Shown here in pieces: positions 1 through 64,000 of a stretch of DNA of 64,000 nt. The stretch comes from Snowella sp. (GTDB lineage: Bacteria; Cyanobacteriota; Cyanobacteriia; Cyanobacteriales; Microcystaceae): positions 1 to 64,000 of the forward strand of contig QBMS01000007.1 of NCBI GenBank assembly GCA_003249095.1, written 5' to 3'. The position numbers and the translations under genes were made by a program. The notes beneath the pieces are model-generated. The model was not told where the DNA came from and made no database searches. It saw only the letters and a program-made list of their open reading frames with translations. The first letter of the stretch is position 1, and each line of letters begins with the position of its first letter.

Positions 1-209
1 GTATTATACGTTTCTGAATATAGTGACTCACATTTTTGACAGATAAATATTTTTCTCTCTCCATTATTTTTCGTTTTGTAATGAGAATGAATTTTCACTT
101 CCTCGCTGTGACAATGAGGACAGTCTCGTTTAAATAATTCTTTTTCTTTCCCATTGCAAAATATAGAATCATTAAACTCTTGGATTGGCTTTATCTTTTG
201 GATTGACAT
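1..209 (-). mobile_element. N-terminal part of an IS1-like transposase (zinc-ribbon segment), truncated by window edge
   Basis: Reverse-strand ORF open to the edge: MSIQKIKPIQEFNDSIFCNGKEKELFKRDCPHCHSEEVKIHSHYKTKNNGERKIFICQKCESLYSETYN; CxxC...CxxC zinc ribbon typical of IS1/InsA-like N-termini. Confidence 0.55.
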
Positions 210-559
210 ACTCTCTCTCCTTTTTTTACCGATTTATTTATAGTATTATTACCCTTAACACCCCTGTAAAGTTATAACCATTACTTCCAAGCTTATATTT
301 GCTTCTTTGTTTCTCTAATCCTTTGCCCAGTAATCCTTTCTGCCTTTAATCAGGCTGAACCATTGCCTGTCAACAAGGATTTCAGGAATTAAGTTCCCTT
401 GTGTTTAGAGTTCCAAAACTATTGTTAGATAAAAGATCCATAAAGTAGATGTGGTTGCCTTCTGCTCAGTATTTACTCAAGTTAATTGCTCTAATTTTCT
501 CATTATGATGAGTGGAGAATAACGCTATCGCCTCGGATTTTGACTAATCTAGTATTGCG

Positions 560-1252
560 TTAAAGTGTATATGGGTCAATACCCAAACTCAGTAAATGTT
601 CTTCTAGTTGTCTATTCCGTTCCTGAGCCGATCGCAATTCTTCTTCGGGAGTTAGATAGCGTTTACCCTGCTCATCATACCAATATAGCCATTCACGCTT
701 TATTCCTTGATAAATCCCAATTTCTCGGCCAATCCCTAATCCCAAGTCGCTTAACCAAACTGGCTCTCCTGCCAATAACTGATATTGACCGTTTTTTAAT
801 TGGTACACCTCTAATTTTGGTTTACGTTTACGCAAAGGATTATAGACAACATAGTACAAAACACCCATTTCCGCGTAAAAATTTTTCTTTGTGGTATATT
901 CCCCTCGTCGAGTGTGAGAAACCACTTCTAACACTAAAACAGGAACGGCTTGTTCTTCCCACAACAGATAAGACAACCGCAAATCCTCATCAATAATGCG
1001 AGGAACCCCCACACTCAGAAAACCATCGGGCGCGATCGCGGGTTGGTAGGGATCGTAATAAATCCCCATATCGACCCCGAAGAACCAGTCCATGCGTTCT
1101 GACCAAATATGGGCCAAGGTAGATAGGAGGAAATTGGGAATAAAATTTTGTAGTTCGTTGTCCACAGGGGTATCATCAGAATCAGGTAAATCCTCGGCAG
1201 AGGGTAGGCAAGCTCTGGGGTCGTGTTGGAGTAACATTGACTTAGAATACAT
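560..1252 (-). CDS. Uma2 family endonuclease (DUF820, PD-(D/E)XK-like)
   Basis: Motifs APDGFLSVGVP, VLVLEVVSHTRRGEYTTKKNFYAEMGVLYYVVY; 230 aa. Confidence 0.85.
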   Translation of the reverse strand: MYSKSMLLQHDPRACLPSAEDLPDSDDTPVDNELQNFIPNFLLSTLAHIWSERMDWFFGVDMGIYYDPYQPAIAPDGFLSVGVPRIIDEDLRLSYLLWEEQAVPVLVLEVVSHTRRGEYTTKKNFYAEMGVLYYVVYNPLRKRKPKLEVYQLKNGQYQLLAGEPVWLSDLGLGIGREIGIYQGIKREWLYWYDEQGKRYLTPEEELRSAQERNRQLEEHLLSLGIDPYTL

Positions 1253-1565
1253 TAAGTAAACTCCTGTATATTAGCAGAATACTAGATTAATGTGATCGCG
1301 CATTGCCGTTAGGCGATTGTATTAAAACAATGACTTGATAATCAAATATATAATCAAATTATACAACTTAAAAAACATAAATAATCGAAGAAATTTTACA
1401 CTTAAACGAGGACAAAACTGATAAAATTTGAACATAATTAGATAGATAAAATTCAATACCAAAAAAGATTTAAGATGATGACGGGGACAGTTTAAGCTAT
1501 AATCTTCAATTACGCTTTTAAGTCAGCGACGTTATCTGTAAAATCCTGTAAATGGAAGTCTGAGT

Positions 1566-2252
1566 TTGAAACTATCTATTATTGTTCCCTGCTATAACGA
1601 AAAATCAACCATCCGCGAAGTCATTGATGCGGTTCTAGCAGCTCCCTATGACGATAAAGAAATTATCATTGTCGATGATTGCTCCAAAGATGGTACAAAA
1701 GAAGTCCTTTTAGAAGAAATAGAACCCTTAGTTCATCAGATTCTTTTCCATAAAGTTAACCAGGGAAAGGGAGCCGCCCTCCGAACGGGAATCCAAGCGG
1801 CAACGGGCGATATCGTTTTGATCCAAGATGCGGACTTGGAATATGATCCCCAGGAATATCCCAACTTAGTGGAGCCTATTTTACGGAATAAGGCAGATGT
1901 GGTCTATGGTTCGCGTTTTATGGGTTCCCAGCCTCACCGAGTTCTTTATTTTTGGCACAGTGTCGGTAACATGGTTTTAACGATCCTATCCAATATGTTT
2001 ACTAACCTGAACCTAACCGATATGGAAACTTGTTATAAAGTCTTTCGTCGAGAAATTATCCAAGGAATTTCTATTCAAGAAAATCGTTTTGGCTTTGAAC
2101 CAGAAATTACTGCTAAAATTGCCAAGTTAGAATGTCGAATCTTTGAAGTGGGAATTTCCTATTATGGACGCACCTACAAAGAAGGTAAGAAAATTGGCTG
2201 GAAAGATGGAATAAGAGCCATTTACTGCATTATTAAATATAATTTATTTTAG
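1566..2252 (+). CDS. Glycosyltransferase family 2 (polyprenyl/dolichol-phosphate sugar synthase type)
   Basis: [42 protein letters not shown] start. Confidence 0.85.
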
Positions 2253-2314
2253 GAGTCGAGTAATTAGATTTGAAAGTCTGATATGCTGACTTACTAGTAA
2301 CTATAATTTCTGAC

Positions 2315-5300
2315 TTGATGAAAAAATTTATTATCATCGATCATTCACTGTGTAACCTTCAGGGGCATCACTATGAATGTAGTATTTCCGTTGCAGAGGC
2401 CGCAGTAAGAGCGGGTTATCAGCCCATTATCTTGGCGAATAGGGCGTTGTCGAGATCGCTGTTGTCACCAGAAATTAAAATCATCCCAGCATTTGACGTA
2501 GATTGGTTTAATCAACCGATGGTCATAGAAAAAGAAAAATCTAACAAAGAGAAGTCAGAAAACACGAAAAAGAAAAATTTTAAGGAATATATTCATTATC
2601 AACTCTATCTTTGGAATTATAAATATCCTCGTTGGTCAATTTTCGGGGAAAAAGTTGAAGGTAGTACCAAGAGATCCAAGGAATGGTTAAAAAAAGATTG
2701 GCAATTACTGCGGTCTATTCCCTTGAGTAATACACTGTGGGGATTATCGAAAATTATTTTGGGACTAATCCGTTTTATTTTTGGATTAGCTTTAAAAGTA
2801 ATGAGTAAAATTTTTAAAAAAGTAGGTAAACCTTCCCTAGTTTTGACTTCAAAAAATCAAAGCTTTACTGAAACTCTCGCAGAAATCTTACCAACTTTAA
2901 ATTTAACTCCAGAAGATCAGATTTTTATTCATACTTTTGGAATAGAACAATTAGAAGAATTATATTATTTTTTAGCAAAAAGCGATCGCGACTTATTACC
3001 GACCCATCATTTATTATTCAGAAGGGATACGGATGAGCCGTTAGTCATTAATGCCAAAGGGATGGGACTTAAAGTTTGTTTACAAGCATTTTATGATAGT
3101 CAACTATGGCCTAGTAAAATTCGTTTTTATACGGATACGGAAGATTTGGTTAGAAAACATAATGCCCTCAGTCCTGTTCAACTAAGTCAGGTTCCTATTC
3201 CTTTTCGTCAAGAAAAATTAATTAACCAATTATTTCAAGAAGTAAAAAATTATATTCATCTTGTTTATTTGGGAGATGCTCGTTCCGAGAAAGGCTATCA
3301 GTATTTACCGAATTTAATCGACGCATTATGGCAAAATTATTTACAACCAAATAAGGTTAAATTTACTATTCAATCTAACTACAATATCGAGGGGGGAGAA
3401 GTTGAGATTCTAGCGGCAAAATTAGCCCTTTCCCAATATCCTGAGAGCAAGATTAAATTAATTGATCATCCTATGCAACCTGATGATTACTATCAGTTAT
3501 TGGCTTCTGCGCATATTGTCGTTCTGCCCTATAATCCCCAAAATTATCAACGCACTTCAGGGGTTTTAACCGAAGCCTTAGCCGCAGGAAAGCCTGTCGT
3601 AGTCCCTAATGGAAGTTGGTTAGCCCAACAAGTCGATGAATCGAGGGCCAGTATTTATCGTGATCCCCAGGATTTACCCCAGGCAGTGATTCGCTTACTA
3701 GAAAATTTACCGACTTTTACCCAATCTGCCAAAGCGTTTAGTATTCATTGGCGATCGCGGCAATCCCCTGATTATTTTTTAGATTGTTTATTAAAACCTG
3801 TTGATTGGCCATCGGTTAAGTTACCTATCGAACAACCTAAATTAGTGCAATTGCCTCCTAGCGTTTTGCTGATATTATCGGCAGATTTAATCCTAGAAGG
3901 AGAAAATTTAGAGAAACTCAACTATTTTTGCCGATGTGGTTATCGGGTTTATGGTATTTTTTATACCTCGGAAAAAGTCGTTAATCTAAATTCCCTAAAA
4001 CAAATATTAGAAAGTTATAGGCTATACCAATTTTGGATCTTAACGGATAAAGATGAACGAATTGCTCCTAACTCCTTTACTTCCTTTGAATATCAGCAAT
4101 ATCTAGAGAATAGCTATTATCAACGTTTAACTTTATTGCAATATTGGATCGATTCTAGTCGTTTACAAATACCCACAGAATTAAAACAAACTCTTAATAA
4201 TATTCAGATTAATTTAGTTTATATTGATTCTCTGATTTACGGACAATACACTAAAAAGTTAGATCTAAAGACTACAATCGTAATTCTTGAAGTCTCCCAA
4301 CTATATTCTTACAACTATGCTCTACGCGATCGCCGAGAAGTTGATCCCCAGGAATTAAACTGGGAAATTGAACAGTTAAAACAATATCCCGTTTTAGTCA
4401 CTAATTTTCAACACCTAGCCGAAAAATTAAAAGAGTTAACGGGAAATAGTCAGATTTATGGGATAAGTCAGACTTCTAAATCAAAAACACTTTTAAATTA
4501 TCAAGCTTTAAATCAGGCTTGCCAAAACATTTTAGGGCAAAAAACTTTATCATTAGAGCAATTGACCACTAGCCCTAAAATTGCGATTCTTTATCCCTGG
4601 GGTGATATCCAAGAACGCCAAAGCGGAGCTAGTCAACGTACAGGTTTATTATTGGATTATTTACAACAGCAGACTTTTGAAACTCGTGTATATACCATTG
4701 GTCAACCTCGAAAAATATGGTCAGAAGGGATTTATTATGAGTATTATAATTCCGATTTTGGACAGGCAGAATTAGTTAAAAATGTGTATCAAGATGCCTA
4801 TGCCTCCTGGCGAAAAACTCTTAATCTTCTGGAAGAAAATGCAGATAATGCAGATAATGGCTTATCTACTCTCAATGAAAATTGGTTACCTTGGATTTAT
4901 TATCAATTTCGTTTTGATCCTAGCTTTAAAAACTGGATTGAACGGATTACAGACTGGGCCGATGTAGTGATTTTGGAATATCCTTTTTGGGGAGAAATAT
5001 TAGGTAAAATTTGCCCCCAGAAAAATGTTAAATTAATCCTTACCGCCCATGATGTTTTATCTCACAACTTAGATAAAGATTCCTTACTCAGAAAAATCGC
5101 TTTGACTGAAGAAATTAATGCTTTAAAACAAGCGGATGCTGTTGTTACCTTGTCTGAAAATGATCAATCTTTTTTTGAGAAATATAATATTAAAAGTTAC
5201 TGTGTTCCCATTGCGATCGACACTGAAAAAATTAATTCTATTTGTCAACAACAATCTCTCCTACAAAATCCTCAAGAAGTAGAAATTGCGAACCGACTCA

Positions 5301-5809
5301 ATGTAGATTTTTGTCTTTTCGTGGGTAGTCAACACAATCCTAATATTGAAGCCGTTAAGCAAATTCGCCAGTGGTTGAATCCCGCGAATGATTTTGCTGC
5401 CAATTTTACAGGTAAGTTTGTCATTGTCGGAGGTTGTTGGCAAATTGAGGAAGAGAGAAACTTTATCTCTTTGGGGAAGGTCAGTGATAAATTGTTAAGC
5501 TATCTCTACCAACGGGCGGCTTTGGTCGTCTCTCCTTTGAATTCGGGTACAGGAATGTCTGTCAAGATAATTGAGGCGATGGCCTATGGTAAAGTTATTC
5601 TCGGAACGAGCGTCGGCTTTCGGGGTTATCCTATAGAATCAGGAGTTAACTGCATCGTCTGTGATAACTTAGATGATTATCCTAAAAAAATTGGGCAACT
5701 CCTCCAGCAACCCGAAGTTTTAAATCGCATTGGCCAACAAGCAAAGCAATTTGCCCAGGAATATGACTACCACCTATTATATAAAACCTATTTAGATTTA
5801 ATTTTATGA
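2315..5809 (+). CDS. Very large glycosyltransferase with two GT4-like domains (1164 aa)
   Basis: Two GT4 C-terminal signatures: LTEALAAGKPVVVPNGSWLAQQV and IIEAMAYGKVILGTSVGFRGYPIESGVNCIV; overlaps next ORF by ATGA. Confidence 0.8.
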   Translation: MMKKFIIIDHSLCNLQGHHYECSISVAEAAVRAGYQPIILANRALSRSLLSPEIKIIPAFDVDWFNQPMVIEKEKSNKEKSENTKKKNFKEYIHYQLYLWNYKYPRWSIFGEKVEGSTKRSKEWLKKDWQLLRSIPLSNTLWGLSKIILGLIRFIFGLALKVMSKIFKKVGKPSLVLTSKNQSFTETLAEILPTLNLTPEDQIFIHTFGIEQLEELYYFLAKSDRDLLPTHHLLFRRDTDEPLVINAKGMGLKVCLQAFYDSQLWPSKIRFYTDTEDLVRKHNALSPVQLSQVPIPFRQEKLINQLFQEVKNYIHLVYLGDARSEKGYQYLPNLIDALWQNYLQPNKVKFTIQSNYNIEGGEVEILAAKLALSQYPESKIKLIDHPMQPDDYYQLLASAHIVVLPYNPQNYQRTSGVLTEALAAGKPVVVPNGSWLAQQVDESRASIYRDPQDLPQAVIRLLENLPTFTQSAKAFSIHWRSRQSPDYFLDCLLKPVDWPSVKLPIEQPKLVQLPPSVLLILSADLILEGENLEKLNYFCRCGYRVYGIFYTSEKVVNLNSLKQILESYRLYQFWILTDKDERIAPNSFTSFEYQQYLENSYYQRLTLLQYWIDSSRLQIPTELKQTLNNIQINLVYIDSLIYGQYTKKLDLKTTIVILEVSQLYSYNYALRDRREVDPQELNWEIEQLKQYPVLVTNFQHLAEKLKELTGNSQIYGISQTSKSKTLLNYQALNQACQNILGQKTLSLEQLTTSPKIAILYPWGDIQERQSGASQRTGLLLDYLQQQTFETRVYTIGQPRKIWSEGIYYEYYNSDFGQAELVKNVYQDAYASWRKTLNLLEENADNADNGLSTLNENWLPWIYYQFRFDPSFKNWIERITDWADVVILEYPFWGEILGKICPQKNVKLILTAHDVLSHNLDKDSLLRKIALTEEINALKQADAVVTLSENDQSFFEKYNIKSYCVPIAIDTEKINSICQQQSLLQNPQEVEIANRLNVDFCLFVGSQHNPNIEAVKQIRQWLNPANDFAANFTGKFVIVGGCWQIEEERNFISLGKVSDKLLSYLYQRAALVVSPLNSGTGMSVKIIEAMAYGKVILGTSVGFRGYPIESGVNCIVCDNLDDYPKKIGQLLQQPEVLNRIGQQAKQFAQEYDYHLLYKTYLDLIL

Positions 5810-8796
5810 AAGTATTAATTGCGGATTTTGATCTATTTGCGAAAGTTGGCGGAGGACAAACTTTTTATCGCAGTATTATTTTAAAAAATCCTCAGATTGA
5901 CTTTTATTATCTAGCAGAAAAAGAAAAACCTGATACGAAGCGTCCTGCTAATGCCCATCCCGTCAGTTTTCAAGAAAGATATTTTTTAGCAGATTTGAAT
6001 AATTTTTTCGATGTCAATCCTCCTAAATGGGTTTATCGTTCTTTTATTCGTGCCAATAATATTGCTCATGCGATCGCGGAAATGGAGTTTGATGTCATTG
6101 ATTCTCCTGATTACGAACAATGGGGTATTTTTCTGCATTCGGCCCTTAATTATCACCAAGTTAAGTTTGGAAAAATCGCGCTTTCTTTGCATGGAAAAAT
6201 TTCAACGACGTTGCAATTAGATTGGTTTAATCAGGGTAACGAAAACATTCCTTTAGTATTAGAAGAAGCGAAACAATATGCAACGGTGGATCTGCGGTAT
6301 GGCATCAGTAAAAGTTATGTTGATGAGTGGAAAGAAATTAGCTATTTTGAGTGCCATTATTACCATCCCTTACACTTTTTTGATCTGCCAAAACTTGTTA
6401 CCGAAATTCCTACTAACCATGCTCCCGACTTAAACTTTATTGGGCGTACTGAACGACGAAAAGGGCCAGATATTTTCATTGATTTAGTTTGGTGGTTAAC
6501 CGAATCTCATTATAATCAAGCAAATATTATTGGCCCCCATAGTTTTAACGATAAGGCGACGGTTTCTTCCCAGAGTTTTTTAGAAGAAATGCTAAAAAAT
6601 CGCAACAAGGGTATTCAATTATTGCCTCCGAAAACCCAAAAGGAATTGATGGCATTGTTCGCCACTCAATCAGTAACTTTTGTTCCCTCGCGCTATGACA
6701 CTTTAAATCTGATTGCCCTAGAATCCTTGTTTTCAGGATGTCCTACGGTTATTGGGAGTGGGGCGGGGGTTTGTCGATTATTGGAAGAAAGTTTTCCTGA
6801 GATTCCCTTTGTCAAAATCGATCTAGACAATATCTATGCTTGCTTGTCAGACATTGACGCAATTTTAACGAATTATTCTGATTATCGTAGTCAATTAGTT
6901 GATCGCGTCTTAGAAGTAAATCAAACCATCAGCGATCCGCCCTTAATTGAAATCTATCAAAGTTCATCGGAACATGAACCCGAAGTTCGTCAGGAATTAC
7001 AAAATTGGTATGACCAGTTAATGGGTTATTGGCGATCAACTCAAGAGGGACAGTCTTGGATACAACCGATCAAAGCCCAATTAAAACCCAAAGCTAAGGA
7101 AATTCTTAAAAACCTCAAAGCAAATCTTGGCCCCGTGAAGGATAAATTACTGGAACCCCTTCGGGATGAATATAATTCCCAGACATTAAAATCACCATTG
7201 TTACTTAAAAAATACGCTAGGACTTTTAACGAACCTGAGCAGACATCAGAGGAAATTGAAGATAAGTTGGAAGACCTCTGGCGGATTGCTTCTAACTATA
7301 AATCTGAATTATTGGGAGTAAGGGGTAAGTTAGGCATCAATTATCGCATTGATCGCGTCCGACTCTGGCGAGAATTAGCACGAATCGAAGATTTGCGGGG
7401 TAATGCCTTTGTCACAGCGACCTATAAGGTACGGGCGATGCGGGCATTAGGAGAAGATCGTTTTGACGATTTGCCCTTTGTTTTAAGGACGCTACAGGAA
7501 ACAGGGTTTACCAAAGAAGCCAAGGCGGTAGATGCCCTCTACGGAAAACCGAGTGAACGGGAAGAAAAAAGTTTCGCTCTCATTGAAGCGGCAAGGGTGG
7601 ATAATCTGGTCAATCCCGCCGAGGATGAATACGAAATTTGGGACGATCGCCGAGATAAAGGGGAGTATCGAGCAACGATTATTGTTTCTCTCTATAATGC
7701 GGCGACCAAATTGCCCCTATTCCTCAAAACCCTGAAACATCAGACCCTTATTCAAAAAGGACAAGCCGAAGTTATTTTGATGGATAGTGGCTCTCCAACG
7801 GATGAATATCAAGTTTTTCAATCATTAGCGAGCGAGTTGGATTATCCCATTTTGTATGCGCGATCGCCCCAACGGGAAACCATTCAAAGTGCCTGGAATC
7901 GGGGGATCAAATTAGCGCGATCGCCCTATTTGGCTTTTTTAGGGGTTGATGAAACGATTTTGCCCGATTGTTTGGAAGTGTTAGCCAAGGAACTGGATCA
8001 GGATCAACACCTCGATTGGGTGATTGGCCACAGTTTAGTTACCAATGTTGATCCCCAAGGTAGTTGGGCTAATGACATCATGACCTACGATCGCACGGGT
8101 TATGAACAGGATTTAGTCTATCTGGAAACCTGTTATCTATCTTGGGTCGGAGCATTGTACCGAAAATCTATCCATGATCGCTTTGGTTATTATGATCAGA
8201 GTTTTCGGGGGGCCGGGGATACGGAATTTAAAAATCGCGTTATGCCCTACATCAAGAGTAAAGCCGTTGACCGTACCCTGGGCTTATTTTGGAATTATCC
8301 CGACGAACGAACCACCCAAAGCCCTCTGGCGGAAATCGAAGATATGCGAGCCTGGTATCTGCACCGTACCCTCGCGGGGGTAAAATATGCCTTTGGTCAG
8401 CGATCGCCTGAAGAAGTCGAGAATTTGCTCTATCATTGTCTGGGTTATCGTAAATCCTACTGTCGCCATACCAGTACGGATCTAGACCATGCCTACAATT
8501 TAGCCCTATATTTGCGATCGGTTTCCCCTGAATCCCCTGCCCTGAAGTATTTTGATGGCATTACCAGCCTCTTAAATTCCTACCGTGCCTTGGATTGGAT
8601 GCCAAAACTTTCTCAATTTACGCCGTTTTCCCTCATGCTAGAAACTCGTAAACTCACCCAAGCGGTTCAACAGGAACATCAGCAACTTTGGGCAGGCGAT
8701 CGCCTTCATGTTCCCCAATACAAAATTTTTAACGACAATCGCCACGAACAACACGCCTTTCTCTGGTTTACGGATATTTCAGCAACTAAAAAATAA
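5806..8796 (+). CDS. Bimodular glycosyltransferase: GT4-like N-terminus plus GT2-like C-terminal domain (996 aa)
   Basis: FIGRTERRKGPDIFIDLV and ALESLFSGCPTVIGSGAGVCRLLEE (GT4); YRATIIVSLYNAATKLPLFLKTLKHQTL...VILMDSGSP (GT2). Confidence 0.8.
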   Translation: MKVLIADFDLFAKVGGGQTFYRSIILKNPQIDFYYLAEKEKPDTKRPANAHPVSFQERYFLADLNNFFDVNPPKWVYRSFIRANNIAHAIAEMEFDVIDSPDYEQWGIFLHSALNYHQVKFGKIALSLHGKISTTLQLDWFNQGNENIPLVLEEAKQYATVDLRYGISKSYVDEWKEISYFECHYYHPLHFFDLPKLVTEIPTNHAPDLNFIGRTERRKGPDIFIDLVWWLTESHYNQANIIGPHSFNDKATVSSQSFLEEMLKNRNKGIQLLPPKTQKELMALFATQSVTFVPSRYDTLNLIALESLFSGCPTVIGSGAGVCRLLEESFPEIPFVKIDLDNIYACLSDIDAILTNYSDYRSQLVDRVLEVNQTISDPPLIEIYQSSSEHEPEVRQELQNWYDQLMGYWRSTQEGQSWIQPIKAQLKPKAKEILKNLKANLGPVKDKLLEPLRDEYNSQTLKSPLLLKKYARTFNEPEQTSEEIEDKLEDLWRIASNYKSELLGVRGKLGINYRIDRVRLWRELARIEDLRGNAFVTATYKVRAMRALGEDRFDDLPFVLRTLQETGFTKEAKAVDALYGKPSEREEKSFALIEAARVDNLVNPAEDEYEIWDDRRDKGEYRATIIVSLYNAATKLPLFLKTLKHQTLIQKGQAEVILMDSGSPTDEYQVFQSLASELDYPILYARSPQRETIQSAWNRGIKLARSPYLAFLGVDETILPDCLEVLAKELDQDQHLDWVIGHSLVTNVDPQGSWANDIMTYDRTGYEQDLVYLETCYLSWVGALYRKSIHDRFGYYDQSFRGAGDTEFKNRVMPYIKSKAVDRTLGLFWNYPDERTTQSPLAEIEDMRAWYLHRTLAGVKYAFGQRSPEEVENLLYHCLGYRKSYCRHTSTDLDHAYNLALYLRSVSPESPALKYFDGITSLLNSYRALDWMPKLSQFTPFSLMLETRKLTQAVQQEHQQLWAGDRLHVPQYKIFNDNRHEQHAFLWFTDISATKK

Positions 8797-8799
8797 ATC

Positions 8800-9981
8800 A
8801 TGTTACAAAATCTCAAAGATAAAATTAAATTTAAACTCGCTAAAATTCTTACGCCTGAAGTTGATAAAAGATTAAAAATTGAAGAAAGATTGGCCGTTGC
8901 TGATGAAAAAATTGCCAGTGTTGATCTCTACGGAATCGCTCCCTGGTATCAGGAAAACTTTTGGGAACCGCCCGTTCAAATTGCCCTCCAAAATCTCTGT
9001 AAACCTGGTGATATTGTCTTTGATGTGGGTGCTAATTTTGGTGGACTCAGTACCTTAATGTCTCGTGCTGTCGGGCCAAAAGGAGTTGTTTGTTCCTTTG
9101 AAGCCAGTCCCCGTATTATTAGTAAAACCCAGCGCAACTTAGTATTAAGTGGTTGTAGTAATGTGCAACTTTTCCACACGGCGGTCTATCATACCTCCAA
9201 TCAAACCGTTAATATTTATCCTGGAGATCATCTCAATGACAGCATTTATGGTTCCTCAACCTACGGTGATCCCTACGAAATCCCGACTCTTGCCCTCGAT
9301 GATTTTATTGAATATACTAAACTTGTGCCTAATTTATTGAAATTAGACATTGAAGAAGCGGAATTTGATGCGTTACAGGGCATGAAAAAAACGCTTATAA
9401 TTGCTAAACCCCATTTAATTTTAGAAACCCAACGAGAAGATACGAATTGTCTCAATTTTTTGCGGGATAATGGTTATATCGCGATCGATTTAAACGCCTA
9501 CCGAGAAATAACCTCCATTGAAGATTATCCCCCAGGAGAAGGAGTCCGTAATAATCTTTATATTCACCGCGATCGCTTATCGGAAACTCCCTATCAACCC
9601 CCCTTTGAGTTTAAAGATTACGCCTTTTTATCCGAACAAGACTTTAGAAAAAATTCCGATAACTCAATTGTTTTAGATAAACCTCTGACATTAGAAAAGG
9701 GACGTTATTTAATTAATATTGATTTTACTGCCACAGGCAAAAACAATGATCTCAGATGTGGCGTAAAAGTTAAGAACAAAGTTATTTTTCGCTACAGTGC
9801 TTATAGTTCTTATCTAGCGTCCTGCTATCGAGATTGGGTAATTGATTTACCGAAGAAATCCGAGATCACGATCTACTTTGAATTTAAAAATAATACTAGA
9901 GACGAAAGTTTACAGGTCAACGGAGCCAAGATTATTCAAGTCACTAACTTTAACCACTTCTCTCCCATTCTTTATATTTAA
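8800..9981 (+). CDS. FkbM family methyltransferase with extra C-terminal domain
   Basis: VFDVGANFGGLSTLMSRAVGPKGVVCSFEASPR, LLKLDIEEAEFDALQGMK; about 115 extra residues at the C-terminus. Confidence 0.85.
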   Translation: MLQNLKDKIKFKLAKILTPEVDKRLKIEERLAVADEKIASVDLYGIAPWYQENFWEPPVQIALQNLCKPGDIVFDVGANFGGLSTLMSRAVGPKGVVCSFEASPRIISKTQRNLVLSGCSNVQLFHTAVYHTSNQTVNIYPGDHLNDSIYGSSTYGDPYEIPTLALDDFIEYTKLVPNLLKLDIEEAEFDALQGMKKTLIIAKPHLILETQREDTNCLNFLRDNGYIAIDLNAYREITSIEDYPPGEGVRNNLYIHRDRLSETPYQPPFEFKDYAFLSEQDFRKNSDNSIVLDKPLTLEKGRYLINIDFTATGKNNDLRCGVKVKNKVIFRYSAYSSYLASCYRDWVIDLPKKSEITIYFEFKNNTRDESLQVNGAKIIQVTNFNHFSPILYI

Positions 9982-9990
9982 TTTAATTCC

Positions 9991-11790
9991 ATGTTATTTC
10001 CTATTTTGAGTTTTATGTTAGGAGTTATTCTCCTTGTAATTACTATTCTGATTTATCAGGAATCCCCACTCTTTAAACAGCTACCTCTCGTTAGAAAATT
10101 AGCAAATAGTCTCCTATTTTTAGTGGCAAATAGCTTAATCTCCTTAACAGCAATGCTAGGAATTGCTGGTTATTGGAATGTTTTTAATGCTAGTGATCTA
10201 AAGTTTGTCAGAATTATTTTGTTATTAATTGGCTTGTCGATGAATATCTGGACACTCTTAGACATTTTTGATGAGAATAATTTCCAGGGAAAGTTCAAAA
10301 ATGTGGCAAATCTTGAAAAACTTAGCCTTGTTCTAACGGGATTATCAGCGATAACACTTTTCTCGATTTTTCTAGTTGCATTTTTTGACGGAAATTATGG
10401 AGGAGATGCTTTTATGTACCATGTTCCCTTTGCGGCTAGAATGTGGGGGATTATTTCACCAGACAAATATATCTTTGAATATGCGACGGAACATCGTTAT
10501 TTAGGTTTTCCCCTGTTAGTCCATTGGTTTCAAGGTTTTTTTTGGACTATTTTTAGAAAGCCAGAAGCAACTAACCTAGCCGCTTATTTTAGTTTAATTG
10601 TTCTGATTACCTATCTCAAAAATTATTTAAAGCTTCCTTTTTACTTAGCAACCTTACCCTTGCTTGCCATCCCGATGGTTCATATGCACGCCAGCAAAAG
10701 CTATGTTGACCTATTTGGGAATGTTTTTATTGCAATTTTAATCATTACTCTGTACTTACTTTATAGCAATAAAAAACAACTTGATCGAGTGAATTTAGTA
10801 ATTATTTTTGTAAGTGCGGCGGCGGCGGCGAATTCTAAACATCTACTTGCACCTGTTGTTGCTTTTTTATTAATTTTTGTTATTTATCAAATCGTTAAAA
10901 CTTATTATTTTCGGGTAAAAAATCTACAACAAAAACGTTTAAATTTAGTCAAAATAATTTTGATAGGCGGTTTTGCTTGTATACTGATTTTTGCTACCCA
11001 CGTTAAAAACACTATTTTGCATCAAAATCCCTTTTATCCTGTGGAAGTAAGTGTTCTGGGTCATGTGCTGAATCACACGGAACCTCAATCTAATTACATG
11101 AATCCAGAACTAAGAAAACTTTTACCGCCCGTACGCTGGTTGAAGTCTGCTTTAGAAATCGATGCTTTTGATAAACGTCGGCCTTGGCCTTGGACTGTTG
11201 CAATGGATTTTGTGCCTTTGGAAGATGCGAAGTACGGGATTGGTGGTTATTTTGGGGGTTATTTCGTTTTTAATGTTGTTCTTTTTATCTATCTTTGCTG
11301 GAGACATAAAACCTATGAAACAAAAGTCGCGATCACTGTAATGATCATTATGACTTTGATGACCTGGGCCTTACCCCAATCCTATGAATTAAGGTTTTAT
11401 ATGTATTGGATGATTGTTTTTGTTTCTCTGAACTCTTATTTGTTATGTGAATATAATAAGTTAAACAAAAAAAGTATTATTAAACCCCAATATTTCGCAT
11501 TAATCGCAATAGTTTTTATGCTCATTTTCATTGATAAAACAGGAAAATTTTTTACCGTTCCACAATTTCAATCCCTCGCTAACCAGATAGAAAAGGCAGG
11601 ATGGATAGAACCCAAAATTATTAATCAATTTAAAGAGGGAGATAAAATTTGCCTTGTGGGAAAATCTCCCCACTCTTTTTTATACAATGCCTATTTTCAT
11701 CCTCCTCATAATTATTCTTTAAAGTCTGAATTTGTAGTGAGTAAAGAATTTACAATAGAGCAGTGCGAAAATCGCAAAATTATTCAATAA
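9991..11790 (+). CDS. Polytopic membrane protein, GT-C-like (599 aa)
   Basis: Many TM helices, GGDAFMYHVPFAARMWGI motif in first large loop. Confidence 0.65.
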   Translation: MLFPILSFMLGVILLVITILIYQESPLFKQLPLVRKLANSLLFLVANSLISLTAMLGIAGYWNVFNASDLKFVRIILLLIGLSMNIWTLLDIFDENNFQGKFKNVANLEKLSLVLTGLSAITLFSIFLVAFFDGNYGGDAFMYHVPFAARMWGIISPDKYIFEYATEHRYLGFPLLVHWFQGFFWTIFRKPEATNLAAYFSLIVLITYLKNYLKLPFYLATLPLLAIPMVHMHASKSYVDLFGNVFIAILIITLYLLYSNKKQLDRVNLVIIFVSAAAAANSKHLLAPVVAFLLIFVIYQIVKTYYFRVKNLQQKRLNLVKIILIGGFACILIFATHVKNTILHQNPFYPVEVSVLGHVLNHTEPQSNYMNPELRKLLPPVRWLKSALEIDAFDKRRPWPWTVAMDFVPLEDAKYGIGGYFGGYFVFNVVLFIYLCWRHKTYETKVAITVMIIMTLMTWALPQSYELRFYMYWMIVFVSLNSYLLCEYNKLNKKSIIKPQYFALIAIVFMLIFIDKTGKFFTVPQFQSLANQIEKAGWIEPKIINQFKEGDKICLVGKSPHSFLYNAYFHPPHNYSLKSEFVVSKEFTIEQCENRKIIQ

Positions 11791-11819
11791 ATTTCCCTTG
11801 CTAATTATTGAATAATTTT
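11776..11819. terminator. Bidirectional AT-rich hairpin between convergent genes
   Basis: Perfect 15-bp inverted repeat AAAATTATTCAATAA - 14 nt - TTATTGAATAATTTT spanning both stop codons. Confidence 0.6.
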
Positions 11820-13600
11820 CAGTAAAGTTGATAGATAAAAAGGATTTGATTACTGCTAAAAATAGGGATATTTTTCTGAAGAAAATTTAAGTTATTTAAA
11901 GCAATCTTATTTTCCTTAGATTCCCTAACTAGCTGTTGCATAACTTCACTGTCGATTAACAAGTATTTATACTTTGATTCATTAATCAGTGACTTGAACG
12001 GATCGAATAAAGGCGTATTATAATAGGTTTCCATCTCCAGGGGATAATTGAATTTTTTACTAAAAGTTTCTAAATATTCATTCACTCCACCAAAAACAGA
12101 AAAAGTTCTTCCGATTAGAATATTATCATTTTTGGAGGGTAATCGTTTTTCAGTAATTAAATATTCAGCAACCCTTAAATGTTCTTGACCCCAATTCAGG
12201 GTTGAATCATTAGTAAATTGCCATTTATCTTTTGTCCAAAAAAAGTTAACATAACTCAGAGATTGGGAGACTCCTGCAATGCCAAAAACAATATACAAAG
12301 TCAAACAAAAGCTTAAGAATAATTTCTGTGGTTTCGTTTTAATCACGACAGTCGCGATCGCGAGTAAGGTATAAATAAAAATCAACACGGGATAAAAGTG
12401 TCGATACCCGATGACAAAACGGCTACTTCTCGCCAGGAAAAAATATAAAACGGGATAAATACTTAGCAAAAATCCTAAAGCAACGATTAAAATCATCTGT
12501 TGCGATCGCATTGCTTTAGAGAGTTTAGTCAGAGTATTCTGTTTTTTTATGCTTGTGAAGAGTGTTTTGAGTAAAACTACAATCAAAAAAATTGCCAGTA
12601 GGAATAATGCTGGATTTTCCTTATACCAAAAAATCCTACTAACATATTCTCCATAGTTAATGGGAATAAAATTACCATTCCAAAAAGGTTCTTTAACAAT
12701 ATCAACCACCATACTTCTTGTTTTTAATGCCCCTTGAAAAAAACGACCGACATTAGCAAAAAAAGACTGGTTAGGAAAACTGCCAAAGGCGTAATGATAT
12801 AAAATGGCAATAAAGATCGGTTGTATCAATAAACTCAGTCCACCGAGAAGACCAAAGCGGGAAAGAAATTTAAAATCGCCTTTTTTATAAAGATAAAATG
12901 CCGTTAACCCATAGGTAATAATCACAATCGGCAGTAAAATTAGATTGCTAAATTTAACATTAATGGCACAAAATAAAAATAATGTAATAGTAGAAAATTG
13001 AAAAATCAATCCCTTATTAGACCATTGATCAAGAAAAGCGATCGTCATGGCGAGGGAAAGAACCGTGAGTAGGGCAAAAATTGATGTACTGGAATCAAAA
13101 GTAATTAAAAAATCATGACTATAAAAGCTAGGAGAAAAGATAAATAAAATTGCTAGGGTAATCGAAATTCTAGAACGGATTTTTTTAATAATGTATGTAT
13201 AGGTAAATAACCAAAATAATAAGGCACTATTACACAGTAGGTAGGTGAACCTAGAGACAAAGATGATTTTTTCAAAGTCGGGCGGAGAAGCTTTGAGAAA
13301 CCTCAAACCCATTTCGTAGGGAGCTAAATTAACCTGTAGATGATTTAAAGGATTAATCTCAGGAAGGGTAACGGGATGATTGGGAAAAGTAAAGGATAAT
13401 ACGAGAGAATTAAGAACTTTTAGGAGTAAGGGATGTTCCAGATTGTATCCTAATCCTTTTTGATAAAAATAAGCCGTTCCAATATAGGCTGGTTCATCGG
13501 AAGTTAAAGCATTCGTACTGATAAGATAACAGCCCAAAATAAAGTAGGTTATGATTAATAAACTAAAAAATAGTGGCTCAAAAGATTTTATTAATTTCAT
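11819..13600 (-). CDS. ArnT/GT39-like polytopic membrane glycosyltransferase
   Basis: TSDEPAYIGTAYFYQKGLGYNLEHPLLLKVLNSL and multiple TM helices; GT-C acidic motif in loop 1. Confidence 0.65.
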   Translation of the reverse strand: MKLIKSFEPLFFSLLIITYFILGCYLISTNALTSDEPAYIGTAYFYQKGLGYNLEHPLLLKVLNSLVLSFTFPNHPVTLPEINPLNHLQVNLAPYEMGLRFLKASPPDFEKIIFVSRFTYLLCNSALLFWLFTYTYIIKKIRSRISITLAILFIFSPSFYSHDFLITFDSSTSIFALLTVLSLAMTIAFLDQWSNKGLIFQFSTITLFLFCAINVKFSNLILLPIVIITYGLTAFYLYKKGDFKFLSRFGLLGGLSLLIQPIFIAILYHYAFGSFPNQSFFANVGRFFQGALKTRSMVVDIVKEPFWNGNFIPINYGEYVSRIFWYKENPALFLLAIFLIVVLLKTLFTSIKKQNTLTKLSKAMRSQQMILIVALGFLLSIYPVLYFFLARSSRFVIGYRHFYPVLIFIYTLLAIATVVIKTKPQKLFLSFCLTLYIVFGIAGVSQSLSYVNFFWTKDKWQFTNDSTLNWGQEHLRVAEYLITEKRLPSKNDNILIGRTFSVFGGVNEYLETFSKKFNYPLEMETYYNTPLFDPFKSLINESKYKYLLIDSEVMQQLVRESKENKIALNNLNFLQKNIPIFSSNQILFIYQLY

Positions 13601-13704
13601 TGTTCTAACTATTATAATTTTATCAATTTATCACAGGTTAAGCTAAAAAATTAATCAAGTTATAGTGGCATTTACATAAATAAAGTATTCTCGATTTTTA
13701 TAAA

Positions 13705-13724
13705 CAAGGGGTTTAAACCCCTTG
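13705..13724. repeat. Palindromic dispersed repeat, family A (CAAGGGGTTTAAACCCCTTG)
   Basis: Perfect 20-bp palindrome; related to 45903-45922 and 62249-62264; lies downstream of the 13760-16207 gene. Confidence 0.7.
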
Positions 13725-13759
13725 CCTGTCTTTTATTAAATTGCACAGAGAGTTATCAT

Positions 13760-16207
13760 TTAGAGGATTTGAGTCATTTTCTTCTGTTCATTATTTTTTA
13801 AGACTGTTTTATTTAAAATAGCCATCAAAATAATTCCTAGCCAACCTAAAAAACTAACCCAATTAGCCCAGGTGAGTCCGACAAATTTAACTTGAATTTG
13901 ATATTGACCTGGGGTTAATTTTAGTCCAAGAAGGTTAAAGTCACGATAGTTTACAGGGAATCCTTCAAAGCGTTTATTATTGACCCATATTTTTAACATC
14001 CGAGGATAGTAAAGAATGGGTAATTGGGCAATGCCTGTGCCATTTTGGACGGTTATATCACAAGAAGTAATACTGCCTTTTTGCTGGCACATTTTTTGGG
14101 TTTCTTGTACAGAAGTTACTGTATTTTCGGGAGATAATCCTTCTAGCCGAAATTGTTTCATACGAATGGAAAGGGGTGTGCCATCTTTGGTTTTTCCTTC
14201 TAGTAAAAATTTTAAACCAAAGGTATTAATTTGGTCTGGACGTTCGACAGTTTCTAAGGGAATTTTAGCGATTAATTCTCTTTGAGTCAGAGGAATTGAT
14301 GCCAAGGTTTTGTCATTCAGTTGAACCAGCAAATTAGCTTTGTCTTCAATATTTTCCATATAAACTTCTCCCCTAAGGAAAAGAACGGGTTTTTCTTGGG
14401 GTTGCCATTTAGGATAATAAGTCTCAGGGCCAAAGATCAAAGCATTATTCACAAAGCTGTCCCATTCGGAATAGCCTGGTATCCATTTATTCGGTAAAAA
14501 ATGTAAATCGGTATTGCCATAGAGAATTTCGGGTTCTTTACGATAAAGGTAATCTAAAGCTCCTGAGTAACGGAATAGGGGTTCTTTCATAACTTCATCA
14601 ACGGTGATGGTTCCCTTCGGAATTGGCAACCAGGGACGAGCAATCATTACAATCACTAAAATACCGAAAATGAGGTGGCGACGATCTAATTTTTGTCGAA
14701 AGATAAATAGGATAGCAAAAGCGGTGAGTAAACTGCCCGTCCACATAACATGGGTGAGAAAGCGGAAGGGGAATTGGGTCACCCATAATTGTCGGGGTAA
14801 TAGTTCCCAGATATTGGCAGGACTCCAGGTGAGTAAAAAAGTAATCAGAAAAATAGTTAATAAAGCTACAAGAGTGGGTTTAGCGGATTGTAAGCGTAAA
14901 CTTAATTTTCTTTGGCAAAAGCTGTAGTAAAGCACTGTCCCCCAGGCAATCAGAAAAATCCATCCGACAGAGGGATGTAAGCCATAGGTGGGAGCAATTC
15001 CTAATTCAGTCGGTTCGGGAGGAAGGGAAGTGGGGGAAAGTAAATTCGCGAGGGGCGTTAACCATCGACTATAGAAGGGATTGCCCTGATCAATCTGTTG
15101 ACGAATCGATAAACTAGCTGATTCTAGGACAACGGGAGCGAGAAAATACAATGCTAATAACCAGCCCCAAATATAGGCGATCGCCAACCGCACTAGATCC
15201 TTTAAAGGAGCTTGGGATAAACGGGAGATAATTAAGATCAAACTAAAAACAAAAATTGTGCTGTAGATAAAAGTAATGACATGGGTTGTCGCCAAGGCAA
15301 ACCAACTCACTGCACTCAGTAATAAGTGATTAATATTCGGTTTTCGATACAGTTTAAAAACATAGAAAAGGACAATTGGTAAAATTCCCTGGGCGATCGC
15401 TTCAGTAAATGCTCCTCTGGCATGAACATTAATCAAAAAATAGGGTGCGGCCATATAGGAAACCCCCGCTAAAATTGCCGCAATGCGATAACGGGTCAGC
15501 CCTAATGCCAAACGATAGATAAAAATTCCCCCTACCCACAAGGCTAACCAGAGCATCATTTTGTAGGCATTGTATGGATTAGTAGGAGTGATAAATTTGT
15601 AGATGATAGCTCCCAGGGTGTAGGGAAGCTGACTATAAAATTGGAAGGATGGATAACGAAAACCAAAATCTTCCAGGGGAGCGACTCGGATGGGAAATTG
15701 ACCTTCTTCTAGAGCCATTTTAGCCTGAATAACATAGGCGAGATGGGAGGTATGATCATTTGTTAAAATTACCCGTGAAGAAGCCATTGGAGCCATTAAG
15801 GAAAAAGCGACAATTCCTAACAACAGACAAACTAATAAAAAACTTCGATTACGATAACAGTAGGATTTTATGATATTGAAAAAAGCTATAATTTTAAGGA
15901 TTTTTAAAATAGTTAATATTTCTTCTCGAAAAACACTGATTAAAAGAATAAAGCTACCAATAAACAAATTACGGCGAATCCCTTGTAAATGATTACCATC
16001 AATTACCGTTTCAATTAATTTTAAATAACCAACAATACCAAGACTGAGGGCTGAACAAAGAAAAATCCAGGCTAACCAGAGTAAAGGTTCTTTTTTATGG
16101 CTTGTTAATGGAGAAAGTTGTTTAAAGAGACCAATTTCTTGATAAAAAAGGTAAAAAATCAGGATTAAAACTAAAGATAGGGCAAGGCTCAGGAGGGGAA
16201 TTACCAT
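13760..16207 (-). CDS. Large membrane protein with PTPS-related (6-pyruvoyl-tetrahydropterin synthase-related) membrane domain
   Basis: ILTNDHTSHLAYVIQAKMALEEGQFPIRVAPLEDFGFRYPSFQFYSQLPYTLGAIIYK; 815 aa, many TM helices. Confidence 0.65.
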   Translation of the reverse strand: MVIPLLSLALSLVLILIFYLFYQEIGLFKQLSPLTSHKKEPLLWLAWIFLCSALSLGIVGYLKLIETVIDGNHLQGIRRNLFIGSFILLISVFREEILTILKILKIIAFFNIIKSYCYRNRSFLLVCLLLGIVAFSLMAPMASSRVILTNDHTSHLAYVIQAKMALEEGQFPIRVAPLEDFGFRYPSFQFYSQLPYTLGAIIYKFITPTNPYNAYKMMLWLALWVGGIFIYRLALGLTRYRIAAILAGVSYMAAPYFLINVHARGAFTEAIAQGILPIVLFYVFKLYRKPNINHLLLSAVSWFALATTHVITFIYSTIFVFSLILIISRLSQAPLKDLVRLAIAYIWGWLLALYFLAPVVLESASLSIRQQIDQGNPFYSRWLTPLANLLSPTSLPPEPTELGIAPTYGLHPSVGWIFLIAWGTVLYYSFCQRKLSLRLQSAKPTLVALLTIFLITFLLTWSPANIWELLPRQLWVTQFPFRFLTHVMWTGSLLTAFAILFIFRQKLDRRHLIFGILVIVMIARPWLPIPKGTITVDEVMKEPLFRYSGALDYLYRKEPEILYGNTDLHFLPNKWIPGYSEWDSFVNNALIFGPETYYPKWQPQEKPVLFLRGEVYMENIEDKANLLVQLNDKTLASIPLTQRELIAKIPLETVERPDQINTFGLKFLLEGKTKDGTPLSIRMKQFRLEGLSPENTVTSVQETQKMCQQKGSITSCDITVQNGTGIAQLPILYYPRMLKIWVNNKRFEGFPVNYRDFNLLGLKLTPGQYQIQVKFVGLTWANWVSFLGWLGIILMAILNKTVLKNNEQKKMTQIL

Positions 16208-16440
16208 AGAAAAATAAAAATAGTCACAGGGTTTGTGAGCATTAAACTATTGATAGAGTTCCCAAAAAATATCAGGGCAATGCTCGGTTCGGGTATCAAT
16301 TAGAATAACTTAAAAAGGGATACGCACTTTTTCATTTCTCTTCCTTTGGTCTTCTCCGTCCATTTGTGACCCTACGGAGTGGCAACAATGATATAGTCAG
16401 GGTGTTTTTGATTGTCTGCCTAATTTTCGGGAATAACCCT

Positions 16441-17352
16441 ATGGAAAAAATACTGAAACAGTTACGCCGTAAGTTATTTGGTCTGGATGAACAGGAAGCC
16501 GCTTTTCTTCGGGCGATCGCCGATACCAATGAACAAATCAGCAACCTGCAAAAATCCTTGGATGACCTGTACCACAATTACAGTCGTACTCTGGTTGAAA
16601 TTACTGGCAAACAACACCCTGACACGAAAATTAGTTGCGTGATTAATGATGTCCCCCTCCAGGTTCCTTTGGGAATTTTGCGCGCCTATGGGCATTGTCT
16701 GCAAATGTGTCCCAAGTCGAGTCTGACCTATTATGTGGAAGACCACTGTGTTAGCTGGTTGTCCCAACAACTTAAGGCAGGAGATATTTTTCTGGATGTG
16801 GGAGCCGCCTATGGGGTGATTAGTTTGCCCATCGCCTCAGTCGTGGGAAATACGGGAAAAGTGTATGCCTTTGAACCCGCTAGACAAACCCGCAATAGCC
16901 TACAAGCATTAATTACGAATAATCATCTGGACAATATCACAGTGGTTCCCAAGGCGATCGCCGATCAGATCGGGACAGCAGAATTTATTGAATACAGCAC
17001 GGATAATCCCTTTTCCTGGGCGGCAGATACTTCCACTTTGGCTCAGGACGTTAACCCCAATCTAGAAAATTATTCCACCTATAGCGTGGAAATCACAACC
17101 ATTGATGAGTTTGTGCAAGAGCAAAATATTAAACCCCAGGCTATCAAAATTGATATTGAAGGCTTTGAGCTTTATTCACTGCATGGAGCGAGCCATACCC
17201 TAAAAACCCTAAAACCTTTCCTTTGTATCGATATTCATGAAGATGTCAAAACCAAACAATCCGCCCTCTTAGGAGTTCAACCCTTACTCGAAAGTTGGGG
17301 CTATGAATGTCACATGGATGAACATACGCTTTTTGCCAGTCCCAAGGGCTAA
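16441..17352 (+). CDS. FkbM family methyltransferase
   Basis: DVGAAYGVISLPIASVVGNTGKVYAFEPAR, IKIDIEGFELYSLHGASHTLKTLKPFLCIDIHED; start MEKILKQLRRKLFG preferred over the track start 16366. Confidence 0.85.
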   Translation: MEKILKQLRRKLFGLDEQEAAFLRAIADTNEQISNLQKSLDDLYHNYSRTLVEITGKQHPDTKISCVINDVPLQVPLGILRAYGHCLQMCPKSSLTYYVEDHCVSWLSQQLKAGDIFLDVGAAYGVISLPIASVVGNTGKVYAFEPARQTRNSLQALITNNHLDNITVVPKAIADQIGTAEFIEYSTDNPFSWAADTSTLAQDVNPNLENYSTYSVEITTIDEFVQEQNIKPQAIKIDIEGFELYSLHGASHTLKTLKPFLCIDIHEDVKTKQSALLGVQPLLESWGYECHMDEHTLFASPKG

Positions 17353-17360
17353 GAAAAAAC

Positions 17361-17411
17361 GCGATCGCAAAGCGGCACTGCGTGATCGCAAAGCGGCACT
17401 GCGTGATCGCG
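17361..17411. repeat. Tandem HIP1-containing repeat, 21-bp unit GATCGCAAAGCGGCACTGCGT x about 2.4
   Basis: Direct reading of 17361-17411. Confidence 0.9.
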
Positions 17412-17448
17412 ACTATCCTCGTAGTAAACATCACTAACTTTTTTCCCT

Positions 17449-18654
17449 ATGACGACTCTCCCCCTAAGCTGGACAGAACTAGAAGCTCTCACCGACTTTG
17501 CGATTGACCCCATCAACGGACAAACCAATTCCCAAGCCCGATTACGTTTATTTGGTCGCCCCGAATCCGAAGTGCGAGTGACACTCTACCGCGATCACCA
17601 TGCCTGGTGTCCCTACTGTCAAAAAATCTGGTTGTGGTTAGAGGAAAAACAAATTCCCTACCGCATCGAAAAAGTGACCATGTTTTGTTATGGGGAAAAG
17701 GAAAAATGGTACAAACGCAAAGTGCCTTCGGGAATGTTACCCGCCATTGAACTAAATGGACGCATTATCACCGAAAGCGATGATATTTTGATCGCCCTAG
17801 AACGGGAATTTGGAGTCCTAGTTTGGGGCATGGAAAATCCCAAGGTGATTCCCCTGCGCCGACTGGAAAGATTATTGTTTCGTGCCTGGTGTTCCTGGCT
17901 TTGTTATCCTGCCCGATCTAAGCAAGAAGAGCAAAATAATCGTAAACAATTTGCGGCGATCGCGGCCCAAGTAGAAGAAGCCCTAGCCCAAACGACAGGT
18001 GCTTACTTTTTAGAAGAATTCAGTACCGTTGATGTGATTTTCACTCCCTACGTCGAACGGATGAATGCCAGTCTTTTTTACTACAAAGGGTATTCGCTAC
18101 GGGAAGAAAATCCCCACTTTTCGGCGTGGTTTGATGCAATGGAGAGCCGTCCGATCTACCGAGGAACCCAGAGCGATTTTCATACCCATGTCCATGACTT
18201 ACCGCCCCAGATGGGAGGTTGTTGGGAAAATGGTGAAACTCAAATGTTAATCAATAAATCACGGGTCGATCATGGCCCCTGGTTCGGACTACCCGATGTC
18301 ACCTATCCAGAGCCAGAAAATTCCCGTGCTGAAGCTCTCCAACGAGTGATTAAACACCATGTCAATATTATTCGAGTCAATCCCGCCGATAATGAGCTAT
18401 TTGATCAAGCTCTGCGTTGTGCCTTAACTCACCTGATCACAGGCGAAATTTGTCAGCCCCCATCGGGTTCGGATTCTGCTCTGCGTTATCTGCGCGATCG
18501 CATTAGTGTACCAAGGGATATGTCGATCTATGCCGCCAAACGTCTGCGAGAATCCCTAGAATTCACGGCTAACCTAGTGGGAAATGCCCAGGGAGCCGCG
18601 ATCTCACTGAAGCACCGAAGAGATCAAGATCCCGCTAATTTCGTCAAGATTTAA
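17449..18654 (+). CDS. Glutathione S-transferase family protein
   Basis: [42 protein letters not shown]; 401 aa. Confidence 0.8.
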
Positions 18655-18690
18655 GACGTTGACCACACTTTACCAATAAATATCGTATAG

Positions 18691-18777
18691 GGTAGGGACA
18701 TAATATATTATGTCCTCAAATTTTATCTGTAATCCCAACGCGATCGGCTATAAAATCGAATATTTTTAGTGATTAAT
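18691..18777. repeat. Palindromic dispersed repeat, family B (GGACATAATATATTATGTCC core)
   Basis: Core perfect palindrome 18696-18715; flanks align with 34271-34370. Confidence 0.7.
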
Positions 18778-18782
18778 GAATT

Positions 18783-20042
18783 ATGTTTACCACTATCCGT
18801 CATGGTTTAAATCAATTTTTAAACAAGTCACGAACCATCAAAAATGAACCCTTAAATAAGGTTAGTTTGATTGTGGTCATTCTTGTTGATATTTTTATCT
18901 TAGTCAATGTTTTTACAGGATTAAATGATATTAGCCAATGGCCCATCAGTCCTTCCCAAAGCTATCCCTGTTATGACCAATGGCAGAGTTATCAGAATCA
19001 AGTAAATTCTAATAAAAATTTTGACATACTCCGACAGGCAATTTCTGTTAATAGGGATAGAAACAATAGTTTAGAGGCAATTTTTCGGGAAGGAGAAAAA
19101 GGTCATCTAGGAAAGGTTAATGAAGTTTGTTTAACCTATGCTCAATCCCAAGACAAGGTTAATCATTCCGATAATCAAAAAATTATTTCTAGCATTGATC
19201 AAACGAATCTTAAAATCAATAATCTCGAACAAACTAATCAAACCATTCGATCGCAATATGATTCTACCCTTTTAGAAAAAATTGCGGGTCAAACACCCGA
19301 TAAATCCATTAATCAAACCAGTGCAGAAAAAGCAAAACAACAACTCGCTGAAAATAATCTCCAAATTACTGTCCTTCAACAAGAAGTTAAAAATTTAAAA
19401 CAGCAACTTTTAAATAAACCTGAAAGTATTAATTTTATTAATTTTCTCAATGAAAAAGATTCTTTTGAAACAGTTCAAAAAGGTCATGCCAACGCAGCCT
19501 TTTGGTATCCCAGTATTCAGTTCTTTTTTCAAGCCATTTTCCTAGTTCCCCTAATTGCGATCGCGCTTTTAGTACATAATTTTGCCCAAGGTAAAGGCTA
19601 CGGATTAATTGCCCTGATCAGTTGGCATCTGTTGGTTATTTTCCTCATTCCGCTTGTTTTAAAAGTCTTTGAATTTCTGCAAATTGGCTTTATTTTCAAA
19701 CTGCTTTTTGACTTTATCCAAAAGGTCTTTGGCGGGTTACTCTTTCTGATTAGCTATCTTTATATTTTGGTGATTCCCCTCATTGGTTTTGGGATTATTA
19801 AATTTTTTCAAACAATTATTTTCAATTCCAAGGGTCAGGCCACTAATCGATTTCAAAAGTCCCGTTGTATCCATTGTGCCAAGAAGATTCGTCCTCAAGA
19901 TGCCCACTGTCCCCATTGCGGTGAATATCAATATGTGGAATGTGGAAATTGTCATGAACTGACCTATAAACATTTGCCTTATTGTAAACATTGTGGCACA
20001 TCTCAATCAGTCGTTTTTTCGGCAACATCTGAGGCCGAATAA
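18783..20042 (+). CDS. Coiled-coil, multi-TM membrane protein with C-terminal double zinc ribbon
   Basis: CIHCAKKIRPQDAHCPHCGEYQYVECGNCHELTYKHLPYCKHCG. Confidence 0.75.
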   Translation: MFTTIRHGLNQFLNKSRTIKNEPLNKVSLIVVILVDIFILVNVFTGLNDISQWPISPSQSYPCYDQWQSYQNQVNSNKNFDILRQAISVNRDRNNSLEAIFREGEKGHLGKVNEVCLTYAQSQDKVNHSDNQKIISSIDQTNLKINNLEQTNQTIRSQYDSTLLEKIAGQTPDKSINQTSAEKAKQQLAENNLQITVLQQEVKNLKQQLLNKPESINFINFLNEKDSFETVQKGHANAAFWYPSIQFFFQAIFLVPLIAIALLVHNFAQGKGYGLIALISWHLLVIFLIPLVLKVFEFLQIGFIFKLLFDFIQKVFGGLLFLISYLYILVIPLIGFGIIKFFQTIIFNSKGQATNRFQKSRCIHCAKKIRPQDAHCPHCGEYQYVECGNCHELTYKHLPYCKHCGTSQSVVFSATSEAE

Positions 20043-20812
20043 GCAAATTTTTCCAGAAACGAAAGAGGGTTATTCATTTGGGACGCAAAGCCTAAAATAC
20101 CTTTGTCTTGGTGTTTATACAATAAATTTCCATTCTTATCAAACAAAAAAGTTCCTCCCCGTTGGGTGAGATAGGCTCCATTGGGGACATAGGTTTTCCA
20201 ATGGCTCAAAACTTCCGTCATATTCCGCAATCGCAGGGTCGCTAGTTCAAAGGGACGTTGAAAATTTTTGCCCCCTGCTAGGTTAAAAAATGATCCTTTT
20301 ATTGGAGGTAAGGGTTTGGCTTCGATCATTTCTTCCTCTCCAATCAGTTGAGGAGCCTGGCGATCGCCTAAATAACCGCGAAACACTTCGGGCAGAGTCC
20401 CTGGGCTACCGATTCCCGCACACATCAACATTAAATTCAACCAGGCATTTTGAGTAACCGATAGTCCTGGTATTTTAAGAGTCAGTCCCCGATAAAGATT
20501 GAGTTTTGCATGAATTTCTGCGGTTGGATCAATAAATAAACAGTCTTCAGGAAATTGGGTATAACCACAAAATTTTTGCCCCGAAACGCGATCGCCGATC
20601 CCCACCGCACGGATCGCAATCCCATTTTCTTGCAACCTCTCGGATTCTCGTTTTAGCCACCAGGCATATTCCAAACTATCAAAATCACCCAGTTGGGGCA
20701 GAATAATCACCAAAATACGGCTTTTTGATTCACAATTACTCAGGATCGGCAGAAAATTTCCATCGCTGACCCGTTGGCATTGCATTTGTTGAATAATCGC
20801 GTAGTCACTCAA
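20003..20812 (-). CDS. Peroxiredoxin-like (AhpC/TSA, AAED1-like) family protein
   Basis: LVIILPQLGDFDSLEYAWWLKRESERLQENGIAIRAVGIG...GAYLTQRGGTFLFDKNGNLLYKHQDKGILGFA. Confidence 0.7.
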   Translation of the reverse strand: MSDYAIIQQMQCQRVSDGNFLPILSNCESKSRILVIILPQLGDFDSLEYAWWLKRESERLQENGIAIRAVGIGDRVSGQKFCGYTQFPEDCLFIDPTAEIHAKLNLYRGLTLKIPGLSVTQNAWLNLMLMCAGIGSPGTLPEVFRGYLGDRQAPQLIGEEEMIEAKPLPPIKGSFFNLAGGKNFQRPFELATLRLRNMTEVLSHWKTYVPNGAYLTQRGGTFLFDKNGNLLYKHQDKGILGFASQMNNPLSFLEKFAYSASDVAEKTTD

Positions 20813-20856
20813 ATTATGGCTCTCCTTATCAATTAAATAGGCTTGAAAAACTCAGA

Positions 20857-21798
20857 TTAAACCACTGAACCCAAACTTTTAACCTCTTCAGGACTCATTG
20901 ACCAACCTAACGCCCCCGCATTTTGGATCGCTTGTTTGGCATTTTTTGCCCCTGGAATGGGGATCACATTTCCCTGACTAATCAACCAATTTAAGGAAAC
21001 TTGAGCGGGGGTTTTCTCATATTTTTCGGCGATTTTTTCAATCTCAGCCAATAGAGGAGCCAATTTTTTGAGTCCCTGGGAACTGAAACGGGGATCAATC
21101 CGACGTGCGCCTTGCAATTCGCCCACATTTTCAGGAGTATATTTTCCTGTGAGTAATCCCTGAGCTAGGGGACTATAGGCCAAAATCGTAACGCCGAGTT
21201 GACGAGCTTTTTCCAAAATACCGTTACTCTCAATTTGTCGAGTCAAGAGGGAATAGGGGACTTGATTCGTGGCGAGGGGAATCCCTTTTTCTGCTAAGAC
21301 CTGATGGGCAATGGTCATTTGTTCCGCACTATAATTACTGACCCCTACGGCTTGAATTCGTCCTTTTTTGACTTCTCCCGCCAAAATTTCCATAAAATCT
21401 TGGGTTTTGAGAAAAAACTCCAGGGGCCAATGGATTTGATAGAGACAAATTTCCGACATTTGTAGTCTTTCCAAACTTGCGGTTAGGGCTTCAGCGATCG
21501 CGGATCGGTTCCATCGCCAGGGAACAGGAAAATATTTAGTGGCCAATTGAATGGGTTGTTCCGTTTTTTGGGCAAATCGACCGATTAAGCGTTCTGATTC
21601 CCCAAAACCGTAGATTTCTGCCGTATCAAAAAAAGTAATACCTGCGGAGAGGGATGCCTGAAATGCGTCTGCGATGTCCGATTCTCCAAAATTTTTACCA
21701 TAGGCCCAAAAAAGAGGATCCCCCCAAGCCCAGGTTCCCACTCCCAAAGCACTGACCGAAGGGCCATTCTGACCGAGTTTGACTGTTTCCATGATCAA
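20857..21798 (-). CDS. Aldo/keto reductase
   Basis: VSALGVGTWAWGD, FDTAEIYGFGESERLIGRF, QIHWPLEF, GVSNYSAEQM, IPIPGAKNAKQA. Confidence 0.93.
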   Translation of the reverse strand: MIMETVKLGQNGPSVSALGVGTWAWGDPLFWAYGKNFGESDIADAFQASLSAGITFFDTAEIYGFGESERLIGRFAQKTEQPIQLATKYFPVPWRWNRSAIAEALTASLERLQMSEICLYQIHWPLEFFLKTQDFMEILAGEVKKGRIQAVGVSNYSAEQMTIAHQVLAEKGIPLATNQVPYSLLTRQIESNGILEKARQLGVTILAYSPLAQGLLTGKYTPENVGELQGARRIDPRFSSQGLKKLAPLLAEIEKIAEKYEKTPAQVSLNWLISQGNVIPIPGAKNAKQAIQNAGALGWSMSPEEVKSLGSVV

Positions 21799-22018
21799 TT
21801 ATCTGAAGGATTTCTTTATATTGTGCAACATTTTTGAGCAAAAATCCTTAGAATTCATTTCAGCCCCAAGGAAATTGTCAAGTTGTCGTAATAATTGTTT
21901 ATAATAGTCGTAACAAAACTTAATTTATTTTTTTGTCCTAAAGTTCTCTAAAAGCTATAAAAATTTATTTCAGTCCGATATCGCAAAAAACGCCCATTTC
22001 ACTCAGGATAATTAGTCT

Positions 22019-22291
22019 ATGTTCCCCAATCTTTTTGAAGCAACGAAAACCTACTGGCGCAAATTAGACGAACTAGAAGCGGCCTATCAGCAAGGTAAGG
22101 TTTCTACGGAAGTCGTCAATGCAACGGTGGCAGAGTTGATGGCCGAACTTGCCCAGGAACGTCGTGCCGCCCTTACATTTTTTGTGCAGACAGGGCAACA
22201 TTGGTTAGTTGATCGAAAAGATATACTTTTGGGTTTTGCTATTTTGGCGATCGCAATTTATGGTTGGGGACAAAGAATCAATAACTTATGA
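22019..22291 (+). CDS. Small hypothetical protein with C-terminal TM helix
   Basis: 90 aa, DILLGFAILAIAIYGWGQRINNL tail; no overlapping better ORF. Confidence 0.6.
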   Translation: MFPNLFEATKTYWRKLDELEAAYQQGKVSTEVVNATVAELMAELAQERRAALTFFVQTGQHWLVDRKDILLGFAILAIAIYGWGQRINNL

Positions 22292-22410
22292 GTTTTGGTT
22301 GTTTTGATGAGTTGATTGGCGAGCTTTTAGTCAGCGTATTTTTAGAAGCACTCAAAAAATTGATGTACAAAAATCTTGATTAGTGTTATATTAAAAAACG
22401 TGCAAAACTA

Positions 22411-22483
22411 GGCTCAGTAGCTCAGTGGTTAGAGCAGGGGACTCATAAGCCCAAGGTCGCAAGTTCAACTCTCGCCTGAGCCA
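22411..22483 (+). tRNA. tRNA with CAT anticodon (tRNA-Met, elongator-like)
   Basis: GGCTCAG...CTGAGCC(A) acceptor pairing, GCTC/GAGC D-stem, CTCATAA anticodon loop, TTCAACT T-loop. Confidence 0.88.
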
Positions 22484-22564
22484 TCTTATACAGTAAACTA
22501 TTGATTACGCTAACCGATTGGGTTAACGTAAAAGGTTCGACTGTCGCTATCAAAAATATTGGTA

Positions 22565-23083
22565 ATGGATCTCAAATCACTCATCCGCGATATTCCCGAT
22601 TTTCCTAAATCTGGGATACTTTTTCGGGATATTACGACTCTGCTAGGTCATCCTCAAGGACTTAGGTACACCATTGATACGCTAACTGAAAAATGTAAGG
22701 CTATGGGACTTACCCCCGATTACGTTGTTGGTATGGAATCTAGAGGGTTTTTATTTGGCGTTCCCCTGGCGTACCATTTGGGGGCTGGATTTATCCCTGT
22801 CCGTAAACCTGGTAAATTGCCTGCGGCAGTACATCAAATCGAGTATGACCTAGAATATGGCACTGATAGCCTGGAAATTCATCAAGATGCCCTACAAAAT
22901 CACCACAGTGTCCTTATTGTTGATGATTTGATTGCCACAGGTGGTACGGCAAAGGCCACGGCGGAATTACTTTCTTATATTGGCTGTAATGTTTTGGGAT
23001 TTGCTTTTATTATTGAATTACAAGATCTTGGCGGACGCAAAAAACTGCCAGATTTACCGATCATTACTCTTGTTGAGTATTAA
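22565..23083 (+). CDS. apt: Adenine phosphoribosyltransferase
   Basis: [54 protein letters not shown]. Confidence 0.96.
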
Positions 23084-24139
23084 ATGACGACGCGATCGCC
23101 TGCTTCATCCATTATGAATCGCTGGTTTAGTCAGATTGTTGTCTGGTTGACCAGTGGGACTTTTTTATATATTGCCAAGCGTATTTTCCAAGGGCTATTA
23201 ACGCTTTTATTGGCTTCTTTATTAAGCTTTTTGATTATTCAGTTGGCTCCAGGGAGTTATTTGGATACGCTCCAACAAAATCCTAAAATTTCTCCTGAAA
23301 CCATTAAGGAAATTAAAATTCAGTTCGGTCTAGACAAGCCTTGGTATATCCAATATTGGCTCTGGCTGGTTCAAGTCATTACCCGCTTTAATTTTGGACA
23401 AAGTTTTGTTTACAATCGTTCCGTTGGCTCTCTATTGCTAGAACGCATTCCAGCAACGTTATTATTAGCCATTTCTTCCATTATTATTACCTGGGCGATC
23501 GCGATTCCCTTGGGTATCATTAGTGCGGTTAAACAAAGTACCGTATTAGATAAAGTTTTACGAGTATTGAGTTATTTTGGACAAGGTTTTCCCAGTTTTA
23601 TTACGGCTTTAGTGTTACTGATTGTTGCTCAGAATGTTTCTCCCCTCTTGCCCGTTGGCGATATGACGAGCATTGATTATGCAGAATTTTCGACGGTAGG
23701 TAAAATTAGTGACATTCTTTGGCACATGATCTTGCCGACCTTAGCTTTAAGTATTACCAGCTTTGCAGGATTGCAACGATTGACTAGGGGACAATTATTA
23801 GACGTGATGCGTCAGGACTATATCCAGACCGCTAGAGCGAAGGGATTACCTGAAAATAAGGTTATTTACGTCCACGCTCTCCGTAACGCGATTAATCCCC
23901 TAATTACTCTGCTGGGATTTGAATTTTCCAGTTTATTAAGTGGAGCTTTTATTGCTGAATTTTTCTTCAATTGGCCAGGGTTAGGAAGATTAATTTTACA
24001 AGCGGTGACGGCTCAAGATTTGTATCTCGTGATGGGTAGTTTAATGATGGGAGCGGCCATGTTAATTGTGGGGAATTTACTGGCGGATTTACTCTTAAAA
24101 GCGGTTGATCCTCGAATTAAACTGTCTGATTTAAAATGA
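23084..24139 (+). CDS. ABC transporter permease (DppB/OppB type)
   Basis: IAKRIFQGLLTLLLASLLSFLIIQLAPG, RTARAKGLPENKVIYVHALRNAINPLIT-type motif. Confidence 0.93.
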   Translation: MTTRSPASSIMNRWFSQIVVWLTSGTFLYIAKRIFQGLLTLLLASLLSFLIIQLAPGSYLDTLQQNPKISPETIKEIKIQFGLDKPWYIQYWLWLVQVITRFNFGQSFVYNRSVGSLLLERIPATLLLAISSIIITWAIAIPLGIISAVKQSTVLDKVLRVLSYFGQGFPSFITALVLLIVAQNVSPLLPVGDMTSIDYAEFSTVGKISDILWHMILPTLALSITSFAGLQRLTRGQLLDVMRQDYIQTARAKGLPENKVIYVHALRNAINPLITLLGFEFSSLLSGAFIAEFFFNWPGLGRLILQAVTAQDLYLVMGSLMMGAAMLIVGNLLADLLLKAVDPRIKLSDLK

Positions 24140-24168
24140 TTTTTAACTAATTTATCATTACCTAAAAA

Positions 24169-24459
24169 ATGTTTACTGAAATTCATTATATTCTCCGCTC
24201 TAGATTCGATGGACAATACGTGACGGCTCGTGTTAAAAATCCTGATAATAATGCAGAAGTTAACTATATTTTATTATTTAAAGAAGATTATGAAGCCTTG
24301 AGTTATGTTAATACCCACGCGCCCGATGTGGCTAGTCGGTTTGCGGTGGAGTCGGTAACAGGAACTCAACTCAAAAATCAACTTCAACGCTGGGGTTTTG
24401 CAGGAGTCGGTCTGGTGCAGGAACCGCTAGAACCCAAAATTCAGTTTTTGAAGATCTAA
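24169..24459 (+). CDS. Small conserved hypothetical protein (96 aa)
   Basis: MFTEIHYILRSRFDGQYVTARV...; intact ORF upstream of its own partial duplicate. Confidence 0.7.
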   Translation: MFTEIHYILRSRFDGQYVTARVKNPDNNAEVNYILLFKEDYEALSYVNTHAPDVASRFAVESVTGTQLKNQLQRWGFAGVGLVQEPLEPKIQFLKI

Positions 24460-24629
24460 ACCTAGAGTTATGTTAATACCCACGCGCCCGATGTGGCCAG
24501 TCGTTTTGCGGTGGAGTCGGTAACAGGAACTCAACTCAAAAATCAACTTCAACGCTGGGGTTTTGCAGGAGTCGGTCTGGTGCAGGAACCGCTAGAACCC
24601 AAAATTCAGTTTTTGAAGATCTAAACCTA
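24300..24629 (+). repeat. Tandem duplication, 165-bp unit (24300-24464 and 24465-24629)
   Basis: Copies nearly identical (two mismatches noticed: GTGGCTAGTCGG vs GTGGCCAGTCGT); second copy lacks the gene's 5' end. Confidence 0.95.
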
Positions 24630-24774
24630 ATGTTTAGACTGCGATCGCCTCTTTTTGATCTAATTTGTTTATTAGTTTTTGATTAGATGGAGTAACTAGA
24701 AAAGTCTGATCAATCTCAATCCGCAGACGCGATCGCTGAACTATTCTGAGAATTAAAATAGATGGTCAAACAGT

Positions 24775-27222
24775 TTACTGATTGTAATTGCGAGTGAAGG
24801 ATTCTTGTTTTAGATAAACAAAACGTGGAGCCAGGGGAGGTAAATTTTCTGCGGCATTAAACCGAGTATCATAATCCCAGTTTCGGTTGGGTGCGCCATA
24901 AAGCTGGCTTGACCAAGTACCCCTGACATGAACAGGCGTGCTAGTGCTAACAAACGACCCCCGATAAGTTAGCAACACTCCTCCCCAACCTTCTAAAAAG
25001 CGAGGATAGTTTTCTAAGCCGCCATTGTAACCAGGAGCCGCCGTCGAATTGGTGATATCTGTACCAGCTAAAAAAGCCGAGTTAATGGTGGTTGGGGTGG
25101 GAGCTATTTTAGCCGCACCATTGCCTGTATTACAATTCGCCCCACTAGCTTTGTGAATGACAGAATTAGTGTTAAGACAAGCATTCGATAAAACATTAAG
25201 AGAATCAGCTAAAATGCTGGCGGGTTGCCAATTCAGAGTGTTGTAATCTCCTTGAACATACACAGCTTGATCACTGACGAAAGTTAATCCTGTGGGGTCA
25301 GAATTACCAATTTTTGCCAAGCCAGGCAGTTGTTGTGCTTGAACTAAGGCAAATCCATAGGGACTTTGATTACTATTAGCAGCAGTATAGGTAGTTTTGT
25401 TAATAGTTGCATGGAAAACAAAACCTCCCTCGGAGATATCAGAACCAGCCAAACCTAAGTTTTGAAAAGAACCAGCAGGTGCGCCACTAGCAACAGATTC
25501 AGTGGCAAAGATACGTTGCTCGGCTGAAAAACCTAAACCACTATTGTTATTTGAGACCGTGTTGCCAGAGAACGTGACGTAACGTCCGACTTTATTCCAA
25601 ATAGCTAGACTCTCAATATTAATTTGTAGTAAACGCATATCCCTTGCTTCTCTGTCGTTACGAAAGGCAGGAGAAGTCGTTCGTCCAATGTCTTGAATAG
25701 GCGCGCTCACAAAGCAACGGTCAAGAACAGCAGCTATTTGTTGAGGGGTTGCGGCTTTCAGAGAATCTTTTTGACTCGTTGTTAAACTACCATCACCAGT
25801 ACTGGGAAAACTGTCAATAGAAGAAGTTATAGCAAAACTATTGACAGGAAAAGAAGGATTTCCACTATTATAGACAATGAAATTCGTTTGAGAAACCAAT
25901 GCGGTATAAAGTGCATTACCAAGGTTATTTCTTTGGTTAATGGTGTTATCCACTGCTTGTGGCGTAGCTTTTAAAGCATTACGAATAGACGTTAGAGTAG
26001 TGCCAAGCTGAGCGTCAGTTAGTGGGGTACAAGGTTTATAATTTATATCCGAAATATTAGCTAAATCTTGAGAAACAAGAACAGGCTGAAGTAAACTGCG
26101 GCGTTCTCCTTCTGTTAGGACTGTTGTAGAATTCACACTTCCAGTAGAACTACGCGAGATGGAAGTCATTTCAAAAGGAATATCTGTGGCATTAGAACCA
26201 GGAGTATAAAGAATTTTTAGATCCGCTTTTTGAGAATAATCTCCATTAAGATCTAAGATACTGGCATTAGGAATAGAGAGCGCATCAATCCCTAATTTAA
26301 CTTGGCTTCCCCAAGCAGTAGCGACTCTATTGGCATCCATCGCACTTGTTGTCGGACTCGTACTGCCTGTTCCATTAAATAACAAGTTTAAAAATGTCCC
26401 TGCCATATTCATAATTCTCACTCTACCATCAGGATAGGTCTGATTATTATTTTTACGAAAGCTGTACAAATTTTTAGAAAGTGTCACTTGGCTATTAATA
26501 TTCAGACCGTTATCAGAACCCAGATAAAGATTACCATTAGTATGAATTGGCCCAGAAAGATTCATTACAGGCCCTGGTAAAATTTCTAGATCATTAAGAT
26601 AAAAAGCTGCAAACTGAAACATTGGAACCAAGCGAGATTTGATCGCCATTTCCGTCATAGCGGTTACTTGACCTGATGAAGCATTGGCTTGTTGAGTAAC
26701 AGAATTAATAGAATAGCGGTATTCCAACATATTAAGATTTTGGAAACTTTCTCCTGGTGGCACTGTTCCCATTGTGGCCTGTCCATTACTACTATCAACC
26801 ACATAGCTATAGGCAATTAAGCCATTACTGGAAGCACTAGAGGCGGCAAAAGTTTGAGATTGGCAACTAAAATCTCCTGAACCATTATTAGTGGTATCGG
26901 TATCCATACAAGCCGATAAAGATGTAGGGGAAGTTCCTGTTGGTTGACGATAATCAATGAAAATACTACGCAATTGTTCTGCCCTGGTGTTCAGTGCGCC
27001 TTCAGCTCCATAAAAACCACTATTACTGTTGGCGGCGGATTTCACACTGATACTATGAACCTTTGCTAACAGTGCATAGGCAACTAATAAGCCTGATAAG
27101 GCGATCGAGAGGGAAATTATCAGAAAAAGAATATAACCTTGGGGTGTATGGGAGGGCTTTTTGTAAAGTTGAATAAGACCCCGATAGAAAAATTGTAAAG
27201 TTTTAGTTTTATGATTAATCAT
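24775..27222 (-). CDS. hpsA: HpsA-like hormogonium polysaccharide biosynthesis/secretion protein (PilX-like N-terminus)
   Basis: SHTPQGYILFLIISLSIALSGLLVAYALLAKV N-terminal anchor, GFYGAEGALNTRAEQLR, long secreted-like Ser/Thr/Asn-rich domain; pseudopilin neighbours. Confidence 0.7.
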   Translation of the reverse strand: MINHKTKTLQFFYRGLIQLYKKPSHTPQGYILFLIISLSIALSGLLVAYALLAKVHSISVKSAANSNSGFYGAEGALNTRAEQLRSIFIDYRQPTGTSPTSLSACMDTDTTNNGSGDFSCQSQTFAASSASSNGLIAYSYVVDSSNGQATMGTVPPGESFQNLNMLEYRYSINSVTQQANASSGQVTAMTEMAIKSRLVPMFQFAAFYLNDLEILPGPVMNLSGPIHTNGNLYLGSDNGLNINSQVTLSKNLYSFRKNNNQTYPDGRVRIMNMAGTFLNLLFNGTGSTSPTTSAMDANRVATAWGSQVKLGIDALSIPNASILDLNGDYSQKADLKILYTPGSNATDIPFEMTSISRSSTGSVNSTTVLTEGERRSLLQPVLVSQDLANISDINYKPCTPLTDAQLGTTLTSIRNALKATPQAVDNTINQRNNLGNALYTALVSQTNFIVYNSGNPSFPVNSFAITSSIDSFPSTGDGSLTTSQKDSLKAATPQQIAAVLDRCFVSAPIQDIGRTTSPAFRNDREARDMRLLQINIESLAIWNKVGRYVTFSGNTVSNNNSGLGFSAEQRIFATESVASGAPAGSFQNLGLAGSDISEGGFVFHATINKTTYTAANSNQSPYGFALVQAQQLPGLAKIGNSDPTGLTFVSDQAVYVQGDYNTLNWQPASILADSLNVLSNACLNTNSVIHKASGANCNTGNGAAKIAPTPTTINSAFLAGTDITNSTAAPGYNGGLENYPRFLEGWGGVLLTYRGSFVSTSTPVHVRGTWSSQLYGAPNRNWDYDTRFNAAENLPPLAPRFVYLKQESFTRNYNQ

Positions 27223-27254
27223 GATGGATGACTCTGTAGAATAAAGTTTATAAA

Positions 27255-28439
27255 TTAGTAATTAAGAACATTACGGGGTAAAAAGTTTTGAGTTTGTTGA
27301 AGGTTGTTAGAAACCCCTTGGGGTTTGAGGGTGACATTAATCGAATAAAGTTGAGACCAGACGTAGGAATTGGGAAGTGTAATCGTTGCGGGGGAAGAAG
27401 GGGGAGGATTATTACTACAAGTCGTCGCTCCAGCTTGAGTAATTATCCAACAAAGAAATTGAGCCGTAGTGGTACTCGTAATGTCCTGTTGAATGGTTGC
27501 TGTAACTGCAAAATTACCTATTTTATTGACTAAATTAACGGGATTGCTATTATTAACAATTAGTTGTAAATTTTGTAATTTATCGGTAGGACAAGAAGCA
27601 TCTGAAATACTACTATCACTACATCCCAAACGATATTTTCGCTCTTCTATTAGCATTATTTTTGCTGAACTAATGTTATAGGTTCCTGTTAGGGTTCCAT
27701 TGACAATTAAAGAAGTAGAAGTAGTAGAAGTAGAAGTAGGATAAAAATTTTCACCTGTATAATTTAAAAATTCTCCGCTTCCATTCGTACTGGGATAGAT
27801 AAAAATTCTGACACTTCCACCATTTTGTAAACGATAATTTCTTAATGCGGTGACAACAGCAATACCTGCGGTATCATTAGCACAACCCGCCTCTGGTGGA
27901 GCAGTACTTGGTGGTAATGGTTTTAAAGAGTTCAGCACAAAAATCTCCGTTGGCGATCCTGAAATAGTTGTCGGTGGAGTTGTAGCGTTATTTGGACAAA
28001 TCCTGCTGGGCTGAGTTCCTGGAATTAATCGACGTAGGGTAATTTCTGAATTAAAAGTGGGAAAAGTTGGTGAAGTTAAATTAGGTGTACCTGAAGGATT
28101 AGTGGGATAGGGGCTGATTAAAACCGCAGGAAAACCAGCATCAAGGCCCGCTCCTGCTTGTTTAATATCTGAACCAACAATACTAAACGCCGTTATAAGG
28201 TTCTGATTAGCTTCATTTTTGGCTTGATCGTTCAAATAAAGTTGTCGATTCCAAGAAAATCCTAAATAGGCTAATTGGATGATGATTCCTGCTACCAGCA
28301 TGGCCAAAAGAAGTTCGACTAAGCTTATTCCCTTGGATAAATTTTGAGAGATTTTAGTCCTAAAAATTAAGGATTTTAAATAAAAATAAGACCTAGCGGA
28401 GACTCGAAAAGACGGTTTCAACTTGATAAATTTTTTCAT
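27255..28439 (-). CDS. hpsC: HpsC-like pseudopilin (PilW-like)
   Basis: Prepilin motif KGISLVELLLAMLVAGIIIQLAY; likely start MKKFIKLKPSFRV at 28439 rather than track start 28535. Confidence 0.65.
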   Translation of the reverse strand: MKKFIKLKPSFRVSARSYFYLKSLIFRTKISQNLSKGISLVELLLAMLVAGIIIQLAYLGFSWNRQLYLNDQAKNEANQNLITAFSIVGSDIKQAGAGLDAGFPAVLISPYPTNPSGTPNLTSPTFPTFNSEITLRRLIPGTQPSRICPNNATTPPTTISGSPTEIFVLNSLKPLPPSTAPPEAGCANDTAGIAVVTALRNYRLQNGGSVRIFIYPSTNGSGEFLNYTGENFYPTSTSTTSTSLIVNGTLTGTYNISSAKIMLIEERKYRLGCSDSSISDASCPTDKLQNLQLIVNNSNPVNLVNKIGNFAVTATIQQDITSTTTAQFLCWIITQAGATTCSNNPPPSSPATITLPNSYVWSQLYSINVTLKPQGVSNNLQQTQNFLPRNVLNY

Positions 28440-28854
28440 GAGGAGAACTACCTTTTTCGATGCGAATGAGAATATCACGGGAAGGATAAGAGTTACTGGA
28501 GGCAGTGTTACAAGTGGGGGTTGCGGCATTAACATTACTTAAATCAACGCAGACATATTGATTAATTCTGTAGGTTTTTCCTGAATATTCTTTGGTGGTA
28601 ACAGTATTTCCCAGAGGAACTGTGGTAATCCGCGATCGCCTTAAGTTATCTAAGACATTATTAGAAAGGGCGATCGCATCAGACATATTTCGTTTATCGG
28701 CATTTTCCATCGCGAAGATCATAAAAGCGGGAAGCATGATCGTTAAAGTAATAGATAAGATCATCATGGAGACCAAACTTTCTGTTAAAGTAAAACCTTT
28801 TTTATCAACTTGGTTACGAATAAGAGAAATCGTATTTAGCCTTAAATTTTGCAT
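28393..28854 (-). CDS. hpsB: HpsB-like pseudopilin (PilV-like)
   Basis: Prepilin motif KKGFTLTESLVSMMILSITLTIMLPAFMIFAM. Confidence 0.65.
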   Translation of the reverse strand: MQNLRLNTISLIRNQVDKKGFTLTESLVSMMILSITLTIMLPAFMIFAMENADKRNMSDAIALSNNVLDNLRRSRITTVPLGNTVTTKEYSGKTYRINQYVCVDLSNVNAATPTCNTASSNSYPSRDILIRIEKGSSPHEKIYQVETVFSSLR

Positions 28855-28916
28855 AAATAACCCTCAAGAAACCTTGATTTAGATAAAGATTGAAAAGATA
28901 AAACAACTACAACTAT

Positions 28917-29696
28917 CTAGTTAATATCAATGCTATTGATCGCCCCACCCGCATAAAGCGTCACTTGTTTTCCTTGAGAACTTTGAGCATCGGTTAAAAT
29001 TAGGGCTAAATTTACTCCCTCCATCTTGTTAGAACCATCAAAAAAAGTAATAAAACCTTGACTATTAACGCACACACTCCAGTTCGTAACACCCGATCCA
29101 GCGATCGTTATATCATCCTCCAAGATCAAATCTTCTGACATAAAAATACCGTCATTTACCCAATTTTTAACCATCGTGACAGAAGTATTTACCGCTTGAA
29201 TTGAACCAATGGGAGTTCCTATTTGAAGGGTTTGATCATCGGGATTGACCGCAATAATATCCTTTGCAGAAACTCCACCGATTTGAATTTTGTCCCCTAT
29301 TGAGAATCCATCGACGCTATTCACGCTCAAACTGGTGTCTGTGGATGCTGCCTCTTCTTTTAGGGTTGTACTAGCATCGCAACTACCACTTTGGGTTGAC
29401 TCTACTTTCAATTTTGTGGTGGGATTACTGGGATCGGGACGAACCCGATAGGTCGAAGTGGTGGACATGGCTTTTAATCGCACCGCTTTCAATACCCCCG
29501 TCACGCGATCGCGACTATTGGCCAAAGGATTTTCATACCAAGATTTCCCGATCGATGCGATCGCCGCCAGAATGCCGATAATCGCCACAATCACCAAAAG
29601 TTCCGCCAGTGTATGTCCACTAAACTGTTTTCTCTTAATATTCAGCAAGATTGTCTGACATAGAATTAGTGTTTTTGTCTTTTGTTTCGATGACAT
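28917..29696 (-). CDS. GspH/FimT-like pseudopilin with an inserted beta-rich segment
   Basis: SGHTLAELLVIVAIIGILAAIASIGKSWYENPLANSRDRVTGVLKAVRLKAMSTTSTYRV. Confidence 0.75.
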   Translation of the reverse strand: MSSKQKTKTLILCQTILLNIKRKQFSGHTLAELLVIVAIIGILAAIASIGKSWYENPLANSRDRVTGVLKAVRLKAMSTTSTYRVRPDPSNPTTKLKVESTQSGSCDASTTLKEEAASTDTSLSVNSVDGFSIGDKIQIGGVSAKDIIAVNPDDQTLQIGTPIGSIQAVNTSVTMVKNWVNDGIFMSEDLILEDDITIAGSGVTNWSVCVNSQGFITFFDGSNKMEGVNLALILTDAQSSQGKQVTLYAGGAINSIDIN

Positions 29697-30150
29697 GATA
29701 TTCCCTGATCCTCTTATTTAACTAGACAAAATACAGATTTATGAATGACTTAAGTACAATAAAATGACAGGAAAAATTAATTAAAAATTACGATATATGA
29801 CCACAAAGATAGACTGACACCCTAGTTTTTCATAATCGATTTTGTAAAACTAAAGGGAGCGATAAAGCCCGTCTCTCTTTAATAATATTTTTTCTAAAAT
29901 TATTTTTGTTCATAAAATTACATTAAGAATTAAGTTGCCAAAATAGTAAGATCATTAAATCGAATACCGCTACTCACAAAAAAGTTCACACAATTAATAA
30001 CCAAGAGAAATAAAATAATAAATCCCTTTTCTAAGGCTTGTAGTAAGGTTTTTTTAGATATTCAGTACTTGTTGAAAAATGAAAACTTACCACTGCTTGT
30101 ATTAAAATATAAACTCTCATAAATAGCAGTAATTAAGATCACTTATTGAG

Positions 30151-30166
30151 TGTGATTCTAATCACT
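30151..30166. promoter_or_regulatory. Candidate CRP/SyCRP1-type site TGTGATTCTAATCACT
   Basis: Matches TGTGA-N6-TCAC(A) with one mismatch at the last base; in the 1-kb intergenic gap upstream of the pseudopilin operon. Confidence 0.35.
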
Positions 30167-30736
30167 ATTTTAAGAATAAAAGATTTTTTTGACCTTTTTG
30201 TTGAAAGTTGACTTGATTTTCTTGGTTTGACGTATTGTCAATCTATCAAGTGACGATTGGGGTAAAATTAAATCTTTCAAAAAAAGTAGTTAACGCTACT
30301 TAATAGATGTTTTTTCAATCTAATAAAACGGATAATCACAAGCGAGCTAGTCAGGCATAATTAAGAAAATTAAGCAGCTTGTTGATTGATTTTTGACCGT
30401 ACTTGGCATTTTTTGAATTTTCCTTCTGCCAAAGGGAGAGAGGATTGTCTCTATCCGAAGAAGTATTGAGGCGGGATCTAAAGACGATTTAAAGTGTCAC
30501 GATTTTTCAACAAATCCATACTGCTCGATTGAAGCGAGAGTCTTTTCTAGAGGAAAATAGCAGAAAGTTTATGCCACCTAAGCGTTTGTGGTCTTGGGAG
30601 TTCTAATTTAATGGATACGTTAATTATTGCGCTTATTTGGGTATCATAGGGGGTGTGGAGTCTTTTTAGTGGAAAGTCATACCACCAGACCTATGGAGAG
30701 TTAAATCCATCTGATTGGGAGTTATTATAGCGAATC

Positions 30737-31903
30737 ATGCCATTATCATCTGAATCATTAACTCCAGTAGCTCATTATCTAGAAGAGCATGAAGAGTTCC
30801 AGAGAATCCAGAAATTAGTTTTCTGTCTCTGTAAAAAGTATTGGGAAAATGATCCGAATGTTCTCCAAAGTTTCTCTTTAAATCAGTTGTTATTAGAATT
30901 AGTACAAGCCAAGCCCACTATTGAGCAGTTAACCTTCTCAATGTATAAATTAGTCAAAACCCTCAATCGTCCCAAGGTTTACGCGGCGGTGGCTAAGGTG
31001 ATTCTCGATCAACTCAATCCTGTTTATCAAAGTGAGAAAAAGCGAGAGAGTGATCAGGGTAATCAGACCAAGATGACGGTGGTGGAGCGATCGCCTTCAG
31101 AGAAGGAAACCCAGGTCATCGATCAGGATTTTTTAGCAGAACAAATTGCCAACAAACTCTCCCAGCATTCTGAATCTTCCCGCATGGTGAAATTGGTTTA
31201 TGCGGCCTGCAAGGATTCCTGGGAAAATGACGCAGAGGTGATCCATCGCTATGGGCTGAAAAATTTGATCACCGAACTCCGCGAAAAGTATCCCAGAAAA
31301 GAAGAAATTCAATTTGTTTTTAATCAATTAGTCGCCAATATTAATAAACAAACTCTTTATCTGGCGATCGCCAACCTAATTTTGAGCCAGATGGATTGCC
31401 TGTACGACAACTTCGATGAAGGAGAAGAAAATCCCCATAGTCAGGCACTCAAAACCCAAATTTTACAAACTCCCGATGCCCTAGCCCTAACCAGAGCTAA
31501 CCGTCGCCAAGACATTGAAACCTCCATCATCGAAGTGAACGCCGAACCCATCCAGACCGTCCTAACTTCAAAAGGACAACCCCAAATTTCTCCATCGGCC
31601 AATGCACCAAAATCCTACAATCTTTTTGAATTACGTCTGGAGATTATGCAATATACCAACCCCCTACGGACAAAAATTCTCCTATTCTCAGTCCTCTTCC
31701 ACAGTTGGGACAAACAGGGCAAAGACTGGGCCATGCTCAGAGGCTATAGCCTAGATGATCTCATGCAACAGGTTATTTTGGGAGGGAAACCGATTGCAGA
31801 AATTGAAGCCCGACTCTACGCCCAAGCTAAAACCTTTGCAGAAACGGAAGCCTATTTACAAACGGCTGGAACCATCATCCAGGCACTCAAATCAGTTTTC
31901 TAA
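30737..31903 (+). CDS. Hypothetical protein with three internal repeats (388 aa)
   Basis: RIQKLVFCLCKKYWENDPNVLQSF / RMVKLVYAACKDSWENDAEVIHRY / KILLFSVLFHSWDKQGKDWAMLRGYSLDDLMQQV. Confidence 0.75.
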   Translation: MPLSSESLTPVAHYLEEHEEFQRIQKLVFCLCKKYWENDPNVLQSFSLNQLLLELVQAKPTIEQLTFSMYKLVKTLNRPKVYAAVAKVILDQLNPVYQSEKKRESDQGNQTKMTVVERSPSEKETQVIDQDFLAEQIANKLSQHSESSRMVKLVYAACKDSWENDAEVIHRYGLKNLITELREKYPRKEEIQFVFNQLVANINKQTLYLAIANLILSQMDCLYDNFDEGEENPHSQALKTQILQTPDALALTRANRRQDIETSIIEVNAEPIQTVLTSKGQPQISPSANAPKSYNLFELRLEIMQYTNPLRTKILLFSVLFHSWDKQGKDWAMLRGYSLDDLMQQVILGGKPIAEIEARLYAQAKTFAETEAYLQTAGTIIQALKSVF

Positions 31904-31948
31904 TTTCTAATCTTTTTTCTAACCTTTTTTCGTCTTCTTAAAAAAATT

Positions 31949-32941
31949 ATGAATGGCCATGAATTAATCCAACGTTACACAGCAGGCGAAAAACTCTTCA
32001 TCGGACTAAAACTGCCAGGGGTCAACCTATCGGGTGCCGACCTGATCGGTATTGTCTTAAGAGAAGCGGATCTGCACGGAGCTAATTTGTTGTTTGCCTA
32101 TCTGAATCGAGCGAATTTGAATCAGGCCAATTTAGTGGGAGCCAATCTAAGTGGAGCCAGTTTAAATCAAGCCGATCTCAGTAGTGCAGATTTACGGGGA
32201 GCGAATTTACATGGGGCATTAATGCAGGGCGCGATTTTAAAAGATAGTGATATTACCTTGGCGATGTTGCTGGATACCAACCTGATTGGGGCAGATCTAA
32301 GAGGCGCGGATTTGAGTGGTGCAACTCTTACAGGAGCTTGTCTAAGAGGAGCGAATATGCGCCAGGAAAAGAAAAGTTATTACACTAATTTACAAGCAGC
32401 TGACTTTAGCCGTGCCGATCTTCAGGGAGCGAACATGAAGGGGGTAGATCTGAGTCGAGCGAATTTAAGTGGAGCCAATCTCAAGGAAGCCAATCTTCGG
32501 GATGCCGATCTTCGTAAAGCCGATCTGACCAATGCCAATCTTCAGGGAACGCTATTAACCGAGGCCAATTTATCAGGGGCGCGGATGGTCGGGGCAAATT
32601 TAAAAAATGCCAATCTCGTCAGGGCCCAATGTCCTCAAGCAGAGATGATGGGGGTTAATTGTCAGGGCGCGATTATGACCCATGCTTGTCTAAATTTAGC
32701 CAATTTGAGTCAAGCGAATTTAAGTTTTACCCGAATGAATCATGCCGATCTGAGTCGTGCCATCTTATCGGGAGCTAACTTTGGGGATGCCGAACTGATT
32801 GAGGCTTTTTTAGCGCGGGCAAACCTAATGGGAGCAAATTTTACAAATGCTAACCTGAGTCGTGCGGATTTAATGAGTGCCAATATGACTGGGGTAAATT
32901 TCCGAGGAGCCACAATGCCCGATGGTAAGGTTCATGATTAA
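31949..32941 (+). CDS. Pentapeptide repeat protein
   Basis: Dozens of A(N/D)LXX repeats: GADLRGADLSGATLTGACLRGAN etc. Confidence 0.97.
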   Translation: MNGHELIQRYTAGEKLFIGLKLPGVNLSGADLIGIVLREADLHGANLLFAYLNRANLNQANLVGANLSGASLNQADLSSADLRGANLHGALMQGAILKDSDITLAMLLDTNLIGADLRGADLSGATLTGACLRGANMRQEKKSYYTNLQAADFSRADLQGANMKGVDLSRANLSGANLKEANLRDADLRKADLTNANLQGTLLTEANLSGARMVGANLKNANLVRAQCPQAEMMGVNCQGAIMTHACLNLANLSQANLSFTRMNHADLSRAILSGANFGDAELIEAFLARANLMGANFTNANLSRADLMSANMTGVNFRGATMPDGKVHD

Positions 32942-32961
32942 AACTCGTTTTGCTTGATTTT

Positions 32962-33396
32962 ATGCTGAATAATACGATTTTTCATTTAGCGATTCCCATT
33001 AACGATATTGACAAAGCCAAGTTTTTTTATTGTCAGCAGTTGGGCGGTGAATTGGGTCGAGCGACTGACAAAGCCTTAATTCTTAATTTTTATGGTCATC
33101 AAGTGGTTGCCCATATCACCGATGAGCCTCTAGTTCGTCAAAAGAGCATTTATCCGCGCCATTTCGGGATAGTATTTTTGGTGGAATCCGATTGGCAAAA
33201 TTTAGTCCGACGAGTGGAATGCCAAAATATGCCGTTTCATTTATCACCGAAACAACGCTTTGTTGGGGAATTGACTGAACATCAGACTTTTTTCTTAGAA
33301 GATCCCTTCTATAATTATCTGGAGTTTAAATTCTACCGACATTTTGAGGCCATTTTTGGCGGTAAGGAGTTTACGGCGATCGGCGATCGCGACTGA
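32962..33396 (+). CDS. VOC (glyoxalase/dioxygenase) family protein
   Basis: FHLAIPINDIDKAKFFYCQQLGGELGRATDKALILNFYGHQVVAHI...HFGIVFLVE...FFLEDPFYNYLEFKFY. Confidence 0.88.
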   Translation: MLNNTIFHLAIPINDIDKAKFFYCQQLGGELGRATDKALILNFYGHQVVAHITDEPLVRQKSIYPRHFGIVFLVESDWQNLVRRVECQNMPFHLSPKQRFVGELTEHQTFFLEDPFYNYLEFKFYRHFEAIFGGKEFTAIGDRD

Positions 33397-33425
33397 ATTA
33401 AGATGCTAGTTTTTATCCATTGAGA

Positions 33426-34169
33426 TTAGCCGCTTATCCGCCATAACTCATCGCGAATTTCCCTTGCGGCTGTCACCAAGAACCGCATTGCGTCCATGCG
33501 GTCATACCAACGACCTCCCGCTAAACTACTAGGAGATCCTTTTTGATTAGATAAATTAGGGTTGCTCACCAAACAAACTATCTCTGGATAAAACCGTCGA
33601 AATAAGTTTAAAGCTCCATCAATATAAACACGCCCCCCCCTGGGATGACCCGATGGATTTTCTAAGGTTTCTTCCATATACTGAACCAATTGATGTAACG
33701 TTTTTCCATTGACACAATAACAATGCGCCCAAATAAATTCCCCCGTATAGGGAACTAAACCCAGGGGATAACCCCTGAGCTCAGCCTTCTGGATGTGATG
33801 ACCCAAGTAACAAAGATCCCAATGATTTTGAGTCAAGTGCTGTACAATTTTTTCTTGTTCCAAGGGTTGTCGGAGCTTCCGTCTAAAAATTGCGTCGTCT
33901 TCCAGAATCCAGACATTTTCTAAACCGTCTTTGAGGGCTTCTCTGAGGATACCAAGATGGCTCAGGAAGTTGCCATAAACCCCAATCGAAGTAAATCCAT
34001 TAGTTTCCTTGGGCTTAGGAGCATGGGGGATATACACTTTTGGATCTTGGATATCAATTCCAATATTTAGTAATTCAGTTCCCAACGCTCGATAGCGATC
34101 CACCCGTTCTGGTAGATGAATAATATACAATCGTTCAAAATAATCTAGCAAAGGCGCAGAGCTATTCAT
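33426..34169 (-). CDS. Glycosyltransferase family 25 (LPS-biosynthesis type)
   Basis: FERLYIIHLPERVDRYRALGTEL, GVYGNFLSHLGILREAL, VWILEDDAIFRR, WAHCYCVNGKTLHQLV. Confidence 0.82.
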   Translation of the reverse strand: MNSSAPLLDYFERLYIIHLPERVDRYRALGTELLNIGIDIQDPKVYIPHAPKPKETNGFTSIGVYGNFLSHLGILREALKDGLENVWILEDDAIFRRKLRQPLEQEKIVQHLTQNHWDLCYLGHHIQKAELRGYPLGLVPYTGEFIWAHCYCVNGKTLHQLVQYMEETLENPSGHPRGGRVYIDGALNLFRRFYPEIVCLVSNPNLSNQKGSPSSLAGGRWYDRMDAMRFLVTAAREIRDELWRISG

Positions 34170-34270
34170 AATGACAAATGTGATTTAATTTCTATTGGAG
34201 TATTGCTGGCTGTGTCTTCATTTAACCAATGACTATTTTTAATAGCAGTTTGTGATTACATCCCTTATAA

Positions 34271-34370
34271 GGTAAGGACATAATGGTATTATGTCACTAC
34301 AAAAATTTGTCCGTGATCACAACGCAATTGGCTGTAATAGCATACAATTCATTTCTGAATGATTAATTAA
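34271..34370. repeat. Palindromic dispersed repeat, family B (GACATAAT-GGT-ATTATGTC)
   Basis: Aligned by eye with 18691-18777: GGTA(G/A)GGACATAAT..ATTATGTC...AATTTG/TTTATCTG..ATC(C/A)CAACGC(G/A)AT(C/T)GGCT. Confidence 0.65.
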
Positions 34371-34666
34371 AATTAAATGGACTGACAAAAAAATATCTAT
34401 CAATACTATAGATATAGACTTTTAAACTATACCACCTTAGTCTAATTTAGAGGAAGAAAGCATTTAAAGCCTAGATTTTTCTAAATAATTGCTTTAATCG
34501 AATATGTTTTTTTCACAAAAAGGACTATCAAGTTTAAGAGTGCTTCCTCCATATATTTTGCATTAAAAAAAGGAAATATCAACAAATTTCTGATAATTAG
34601 GCTTTTAATTACCTAAATTGACTAAAAAATTGACGCTTTATCTTTACAGCTTGTTTTAGGAGAAGA

Positions 34667-35488
34667 TTATGGCGTTTGGCGTTTATTCCACAGTACTAAC
34701 AGGATTAAAAATAAAATTCCCATGACTCCCGCTAGAGGATTGCGATCAATGCCTGTAATCCAAGTTGGGACTGTATCAGAATATTTGACTAATTCCCCCA
34801 CATTGAGAATGTAATATCCCCAAACCAAGCCGCCATGCAGCCCCATACAGATTCCTAATGTTTGGCGATGCGATCGCTTTGCTAAGACTAGGGCAATTCC
34901 TAATAAAACAAGAGCTGGAAATTGGGGAAAGGTGCGGATGATTTCTCCCAAGGGTTTCAAAAAATGTAGAGTTGCAAAAATAAGGGCATTAGACCAAAGA
35001 GATTGATTGAGAGAATAATCTTTTTCTAATTCCGTGAGTATCCAACCCCGAAAAAATAATTCTTCGGCAAAGGCAACACCTAAACCCGTTAAACTGCCTT
35101 CTAAAATAATTTTCAATAAAAAGACTTTTGAAGGTTGAATTTGTACCCAACCCAATAGTGATTCCGTGAAAAATAAGGTAAACGTCAATAATAAGCCAAT
35201 GGCAATTCCTTTTAACCAGTCAATGCCATTTTGCCTTGTCCAAACTAAACCGTAAAACTGAAATCCTTTGCTGATTCCATAAACGCGATCGCTCCAAAAT
35301 TTTAATAAAAATAAGAAAATTCCAAATAAAGACACCATTGTCACAATTGAAGCTAAATTGGGGTCATAGTTCAAAATTAAATATAAAGGTAACGCGATCG
35401 GCAACCAACAAATTAATAAAATGGCAATAAAAATTCCCAGCCGCAGGGGTGCTGGGTAAGTCGCAATTTTAGACCAATTAATCTTCAA
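34667..35488 (-). CDS. CPBP family intramembrane metalloprotease
   Basis: AEELFFRGWILTELE (EExxxR), FATLHFLKPL, GICMGLHGGLVWGYY. Confidence 0.9.
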   Translation of the reverse strand: MKINWSKIATYPAPLRLGIFIAILLICWLPIALPLYLILNYDPNLASIVTMVSLFGIFLFLLKFWSDRVYGISKGFQFYGLVWTRQNGIDWLKGIAIGLLLTFTLFFTESLLGWVQIQPSKVFLLKIILEGSLTGLGVAFAEELFFRGWILTELEKDYSLNQSLWSNALIFATLHFLKPLGEIIRTFPQFPALVLLGIALVLAKRSHRQTLGICMGLHGGLVWGYYILNVGELVKYSDTVPTWITGIDRNPLAGVMGILFLILLVLWNKRQTP

Positions 35489-35508
35489 TTTTCACTGCCT
35501 TTTTAGGA

Positions 35509-35802
35509 TTATTCATCGGGTTCAATGGTACTGATTAAACCCAAATTATTTAAAGTTTCAGAATAAAATTCTGCGTGTTCCTGGACACAGGTAATCACCA
35601 GAGCCAAGCCATTGGTGTGGGCTTCCATCATAATATCGACCGCCTGGGGTTGGGTCATGCCTGCAACGGTTTGCATCAGCGATTGAACCACATACTCCAT
35701 TGAGTTATAGTCATCATTATGGAGCAAAACTTTATAACGGGGCGCGGGCTTCCGAATCGTCGCGTTTTCAGGCGATCGCCGTTCTAATACATCGGTGGAC
35801 AT
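35509..35802 (-). CDS. clpS: ATP-dependent Clp protease adaptor ClpS
   Basis: APRYKVLLHNDDYNSMEYVVQSLMQTVAGMTQPQAVDIMMEAHTNGLALVITCVQEHAEFYSETL. Confidence 0.96.
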   Translation of the reverse strand: MSTDVLERRSPENATIRKPAPRYKVLLHNDDYNSMEYVVQSLMQTVAGMTQPQAVDIMMEAHTNGLALVITCVQEHAEFYSETLNNLGLISTIEPDE

Positions 35803-35990
35803 AATATTTCGACCTTCATCAACAATTAATAATTAGTGCTAGGGATATAGATTTGTCAAATACCCTTTTTAATGATACTCAAATTGGCCGAGTTTCGTTA
35901 CAAATCTTTAGGGATTTTTGACACAGGGTTGACCTTCTGGGTTAAGTTGAGAGATCGTTAACCTTAATTGCGATCAAGTATTATTTAGCC

Positions 35991-37190
35991 ATGACAGCCA
36001 CTGCTCCCCACGAAAAAGCCAGAGGATTAAAGCCCAGTAGCCCGCGCCCTGCCAAAGCACTCTGTAGCGAGTGTGGACTCTGTGATACCTATTATATCCA
36101 TTACGTCAAAGAAGCCTGTGCCTTTCTCAATCAACAGGTGGCTGAACTGGAAGAAGAGGCTCACGGTCGCAGTCGGGACTTAGCGAAGGAAGATGATTGG
36201 TATTTTGGCGTACATCAAGAGATGATGATGGCCCGCAAACAAGAACCGATTGAGGGAGCGCAATGGACAGGAATTGTCAGTAGTTTAGCCTGTGAAATGT
36301 TAACCCAGGGATTAGTGGAAGGAGTGGTTTGTGTGCAAAATACCCCTGAAGACCGTTTTCAGCCCATGCCTGTGATTGCCCGCACGCCCGAAGAAGTTTT
36401 AGCGGCTAGGGTCAATAAACCCACCTTATCGCCTAATTTGTCGGTCTTGGAACAGGTTGCAAAATCGGGAATGAAACGCTTATTAGTGATCGGCGTGGGC
36501 TGTCAAATTCAGGCATTACGCGCCGTTGAGAAGGAATTAGGCTTAGAAAAGCTCTATGTGTTGGGTACGCCCTGTGTGGATAATGTGACGCGATCGGGAT
36601 TACAGAAATTTTTAGATACCACTAGCCGATCGCCTGAAACAGTCGTTCATTACGAATTTATGCAGGATTTTCGTGTACATTTCAAGCATGAAGACGGTTC
36701 AGAGGAAACGGTTCCCTTTTTTGGTTTAAAAACGAATCAATTGAAAGATGTTTTCGCGCCTTCTTGTATGAGTTGTTTTGATTATGTGAATTCTCTCTCG
36801 GATCTTGTCGTGGGCTATATGGGAGCAACTTTCGGGTGGCAATGGATTGTGGTTCGCAATGATACTGGCCGCGAGATGTTAGACCTCGTTAAAGACCAGT
36901 TAAATGTGCAACCTGTGATCTCAAAAGGCGATCGTAAAGCCGCAGTCCAGCAAAGTATTCAAGCCTACGATCAGGCGGTGACGTTGCCGATGTGGGTTGC
37001 CAAGCTCTTGGGAATTGTGATTGATAAGTTTATTGGGCCAAAGGGTTTGGAGTATGCCCGTTTTAGTATTGATTCCCATTTCACTCGTAATTATCTTTAT
37101 GTGAAACGGAATTATCCTGAGAAGTTAGCGGCCCATGTTCCAGAGTTTGCAAAGAAAATTGTTAGTCAATATAAATTACCTAAAAAATAA
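35991..37190 (+). CDS. bciB: Ferredoxin-dependent 3,8-divinyl chlorophyllide reductase (FrhB family, slr1923-like)
   Basis: KALCSECGLCDTYYIHYVKEACAFLNQQ, LLVIGVGCQIQALRAVE, GTPCVDNVTRSGLQKFL, FAPSCMSCFDYVNSLSDLVVGYMG. Confidence 0.85.
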   Translation: MTATAPHEKARGLKPSSPRPAKALCSECGLCDTYYIHYVKEACAFLNQQVAELEEEAHGRSRDLAKEDDWYFGVHQEMMMARKQEPIEGAQWTGIVSSLACEMLTQGLVEGVVCVQNTPEDRFQPMPVIARTPEEVLAARVNKPTLSPNLSVLEQVAKSGMKRLLVIGVGCQIQALRAVEKELGLEKLYVLGTPCVDNVTRSGLQKFLDTTSRSPETVVHYEFMQDFRVHFKHEDGSEETVPFFGLKTNQLKDVFAPSCMSCFDYVNSLSDLVVGYMGATFGWQWIVVRNDTGREMLDLVKDQLNVQPVISKGDRKAAVQQSIQAYDQAVTLPMWVAKLLGIVIDKFIGPKGLEYARFSIDSHFTRNYLYVKRNYPEKLAAHVPEFAKKIVSQYKLPKK

Positions 37191-37199
37191 AAGAAGAAA

Positions 37200-37529
37200 A
37201 TGTTACTCGTTCCTACTACGGTCTCTGTCCCTCTAAAGACTGATGCTAATGGTGTTATTCGCGTCAATCAAACTCGTATTACGTTAGATACTGTTGTTAC
37301 TGCTTTTCTGGAAGGAGCGACTGCCGAAGAAATTCGGGATCAATATTCATCGCTGGAACTTGCGGATATTTATGCGGTTCTTAGTTATTATCTACAGCAT
37401 CAAACAGAAGTTGATACTTATCTTTTAGAGCGTCAAAATCTTGCTAACTTTGTTCAACAAGAAGCCGAAAAACGATTTAATCCCATTGGCATACGCGATC
37501 GCCTATTAGCAAGACGGACACACGTTTAA
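37200..37529 (+). CDS. DUF433 domain protein (antitoxin-like)
   Basis: VIRVNQTRITLDTVVTAFLEGATAEEIRDQYSSLELADIYAVLSYYLQHQTEVDTYL. Confidence 0.85.
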   Translation: MLLVPTTVSVPLKTDANGVIRVNQTRITLDTVVTAFLEGATAEEIRDQYSSLELADIYAVLSYYLQHQTEVDTYLLERQNLANFVQQEAEKRFNPIGIRDRLLARRTHV

Positions 37530-37535
37530 GCAAAT

Positions 37536-37709
37536 ATGGTGAATTTTCTAGCGGATGAAAATTTTAACAATCAATCCTGTTTGGAAAATATAAAACAGGA
37601 CATAATATTATCATATACAGATTTTTTTAAAGTTAAGATCACGAATTTCCTTAAAAATCTAAACCATCAAGTTCGGCATGAATTTTGCGTAAATTTTCCA
37701 AATATTTGA
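37536..37709 (+). pseudogene. Truncated DUF5615 (PIN-like) toxin remnant
   Basis: MVNFLADENFNNQSCLENIKQDII...: FLADENFNN start is DUF5615-like, then similarity ends at a family B-like repeat (GGACATAATATTAT, from 37598); overlaps 3' end of the convergent gene. Confidence 0.55.
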
Positions 37710-38304
37710 TCGAACCAAAAGCAATATAAATAATCCCCCCTAACTCCAAAATCCAATTCATTTTAAAGCCCAATAAATGAACATGAAGTAGCTGATCAAC
37801 ATGATGAAAAGACGTTGCTCGAATCACAATAAAAGCACTTAAAAAACCTAACCCGTATAAAATTAACTTAAACTCTTTTCCCATTCGTCTAAGGTATTTT
37901 TTGAACCAGGCTAAAAAAGCGGATAATCCAAAAATTAGCCAACCAATAAATAATGCTTGAAATAAACGGCGATCGCCATACCAACCGCTTGTTAAGGCGA
38001 ATTTTTTAGCAGTGATGGTGAACCAGGTTTGTAAATCTAATTGCTTATTAATTCCTAAAACTAAAAAAATCAAAGCAAGTCCCCACCAGAGCCAATGGTA
38101 GTGATGGAGTGGATACCTATCGGGAATCCGAAAAGTTTGCTTTGCACAAATAATACACAGCACACCAGTCGCTAAATAGGCAAATACCGTAAACCATCCC
38201 ACAAAAGTCGGATCGCCAATGCCTGGTTGCCATTCACCATTGATGGTCGTGACTGCTGGAAAAGGTGAATTTTGAGAGTGTAAAAAATAAAACAGCATGA
38301 TCAA
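37651..38304 (-). CDS. Conserved polytopic membrane protein
   Basis: 217 aa, several TM helices, HHYHWLWWGLALIFLVLGINKQLDLQTW. Confidence 0.7.
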   Translation of the reverse strand: MIMLFYFLHSQNSPFPAVTTINGEWQPGIGDPTFVGWFTVFAYLATGVLCIICAKQTFRIPDRYPLHHYHWLWWGLALIFLVLGINKQLDLQTWFTITAKKFALTSGWYGDRRLFQALFIGWLIFGLSAFLAWFKKYLRRMGKEFKLILYGLGFLSAFIVIRATSFHHVDQLLHVHLLGFKMNWILELGGIIYIAFGSIKYLENLRKIHAELDGLDF

Positions 38305-38319
38305 AAGTGATTTCTGATC

Positions 38320-39273
38320 TTAATCCATTTCTAATAAAACCTTGAGAACTCCCCGTTGTTGAGCGTGTTTAAAAGCTGCTAAACCTTCGTTCAAAGGATA
38401 CTTTGCTTGAATCAAATTGTCAACTTTAATTTTATTTTCTACTAGTAATTTTAAGGCTTTAGAAAAAGGGCCACAACGGGAACCAATTAACGTAATTTCA
38501 TCTACCACAATTGAAGAAATATCTAAGCTTAATTGATTGGCATAGGTACTCTTTAAAACCAAAATTCCCCTCGGTCTCAAGGCACGGCGGGCGATCGCAA
38601 ACCCATCGGGATTACCTGTACATTCTACGGCGATATCAAATGCCCTGTCTGTCACCGCTTCGGCAAAACCTGTGGCGATATTTTGGGCCGTTAAATTAGC
38701 CAATTTTTCAGCATGACGACCGATCGCTAATAAATCACAACCCGTTAAGGCGAGAGTTTGAGCGACTAACTGACCTAATTTTCCGTCTCCGACCACTAAA
38801 ACCTTCGTTTGGGGAGTGATGGTCACTTGTTCTTGGATTTCTAGGGCGGCGGCGATCGGCTCGGTAAAGGTCGCGGCATCGGTGCTAACGGAATCGGGGA
38901 CGGGATGTAAATTTTTCACGGGGAGCGCGAGATATTCGGCAAAGGCTCCATTACGATTGACAATGCCCAATACGGTGCGATTTTCACAGTGAGTGGCTTG
39001 ACCTGTCAGGCAATAACGACAGTGGCCGCAGGTAGCATTAATTTCTCCCACAACACGCTGATTAATCAAATTATCTGGCCCTTGCTCGACAATGCCGACA
39101 AATTCATGGCCCAAGACCCCTTGATAGGGATAATAGCCCCGCAATAATTCCAGATCGGTGTTACAAATGCCCGCCCTTAAGACTCTCACTAAAGCTTCAT
39201 CGGCGGCGATCGCGGGAAGAGGGATATCGTTACGCAATTCGAGGTGTTGATTTTCGAGCCAAATTCCTTTCAT
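38320..39273 (-). CDS. Zinc-dependent medium-chain alcohol dehydrogenase (MDR)
   Basis: AGICNTDLELLRGYYPYQGVLGHEFVGIVEQG, CGHCRYCLTGQATHCENR, VVGDGKLGQLVAQTLALTG. Confidence 0.92.
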   Translation of the reverse strand: MKGIWLENQHLELRNDIPLPAIAADEALVRVLRAGICNTDLELLRGYYPYQGVLGHEFVGIVEQGPDNLINQRVVGEINATCGHCRYCLTGQATHCENRTVLGIVNRNGAFAEYLALPVKNLHPVPDSVSTDAATFTEPIAAALEIQEQVTITPQTKVLVVGDGKLGQLVAQTLALTGCDLLAIGRHAEKLANLTAQNIATGFAEAVTDRAFDIAVECTGNPDGFAIARRALRPRGILVLKSTYANQLSLDISSIVVDEITLIGSRCGPFSKALKLLVENKIKVDNLIQAKYPLNEGLAAFKHAQQRGVLKVLLEMD

Positions 39274-39372
39274 AATCAGAGAGTCAGAGAAATAATATTA
39301 AAACCTGCTTTTCAGATTACCGCAAAGATTGAGATTTGTCGCTAAAGTTATAGATTTTTAACGAATTACCCG

Positions 39373-41985
39373 CTAGATTTTTTGGAGAAAAGATGTTTTT
39401 TGACTCATTTGGCTATCTTTAATCAGTTCTGTTGCCGCTTCAAGATTGAGCGGTTTTGCAAATAAATAGCCTTGACCAAATTCACAACCTAAATTCTTTA
39501 ACGTATCCTGTTCTAAAATAGTTTCAATTCCCTCTGCAACCACATCCATTTGCAAGTTATGGGCAAGGGTGACGATCGCATTAATAATGCTAGAGCCTGC
39601 TTTTTCTAATTGAATACGAGTCACAAAGGAACGGTCAATTTTCAAGGTATCAATCGGGAAACGATACAAACGACTGAGGGAAGAATAACCCGTCCCAAAA
39701 TCATCCAGAGATAATTTTAAATTAAGTTTTTTCAGATTTTCTAAAATTTCCACTTGAATGACGCTATCCATCAACGCATTTTCAGTAATTTCTAACTTTA
39801 AATCCCAGCAATCGAAGGAATATTTTTGAACGATATTCTCTACAACTTCTACAATATTTTGCTGTATTAATTCAATTGGTGAAAAATTAACACTCATGCT
39901 CAAGATTTGATTAAACGAAATTTGCTCTTGCCATTGGGACATTTGTTGACAGGCAGCCTCTAAAACCCAGAGATCTAATACTTTAATTAAACCCGTTTCT
40001 TCGGCAATAGGAATAAATTCTCCTGGACTAATTAAGCCATGAATGGGATGTTTCCAACGGATAAGGGCTTCAAAGCCAGATAATTCTCCCGTTTTTAGGC
40101 AAATAATGGGTTGATAAAAAAGACAGAATTCTCCTTTTTTTAAGGCATCTCTTAATTCTCGCTCTAGTTGAAATCTTCGCATAGCGGCGATCTGTAAGGA
40201 GCTAGTCATAATTTGATAGCGCGATTTCCCCTGTTGTTTTGCGTAATACATCGCAATGTCTGCATCTCGTAGAATATCTTCAGGTTTAGAATAGCCGATG
40301 CTGCTGATTGTAATGCCAATACTAACAGTCACAAAAAGTTGATGATTTTCTAGATTAAAAGGATAATTGAGTTGGGTTAAAATTCGTTGGGCAATCTTAT
40401 CAATATTGGCCATTTCATCAATATTTTCAACTAAGATGACAAACTCATCTCCTCCAAATCTGGCCACACAATCTGAGGGACGAACACAGGTGCGGATGCG
40501 ATGACTGACCTGCTTTAATAAGGCATCTCCCACTAAATGACCTAAGCTATCATTAACTACTTTAAAATCATCTAAGTCCAAAAAAAACAAGGCAAAGTTT
40601 AAATCAGGATTACGTTGAGATTGCTCTAAAGATTCGGCTAATCTTTCCATTAATTGCACTCGATTCGATAATCCTGTTAAATAATCATGGAGCGTTTTAA
40701 ATTCTAATTCTTGAAAAACTTGTTTCAATTTAGCGGCCATTAGATTAAAGGAATTTGCTAAATCGCCAATTTCATTGTTGTAGTATAAATCAACTTTTTG
40801 GTCTAATTCTCCCGCCGCGATCGCCTTACTAGCTTGATTAATCTTAAGAATCGGATCGGTGATCCAACGAGCGGTAAAAATACCAACCCCGATCGCCACA
40901 AAAAGGGCAATCATAGAAACAATCAGGGTTAATCGATTATTAGCCCAAACAATTTCCATAAAGACTTTTTCGGGAATCACTACGCCAATTAACCAATCGA
41001 TACCTCCGCGATCGCGAAAGGGAATTACCCGAACAAAATTGCGTTGATTCTGTCCTTCAAAGGCAAAACTAAGAGGAGATTTTATCTCGGATAAATTGGG
41101 ATATTTTTGGTTGAGATAGGCTGCTGTTTCTCGAATAGTACTATCTTTACCATGAGCAGCTAGTAATGTTTTTAAAGATGGATTTTTAATCGGGGAATCT
41201 AATTCAAACTCAGAACTCGCAATAATTTCTCCCGTACCATCTAAAATAAAACTTTTTCCCGATGGACTAATTTTTAATTGACTCAGAAAATCACTAATAT
41301 TAGAAAGGGTAATTGGTGTGTCCAAAACGCCTAGCTTTTTTCCCTGGACATCATAAACTGGTAAAACCGTATCCAGAGCAATTCGAGAAGAATCAAACCA
41401 CAAATAAATGGGAGTCCAGGTAGCTTCTTGGGCTTTGATTGCCTGTTGATACCAGGGACGAAGACGGGGATCGTAGTTGGGAAAAACCTTCAATAATTTG
41501 CCCCTAGTGCCATCAGGGTTTAATTGATAGGTTTGATATTCCCCTTTCGTCGCTTTACTGACTATTTCAACTTGATATTGATTATCATGGGTTCTGGCAA
41601 TGCCTACATAATCGCCTGTTTCACTTCCCCAAGCGGTGTAGGGAACTGAGCGAAAGGATTGCATTTGCTGATATAAAAAATCCTGGATTTTCGACAAATC
41701 GGTTACCGTAACGTCACCTTGAATCAGATAATTTTTATTAACTTGATTCATTAATTGAGCATTGTCGAGGAAGTTTTTAACATGATTTTGAATCCGATTG
41801 CCGACTTCACTCCGCCATTGTTCGGCTATATTGTTGATAGCAATTTGGCTAAATTTATTAGATAAAAAACTAATAATTCCGACAGCAATAAAAATTTCAA
41901 AGGCAAAGGTAAAAATGAGAACCTGACGAATCGGTAACTTCATTAAAAATACTACAGTAAAAAATCTCAAGCTAAAAATCAACAA
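39373..41985 (-). CDS. Membrane dCache-HAMP-GGDEF-EAL protein (c-di-GMP turnover)
   Basis: RPSDCVARFGGDEFVILVE (I-site plus GGDEF), GFEALIRWKHP (EAL), DDFGTGYSSLSRLYRFPIDTLKIDRSFV. Confidence 0.95.
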   Translation of the reverse strand: MLIFSLRFFTVVFLMKLPIRQVLIFTFAFEIFIAVGIISFLSNKFSQIAINNIAEQWRSEVGNRIQNHVKNFLDNAQLMNQVNKNYLIQGDVTVTDLSKIQDFLYQQMQSFRSVPYTAWGSETGDYVGIARTHDNQYQVEIVSKATKGEYQTYQLNPDGTRGKLLKVFPNYDPRLRPWYQQAIKAQEATWTPIYLWFDSSRIALDTVLPVYDVQGKKLGVLDTPITLSNISDFLSQLKISPSGKSFILDGTGEIIASSEFELDSPIKNPSLKTLLAAHGKDSTIRETAAYLNQKYPNLSEIKSPLSFAFEGQNQRNFVRVIPFRDRGGIDWLIGVVIPEKVFMEIVWANNRLTLIVSMIALFVAIGVGIFTARWITDPILKINQASKAIAAGELDQKVDLYYNNEIGDLANSFNLMAAKLKQVFQELEFKTLHDYLTGLSNRVQLMERLAESLEQSQRNPDLNFALFFLDLDDFKVVNDSLGHLVGDALLKQVSHRIRTCVRPSDCVARFGGDEFVILVENIDEMANIDKIAQRILTQLNYPFNLENHQLFVTVSIGITISSIGYSKPEDILRDADIAMYYAKQQGKSRYQIMTSSLQIAAMRRFQLERELRDALKKGEFCLFYQPIICLKTGELSGFEALIRWKHPIHGLISPGEFIPIAEETGLIKVLDLWVLEAACQQMSQWQEQISFNQILSMSVNFSPIELIQQNIVEVVENIVQKYSFDCWDLKLEITENALMDSVIQVEILENLKKLNLKLSLDDFGTGYSSLSRLYRFPIDTLKIDRSFVTRIQLEKAGSSIINAIVTLAHNLQMDVVAEGIETILEQDTLKNLGCEFGQGYLFAKPLNLEAATELIKDSQMSQKTSFLQKI

Positions 41986-42192
41986 CCCGTCAGTACAGAA
42001 CGGTTTTTTTCGTGATTTTAGAGTTAATGTTAGACTATTACGGTTAGATTATCTTTTTTGTAATCTCCTATACGAATTGTAAAAACATGAGTTTGTTATT
42101 GTTTCATTAAGTGAAATAATGCTAAAACTGATGAATTCATTTTTTTAAGCGGCGATCGCCCTCAAATGCAGTTTAACGCTCAATTATTCTGA

Positions 42193-42705
42193 TTAACTTG
42201 TTTTTTTAGGTAACTTAGCAAAACTTTTTTTGAAAATTTCAATGTCCATGCCGCCCTCTTTTTCAATTCCCAAAGCACTCCGAGCTTGACCCAGATAAAG
42301 AGGCTGAGAAACCCCAGGCTTAGGATGTAACATGGTTCGCGCTCTAACAGTTAAATTTTTATCTCCTGCTCTTGCACCACGTCCATAGGAAAAGTAATCA
42401 TTCGATGCCTGTAATAAGGTCGCACGCAATTCTGTTTCGGTAATGGTCGGAGGCACGGAAATCACCACCTGATTTGCCCCATTGTCATAAACCCGAATAA
42501 AACGAACCGATCCTGGAACCTCTGTGCGACTAAACAAACCTAAACTTAACCCAAATAATCCGATGGTTAGAACCGCCATAAAACCCGTAATTCCCACAAA
42601 TCGAAAACGGACTCCCCATTTTAGGGCAAAAGCTAAAATAGTTAAAATCAAAGCGGAAATGGTCAGATAAGCCGACCATTGTGTGTAGATTGTAAAGTCC
42701 ATCAT
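42193..42705 (-). CDS. Ycf51-like (DUF2518) protein
   Basis: 170 aa; two N-terminal TM helices followed by soluble domain typical of cyanobacterial Ycf51 family. Confidence 0.6.
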   Translation of the reverse strand: MMDFTIYTQWSAYLTISALILTILAFALKWGVRFRFVGITGFMAVLTIGLFGLSLGLFSRTEVPGSVRFIRVYDNGANQVVISVPPTITETELRATLLQASNDYFSYGRGARAGDKNLTVRARTMLHPKPGVSQPLYLGQARSALGIEKEGGMDIEIFKKSFAKLPKKTS

Positions 42706-42782
42706 TCTTTAAAAATAAATTTAATCCTAATAAATATTATCTTAAATTTGTCATTCTTATCAATATAAAAATAATATTGATC

Positions 42783-43364
42783 TCAAATTAGTATTTTTTC
42801 AGAAATACTCGTCTCTGCTCTATTCAAATCAGTTTCGCCAATATCGTCATTACTGTTCGACTCTATATGATTAAAATCATAATTTGTTTTACTTTTACAA
42901 AACTCAAAAGCTTCAGCCATAAAATATGAAATTAATTCATTATTGCTTCCTGTAAAATCTGTAATTTTTTTAAATAAAGAATCTGGTAAATAAATGCTTA
43001 TTTTAGCCATTTGTGACCTGTCAAAAGATTTATATTTTTCTCCAAAATCAATCTTTTTTTCGCCTAATGTATTCTTATAAAGAATATACAAGAGAATAGA
43101 CTTTTTTATTATTTCTGCCATAGAATCTGCCTCTATTGCAGATACTATTCTAAGATGACGAATTACCTCTGGAAAAAGATAAAATGTTACTTTTTGTTCC
43201 TGAGAATTTGAGGGATTTATATTTACATATTTATTGTCAAGATCTTCACAAAAATTGTCATTGTTGTTCAATATTTCATAAACCAATTTAGCAGATCGGT
43301 TAGCAATTTTTTCTCGTCTTTCTAATGGTAACTTTTGTAATACATCGCTTAATGTTTTAGACAT
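42783..43364 (-). CDS. Putative chimeric antitoxin: HigA-like N-terminus plus two RHH-like segments
   Basis: MSKTLSDVLQKLPLERREKIANRSAKLVYE (HigA-type N-term); KVTFYLFPEVIRHLRIVSAIEADSMAEIIKKSILLYIL and AKISIYLPDSLFKKITDFTGSNNELISYFMAEAFEF (RHH-like); 18 bp after toxin. Confidence 0.6.
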   Translation of the reverse strand: MSKTLSDVLQKLPLERREKIANRSAKLVYEILNNNDNFCEDLDNKYVNINPSNSQEQKVTFYLFPEVIRHLRIVSAIEADSMAEIIKKSILLYILYKNTLGEKKIDFGEKYKSFDRSQMAKISIYLPDSLFKKITDFTGSNNELISYFMAEAFEFCKSKTNYDFNHIESNSNDDIGETDLNRAETSISEKILI

Positions 43365-43382
43365 GACTAAACCTCATGGATT

Positions 43383-43730
43383 TCAAAGATTTGCTAAATG
43401 TTCATGAAAACGCTGATCAGCTTTTCGGATTAGATTCTTATAAAATTGTTTTTGGCTAATGCCTGATTTATCCCCTGCTACTAACAGTATGGCACATCGT
43501 TTAGGATCAAAGGCAAAAGCCACCCGCCAAACACCATCCTTTGTATTAAACCTTAACTCTTTCATATTGGGATAAGAAGATCCTTTAAGGGTATCTACAT
43601 GGGGTCGTCCTAATCTATGTCCAAAGACTTCTAATAATCGGACTTGAGCAAGTAACTCATCTTGTACTTCCTCCGTTAATTGCTCAAATTCAATTACAAA
43701 GGCATCATGTAGTTCTACCCTCCATTCCAT
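43383..43730 (-). CDS. HigB/RelE-superfamily (phage Gp49-like) toxin
   Basis: MEWRVELHDAFVIEFEQLTEEVQDELLAQVRLLEVFGHRLGRPHVDTLKGSSYPNMKELRFNTKDGVWRVAFAFDPKRCAILLVAGDKSG. Confidence 0.9.
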   Translation of the reverse strand: MEWRVELHDAFVIEFEQLTEEVQDELLAQVRLLEVFGHRLGRPHVDTLKGSSYPNMKELRFNTKDGVWRVAFAFDPKRCAILLVAGDKSGISQKQFYKNLIRKADQRFHEHLANL

Positions 43731-43739
43731 TAATCTTAC

Positions 43740-44984
43740 CTAAATACTCATCCCTAGATATTTAGCAACGGTTTGCACATCCTTATCACCCCGTCCTGAG
43801 CAGTTAATCACAATCCGAGGACTGCCCGTTAATTGGGGACAAAGTATGTCTAAATAGGCGATCGCATGGGAGGTTTCTAGGGCGGGAATAATGCCTTCCA
43901 ATTCCGATAACCGTTGCAGAGCTTCTATCGCTTCTACATCGGTAATACTGTAATATTCTGCCCGTCCCGCATCTTTGAGATAACTATGTTCGGGGCCAAC
44001 GCCAGGATAATCTAACCCTGCACTGATGGAATGAGCCTCGACGACTTGACCTTCCTCGTCTTGCAATAAATAGCTCATGGCTCCGTGCAAAACTCCTGGA
44101 CGGCCTTTGGTAAGAGTGGCGGCGTGTTTACCAGAAATAATACTTTCTCCTGCGGCTTCTACCCCAATAATCCGCACAGAAGAATCTTTGAGGAACTCAT
44201 AAAACAAACCCATTGCATTAGAGCCACCGCCCACACAGGCTAACAAAATATCGGGTAAACCACCCCATTTTTCTAAACACTGTTCACGGGTTTCTAGACC
44301 AATGACATGATGAAAATCGCGCACCATCATGGGGTAGGGATGGGGGCCAGCGACCGATCCTAAAATATAGTGGGTGGTTTCTACGTTCGTGACCCAATCT
44401 CGAATGGCTTCTGAGGTTGCATCCTTCAGCGTCCCTGTTCCTGCTACGACGGGTTGAACTTTTGCACCTAAAAGATTCATGCGAAAAACATTCAGTTTCT
44501 GACGTTCCATATCTTGAACGCCCATATAAATGATACATTCCAAGCCAAAACGAGCGCAGACGGTGGCAGTGGCCACACCATGCTGTCCTGCTCCTGTTTC
44601 GGCAATAATCCGTTTTTTACCCATGCGTTTGGCTAACAAGACCTGACCCAGGGCATTATTAATCTTGTGCGCTCCTGTATGGTTTAAATCTTCCCGTTTG
44701 AGGTAAATTTGGGGCCCACTGCCATCGGCTTTGGCGTAATGTTCCGTTAGTCTTTCGGCAAAATAAAGCGGGCTGGGTCTGCCGACGTAATCTTTTAGCA
44801 ATCCCTGAAGTTCTTTGAGAAAAGCGGGATCATCTTTGTATTGACTGTAGGCCGTTTCTAGCTCACTCAGGGCTGGCATGAGGGTTTCAGGGACATATTT
44901 GCCACCATAGCGGCCAAAACGACCAAAGGCATCGGGATACTGAGTATTAACGGAAGGGACGGTCGCGAGGGGTGTAGTGGTCAC
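43740..44984 (-). CDS. trpB: Tryptophan synthase beta chain
   Basis: [61 protein letters not shown]. Confidence 0.98.
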
Positions 44985-45207
44985 GATGGCAATTAGGAAA
45001 GATTGAAGAGTTAGGTGGTTAGCTTTTTATTATCGTCAATTCTGAGGGAAAATGGAACGACTCAAAAATGCTTTTGTCTTATTGGCATTATAAAACACGG
45101 ACATACCATCTAAGAAGCGATTTGAGAAGATAATTCTACCTGTATTTTGATGAACAATGGAATAAACGATAAAATATAATCCAATCCCTGCTCTTTATTC
45201 TGTCCCT

Positions 45208-45867
45208 ATGTTGATTCTCCGCCCCGAAGAACGCACGAAGCTCGATCGCACTGATGATAACGATTTCTATGCTTTTCCCCGATTTGTTACCCATGTGGAT
45301 GCTAATTTTATTGACCAGTTAACCAATCTTTATCGCGATCGCCTCAAACCCCAGACTCGAATTTTAGACTTGATGAGTAGTTGGGTGTCCCATTTACCCG
45401 ACGAGATGGAATTTGCTCACATCGAAGGTCATGGGATGAATGCGGAAGAATTAGCTAAGAATCCTCGGTTAAATCATTATTTTGTGCAAAATCTTAATCA
45501 ATCGCCCCAGATTCCCCTAAAGGATGAAGATTTTGATGCGGTTTTAATGGCGGTTTCCGTACAGTATCTGGAATATCCTGAAGCGATTTTTAGTGAAATT
45601 CATCGTATTCTGAAACCCGATGGTATCGTGATTATCAGCTTTTCTAATCGGATGTTTTACCAAAAGGCGATCGCAACCTGGCGGGAAGGAACGGATCTGA
45701 GTCATCTCCAATTGGTAAAATCCTATTTCCAAGGTGTTTCTGGCTTTAGTTCCCCCGAAATTATTAGTCAATCTAATCCTTTGCCTGGCTTTTTGCAACT
45801 TTTAGGAATCGCTAGTCCCGATCCCTTCTATGCGGTTATTGCGTCAAAAGTATTGCTTGAAAAGTAA
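45208..45867 (+). CDS. Class I SAM-dependent methyltransferase
   Basis: TRILDLMSSWVSHLPDEMEFAHIEGHGMNAEELAKN, FDAVLMAVSVQYLEYPEAIFSEIHRILKPDGIVIISFSNRMF. Confidence 0.85.
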   Translation: MLILRPEERTKLDRTDDNDFYAFPRFVTHVDANFIDQLTNLYRDRLKPQTRILDLMSSWVSHLPDEMEFAHIEGHGMNAEELAKNPRLNHYFVQNLNQSPQIPLKDEDFDAVLMAVSVQYLEYPEAIFSEIHRILKPDGIVIISFSNRMFYQKAIATWREGTDLSHLQLVKSYFQGVSGFSSPEIISQSNPLPGFLQLLGIASPDPFYAVIASKVLLEK

Positions 45868-45902
45868 ACTGTTTGTAGTTCACAATTCAGATAACCAAGG
45901 GG

Positions 45903-45922
45903 CAAGGGGCTTAAGCCCCTTG
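45903..45922. repeat. Palindromic dispersed repeat, family A (CAAGGGGCTTAAGCCCCTTG)
   Basis: Perfect 20-bp palindrome between convergent genes; following TGCAATCTAAATTCGTAACAG also found after the 62249 copy. Confidence 0.75.
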
Positions 45923-45977
45923 TTATAAAGAAGTAGGAATTTGTGATAATGCAATCTAAATTCGTAACAGCTTAAGA

Positions 45978-47753
45978 TTATTTACTCAAGCTAAATTGAG
46001 CAGAATTTTCTGTTAATCGTTTGCTTTCTGAACTGCTGATGGATTTTAATTTTTGAGTCATTTCTCCACTTATTAGGACAATCAAAGTCCATTGTCCCAA
46101 TAAAGCCATTACGGAACCAATTCCAAAGATTAATTGTCCCCCAACCATCGGCATAAAGGTCAAAAACCAAATACTAGAAATAGAGGTAAATCTGGCTCCA
46201 ACAATCACGACAGCAATTAAGGGGAAAATTGTTAGCATCGCGAGGACTGAAACGGCTCCTATTAGTCTGTTTGAAGTTTTGAGCAATAACAATCGCTGAA
46301 AAACGAGGGCATAAAATAGATTAATACTTAATCCTAATAGTAACCCCATCATCACGGCTAATCGATAATTGTCTAAGGGAAAAATCAGGGTAGCAGGTAG
46401 AGTATATAAAAAGACAATTCCCCCATTAACAGCGATTGCCACACTCGAAGGGCTTTGTTCACCCCAAATCAAATCTTTAATAAGAGAACGCGGGGTTTGA
46501 TTCAGTTGATGGCGATGACGCGCCCAATCCTGAAGGGTTTGTCGTTGGGGACTCAAGGCTCCTGTCAACACCATAAAGCAAGCAAAGATTAAAAATTGCA
46601 GAATCACAAAATTGTAGTACAAAGGTGTGGAAGATGTTGATTGGGGGACAAAACCCAAGGTAATAACAATAAAACTGAGGGTTAAACCGTAACTCTGTTT
46701 TTTACTCAGCCACACACTATGGGGACGGCGAAAACGTCGATTAATTGCTTGGGTAATGCCATACGTCCAGATTCCGTAATTGATCAACATAAAGGCGATC
46801 GCACTCCAGGCATAATTAAAAATCGGCTGGCCATACCAGAGTAATTGGTTTAAATTAGCATCTCCTAAATAGGTGACGGTTTTAAAAGGTAAAAAAGTAG
46901 ATTGCGCTAAATAAACCAACGCTTTCCCTGGATAAAACAAGCCCGCCCAATCCAGAGGACTATGGGAACCGCCGCGATCGCCCCAGAGAGTCGTTCCCAT
47001 CATGATCATTAGATAAAATAACAATCCACCACTGACAGCAAAGGAATGGAAAGAGACAGATTTAGAATTAGTTAATCCTATTAATAAAGCTAGGTGAAAA
47101 AAGAAGGCACAACTAGCAATCAGTACACCATAGAAAGCCAGAATTAAAAGGACAGGAATATTCGCCAGGATTCCCGCAACAAAATGAAGCGGAATAGTTA
47201 AAAAAGTTAACCAATAGAGTAAAGCAGGAACACCTAAAAGTTTACCCAAAAAAATGGTTTTGACAGATTGGGGACTCAGACGAATAAAGTTCAAAGTTCC
47301 CCGTCTTTGCTCTTTAGCGAGATCCGCAATCAAAAGATAGGTTCCGACTACCAATAAAATCGTAATACCAATAACGCTGACGGTTGTAAATAAATCTAGC
47401 CACCAGAGTTGCCAATTAATGACCGCCTGACCCAAAAGATCTTTTGTGCAGAAATGCTCAGTAATATAATTATTTGAAGGATCATAGTTATTCCAATCTG
47501 GCGGTGGACTGCCTAAGCAATAACGGTCATAGGAACGTCTTGAATGCAAGGGTAGAGAACTGACAAACAAAAAACAAAGGGCAATTTGTCCTAAAATTCC
47601 TATTGCCGATACCAGTAAAACATTACGGAAATTGAAGCGACTTTTTAATTCTCGAAAGAGTTGGGGGTTAAAGTCCCCTGCTCTTTCAATGAATTGGTTA
47701 ATAAATTTGTTTAAGATAGAAACCATTAAGGTAATACTCTCCTGAATTGACAT
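45978..47753 (-). CDS. ABC transporter permease (ABC-2 type, exporter)
   Basis: Multi-TM, EQRRGTLNFIRLSPQSVKTIFLGKLLGVPALLYWL; adjacent ATPase. Confidence 0.85.
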   Translation of the reverse strand: MSIQESITLMVSILNKFINQFIERAGDFNPQLFRELKSRFNFRNVLLVSAIGILGQIALCFLFVSSLPLHSRRSYDRYCLGSPPPDWNNYDPSNNYITEHFCTKDLLGQAVINWQLWWLDLFTTVSVIGITILLVVGTYLLIADLAKEQRRGTLNFIRLSPQSVKTIFLGKLLGVPALLYWLTFLTIPLHFVAGILANIPVLLILAFYGVLIASCAFFFHLALLIGLTNSKSVSFHSFAVSGGLLFYLMIMMGTTLWGDRGGSHSPLDWAGLFYPGKALVYLAQSTFLPFKTVTYLGDANLNQLLWYGQPIFNYAWSAIAFMLINYGIWTYGITQAINRRFRRPHSVWLSKKQSYGLTLSFIVITLGFVPQSTSSTPLYYNFVILQFLIFACFMVLTGALSPQRQTLQDWARHRHQLNQTPRSLIKDLIWGEQSPSSVAIAVNGGIVFLYTLPATLIFPLDNYRLAVMMGLLLGLSINLFYALVFQRLLLLKTSNRLIGAVSVLAMLTIFPLIAVVIVGARFTSISSIWFLTFMPMVGGQLIFGIGSVMALLGQWTLIVLISGEMTQKLKSISSSESKRLTENSAQFSLSK

Positions 47754-47773
47754 AAATTTAAAATAAACTTTGT

Positions 47774-48724
47774 TTAAGAAGCTTGTTGATGTCCTAGCTT
47801 TAAAAAAATCGTTTCTAAGTCCTCTTGACTTGTATGAAATTCTGTAATCGGTAATCCTGCTAAAATCAGCGATCGCAGTAAATTAGCACTGTCCTCTAGG
47901 TTTCCTGTAAAATCAACTTTAACTCGCTGAGAGTCGGGAATTATTTCAAAGTTTTCTACCCAGGAATATTGTTTTAATTCTTGAATTAATACCTGGGGAT
48001 TATTTAAAATACCAATATGAATTTGTTGATGGGACAATCGTTCGTACAACGTTTTGAGAGAGGCACTTTCAACCAAAGATCCTAATTCCATAATACCAAT
48101 TGAAGTACAAAGTTCTGCTAAATCACTAAGAACATGGGACGAAATTAAAATTGTCATCCCCGCACTTTGTAACACCTTAATAATTTCTCGAAACTGCATC
48201 CGAGCAATGGGATCTAAACCCGATACGGGTTCATCAAGTAATAATAAAATTGGTTCATGAATAATGGTTCTGGCTAAACTTAACCGTTGTTTCATTCCCC
48301 TCGACAAAGTGGCAATAATACTATGTCTTTTACTGGTTAATTGGACTAATTCTAAAACTTCTTCTAAACGGCGGCGACGATGGGGTGTTTGTAAAAAATA
48401 TAAGCGAGCAAAATAATCCAGATAATCCCAGACGGTTAATTCTTCATAGAGGGGAAAATCATCGGGTAAATAGCCAATATACTGCTTAAGCCGCAGATTG
48501 CTGTCTTCTTTAATGATGCGATCGCCGTATAAATAAATTTCTCCCACTGTAGCCTCTTCGGCCATTGCCAAAAGACGAATCAAAGTGGTTTTGCCCGCAC
48601 CATTAGGGCCAATTAATCCGTAAACTTCGCCTTCAGCCACTTCTAGGTCGATATTTTTAACCGCAATATGGCGTTCAAACTGCTTGGTTAATCCCTCGGT
48701 TGCGATCGCGTTGGTGTCTCCCAT
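47774..48724 (-). CDS. ABC transporter ATP-binding protein
   Basis: GLIGPNGAGKTTLIRLLA (Walker A), TLSRGMKQRLSLARTIIHEPILLLLDEPVSGLDPIAR (signature/Walker B). Confidence 0.96.
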   Translation of the reverse strand: MGDTNAIATEGLTKQFERHIAVKNIDLEVAEGEVYGLIGPNGAGKTTLIRLLAMAEEATVGEIYLYGDRIIKEDSNLRLKQYIGYLPDDFPLYEELTVWDYLDYFARLYFLQTPHRRRRLEEVLELVQLTSKRHSIIATLSRGMKQRLSLARTIIHEPILLLLDEPVSGLDPIARMQFREIIKVLQSAGMTILISSHVLSDLAELCTSIGIMELGSLVESASLKTLYERLSHQQIHIGILNNPQVLIQELKQYSWVENFEIIPDSQRVKVDFTGNLEDSANLLRSLILAGLPITEFHTSQEDLETIFLKLGHQQAS

Positions 48725-48931
48725 CAGGTCACTCCCTCATTGTGACTATCGTTAGCTTAACCCGTCTTTTTGAATTTTGTGAAATCGGCGATCGGTTCCG
48801 CAATATTTTGAAATGAAGTTAAATAATCCTGATGCCGTCTCAAAAGACTAGGGATAGATCAATTATAATCATTAACAGAATTGTCATTGTTAGTTTGTAA
48901 ATCTTCTGTATTTTATTAATTGATTTGATTT

Positions 48932-49306
48932 ATGTTATTTTTAACTTCCCAGGAAATCGCCCAATATCGTTCCCAACTAGCTCTGTTTCCCGATGCCCTA
49001 TTAGCTCTAGATTGTATTGAAGATTGTGAAGGAAATATTGAAGATGCGGCCCTAACGTTAGCGATCCAAGTGGGTCAACAGCCCGATCGCACCGATTGGT
49101 TAGATGGATTAGCAAAACGTTGTCGTGTGGAGATTTGTCGCTCAGAATTTCGGGATGAATTATTGACAGGAAATATCGCTACTGCCGTCGAATGTTTAAT
49201 CGAAACAAAAATCTGTCCTAAAGTCTTAGTAACACCAGTCATTTTATATGCCTTAAAATCAGGGATTGAAAGCTTTTGTGAACCCCTAACCTTTAAGTTA
49301 GGATAA
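48932..49306 (+). CDS. Conserved hypothetical protein
   Basis: 124 aa MLFLTSQEIAQYRSQLALFPDALLALDCIEDCEGNIEDAALTLAIQ. Confidence 0.65.
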   Translation: MLFLTSQEIAQYRSQLALFPDALLALDCIEDCEGNIEDAALTLAIQVGQQPDRTDWLDGLAKRCRVEICRSEFRDELLTGNIATAVECLIETKICPKVLVTPVILYALKSGIESFCEPLTFKLG

Positions 49307-49411
49307 AATCATAATTCTTGGAAATTTGATAGGCTTTAGTAATACAAGAGTTGTAACCACAAAATTGTAAAATGAACCTGATACTTTACACCGTGATACA
49401 AAAAAACTTTG

Positions 49412-50221
49412 ATGGATAATATTTTTCTTTTGTTTATATATGTCTTTATTTTTATCTTTGGAGCCTCCATTGGTAGTTTTTTAAATGTTGTCATTTATCG
49501 AATTCCTGCAAATGTATCTTTAATTTATCCCCCTTCCCGTTGTCCGAGTTGTTATCATGCTTTGGGGAAAACTGAAAATGTCCCCGTCTTTGGATGGCTC
49601 TGGTTAAAGGGAAAATGTCGTTGGTGTCAGACTTCTATTTCTGCCCGTTATCCCACCATAGAAGCGATTACAGGTTTAATTTTTTGCCTGGTATTCTGGC
49701 AGTTTGGTTTCACCTTAAATACCCTGGGAAATTGGATTTTAATTAGTTGGTTGTTGGCGTTGTCACTAATTGATTGGGATACGATGACGTTGCCAGGAAG
49801 TTTAACGAAATCAGGTTTAGTAGTAGGCGTTGTTTTCCAAGGAATTCAGGGTTGGCAAACAGGGACTTTTCCCCAATCTTTTGTTTTGGCGATCGCGAGT
49901 GCGGTTTTAGGATTATGGTTATTTGATCTAATTCGATTAATTGGAACGCTTTTTTTAGGACAAGTGGCAATGGGAGATGGTGATCCCAAGTTAGCGGCGA
50001 TGATCGGAGCTTGGTTAGGCTGGAAATCCCTTTTATTAACCGCATTATTAGCCTGTGGATTAGGGGCAATCATCGGGGGAGGCGCGATCGCATTAGGACT
50101 CTTAAAAAAAAGACAGGGGTTTCCCTTTGGGCCTTTTTTAGCAGGAGGAGCATTATTAAGTATTTTTTTCGGACAGGCAATAATTACAGCCTATATTCAA
50201 TTCTTTTTACCGACTTTTTAA
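49412..50221 (+). CDS. pilD: Type IV prepilin peptidase / N-methyltransferase
   Basis: [79 protein letters not shown]. Confidence 0.93.
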
Positions 50222-50305
50222 GTGATTGTTATTGCGTAAGTCTGAAATAGGCAAAATAACAGCGATCGCCACTTCAATTTTTTCGGATTAGACGCGATCA
50301 GAGGA

Positions 50306-50815
50306 TCAATTTTCTGGTAAATAGGGAATTAATCCCTTATGAAATGCCTCTTCTTGAAGGTGATGGGGAGCCTGGCGAATATCCATGATAAAACCATTAA
50401 CGGAAAGCATCCAAATCATCGGATTATCGTCTATTCTGCTCGGTAATGTCCAATATCGATCCATCTGAGATATGTTCATCAAATCCCGAATCTGTTTGGA
50501 TTTACCCTGACCTGTGCTTTCTGCCACCCCAAAATGTTTATAGATTGCAGTCGCTTTAACATGGGGAGTCTGGGAAGAATCAAAGAGAAAATTCGCCATT
50601 CCGAGGGCATGAATGATCCCACAGGCCCAGGAATTGGCCTTTCCCGTTGTCAAGGGTGAAGAGCGTTTTCGACAAAGAGCGGCTGTTAATTGACGAGCCA
50701 TCTGGGCATATTCATTATTGAGAGATTGGGAACAGAAGGCATCCGTCAGTTTAGTAATTTCATCAAATTTACTTTGCATCTGCGGAGGAACTTTTTCGCT
50801 GCCAGGTTTAGCCAT
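50306..50815 (-). CDS. DUF6398-like protein
   Basis: AQMARQLTAALCRKRSSPLTTGKANSWACGIIHALGMANFLFDSSQTPHVKATAIYKHFGVAESTGQGKSKQIRDLM. Confidence 0.7.
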   Translation of the reverse strand: MAKPGSEKVPPQMQSKFDEITKLTDAFCSQSLNNEYAQMARQLTAALCRKRSSPLTTGKANSWACGIIHALGMANFLFDSSQTPHVKATAIYKHFGVAESTGQGKSKQIRDLMNISQMDRYWTLPSRIDDNPMIWMLSVNGFIMDIRQAPHHLQEEAFHKGLIPYLPEN

Positions 50816-51058
50816 TTTTTTGAGTATCCTAAGATTAATAAGAATAGAAAATATTCATCTACTATTCACTATTTTATCATTCTTTTTGAAATTCTCAAAA
50901 TGATTATTGTCAATTAGCTTAAGGAATTTTTATGTTTTTTTGACGCGATCGCCCTTAGTTCCAGTATTGAAGTATTCCAAAAATCATAGGTTTAGGGTGT
51001 ATCATGATAAAAAATTTCATACAATCATGAAAATTCACGAATAAGTAGGAAAGCATCT

Positions 51059-52525
51059 ATGTTGTGGCGACCGATAGAAGACTTACCAGTAGAGTGGAAA
51101 AATTTAATCAGTTCCGAGTTACCTCCTTTAGTCACTGTTTGGAATGAACAGGCAGAGCGTCTAAGGCAATCTGGTGAATTTAAGGCTTTTAACGAGAAAC
51201 TGCGTAGAGAAATAGCAATTGAAACTGGAATCATTGAGCGGCTATATACAATTGATCGTGGGATTACTCGCTTACTAATCGAACAGGGAATTAATGAAGC
51301 TTTGATTCCTCATGGATCGACGGATCGTCCAATCAAGCAAGTAGTCTCTCTTATCAAAGATCAAGAAGCTGCTATTGAAGGATTGTTTGATTTTGTCGGT
51401 GGACAAAGAGTATTATCAAATTCTTATATCAAGCAATTACATCAGCTTTTAACTCAGAGTCAAGATAGTACAGAGGCTCTAGACTCAATTACAAAACAAT
51501 TATTTCGTGTTTCTTTGATAAAAGGCGATTGGAAACGTCAACCGAATAATCCTTTGCGAGAGGATGGTTCTGTTCATGAATACTGTCCTCCTGAGCAAGT
51601 TGCCTCCGAAATGGATAGATTGATTGCCTTACATCATCAACATCATCTTCAGAACGTTCCTCCTGAAATTGAATCTGCCTGGTTGCATCACCGTTTTACA
51701 CAAATTCATCCATTTCAAGATGGAAACGGCCGTGTTGCCCGTTGTTTGGCTAGTTTAGTCTTTATACAATCTAGTTGGTTTCCCTTGGTTCTTACTCGTG
51801 ATGATCGAGCGGTCTATATTGCCGCATTAGAAGAGGCAGATCAGGGTAATCTATTGAAATTGATTAATCTCTTTGCGAAGAGCCAAAAGCAAGCTTTTTT
51901 GAGAAGTCTTGGTTTATCAGAACAAGTTTTATCAGAGTCACGACGCACTCAGGTGATTATTTCTTCTATCGCTGAAAAATTAAAGCAAAATCAATCAGCG
52001 TCTATTCAGGAGCGATGCAAAAAAGTGGAAAGTTTTGCCTCAATTTTATTTGAAATCGCTTCTAATCGTTTGCAAGAAGTTACCGATGAAATCAAACTAT
52101 CTGTCCAGAATTTTGTGGATAATGCAGAGATTTTTAAAATTGCTACTCCTGTCAATGAGCCGCACTCATATTATCATCGTTATCAAGTAGTTGAAACAGC
52201 GAAACAGTTGGGATATTTTGCGAATCTTCGCAATTACCACGCATGGATTCAATTAGTTATTAATGTGGAGACATCAACAATTCTTCTTCTCTCTTTTCAT
52301 GTTTTAGGGCATGAGTATAGGGGATTACTTGTCTGCACGGCCTGTGCCTACCATCGAGAGGATGCTGAGGAAGGTGAGCGCAATATTAGTGATATTCAGT
52401 CTTTAACAGATTCTCCTTTTCAGTTCTCCTATGCAGATGATCAAGAAAACTTAATAGAACGTTTCAAGCAATGGTTAGAAAATGTTATTTTGGCTGGATT
52501 AGATTACTGGAATGATAGTATATAG
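51059..52525 (+). CDS. Fic domain protein (candidate AMP-transferase)
   Basis: Catalytic loop HPFQDGNGRVARCLASLVF matches HPFxDGNGR; 488 aa. Confidence 0.93.
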   Translation: MLWRPIEDLPVEWKNLISSELPPLVTVWNEQAERLRQSGEFKAFNEKLRREIAIETGIIERLYTIDRGITRLLIEQGINEALIPHGSTDRPIKQVVSLIKDQEAAIEGLFDFVGGQRVLSNSYIKQLHQLLTQSQDSTEALDSITKQLFRVSLIKGDWKRQPNNPLREDGSVHEYCPPEQVASEMDRLIALHHQHHLQNVPPEIESAWLHHRFTQIHPFQDGNGRVARCLASLVFIQSSWFPLVLTRDDRAVYIAALEEADQGNLLKLINLFAKSQKQAFLRSLGLSEQVLSESRRTQVIISSIAEKLKQNQSASIQERCKKVESFASILFEIASNRLQEVTDEIKLSVQNFVDNAEIFKIATPVNEPHSYYHRYQVVETAKQLGYFANLRNYHAWIQLVINVETSTILLLSFHVLGHEYRGLLVCTACAYHREDAEEGERNISDIQSLTDSPFQFSYADDQENLIERFKQWLENVILAGLDYWNDSI

Positions 52526-52739
52526 AAAAAATATTGTGCGCGATCGCAATCCAAATTTTGATCGCATATTTAGGGAGAGGCGATCGCATTTAGCCTCTAG
52601 TTTTCAGTATTTCAGTAATTTTCATTGTTCGGGTAAAATTTTAAGTGAGCGATTACATCATCAATCTTGTCGTGCAATTTTGGGCATTGGCAATATTCGG
52701 TACTAGTGAAAACCCTTTTTCAAACTTGATTAAGTTACT

Positions 52740-54605
52740 ATGATTGATTTTCGAGATGGTAAAGGTTTTGTGGTTGTGGGCGCAACAACAGGTCAAGTGA
52801 TTGCCAGTCAGGTCGGCGGAATCGGAGTCGTTGGTGGTTTTGGCGGTATGGCGTTGGGAACTCCTGTAATTGTCGTAGGAGGCGCGATCGCGGGGGCCGC
52901 AGTTAAAGCAATTATCGACGGAATCGAAACGGGTGATGTCACGGTTTTAGGCGTAACCACATTAGGCTCTGTCTTGGGTGCTGGATTTTCAGCAACAGTC
53001 GGTAATGTCGGCGTTGGTGTGGCGGGTAGTGCCTTTGGAGTAGGTCTAGGAACAATGGCTGTAACAGGAGGAGTTTTTGCATTAGGTGTTTATCAGTTAA
53101 TTAAAATGTTTGCTAAAGGGCAAAGTAAGGAATCAGTAGCCCAAACTTTTGAACGAATGGAAGACAGAATTTCTGGGCAAGAACTTTATAATCAAGCCAT
53201 GATGGACTTAGATCCATTTTTAGGAGAAATTGCTTGGGAACAAAAAATGAGAATTTTAGATATTGAGGAAGAATTCCAAGAATTAAAGGAAACTATTAAA
53301 AATAATTTAATAGAAAATAATATTAAAGATTATCAATGGCAAAATTTAGAAACTCAAACAGAACTAGAAAATTTAAAACAGCAATTAAATTCTTATTTTC
53401 AAGATGATAACTTTCAAACAAAAGTTCTCTATGATTCGACAAAATCTGAAACAGAAGATACTCAAATAATTAGAATTAATCAATCAAAACCTACTTGGCA
53501 ATCCACAGATTTAACTCATTTTGAAGTTCCTATCGTTAATGCAGTCGCGATCGCGCCCAATAATCAATATATCTTAAGTGGTAATCATAACGGAACCGTT
53601 CATCTCTGGGATTTACAGACAAAGGAATTACTGTTTACTTTTATTGGAAGTCGAGAAGAAGTTCAGGCGATCGCTGTTACACCCGATAGCAATAAAGTAT
53701 TAGCAGCAGGTTTTGATCGTCGTATTAGTACTTGGCACATTGAAAAAAAAACAATCTCGATAGGATTTTTTAGTCTTAATTCTTCCTATAGTCATGATGG
53801 AGTTATTTATGCCTTAGCCGTTAGCCCTGACGGAAAATGGCTTGCTAGTGGTAGTAGTGATAATAAAATCAAAATCTGGGGAAGAATTACAGGAAAATGG
53901 GAGCGAACCTTAAATGGCCATTCGAGTGCTATTTTAGCGTTAGTTTTTAGCCCTGATGGACAAATACTGATTAGTGCTAGTGAAGATAAAACGATTTGTT
54001 TATGGAATATTAAAAGCTCTAAAGCTCTCGAAATATTACAGGGTCATTCTAAACGTATAACTTGTTTAGATCTGACAGCTAATGGCGAATATTTATTAAG
54101 CGGTAGTCTAGACGGAAAAGTGAACATTTGGAACTTACAAGACAAAACGATTGTTAAAACAATTAATACGGATTCTGGACTTTTATCATTAACTATCAAT
54201 AATCAAATGAAGATTTTTGCTACTGCAAATTCCCAAGAAGTTAAATTATGGGATTTGGAGACGGGTGAATTATTAGAAACCTTAGCGGGCTGTCATCCGA
54301 TTGTATTTAGTCATGATGGAATGACTTTAGTGAGTGGAAGTAATTCTAGAAAATCGCTTTTAAAAATTTGGCAACAAACTTTTGGAGATTTTGAAAATAA
54401 AGGCGATGGTTTAAATTTAGATTTTTCTCAAGCTTGGTGGGAAATTTTAGAGGTTTCTCCTACATCCGATTCACAGGAAGTTAAGCTTGCCTATTACTAT
54501 TTAGCTAAAAAATTTCATCCTGATCAAAATAATTCTTCAGAAGCAATCAGAGCAATGCAAATTATCAATTCCGCTTATGCTCAATTTCGTAAATTATCAA
54601 AATAA
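52740..54605 (+). CDS. Gly-rich hydrophobic N-terminus + WD40 propeller + C-terminal J-domain protein
   Basis: GGFGGMALGTPVIVVGGAIAGAAVKAIIDGIETGD...; about seven WD40 repeats (e.g. SPDGKWLASGSSDNKIKIW); AWWEILEVSPTSDSQEVKLAYYYLAKKFHPDQNNSSEAIRAMQIINSAYAQF with HPD. Confidence 0.88.
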   Translation: MIDFRDGKGFVVVGATTGQVIASQVGGIGVVGGFGGMALGTPVIVVGGAIAGAAVKAIIDGIETGDVTVLGVTTLGSVLGAGFSATVGNVGVGVAGSAFGVGLGTMAVTGGVFALGVYQLIKMFAKGQSKESVAQTFERMEDRISGQELYNQAMMDLDPFLGEIAWEQKMRILDIEEEFQELKETIKNNLIENNIKDYQWQNLETQTELENLKQQLNSYFQDDNFQTKVLYDSTKSETEDTQIIRINQSKPTWQSTDLTHFEVPIVNAVAIAPNNQYILSGNHNGTVHLWDLQTKELLFTFIGSREEVQAIAVTPDSNKVLAAGFDRRISTWHIEKKTISIGFFSLNSSYSHDGVIYALAVSPDGKWLASGSSDNKIKIWGRITGKWERTLNGHSSAILALVFSPDGQILISASEDKTICLWNIKSSKALEILQGHSKRITCLDLTANGEYLLSGSLDGKVNIWNLQDKTIVKTINTDSGLLSLTINNQMKIFATANSQEVKLWDLETGELLETLAGCHPIVFSHDGMTLVSGSNSRKSLLKIWQQTFGDFENKGDGLNLDFSQAWWEILEVSPTSDSQEVKLAYYYLAKKFHPDQNNSSEAIRAMQIINSAYAQFRKLSK

Positions 54606-54722
54606 AATTTTTTAATGCAAATAAAGTGATCGCCGATTTTGAAATAAAATTCTCGACGTGATCGCGTTTTAGTACGATCACCGATCTGTGGGCTTAATTA
54701 ACAATTACACTTGGAAAATTGC

Positions 54723-54956
54723 TCATACAAAAATGCTTAACGGCTTAACAATTAAATCCTCTTTCAGAATGGGTTGATTATCAGCGAGCAAACTTTCAAT
54801 ATATAATTCAATCGCCTCTGTAATATTATCAATCGCTTCCTCAAAAGTATCTCCCTGAGAATGACAACCCTTAAAAATAGGACAAAACGCATGGTAGCCC
54901 CCATCTTCTTCCCGTTCTAAAAGTACCGTGTAATTGTAATTTCTTTTACTTTCCAT
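54723..54956 (-). CDS. HicB family antitoxin
   Basis: YNYTVLLEREEDGGYHAFCPIFKGCHSQGDTFEEAIDNITEAIELYIESLL; start MESKRNY preferred. Confidence 0.85.
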   Translation of the reverse strand: MESKRNYNYTVLLEREEDGGYHAFCPIFKGCHSQGDTFEEAIDNITEAIELYIESLLADNQPILKEDLIVKPLSIFV

Positions 54957-55278
54957 AAATTTTAGATGAATCACTCATTTTTCACGATTATCTAACATAA
55001 TCATAACCCATTCTTTTCTTCACTACTTATATTCTTAAAAAGATGCGATCACCGCTTCATAATGCGATCGCATTTTCCAGATTATTTATAATCGCGATCG
55101 CAGTTTTTGCTTAAAATCATAAAAAATAAAACTTTCTTATTAATCTTTTTGTCAAAATCTATCACTGAATAATATTTCTACCTCGTTAGGAAACGGACAA
55201 TAATCAGGAAAAATAACACTGAGATAAATAGCTTTAACGTTTTCAGTTAAAGTCCGCTTCCATTCACTTCGGTTAGAT

Positions 55279-56214
55279 TTACAATTTCACCAAACCATGA
55301 ATCAGGGGCAAACTATCAATAATCATCGCAAGACACAATAACATCATATAAAAGATAGAAAACTTGAACAGCGATCGCGCTTTTTCCTTATCCATTGGCT
55401 CTTGTTTTAATTGCCAAGCCTTATAAATGAATTGATAACCCAAAATGGCGGCGGCTAGGGCGTAAAAAATACCTGATTGATGCAAAGGATAAACTAACAG
55501 AAAACTGAAGGGAACAACGATCAGAGTATAAATCAAAATTTGCTTAACCGTTGCTTCTTCCCCTTCAATCACGGGTAACATGGGGACATTGACCTGGGCA
55601 TAATCATCCTTGATCATCAACGCCAAGGCCCAGAAATGGGGAGGAGTCCAGAGAAAAATAAGCGTAAATAAAATCCAGGGAGTCCAACTCAGATCACCCG
55701 TTACCGCCGCCCAACCGACGAGGGGAGGAATCGCACCCGCCGCACCACCGATGACAATATTTTGGGTACTATGACGTTTGAGAAAATGGGTATAAATCAG
55801 CATATAGAAGCCAATACCCGATAGAGCCAGTAAAGCACTAAAAATATTAATAAAAACCGCTAATAGGCTAAAGGAAAGCATTCCCAAGACTAATCCGAAA
55901 ATCAGCGCATGATTGGGTTGAACCCGACCAGAAGGCAGGGGACGTTCTCTCGTCCGTAACATTTCATAATCAATGTCCTGGTCATACACACAGTTAAAGG
56001 TTTGGGCAGAGGCCGCGGCGAGGGTTCCTCCCATTAAGGTAATAACCAGTTGCAAAGGATCAATCCGTCCTTCTGATGCGATCCACATGGAAGCCGCCGT
56101 TGTAATCAATAGGAGGGGAATAATACGAGGTTTGGTCAATTGATAATAGCTTTTTACCACTTCTAGAAAATTTTCGTGGTGACGGTCAACTTTCGTAATA
56201 ATAACCATTGTCAA
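55279..56214 (-). CDS. ctaB: Protoheme IX farnesyltransferase (heme O synthase)
   Basis: [64 protein letters not shown]. Confidence 0.96.
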
Positions 56215-56237
56215 TTTTAAAAATTATGGATTTTGGA

Positions 56238-57194
56238 TTATAACTGATTACTTGTTAGCAAAGACTGTTCATGGGGAACGGTCAGGCGATCGCGGACAGC
56301 CAGGGTGGAAAAAGCAATGAGAGTTCCAAACAGGGATGCTCCGACTAAATGATGAGCAACGGTCAGAGGTTCGACCTGTAAATGTAAGCGGAGAGTCGCC
56401 ACCCCTAGCAGGATTTGCACCAGCAGTAATGCACCCGTCGTTAACGCGATTTTTCGGAAAATGGGGTTTAAATTCAGACTGCGTAAAGCGAGAAAAACTA
56501 GGGTTAAAGTTGCCAGGGTTGCGGGAACAACTCCGATCAAATGATTATTCATCACGTTACAAAGTTCAGATAAGGCCACATTGAGACACTGATGAACGGC
56601 CCAACGGGAGCCGACTAATCCCCCTAATAAACATTGAGCATAGACTAAACTTGTTGCGACGATGCCGATTCCTGTTAATTGTCCACTGATAATGGTTGAC
56701 TGATTGGGACTTTTAGGGGTTAGACAAAGGGCGATCGCGATCAAACTAGCAAAGAAAATCAACGCTGTCCCCAGATGGGCAGTGACAATATCAAAACGCA
56801 GCAATTGGGTGACGGTTAATCCCCCTAAAACTCCTTGGAATAAAATTAAGGTTAGTGAAGCAAAAGCCGCCCAGGGAAGCCAGTTCGGGAGCGATCGCCG
56901 AAACCAAAGACTCAAACCGACTAAAGCTAGGGTACTCAAACCAATCAACGCCGCGTCCAGTCGATGAAACCATTCCAAAAAGACCTGAAGATTCATTTGC
57001 TGACTGGGGATCAGTTGTCCATAGCACAGGGGCCAATCGGGACAGGCCAAACCCGCATTCATCACCCTCGTCGCGCTACCGACCGCCATTAACAGCAAAG
57101 TCGCGATCGCAATTTTCCAGACCAGACGGCGCATCCAGGTCTGAATCGAAGAGGACGAGTCATTTTCTTGACGGGGAAGAATAGATTCTGTCAT
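56238..57194 (-). CDS. ctaA: Heme A synthase (CtaA/Cox15)
   Basis: GSATRVMNAGLACPDWPLCYGQLIP, EWFHRLDAALIG, FQGVLGGLTVTQLL, AHHLVGASLFGTL. Confidence 0.94.
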   Translation of the reverse strand: MTESILPRQENDSSSSIQTWMRRLVWKIAIATLLLMAVGSATRVMNAGLACPDWPLCYGQLIPSQQMNLQVFLEWFHRLDAALIGLSTLALVGLSLWFRRSLPNWLPWAAFASLTLILFQGVLGGLTVTQLLRFDIVTAHLGTALIFFASLIAIALCLTPKSPNQSTIISGQLTGIGIVATSLVYAQCLLGGLVGSRWAVHQCLNVALSELCNVMNNHLIGVVPATLATLTLVFLALRSLNLNPIFRKIALTTGALLLVQILLGVATLRLHLQVEPLTVAHHLVGASLFGTLIAFSTLAVRDRLTVPHEQSLLTSNQL

Positions 57195-57355
57195 AGGCGT
57201 TTTGCGGTAACGAGAACTTACAGTGTAGGAGCATTCATGTTTTTACACTGTCCGATTTTAACGGAGTCTATTCAAATTAGGTACAAATACTAGTGATTAT
57301 TCCTAAAGTCTTTAGATTTTCCCTGGGATCACGAGTCGAATTGCGATCAATCGAT

Positions 57356-57420
57356 ATATCTAGAAATCAAGAGTGCATCAACGGAAACCATTGGTAGGGG
57401 CAATTCATGAATTGCCCTTA
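57356..57420. repeat. Palindromic dispersed repeat, family C (GGGCAATTCATGAATTGCCC core)
   Basis: ATATCTAGAAATCAAGAGTGCATCAACGGAAACCATTGGTAGGGGCAATTCATGAATTGCCCTTA; second copy 62588-62655. Confidence 0.8.
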
Positions 57421-57552
57421 AGCTGTCACTTAATGCTTCAAAATTATGTCTTCCCACTGGGGATAGATGATGCGATCGCTCCTCATCGTTCATTATTGTA
57501 ACAAAACGGTAATTTTAAATCATTCTTCGACTCAAGAAACCAATTAAAAATT

Positions 57553-57759
57553 ATGTTATTAAAAGATAAGCGTGATGGAACCTTAATCGCCATTGAAGAT
57601 CCCATCAGTTTAATGAATCCATTTAAAAATAATGTTGATGGTCGCATACAATCAGGTGAAGAAGAACAACTCACTGAGGAATTTGCTAAGGATACCCTCA
57701 TTTTTTTATCAGGAGAAAGTTTGCCCCGTTGTTGGGTAGATCCCCATTATCACAAGTAG
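57553..57759 (+). CDS. Small conserved cyanobacterial protein
   Basis: MLLKDKRDGTLIAIEDPISLMNPFKNNVDGRIQSGEEEQLTEEFAKDTLIFLSGESLPRCWVDPHY. Confidence 0.75.
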   Translation: MLLKDKRDGTLIAIEDPISLMNPFKNNVDGRIQSGEEEQLTEEFAKDTLIFLSGESLPRCWVDPHYHK

Positions 57760-57822
57760 AAGGTAATCGAGGATTGTCAATTTTTATGGGAGAAGATCTC
57801 GCAAATTTGGGGATTTAATTTT

Positions 57823-58662
57823 TCAAAGTAACTCTTTATTTTTCGTCCTCACGCGCTGATATAACTCTTCCATAACTTCTAAAAAAGAAAGATCTTTATG
57901 CCAAAAGGGTGGAAAATCTCCGCCTTTTTTGACGATCAGAGCAGGAATATTCACATTAGAAGCCGCTTCAATTTCCTGGGGTAATCGCTTTTCTCCTAAC
58001 CAAAATTCTCTCGGAGAAGCCAGGGTTGTCGGGACTATTTTTTTAGGTCGAATGTAATAGGAATCAACGGGGACTGGGGCAATTTCTTCAGAATTTAAGG
58101 CAGAAGAAAGGGCTTTTCCTAAAGGCGATCGCGCCAATTCTTCTTGTAATTCGGTGCGAGAAATTCCTCGTAATTCAAATAACAAAAAAGGATCTTGGTC
58201 TAATTCCGAAGCCACTAGATAGTAAACGCCTGCAATATGTTTACAGGGATTTTCCCAATCGGGGCAGGAACATTTGGTTTCAAAATCTGCGTGGCTGTTG
58301 GGCAATAGGTGTAAATTGAGTTCAGCAAAGGTCTCTTCAATATTGTCAGGAACTTCATTCATTAACAATTTGGAAATTAGACTTGCCTTTGATCCCAAAT
58401 GGGAAATCACCTTTGACCAATCTCCAGGGGCGATCGCGGCAATTTCTATCGTTGTTTTATAGAGTGGTTCTTTGTAAACGCCAAAATAGGGATTAACTGA
58501 TCCTCTAACCTTGGCCGTGATTTTACCGCGATTAATTTGATATTCCTTAATTTTGCCATTACGAGCATAGGAACGTCCCCGCCCTAACCTAGCCGAATCC
58601 GTAAAGTCTTCTAAGGCTTCAATGAAGCGTTTTCCCCACCAAGTTCTGCTAAATTGTGACAT
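57823..58662 (-). CDS. SWIM zinc finger family protein
   Basis: CSCPDWENPCKHIAGVYYLVASELDQDPFLLFELRG. Confidence 0.9.
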   Translation of the reverse strand: MSQFSRTWWGKRFIEALEDFTDSARLGRGRSYARNGKIKEYQINRGKITAKVRGSVNPYFGVYKEPLYKTTIEIAAIAPGDWSKVISHLGSKASLISKLLMNEVPDNIEETFAELNLHLLPNSHADFETKCSCPDWENPCKHIAGVYYLVASELDQDPFLLFELRGISRTELQEELARSPLGKALSSALNSEEIAPVPVDSYYIRPKKIVPTTLASPREFWLGEKRLPQEIEAASNVNIPALIVKKGGDFPPFWHKDLSFLEVMEELYQRVRTKNKELL

Positions 58663-58755
58663 AGCTTTAGGTACATCCTCCGCACGTTGCCCTACCTAGT
58701 GCTAGTCTATCGCGATCGCCTATAAATAGATTAATAGAACAAAAAAATTAATAAC

Positions 58756-60285
58756 ATGATTTTATCGTCAGGAAAAGTCTATCTGATCGGTGCAGGAGTA
58801 GGCGCGATCGCTTATCTCACCCTAAGAGGACAGCAATTTTTAAGCCAAGCAGAGGTCTTAATTTATGATGCCTTAGTGGATGAGTCGCTATTAAACCTTG
58901 TTCCAACGGATTGCTTACTCATTAACGTCGGAAAAAGGGGCGGTTTACCCAGTTGCTCCCAAACTGAGATTAATCAGTTATTAGTGACTCATGCTTTAGA
59001 CGGTAAACGGGTGATACGACTCAAAAGCGGTGATCCTTTTATTTTTGGTCGCGCTAATCCCGAAATTCAAGCTTTAAAAGAAAATAATTGTTTGTTTGAG
59101 GTGATTCCAGGCCTATCTTCGGCGATCGCGGCTCCGTTATTAGCGGGTATTCCTTTGACAGATAAAGATTTGAGCCAATGTTTTGTTGTCCTCACGGGGC
59201 ATGATCCCGAAAGCTTGAATTGGCAAGCCCTCGCCCAGATTGATACGTTGGTCATTTTAATGGGAGGAAAAACCCTACCGCGAATTGTGGAGTTATTACG
59301 GTCAAATTTGCGATCGCCTGAAACGCCTATTGCCATCATTAAAAATAGCGGTAGAACGGATCAACAGGTTTGGATTGGAACCTTAGCTGATATCGTAGAA
59401 AAAACTGACGGAATTACCCTTTCACCATCCGTTATCGTCATCGGAGCGGTGATTAATTTACGAACTATGGCCACGTCTTCTTACCCTTTAGCAGGAAAAA
59501 CGGTTTTAATTACCCGTGCGGCGGAACAATCCAGTCATTTTACTGAATTACTAACGGAACAGGGTGCTAATGTCTTAGAAATGCCCGCTTTGGTGATTCA
59601 ACCGCCCTCTAGTTGGCAAACCTTGGATGACGCGATCGCGGATTTATCTCGATTTCAATGGTTAATTTTAACTTCAGCGAATGGAGTAGAATACTTTTTT
59701 CAAAGATTACAAACACTAGGCAAAGATAGTCGAGCTTTAGCAGGATTAAAAATTGCAGTTGTCGGTAAAAAAACAGCAATAACTTTAAAACAATATGGTG
59801 TAAATGCGGATTTTATTCCCCCGAATTTTGTGGCTGATTCCCTAATCGAAACCTTTCCTGAAAACTTACTGGATCAAACGATTCTTTTTCCCAGGGTAGA
59901 AACAGGCGGTAGGGATATTTTAGTTAAACAATTAAGCGAAAAAGGCGCGAATATAACCGAAGTTCCTGCCTATCAATCGGGCTGTCCTGAATCTATGACT
60001 CCTGATATTTGGCAAGCCTTAATCAATCAAAAAATTGATATTATTACCTTTGCCAGTTCCAAAACCGTCCAGAATTTTTATACTCTCGTTAAACAACAAT
60101 TCAATTCAGATTCCCCAGAAGATTTATTAAAACTTTTAGAACCTATTTGTTTAGCCTCTATTGGCCCCCAAACCAGTCAAACGTGCCAACAACTTTTCGG
60201 TAGAGTCACCCTAGAAGCCGAAGAATATACCCTAGAGGGATTGACCACCGTATTAATAAATTGGTGTTTGAACTCGATTTTTTGA
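58756..60285 (+). CDS. cobA-hemD: Fused uroporphyrinogen-III C-methyltransferase / uroporphyrinogen-III synthase
   Basis: GKVYLIGAGVGAIAYLTLRGQQFLSQAEVLIYDALVDESLL..., RLKSGDPFIFGR, LVILMGGKTL; C-terminal AGKTVLITRAAEQSSHFTELLTEQGANVLEMPAL...LILTSANGVEYFFQRL. Confidence 0.95.
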   Translation: MILSSGKVYLIGAGVGAIAYLTLRGQQFLSQAEVLIYDALVDESLLNLVPTDCLLINVGKRGGLPSCSQTEINQLLVTHALDGKRVIRLKSGDPFIFGRANPEIQALKENNCLFEVIPGLSSAIAAPLLAGIPLTDKDLSQCFVVLTGHDPESLNWQALAQIDTLVILMGGKTLPRIVELLRSNLRSPETPIAIIKNSGRTDQQVWIGTLADIVEKTDGITLSPSVIVIGAVINLRTMATSSYPLAGKTVLITRAAEQSSHFTELLTEQGANVLEMPALVIQPPSSWQTLDDAIADLSRFQWLILTSANGVEYFFQRLQTLGKDSRALAGLKIAVVGKKTAITLKQYGVNADFIPPNFVADSLIETFPENLLDQTILFPRVETGGRDILVKQLSEKGANITEVPAYQSGCPESMTPDIWQALINQKIDIITFASSKTVQNFYTLVKQQFNSDSPEDLLKLLEPICLASIGPQTSQTCQQLFGRVTLEAEEYTLEGLTTVLINWCLNSIF

Positions 60286-60338
60286 ATTCCGATGGTACAA
60301 TGCAGATCACCTATAAACGATGCAATTGGTAGGCCAAC

Positions 60339-61454
60339 GTGGTTTTAACAACTCTTTCTTCCCCCCATCCGATTTCAACCGTCGAGAATAATCTTTTTCC
60401 CCTCACACCGCCCCAGGACACACCCGCTTTAAAAATTTGGCTTGCTCAATGGGTTGAACGGATTATTGCGGGAGAACGAATCGATAAGGAAACCGCGATC
60501 GCCCTCAGCCAAATTGAAGGTCAGGAAAATATTTTGGCATTGTGTGAAGCCGCCGATGGAATTCGCCATGCCTGTTGTGGCAATGTGGTTGATCTCTGTA
60601 GCATTATCAATGTTAAATCGGGAAATTGCTCGGAAAATTGCGGTTACTGTTCCCAATCTTCCCACCACCAAAGCCCCGATGCTCCCGTTTATGGGCTGAA
60701 AACCTCGGAAGAAATTCTTGCCCAGGCCAAAGCCGCCGCCGCTGCAGGAGCCAAACGCTTTTGTTTAGTGAGCCAGGGACGCGGGCCTAAGTATAATAGC
60801 CCCAAATCCCAGGAATTTGCAGAAATTTTAGCCACTGTCCGCCAAATCATTACCGAAACCCAGATCAAACCCTGTTGCGCCTTGGGGGAAGTTACCCTAG
60901 AACAGGCAGAAGAACTGAAAAAAGCGGGGGTCACTCGCTATAACCATAACTTAGAAGCCTCAGAACGTTTTTACCCTGAAGTTGTCACTACCCACACCTG
61001 GCAAGACCGCGTCAATACTATTAAAAATCTCAAATCCGTCGGCATTCAAGCCTGTACGGGGGGAATTTTAGGCATGGGGGAAACCTGGGAAGACCGCATT
61101 GATTTGGCCCTATCCTTGAGGGAATTAGAAGTCGAGTCCGTTCCCCTAAATTTACTCAATGCCCGCGAGGGAACCCCCTTAGAAGACCGCCACAAACTTG
61201 ATCCCTACGAGGCATTACAGGCGATCGCGATTTTCCGTTTCATCCTGCCCCAACAGATTATTCGCTATGCAGGCGGACGGGAAGCGGTCATGGGAAGCCT
61301 ACAAAACCTGGGCTTAAAAGCGGGAATTAATGCTATGCTGGTGGGCCATTACCTGACCACCCTGGGTCAACCGCCAGAACAGGATCAAGCCATGTTGCAA
61401 TCTTTAGGGTTAGAGGGGGGTGAAGCTCCAATTCCTGGTGAATATCAATCCTAA
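60339..61454 (+). CDS. bioB: Biotin synthase
   Basis: SGNCSENCGYCSQSSHH radical SAM CxxxCxxC, YNHNLEASERFYPEVVTTHTW; GTG start. Confidence 0.97.
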   Translation: MVLTTLSSPHPISTVENNLFPLTPPQDTPALKIWLAQWVERIIAGERIDKETAIALSQIEGQENILALCEAADGIRHACCGNVVDLCSIINVKSGNCSENCGYCSQSSHHQSPDAPVYGLKTSEEILAQAKAAAAAGAKRFCLVSQGRGPKYNSPKSQEFAEILATVRQIITETQIKPCCALGEVTLEQAEELKKAGVTRYNHNLEASERFYPEVVTTHTWQDRVNTIKNLKSVGIQACTGGILGMGETWEDRIDLALSLRELEVESVPLNLLNAREGTPLEDRHKLDPYEALQAIAIFRFILPQQIIRYAGGREAVMGSLQNLGLKAGINAMLVGHYLTTLGQPPEQDQAMLQSLGLEGGEAPIPGEYQS

Positions 61455-62097
61455 TTCCGATCAATCCGACCAAACAAACGAATTGCCGACTGAAACCGTC
61501 AAACTCTCTTTGTTAACTGAGGTTTTGTTGTCAGTAATTGGTTTGTTGCTGACCATTTTTAGTACATTTGCCGAAGCTTTTATTACCAATCCGCCCTGGG
61601 AATGGATGTCGAAAGGGGTTTATTCCCACTCGCTTGGAATCACCTATCAAATTGGTGCGGTTCTCTTGACAGGCTGTTTGGGAGGAAAAAATGTGGGTAT
61701 TATCTCCCAGGTCAGTTATATTTTGCTCGGTTTAGCCTGGCTGCCCATTTTTGCTCATGGTGGCGGCTGGGATTATTGGAAAGAACCGAGTTTTGGTTAT
61801 ATTTTAGGCTTTATTCCAGGGGCCTGGCTTTGTGGGATGATAGCTTTTCGTTCCAGAGCAAAAATTGAAAGCCTTGCCTTGAGTGCTTTGTTGGGTTTGG
61901 GAGTCATCCATCTTTCGGGAATTCTCTATCTGTTTATGTTAACAGGGCTTAAACTCAGCAATCCTCCTGTGTTAACCTGGGCGAATCTGTCCCAAGCTGT
62001 CCTCAACTATTCTATTTTGGCGTTACCTGGTCAAGGGATTTTGGTTTGCATGGTTGCTGTATTGGCATTTTTTATTCGTAAGGCTCTTTTTTATTGA
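61420..62097 (+). CDS. bioY: BioY biotin transporter S-component
   Basis: Multi-TM; YSHSLGITYQIGAVLLTGCLGGKNVGIISQVSYILLGLAWLPIFAHGGGWDYWKEPSFGYILGFIPGAWLCG; overlaps bioB 3' end. Confidence 0.9.
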   Translation: MKLQFLVNINPNSDQSDQTNELPTETVKLSLLTEVLLSVIGLLLTIFSTFAEAFITNPPWEWMSKGVYSHSLGITYQIGAVLLTGCLGGKNVGIISQVSYILLGLAWLPIFAHGGGWDYWKEPSFGYILGFIPGAWLCGMIAFRSRAKIESLALSALLGLGVIHLSGILYLFMLTGLKLSNPPVLTWANLSQAVLNYSILALPGQGILVCMVAVLAFFIRKALFY

Positions 62098-62248
62098 TTT
62101 TAAATTTTTTTATCAGTAACGTAAATTCTTGTTTTTCTGTCAGTATAAAAACAGCTAAATCAACTCTAAATTCTCCATACCTTAATCAGTCAGCGATCGC
62201 TGATTTAATTCTTGGTAAGCTGTTCATTATCTAAAATACATACAGATA

Positions 62249-62264
62249 AAGGGCTTAAGCCCTT
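62249..62264. repeat. Palindromic dispersed repeat, family A (AAGGGCTTAAGCCCTT)
   Basis: Perfect 16-bp palindrome; downstream TATGCAATCTAAATTTGTGACGG matches the 45903 copy's downstream TAATGCAATCTAAATTCGTAACAG. Confidence 0.7.
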
Positions 62265-62587
62265 GTTACAAGACTTGCAATAAAATCGTTATGCAATCTA
62301 AATTTGTGACGGATTAGGAACGCCAAAATACAGTTTCTATTCAGTATTAATGATTACAAAACTTACCTTAAAAAAAGACCTTGAAAAGAGATTAGAGTCT
62401 AGCGATCAGCAAATTCTTTTTTAGAGCGATAGAACAGTAATACATCAAAAAATAGCTAATAAAATCTATCTTTAGGGTTAAGTATGACAAGTTCCTGTAT
62501 GATTTACAAGTTAGCTGAAATTTGTTGAAAAAAAATACTACCTGGGAATCCTATTGATTATTGTAAAAATTAATCATTTTCGCAATA

Positions 62588-62655
62588 GATATCTCTAGAA
62601 ATAAAGAGTGCATGGATTGAAACCCTTGGTAGGGGCAATTCATGAATTGCTCTTA
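62588..62655. repeat. Palindromic dispersed repeat, family C
   Basis: ATATCTCTAGAAATAAAGAGTGCATGGATTGAAACCCTTGGTAGGGGCAATTCATGAATTGCTCTTA. Confidence 0.8.
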
Positions 62656-62716
62656 CTTAATTCTTGGAGATGTCTAATTGATACTTTCGTGTTATCGTTT
62701 GATCTATGGAAAATTT

Positions 62717-63571
62717 ATGTGGCTGAGAAATTCACTCTATTCAATTGCGTATCTAAACTTGCTCGTTTCCCATCTGGGGGCAATCTACTGTTTGGTCGTT
62801 GGTATATCTTTTAATGCTGCACTTTATTTATTAGTGACTTACATAGTAAGAATGCTTGCAACGACGGTTTTTTTTCATCGATTCATTTCTCATAAAAGCT
62901 TTTGTCCCGCCAATAGGTGGGTTACCTATATAGGGTGTTTCATCGCTTGCTCTGCTGGTCAGATGGGGCCGAGTTGGTGGAAAGTGCATCATCTTAATCA
63001 CCACAAATATACAGATACTAATGAAGATCCCCATAGTCCTATCGCTCCTCATAAAGGAATCATCGGTTTGTTGTATGCTGAATTTGCCTGGGTATTGGTT
63101 CCCAAGTATGCTTATCCCGATGAATTACCCATAGATATTGAAAATGATCCTATTTTAAAGCTGATGGATAGGCTTCATTTTATTCCGTCCTTAAGTCTTG
63201 CGTATCTGTCTCTATTAATGGGGGGAATGGACTTTTTTTTGGCTCTGTGTTTAAGTACAACTTTGCTATTTCATTCTAATGGTTTTCTGAACTCCATCGG
63301 TCATCTGTATGGAAAACAAGATTTCATGACCAAAAATAGTAGCCGAAATAATTCTTTTGTTGCCGTTCTGACTCTAGGAGATGGATGGCACAATAGTCAT
63401 CATGCTTTTCCAAAATCTGCGAGACACGGATATCAAGTTCGTCATGGTCGGATTGCGAAAGTGCCTGATCCAACATTTTGGTTAATTCAGTTAATGGGAA
63501 AATTGAAATTGTGTCATAGTATCATTGAGTATAGTGATGATTTTTTAGAAACCAAAATCAAACAAAAATAA
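62717..63571 (+). CDS. Fatty acid (acyl-CoA/acyl-lipid delta-9 type) desaturase
   Basis: Histidine boxes HRFISH, HHLNHH, HNSHH; probable start MWLRNSLYSIAYLNLL; track start 62678 uses TTG. Confidence 0.9.
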   Translation: MWLRNSLYSIAYLNLLVSHLGAIYCLVVGISFNAALYLLVTYIVRMLATTVFFHRFISHKSFCPANRWVTYIGCFIACSAGQMGPSWWKVHHLNHHKYTDTNEDPHSPIAPHKGIIGLLYAEFAWVLVPKYAYPDELPIDIENDPILKLMDRLHFIPSLSLAYLSLLMGGMDFFLALCLSTTLLFHSNGFLNSIGHLYGKQDFMTKNSSRNNSFVAVLTLGDGWHNSHHAFPKSARHGYQVRHGRIAKVPDPTFWLIQLMGKLKLCHSIIEYSDDFLETKIKQK

Positions 63572-63803
63572 TCACAGGTATTTTTAATGATCAATATTTC
63601 TCGATTATCCCTCAATAATCCTTCTCTACTCTATGGTGATCAAAGCATGAATACATTCGATGATCCTAATACTGAAATAAGGGTTCCTAAAAAGTTTTAT
63701 TGGGGATATTGAGATAATCCAGAGCTTATACAAATAACCCCAGAGGATTTTGTTAATGTATCTACTTGATTATTTTTAAGTAATTCTTATACCCGATTTG
63801 ATA

Positions 63804-64000
63804 ATGAAAAAAAATGCTATTTTTTGGATAGCAGCGATCGCGGGCATCCTGTTAGACCAACTGAGTAAAGCTTTAATTGCCTATTTCCTCCATCCTCCCG
63901 TAACAACCTTACCCATTCTACCCAATATTTTTCATTTAACCTATGTGGTCAATACAGGGGCCGCTTTTAGTCTTTTTCGAGGGGGAGCGGGTTGGCTAAA
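63804..64000 (+). CDS. lspA: Signal peptidase II, truncated by window end
   Basis: MKKNAIFWIAAIAGILLDQLSKALIAYFL...LTYVVNTGAAFSLFRGGAGWL (DQLSK and NTGAAFS motifs). Confidence 0.93.
   Translation, partial: MKKNAIFWIAAIAGILLDQLSKALIAYFLHPPVTTLPILPNIFHLTYVVNTGAAFSLFRGGAGWL

Follow-up and report, generated by a model that had tools for sequence, protein, structure and literature searches.

A putative chimeric antitoxin with a HigA-type N-terminus and a predicted tandem ribbon-helix-helix unit in a Snowella genome

In the window (the whole stretch of Snowella sp. DNA that we analyzed, 64,000 nucleotides long), we found a gene pair that is probably a type II toxin-antitoxin (TA) system of the Gp49/HigBA kind, with an antitoxin in which a HigA N-terminus has been grafted onto a tandem ribbon-helix-helix (RHH) DNA-binding unit. 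The elements established directly are the gene order, an intact toxin, the HigA N-terminus, an RHH domain of the slr0373 type, a predicted tandem RHH fold, the derived state of the arrangement, and its insertion site. Points that speak against this reading are the single example with no close relative, a second RHH unit that has no sequence match, a poor full-length model, and the closeness of trpB to the toxin gene (9 bp).

The toxin gene (43383 to 43730, minus strand; 115 aa) belongs to the Gp49/HigB family of the RelE/ParE superfamily and matched the Pfam profile PF05973 with 78.8 bits (E = 3.2e-22; cutoff, 23.9 bits). In an alignment with 39 relatives, the window toxin has the majority residue at every one of the 29 positions with conservation of 85% or more, among them the invariant residues R69, F74, D75, K88, G90, Y97, and A104. 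A PDB sequence search with the toxin gave no match at E 0.01. Members of the Gp49 branch of the RelE superfamily are listed as ribosome-dependent mRNA-degrading toxins whose genes lie ahead of those of their antitoxins (PMC11980606, PMC5906591). The window pair has this arrangement: the antitoxin open reading frame (ORF; 42783 to 43364, minus strand; 193 aa) follows directly 3' on the same strand after a gap of 18 bp (toxin end, 43383; antitoxin start, 43364), and a Shine-Dalgarno-like GAGG sits upstream of its ATG. An earlier note on this DNA had proposed a HigB/Gp49-type toxin followed after 18 bp by a 193-aa ORF, and both ORFs lie where it placed them. Toxin family, toxin-first order, short spacing, and N-terminal antitoxin module are all shared with Gp49-type HigBA systems (higBA2 of A. 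baumannii, HigBA2 and HigBA3 of M. tuberculosis, and Tad-Ata), but the antitoxins of those systems carry an XRE helix-turn-helix (HTH) and a beta-lid where the window antitoxin has RHH units.

That every conserved residue of the toxin has been kept argues that it is being held in check. If instead the antitoxin were nonfunctional, the toxin would be an orphan that is neutralized by another antitoxin or is itself harmless. The existence of only one example is consistent with such a history, as are decayed toxin copies in relatives (stop codons at loci L092 and L095 and a frameshift at L037), but the window toxin is intact at all conserved sites, its gene is present in a single copy in the Snowella genome, and the N-terminal module of the antitoxin is well conserved; we regard an orphan toxin as very unlikely.

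Residues 1 to 31 of the antitoxin (43272 to 43364, minus strand) form a HigA-type module that is predicted to bind the toxin. To a profile of the first 38 residues of 27 toxin-partner antitoxins, from which the window protein had been left out, the window protein matched with 34.8 bits (E = 3.2e-9) in a search of 4,793 open frames from the window and all toxin loci. Given that this profile was independent, that all of the better matches were other toxin partners, and that the best unrelated frame reached only E = 0.05, we consider the HigA-like N-terminus to be real, as the earlier note had proposed for the first ~30 residues. The solved antitoxins closest to the toxin partners by profile are MtHigA2 (7ewc; E = 1.2e-14) and MtHigA3 (6lty; E = 5e-11), and work on solved HigA proteins shows the toxin bound by the N-terminus (PMC8420761, PMC7340258). 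In M. tuberculosis HigA2, the N-terminus serves toxin binding, a helix bundle binds DNA, and a beta-lid provides dimerization (PMC8420761); the N-terminus of HigA3 is likewise absent from the structure of the antitoxin alone (PMC7340258).

The similarity to HigA ends at a linker (residues 32 to 53; 43206 to 43271, minus strand) that has low model confidence and no match. No XRE domain was detected in the antitoxin with Pfam or NCBIfam, even up to E = 10, in agreement with the claim that an XRE-like segment is absent. The HigA beta-lid motif GGxLxLxVxxP, which is conserved in the partner alignment, is absent from the window antitoxin sequence too, a loss in addition to that of the HTH that had gone unremarked earlier. 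Because the protein lacks an XRE HTH and its residues 52 to 165 model as RHH, we do not file it as HigA proper.

The first RHH unit (residues 54 to 100; 43065 to 43205, minus strand) is recognizable from its sequence. Residues 55 to 114 match NCBIfam NF052617, the slr0373 family, with 49.7 bits (E = 3.1e-13); the curated full-length cutoff of 100 bits is not reached, since only the RHH half is common to both proteins. Pfam RHH_7 matched weakly (E = 0.03 to 0.045). The second unit (residues 119 to 159; 42888 to 43010, minus strand) had no sequence match in Pfam, PHROGs, the PDB, or 380 genomes. An origin of this unit as a copy of the first was rejected: it scored 2.5 bits against a profile of the first unit and was outscored by at least 8 of 2,000 shuffles. 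It starts with MAKISIYLP at an internal ATG (43010, codon 119) preceded by CAGG; this resembles the start of a free-standing small RHH gene and may once have been, or may still be, a separate start. The C-terminal tail (residues 160 to 193; 42786 to 42887, minus strand) is a helix predicted with low confidence and has no match.

An AlphaFold2 model of residues 52 to 165, for which the alignment covered only the first RHH unit, shows a strand-helix-helix arrangement twice, with the two units packed together (mean pLDDT, 84.5; pTM, 0.77). The first unit is modeled as strand, helix, helix at a pLDDT of about 89 to 92; the second, comprising a strand (120 to 127) and helices (128 to 138 and 142 to 159) packed on the first unit, has nearly equal confidence. 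As read from the sequence, the outward residues of the two strands follow a similar pattern, K58-x-T60-x-Y62 and K121-x-S123-x-Y125. The full-length antitoxin modeled poorly (pLDDT, 63; pTM, 0.40; residues 43 to 56 below pLDDT 50), and a fold search with this model, which was too poor for the purpose, gave no match. Top PDB matches of the model of residues 52 to 165 in Foldseek were chains of the F-plasmid relaxosome, which we take to be TraY, with probabilities up to 1.00 and TM scores up to 0.67 at E values of only 0.07 to 0.3. Viral RHH proteins matched with E values as low as ~1e-3; the best viral match, at E = 4.3e-4, was to an unnamed protein. Membership in the RHH superfamily (a strand and two helices, with a two-stranded ribbon joining the dimer) therefore comes from sequence for the first unit and from predicted fold and fold matches for both.

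Of the two beta-helix-helix segments that the earlier note had described, the first is supported by both sequence and model, and the second by the model, with no sequence match. An RHH fold is what the NF052617 match, the model, and the Foldseek matches all point to, and the description of this part as pseudo-dimeric also gained support, in that both units are predicted to pack within one chain, as in F TraY, in which an RHH-dimer fold lies within one polypeptide (PMC12117103). The model thus supports a pseudo-dimer, with RHH units predicted to dimerize within a single chain. F TraY shares the two RHH units per chain with the modeled window antitoxin, but it is a conjugation protein without a toxin-binding part, and its sequence identity to the window antitoxin is only 9 to 15%.

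The traceable sequence relative, slr0373, covers the first RHH unit only. Members of the slr0373 family, which we found in 244 of 390 cyanobacterial genomes searched, have an RHH domain like antitoxin residues 55 to 114; they differ in having one RHH followed by a Cys-Pro-x-Cys (CPxC) segment, which the window antitoxin lacks, and no HigA part. The slr0373 protein responds to stress and blue light in cyanobacteria and is of unknown function (PMC7496141). TrcR, another cyanobacterial RHH repressor (PMC10272220), was also considered as a candidate relative of the RHH part. As a recent donor of the RHH domain, the genome's own slr0373 gene is unlikely (about 43% identity over 46 aa). A reading that we find distinctly unlikely is that the HigA N-terminus acts as a portable neutralizing tag on an slr0373-like single-chain RHH regulator; the RHH part would then derive from a host stress-regulator lineage, and the toxin would be tied to a host regulatory circuit, answering to it or feeding it, rather than to simple self-repression.

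Partners could be read at about 60 related toxin loci, some of them near-duplicates, from cyanobacteria, two cyanobacterial plasmids, and proteobacteria and others from GTDB. By our own count, 52 of these loci have XRE-type partners, and at 8 the XRE domain has been lost and the HigA N-terminus kept; an RHH partner was found at none of them. The partners without XRE have a short basic tail (L077, L092, L133, and L160), have only the lid, with the beta-lid motif (LEVVVNLPGKSP) retained (L036 and L037), or are truncated (L040). The first four, all cyanobacterial, are HTH-less ORFs of roughly 61 to 71 aa in which a HigA N-terminus is followed by the basic tail, and three of the four end in VxIFxxINDxxLx; they look like a distinct minimal antitoxin type. 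The L036 partner has a long additional C-terminal region. At L089, the partner has a different extension in an open frame of 200 codons beside an intact toxin, and its N-terminus is weakly HigA-like (E = 0.0019). Like the window antitoxin, the HTH-less cyanobacterial partners (L036, L037, L077, L092, L133, L160, and L089) have kept the HigA N-terminal module and lost XRE, but they have no RHH and instead carry the lid alone, a short basic tail, or extensions of other kinds. Retention of the N-terminus beside a full-length toxin by the HTH-less partners at L036, L077, L133, and L160 suggests that neutralization is carried out by the N-terminus and not by the HTH.

In the toxin tree, the window toxin falls within a group (84/76 support) whose members mostly have XRE partners. 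Given this nesting, the XRE form is most likely ancestral and the RHH form derived. We found no second chimera in samples of 58, 390, 50, and 391 cyanobacterial genomes (overlapping samples, with up to ~730 different genomes) or in the plasmids, phages, viral contigs, and GTDB contigs searched; the genus was represented by one genome, that of the window itself.

The pair occupies an inserted stretch (42706 to 43733, ends approximate; minus strand) between trpB (43740 to 44984), which flanks the toxin side, and a DUF2518 gene (42193 to 42705), which flanks the antitoxin side. In two genomes of the same family, DUF2518 follows trpB directly, with no TA genes between them and a spacing of 7 bp (L103) or about 80 to 100 bp (L104), which makes an insertion of the pair at this site most likely. 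An imperfect direct repeat of 25 nt (72%) is present at the end of the antitoxin ORF (42792 to 42816) and at the 3' end of trpB (43731 to 43755); it is too weak to be claimed as an insertion scar in AT-rich DNA and could be due to chance. An 870-aa protein (39373 to 41985), encoded on the same strand downstream of DUF2518, resembles by eye a membrane sensor that contains GGDEF and EAL-type regions.

The Snowella genome is a draft (4.6 Mb in 237 contigs), and GC content drops from 38% in the toxin gene to 27% in that of the antitoxin, both of which would be compatible with an assembly or sequencing artefact that fused two genes. Such an artefact is nonetheless extremely improbable in our view: the junction is in frame within the 193-aa ORF, the pair fits cleanly into a gap that relatives also have, flanked left and right by syntenic genes, and the contig runs on in both directions.

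With trpB just 9 bp away from the toxin gene, no classical operator-promoter is obvious upstream. The pair may be transcribed from trpB or by use of a promoter within that gene; scans of the locus for consensus promoters and repeats found nothing specific. The lack of operator space upstream of the toxin would fit an accidental fusion, in which the start of a higA gene became joined to an unrelated RHH gene through deletion or recombination. The toxin would still be blocked through the N-terminus, and the RHH part would have no control over the operon and would either bind its old target or be in the course of being lost. Also consistent with an accident are the occurrence of the chimera in one genome only, the GC content of the antitoxin, which is the lowest among the 45 long ORFs of the window, and the complete loss of the HTH in other relatives, from which DNA binding seems dispensable. 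The RHH part has not decayed, however: both units model well, and the 160 codons past the HigA part contain no in-frame stops (~15 expected). None of 20,000 mononucleotide shuffles and none of 20,000 first-order simulations was free of stops, and the open frame, at 27% GC past residue 33, is therefore not a product of chance. We consider an accidental fusion rather unlikely.

We favor the domain-swapped antitoxin proposed earlier, a reading that the HigA N-terminal similarity and the RHH fold both support; neutralization, DNA binding, and autoregulation by this protein are what we infer from it. The first 31 residues, which are probably disordered in isolation, would wrap and block a toxin that by its family should be a ribosome-dependent, mRNA-cleaving RNase. 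The XRE HTH and beta-lid, which provide DNA binding and dimerization in ordinary HigA, would have been swapped for two RHH units folding onto one another within one chain. Like F TraY, this tandem RHH could contact an operator through the major groove, and it would need no second subunit to bind DNA.

RelE-superfamily toxins are also paired with RHH antitoxins, as in the window pair, in BrnT-BrnA, RelBE, and ParDE. BrnT-BrnA fusions with either RHH or HTH have been reported (PMC11980606), and a single modular network links RelE-Xre with RelE-RHH pairs (PMC2701414). RelB begins with its RHH and wraps the toxin with its C-terminal part (PMC11980606), whereas in the window antitoxin the HigA N-terminus precedes the RHH. 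Exchangeable antitoxin DNA-binding folds on RelE-fold toxins are thus already known from BrnTA, and the window case is no new category. As far as we have searched the literature, what is new is the combination of a HigA N-terminus with a single-chain tandem RHH, and hence a swap inside one antitoxin gene.

If this reading is true, the pair would represent a natural domain-swap experiment in which the toxin-binding end stays and the DNA-binding and dimerizing part changes from XRE plus lid to a single-chain RHH. Considered alongside the HTH-less relatives, it suggests that the first ~31 residues are a separable neutralizing module of Gp49-type HigA. It would also provide a concrete route by which RelE-fold toxins could pass between XRE and RHH antitoxins, a modularity that was earlier seen mainly as the pairing of whole genes.
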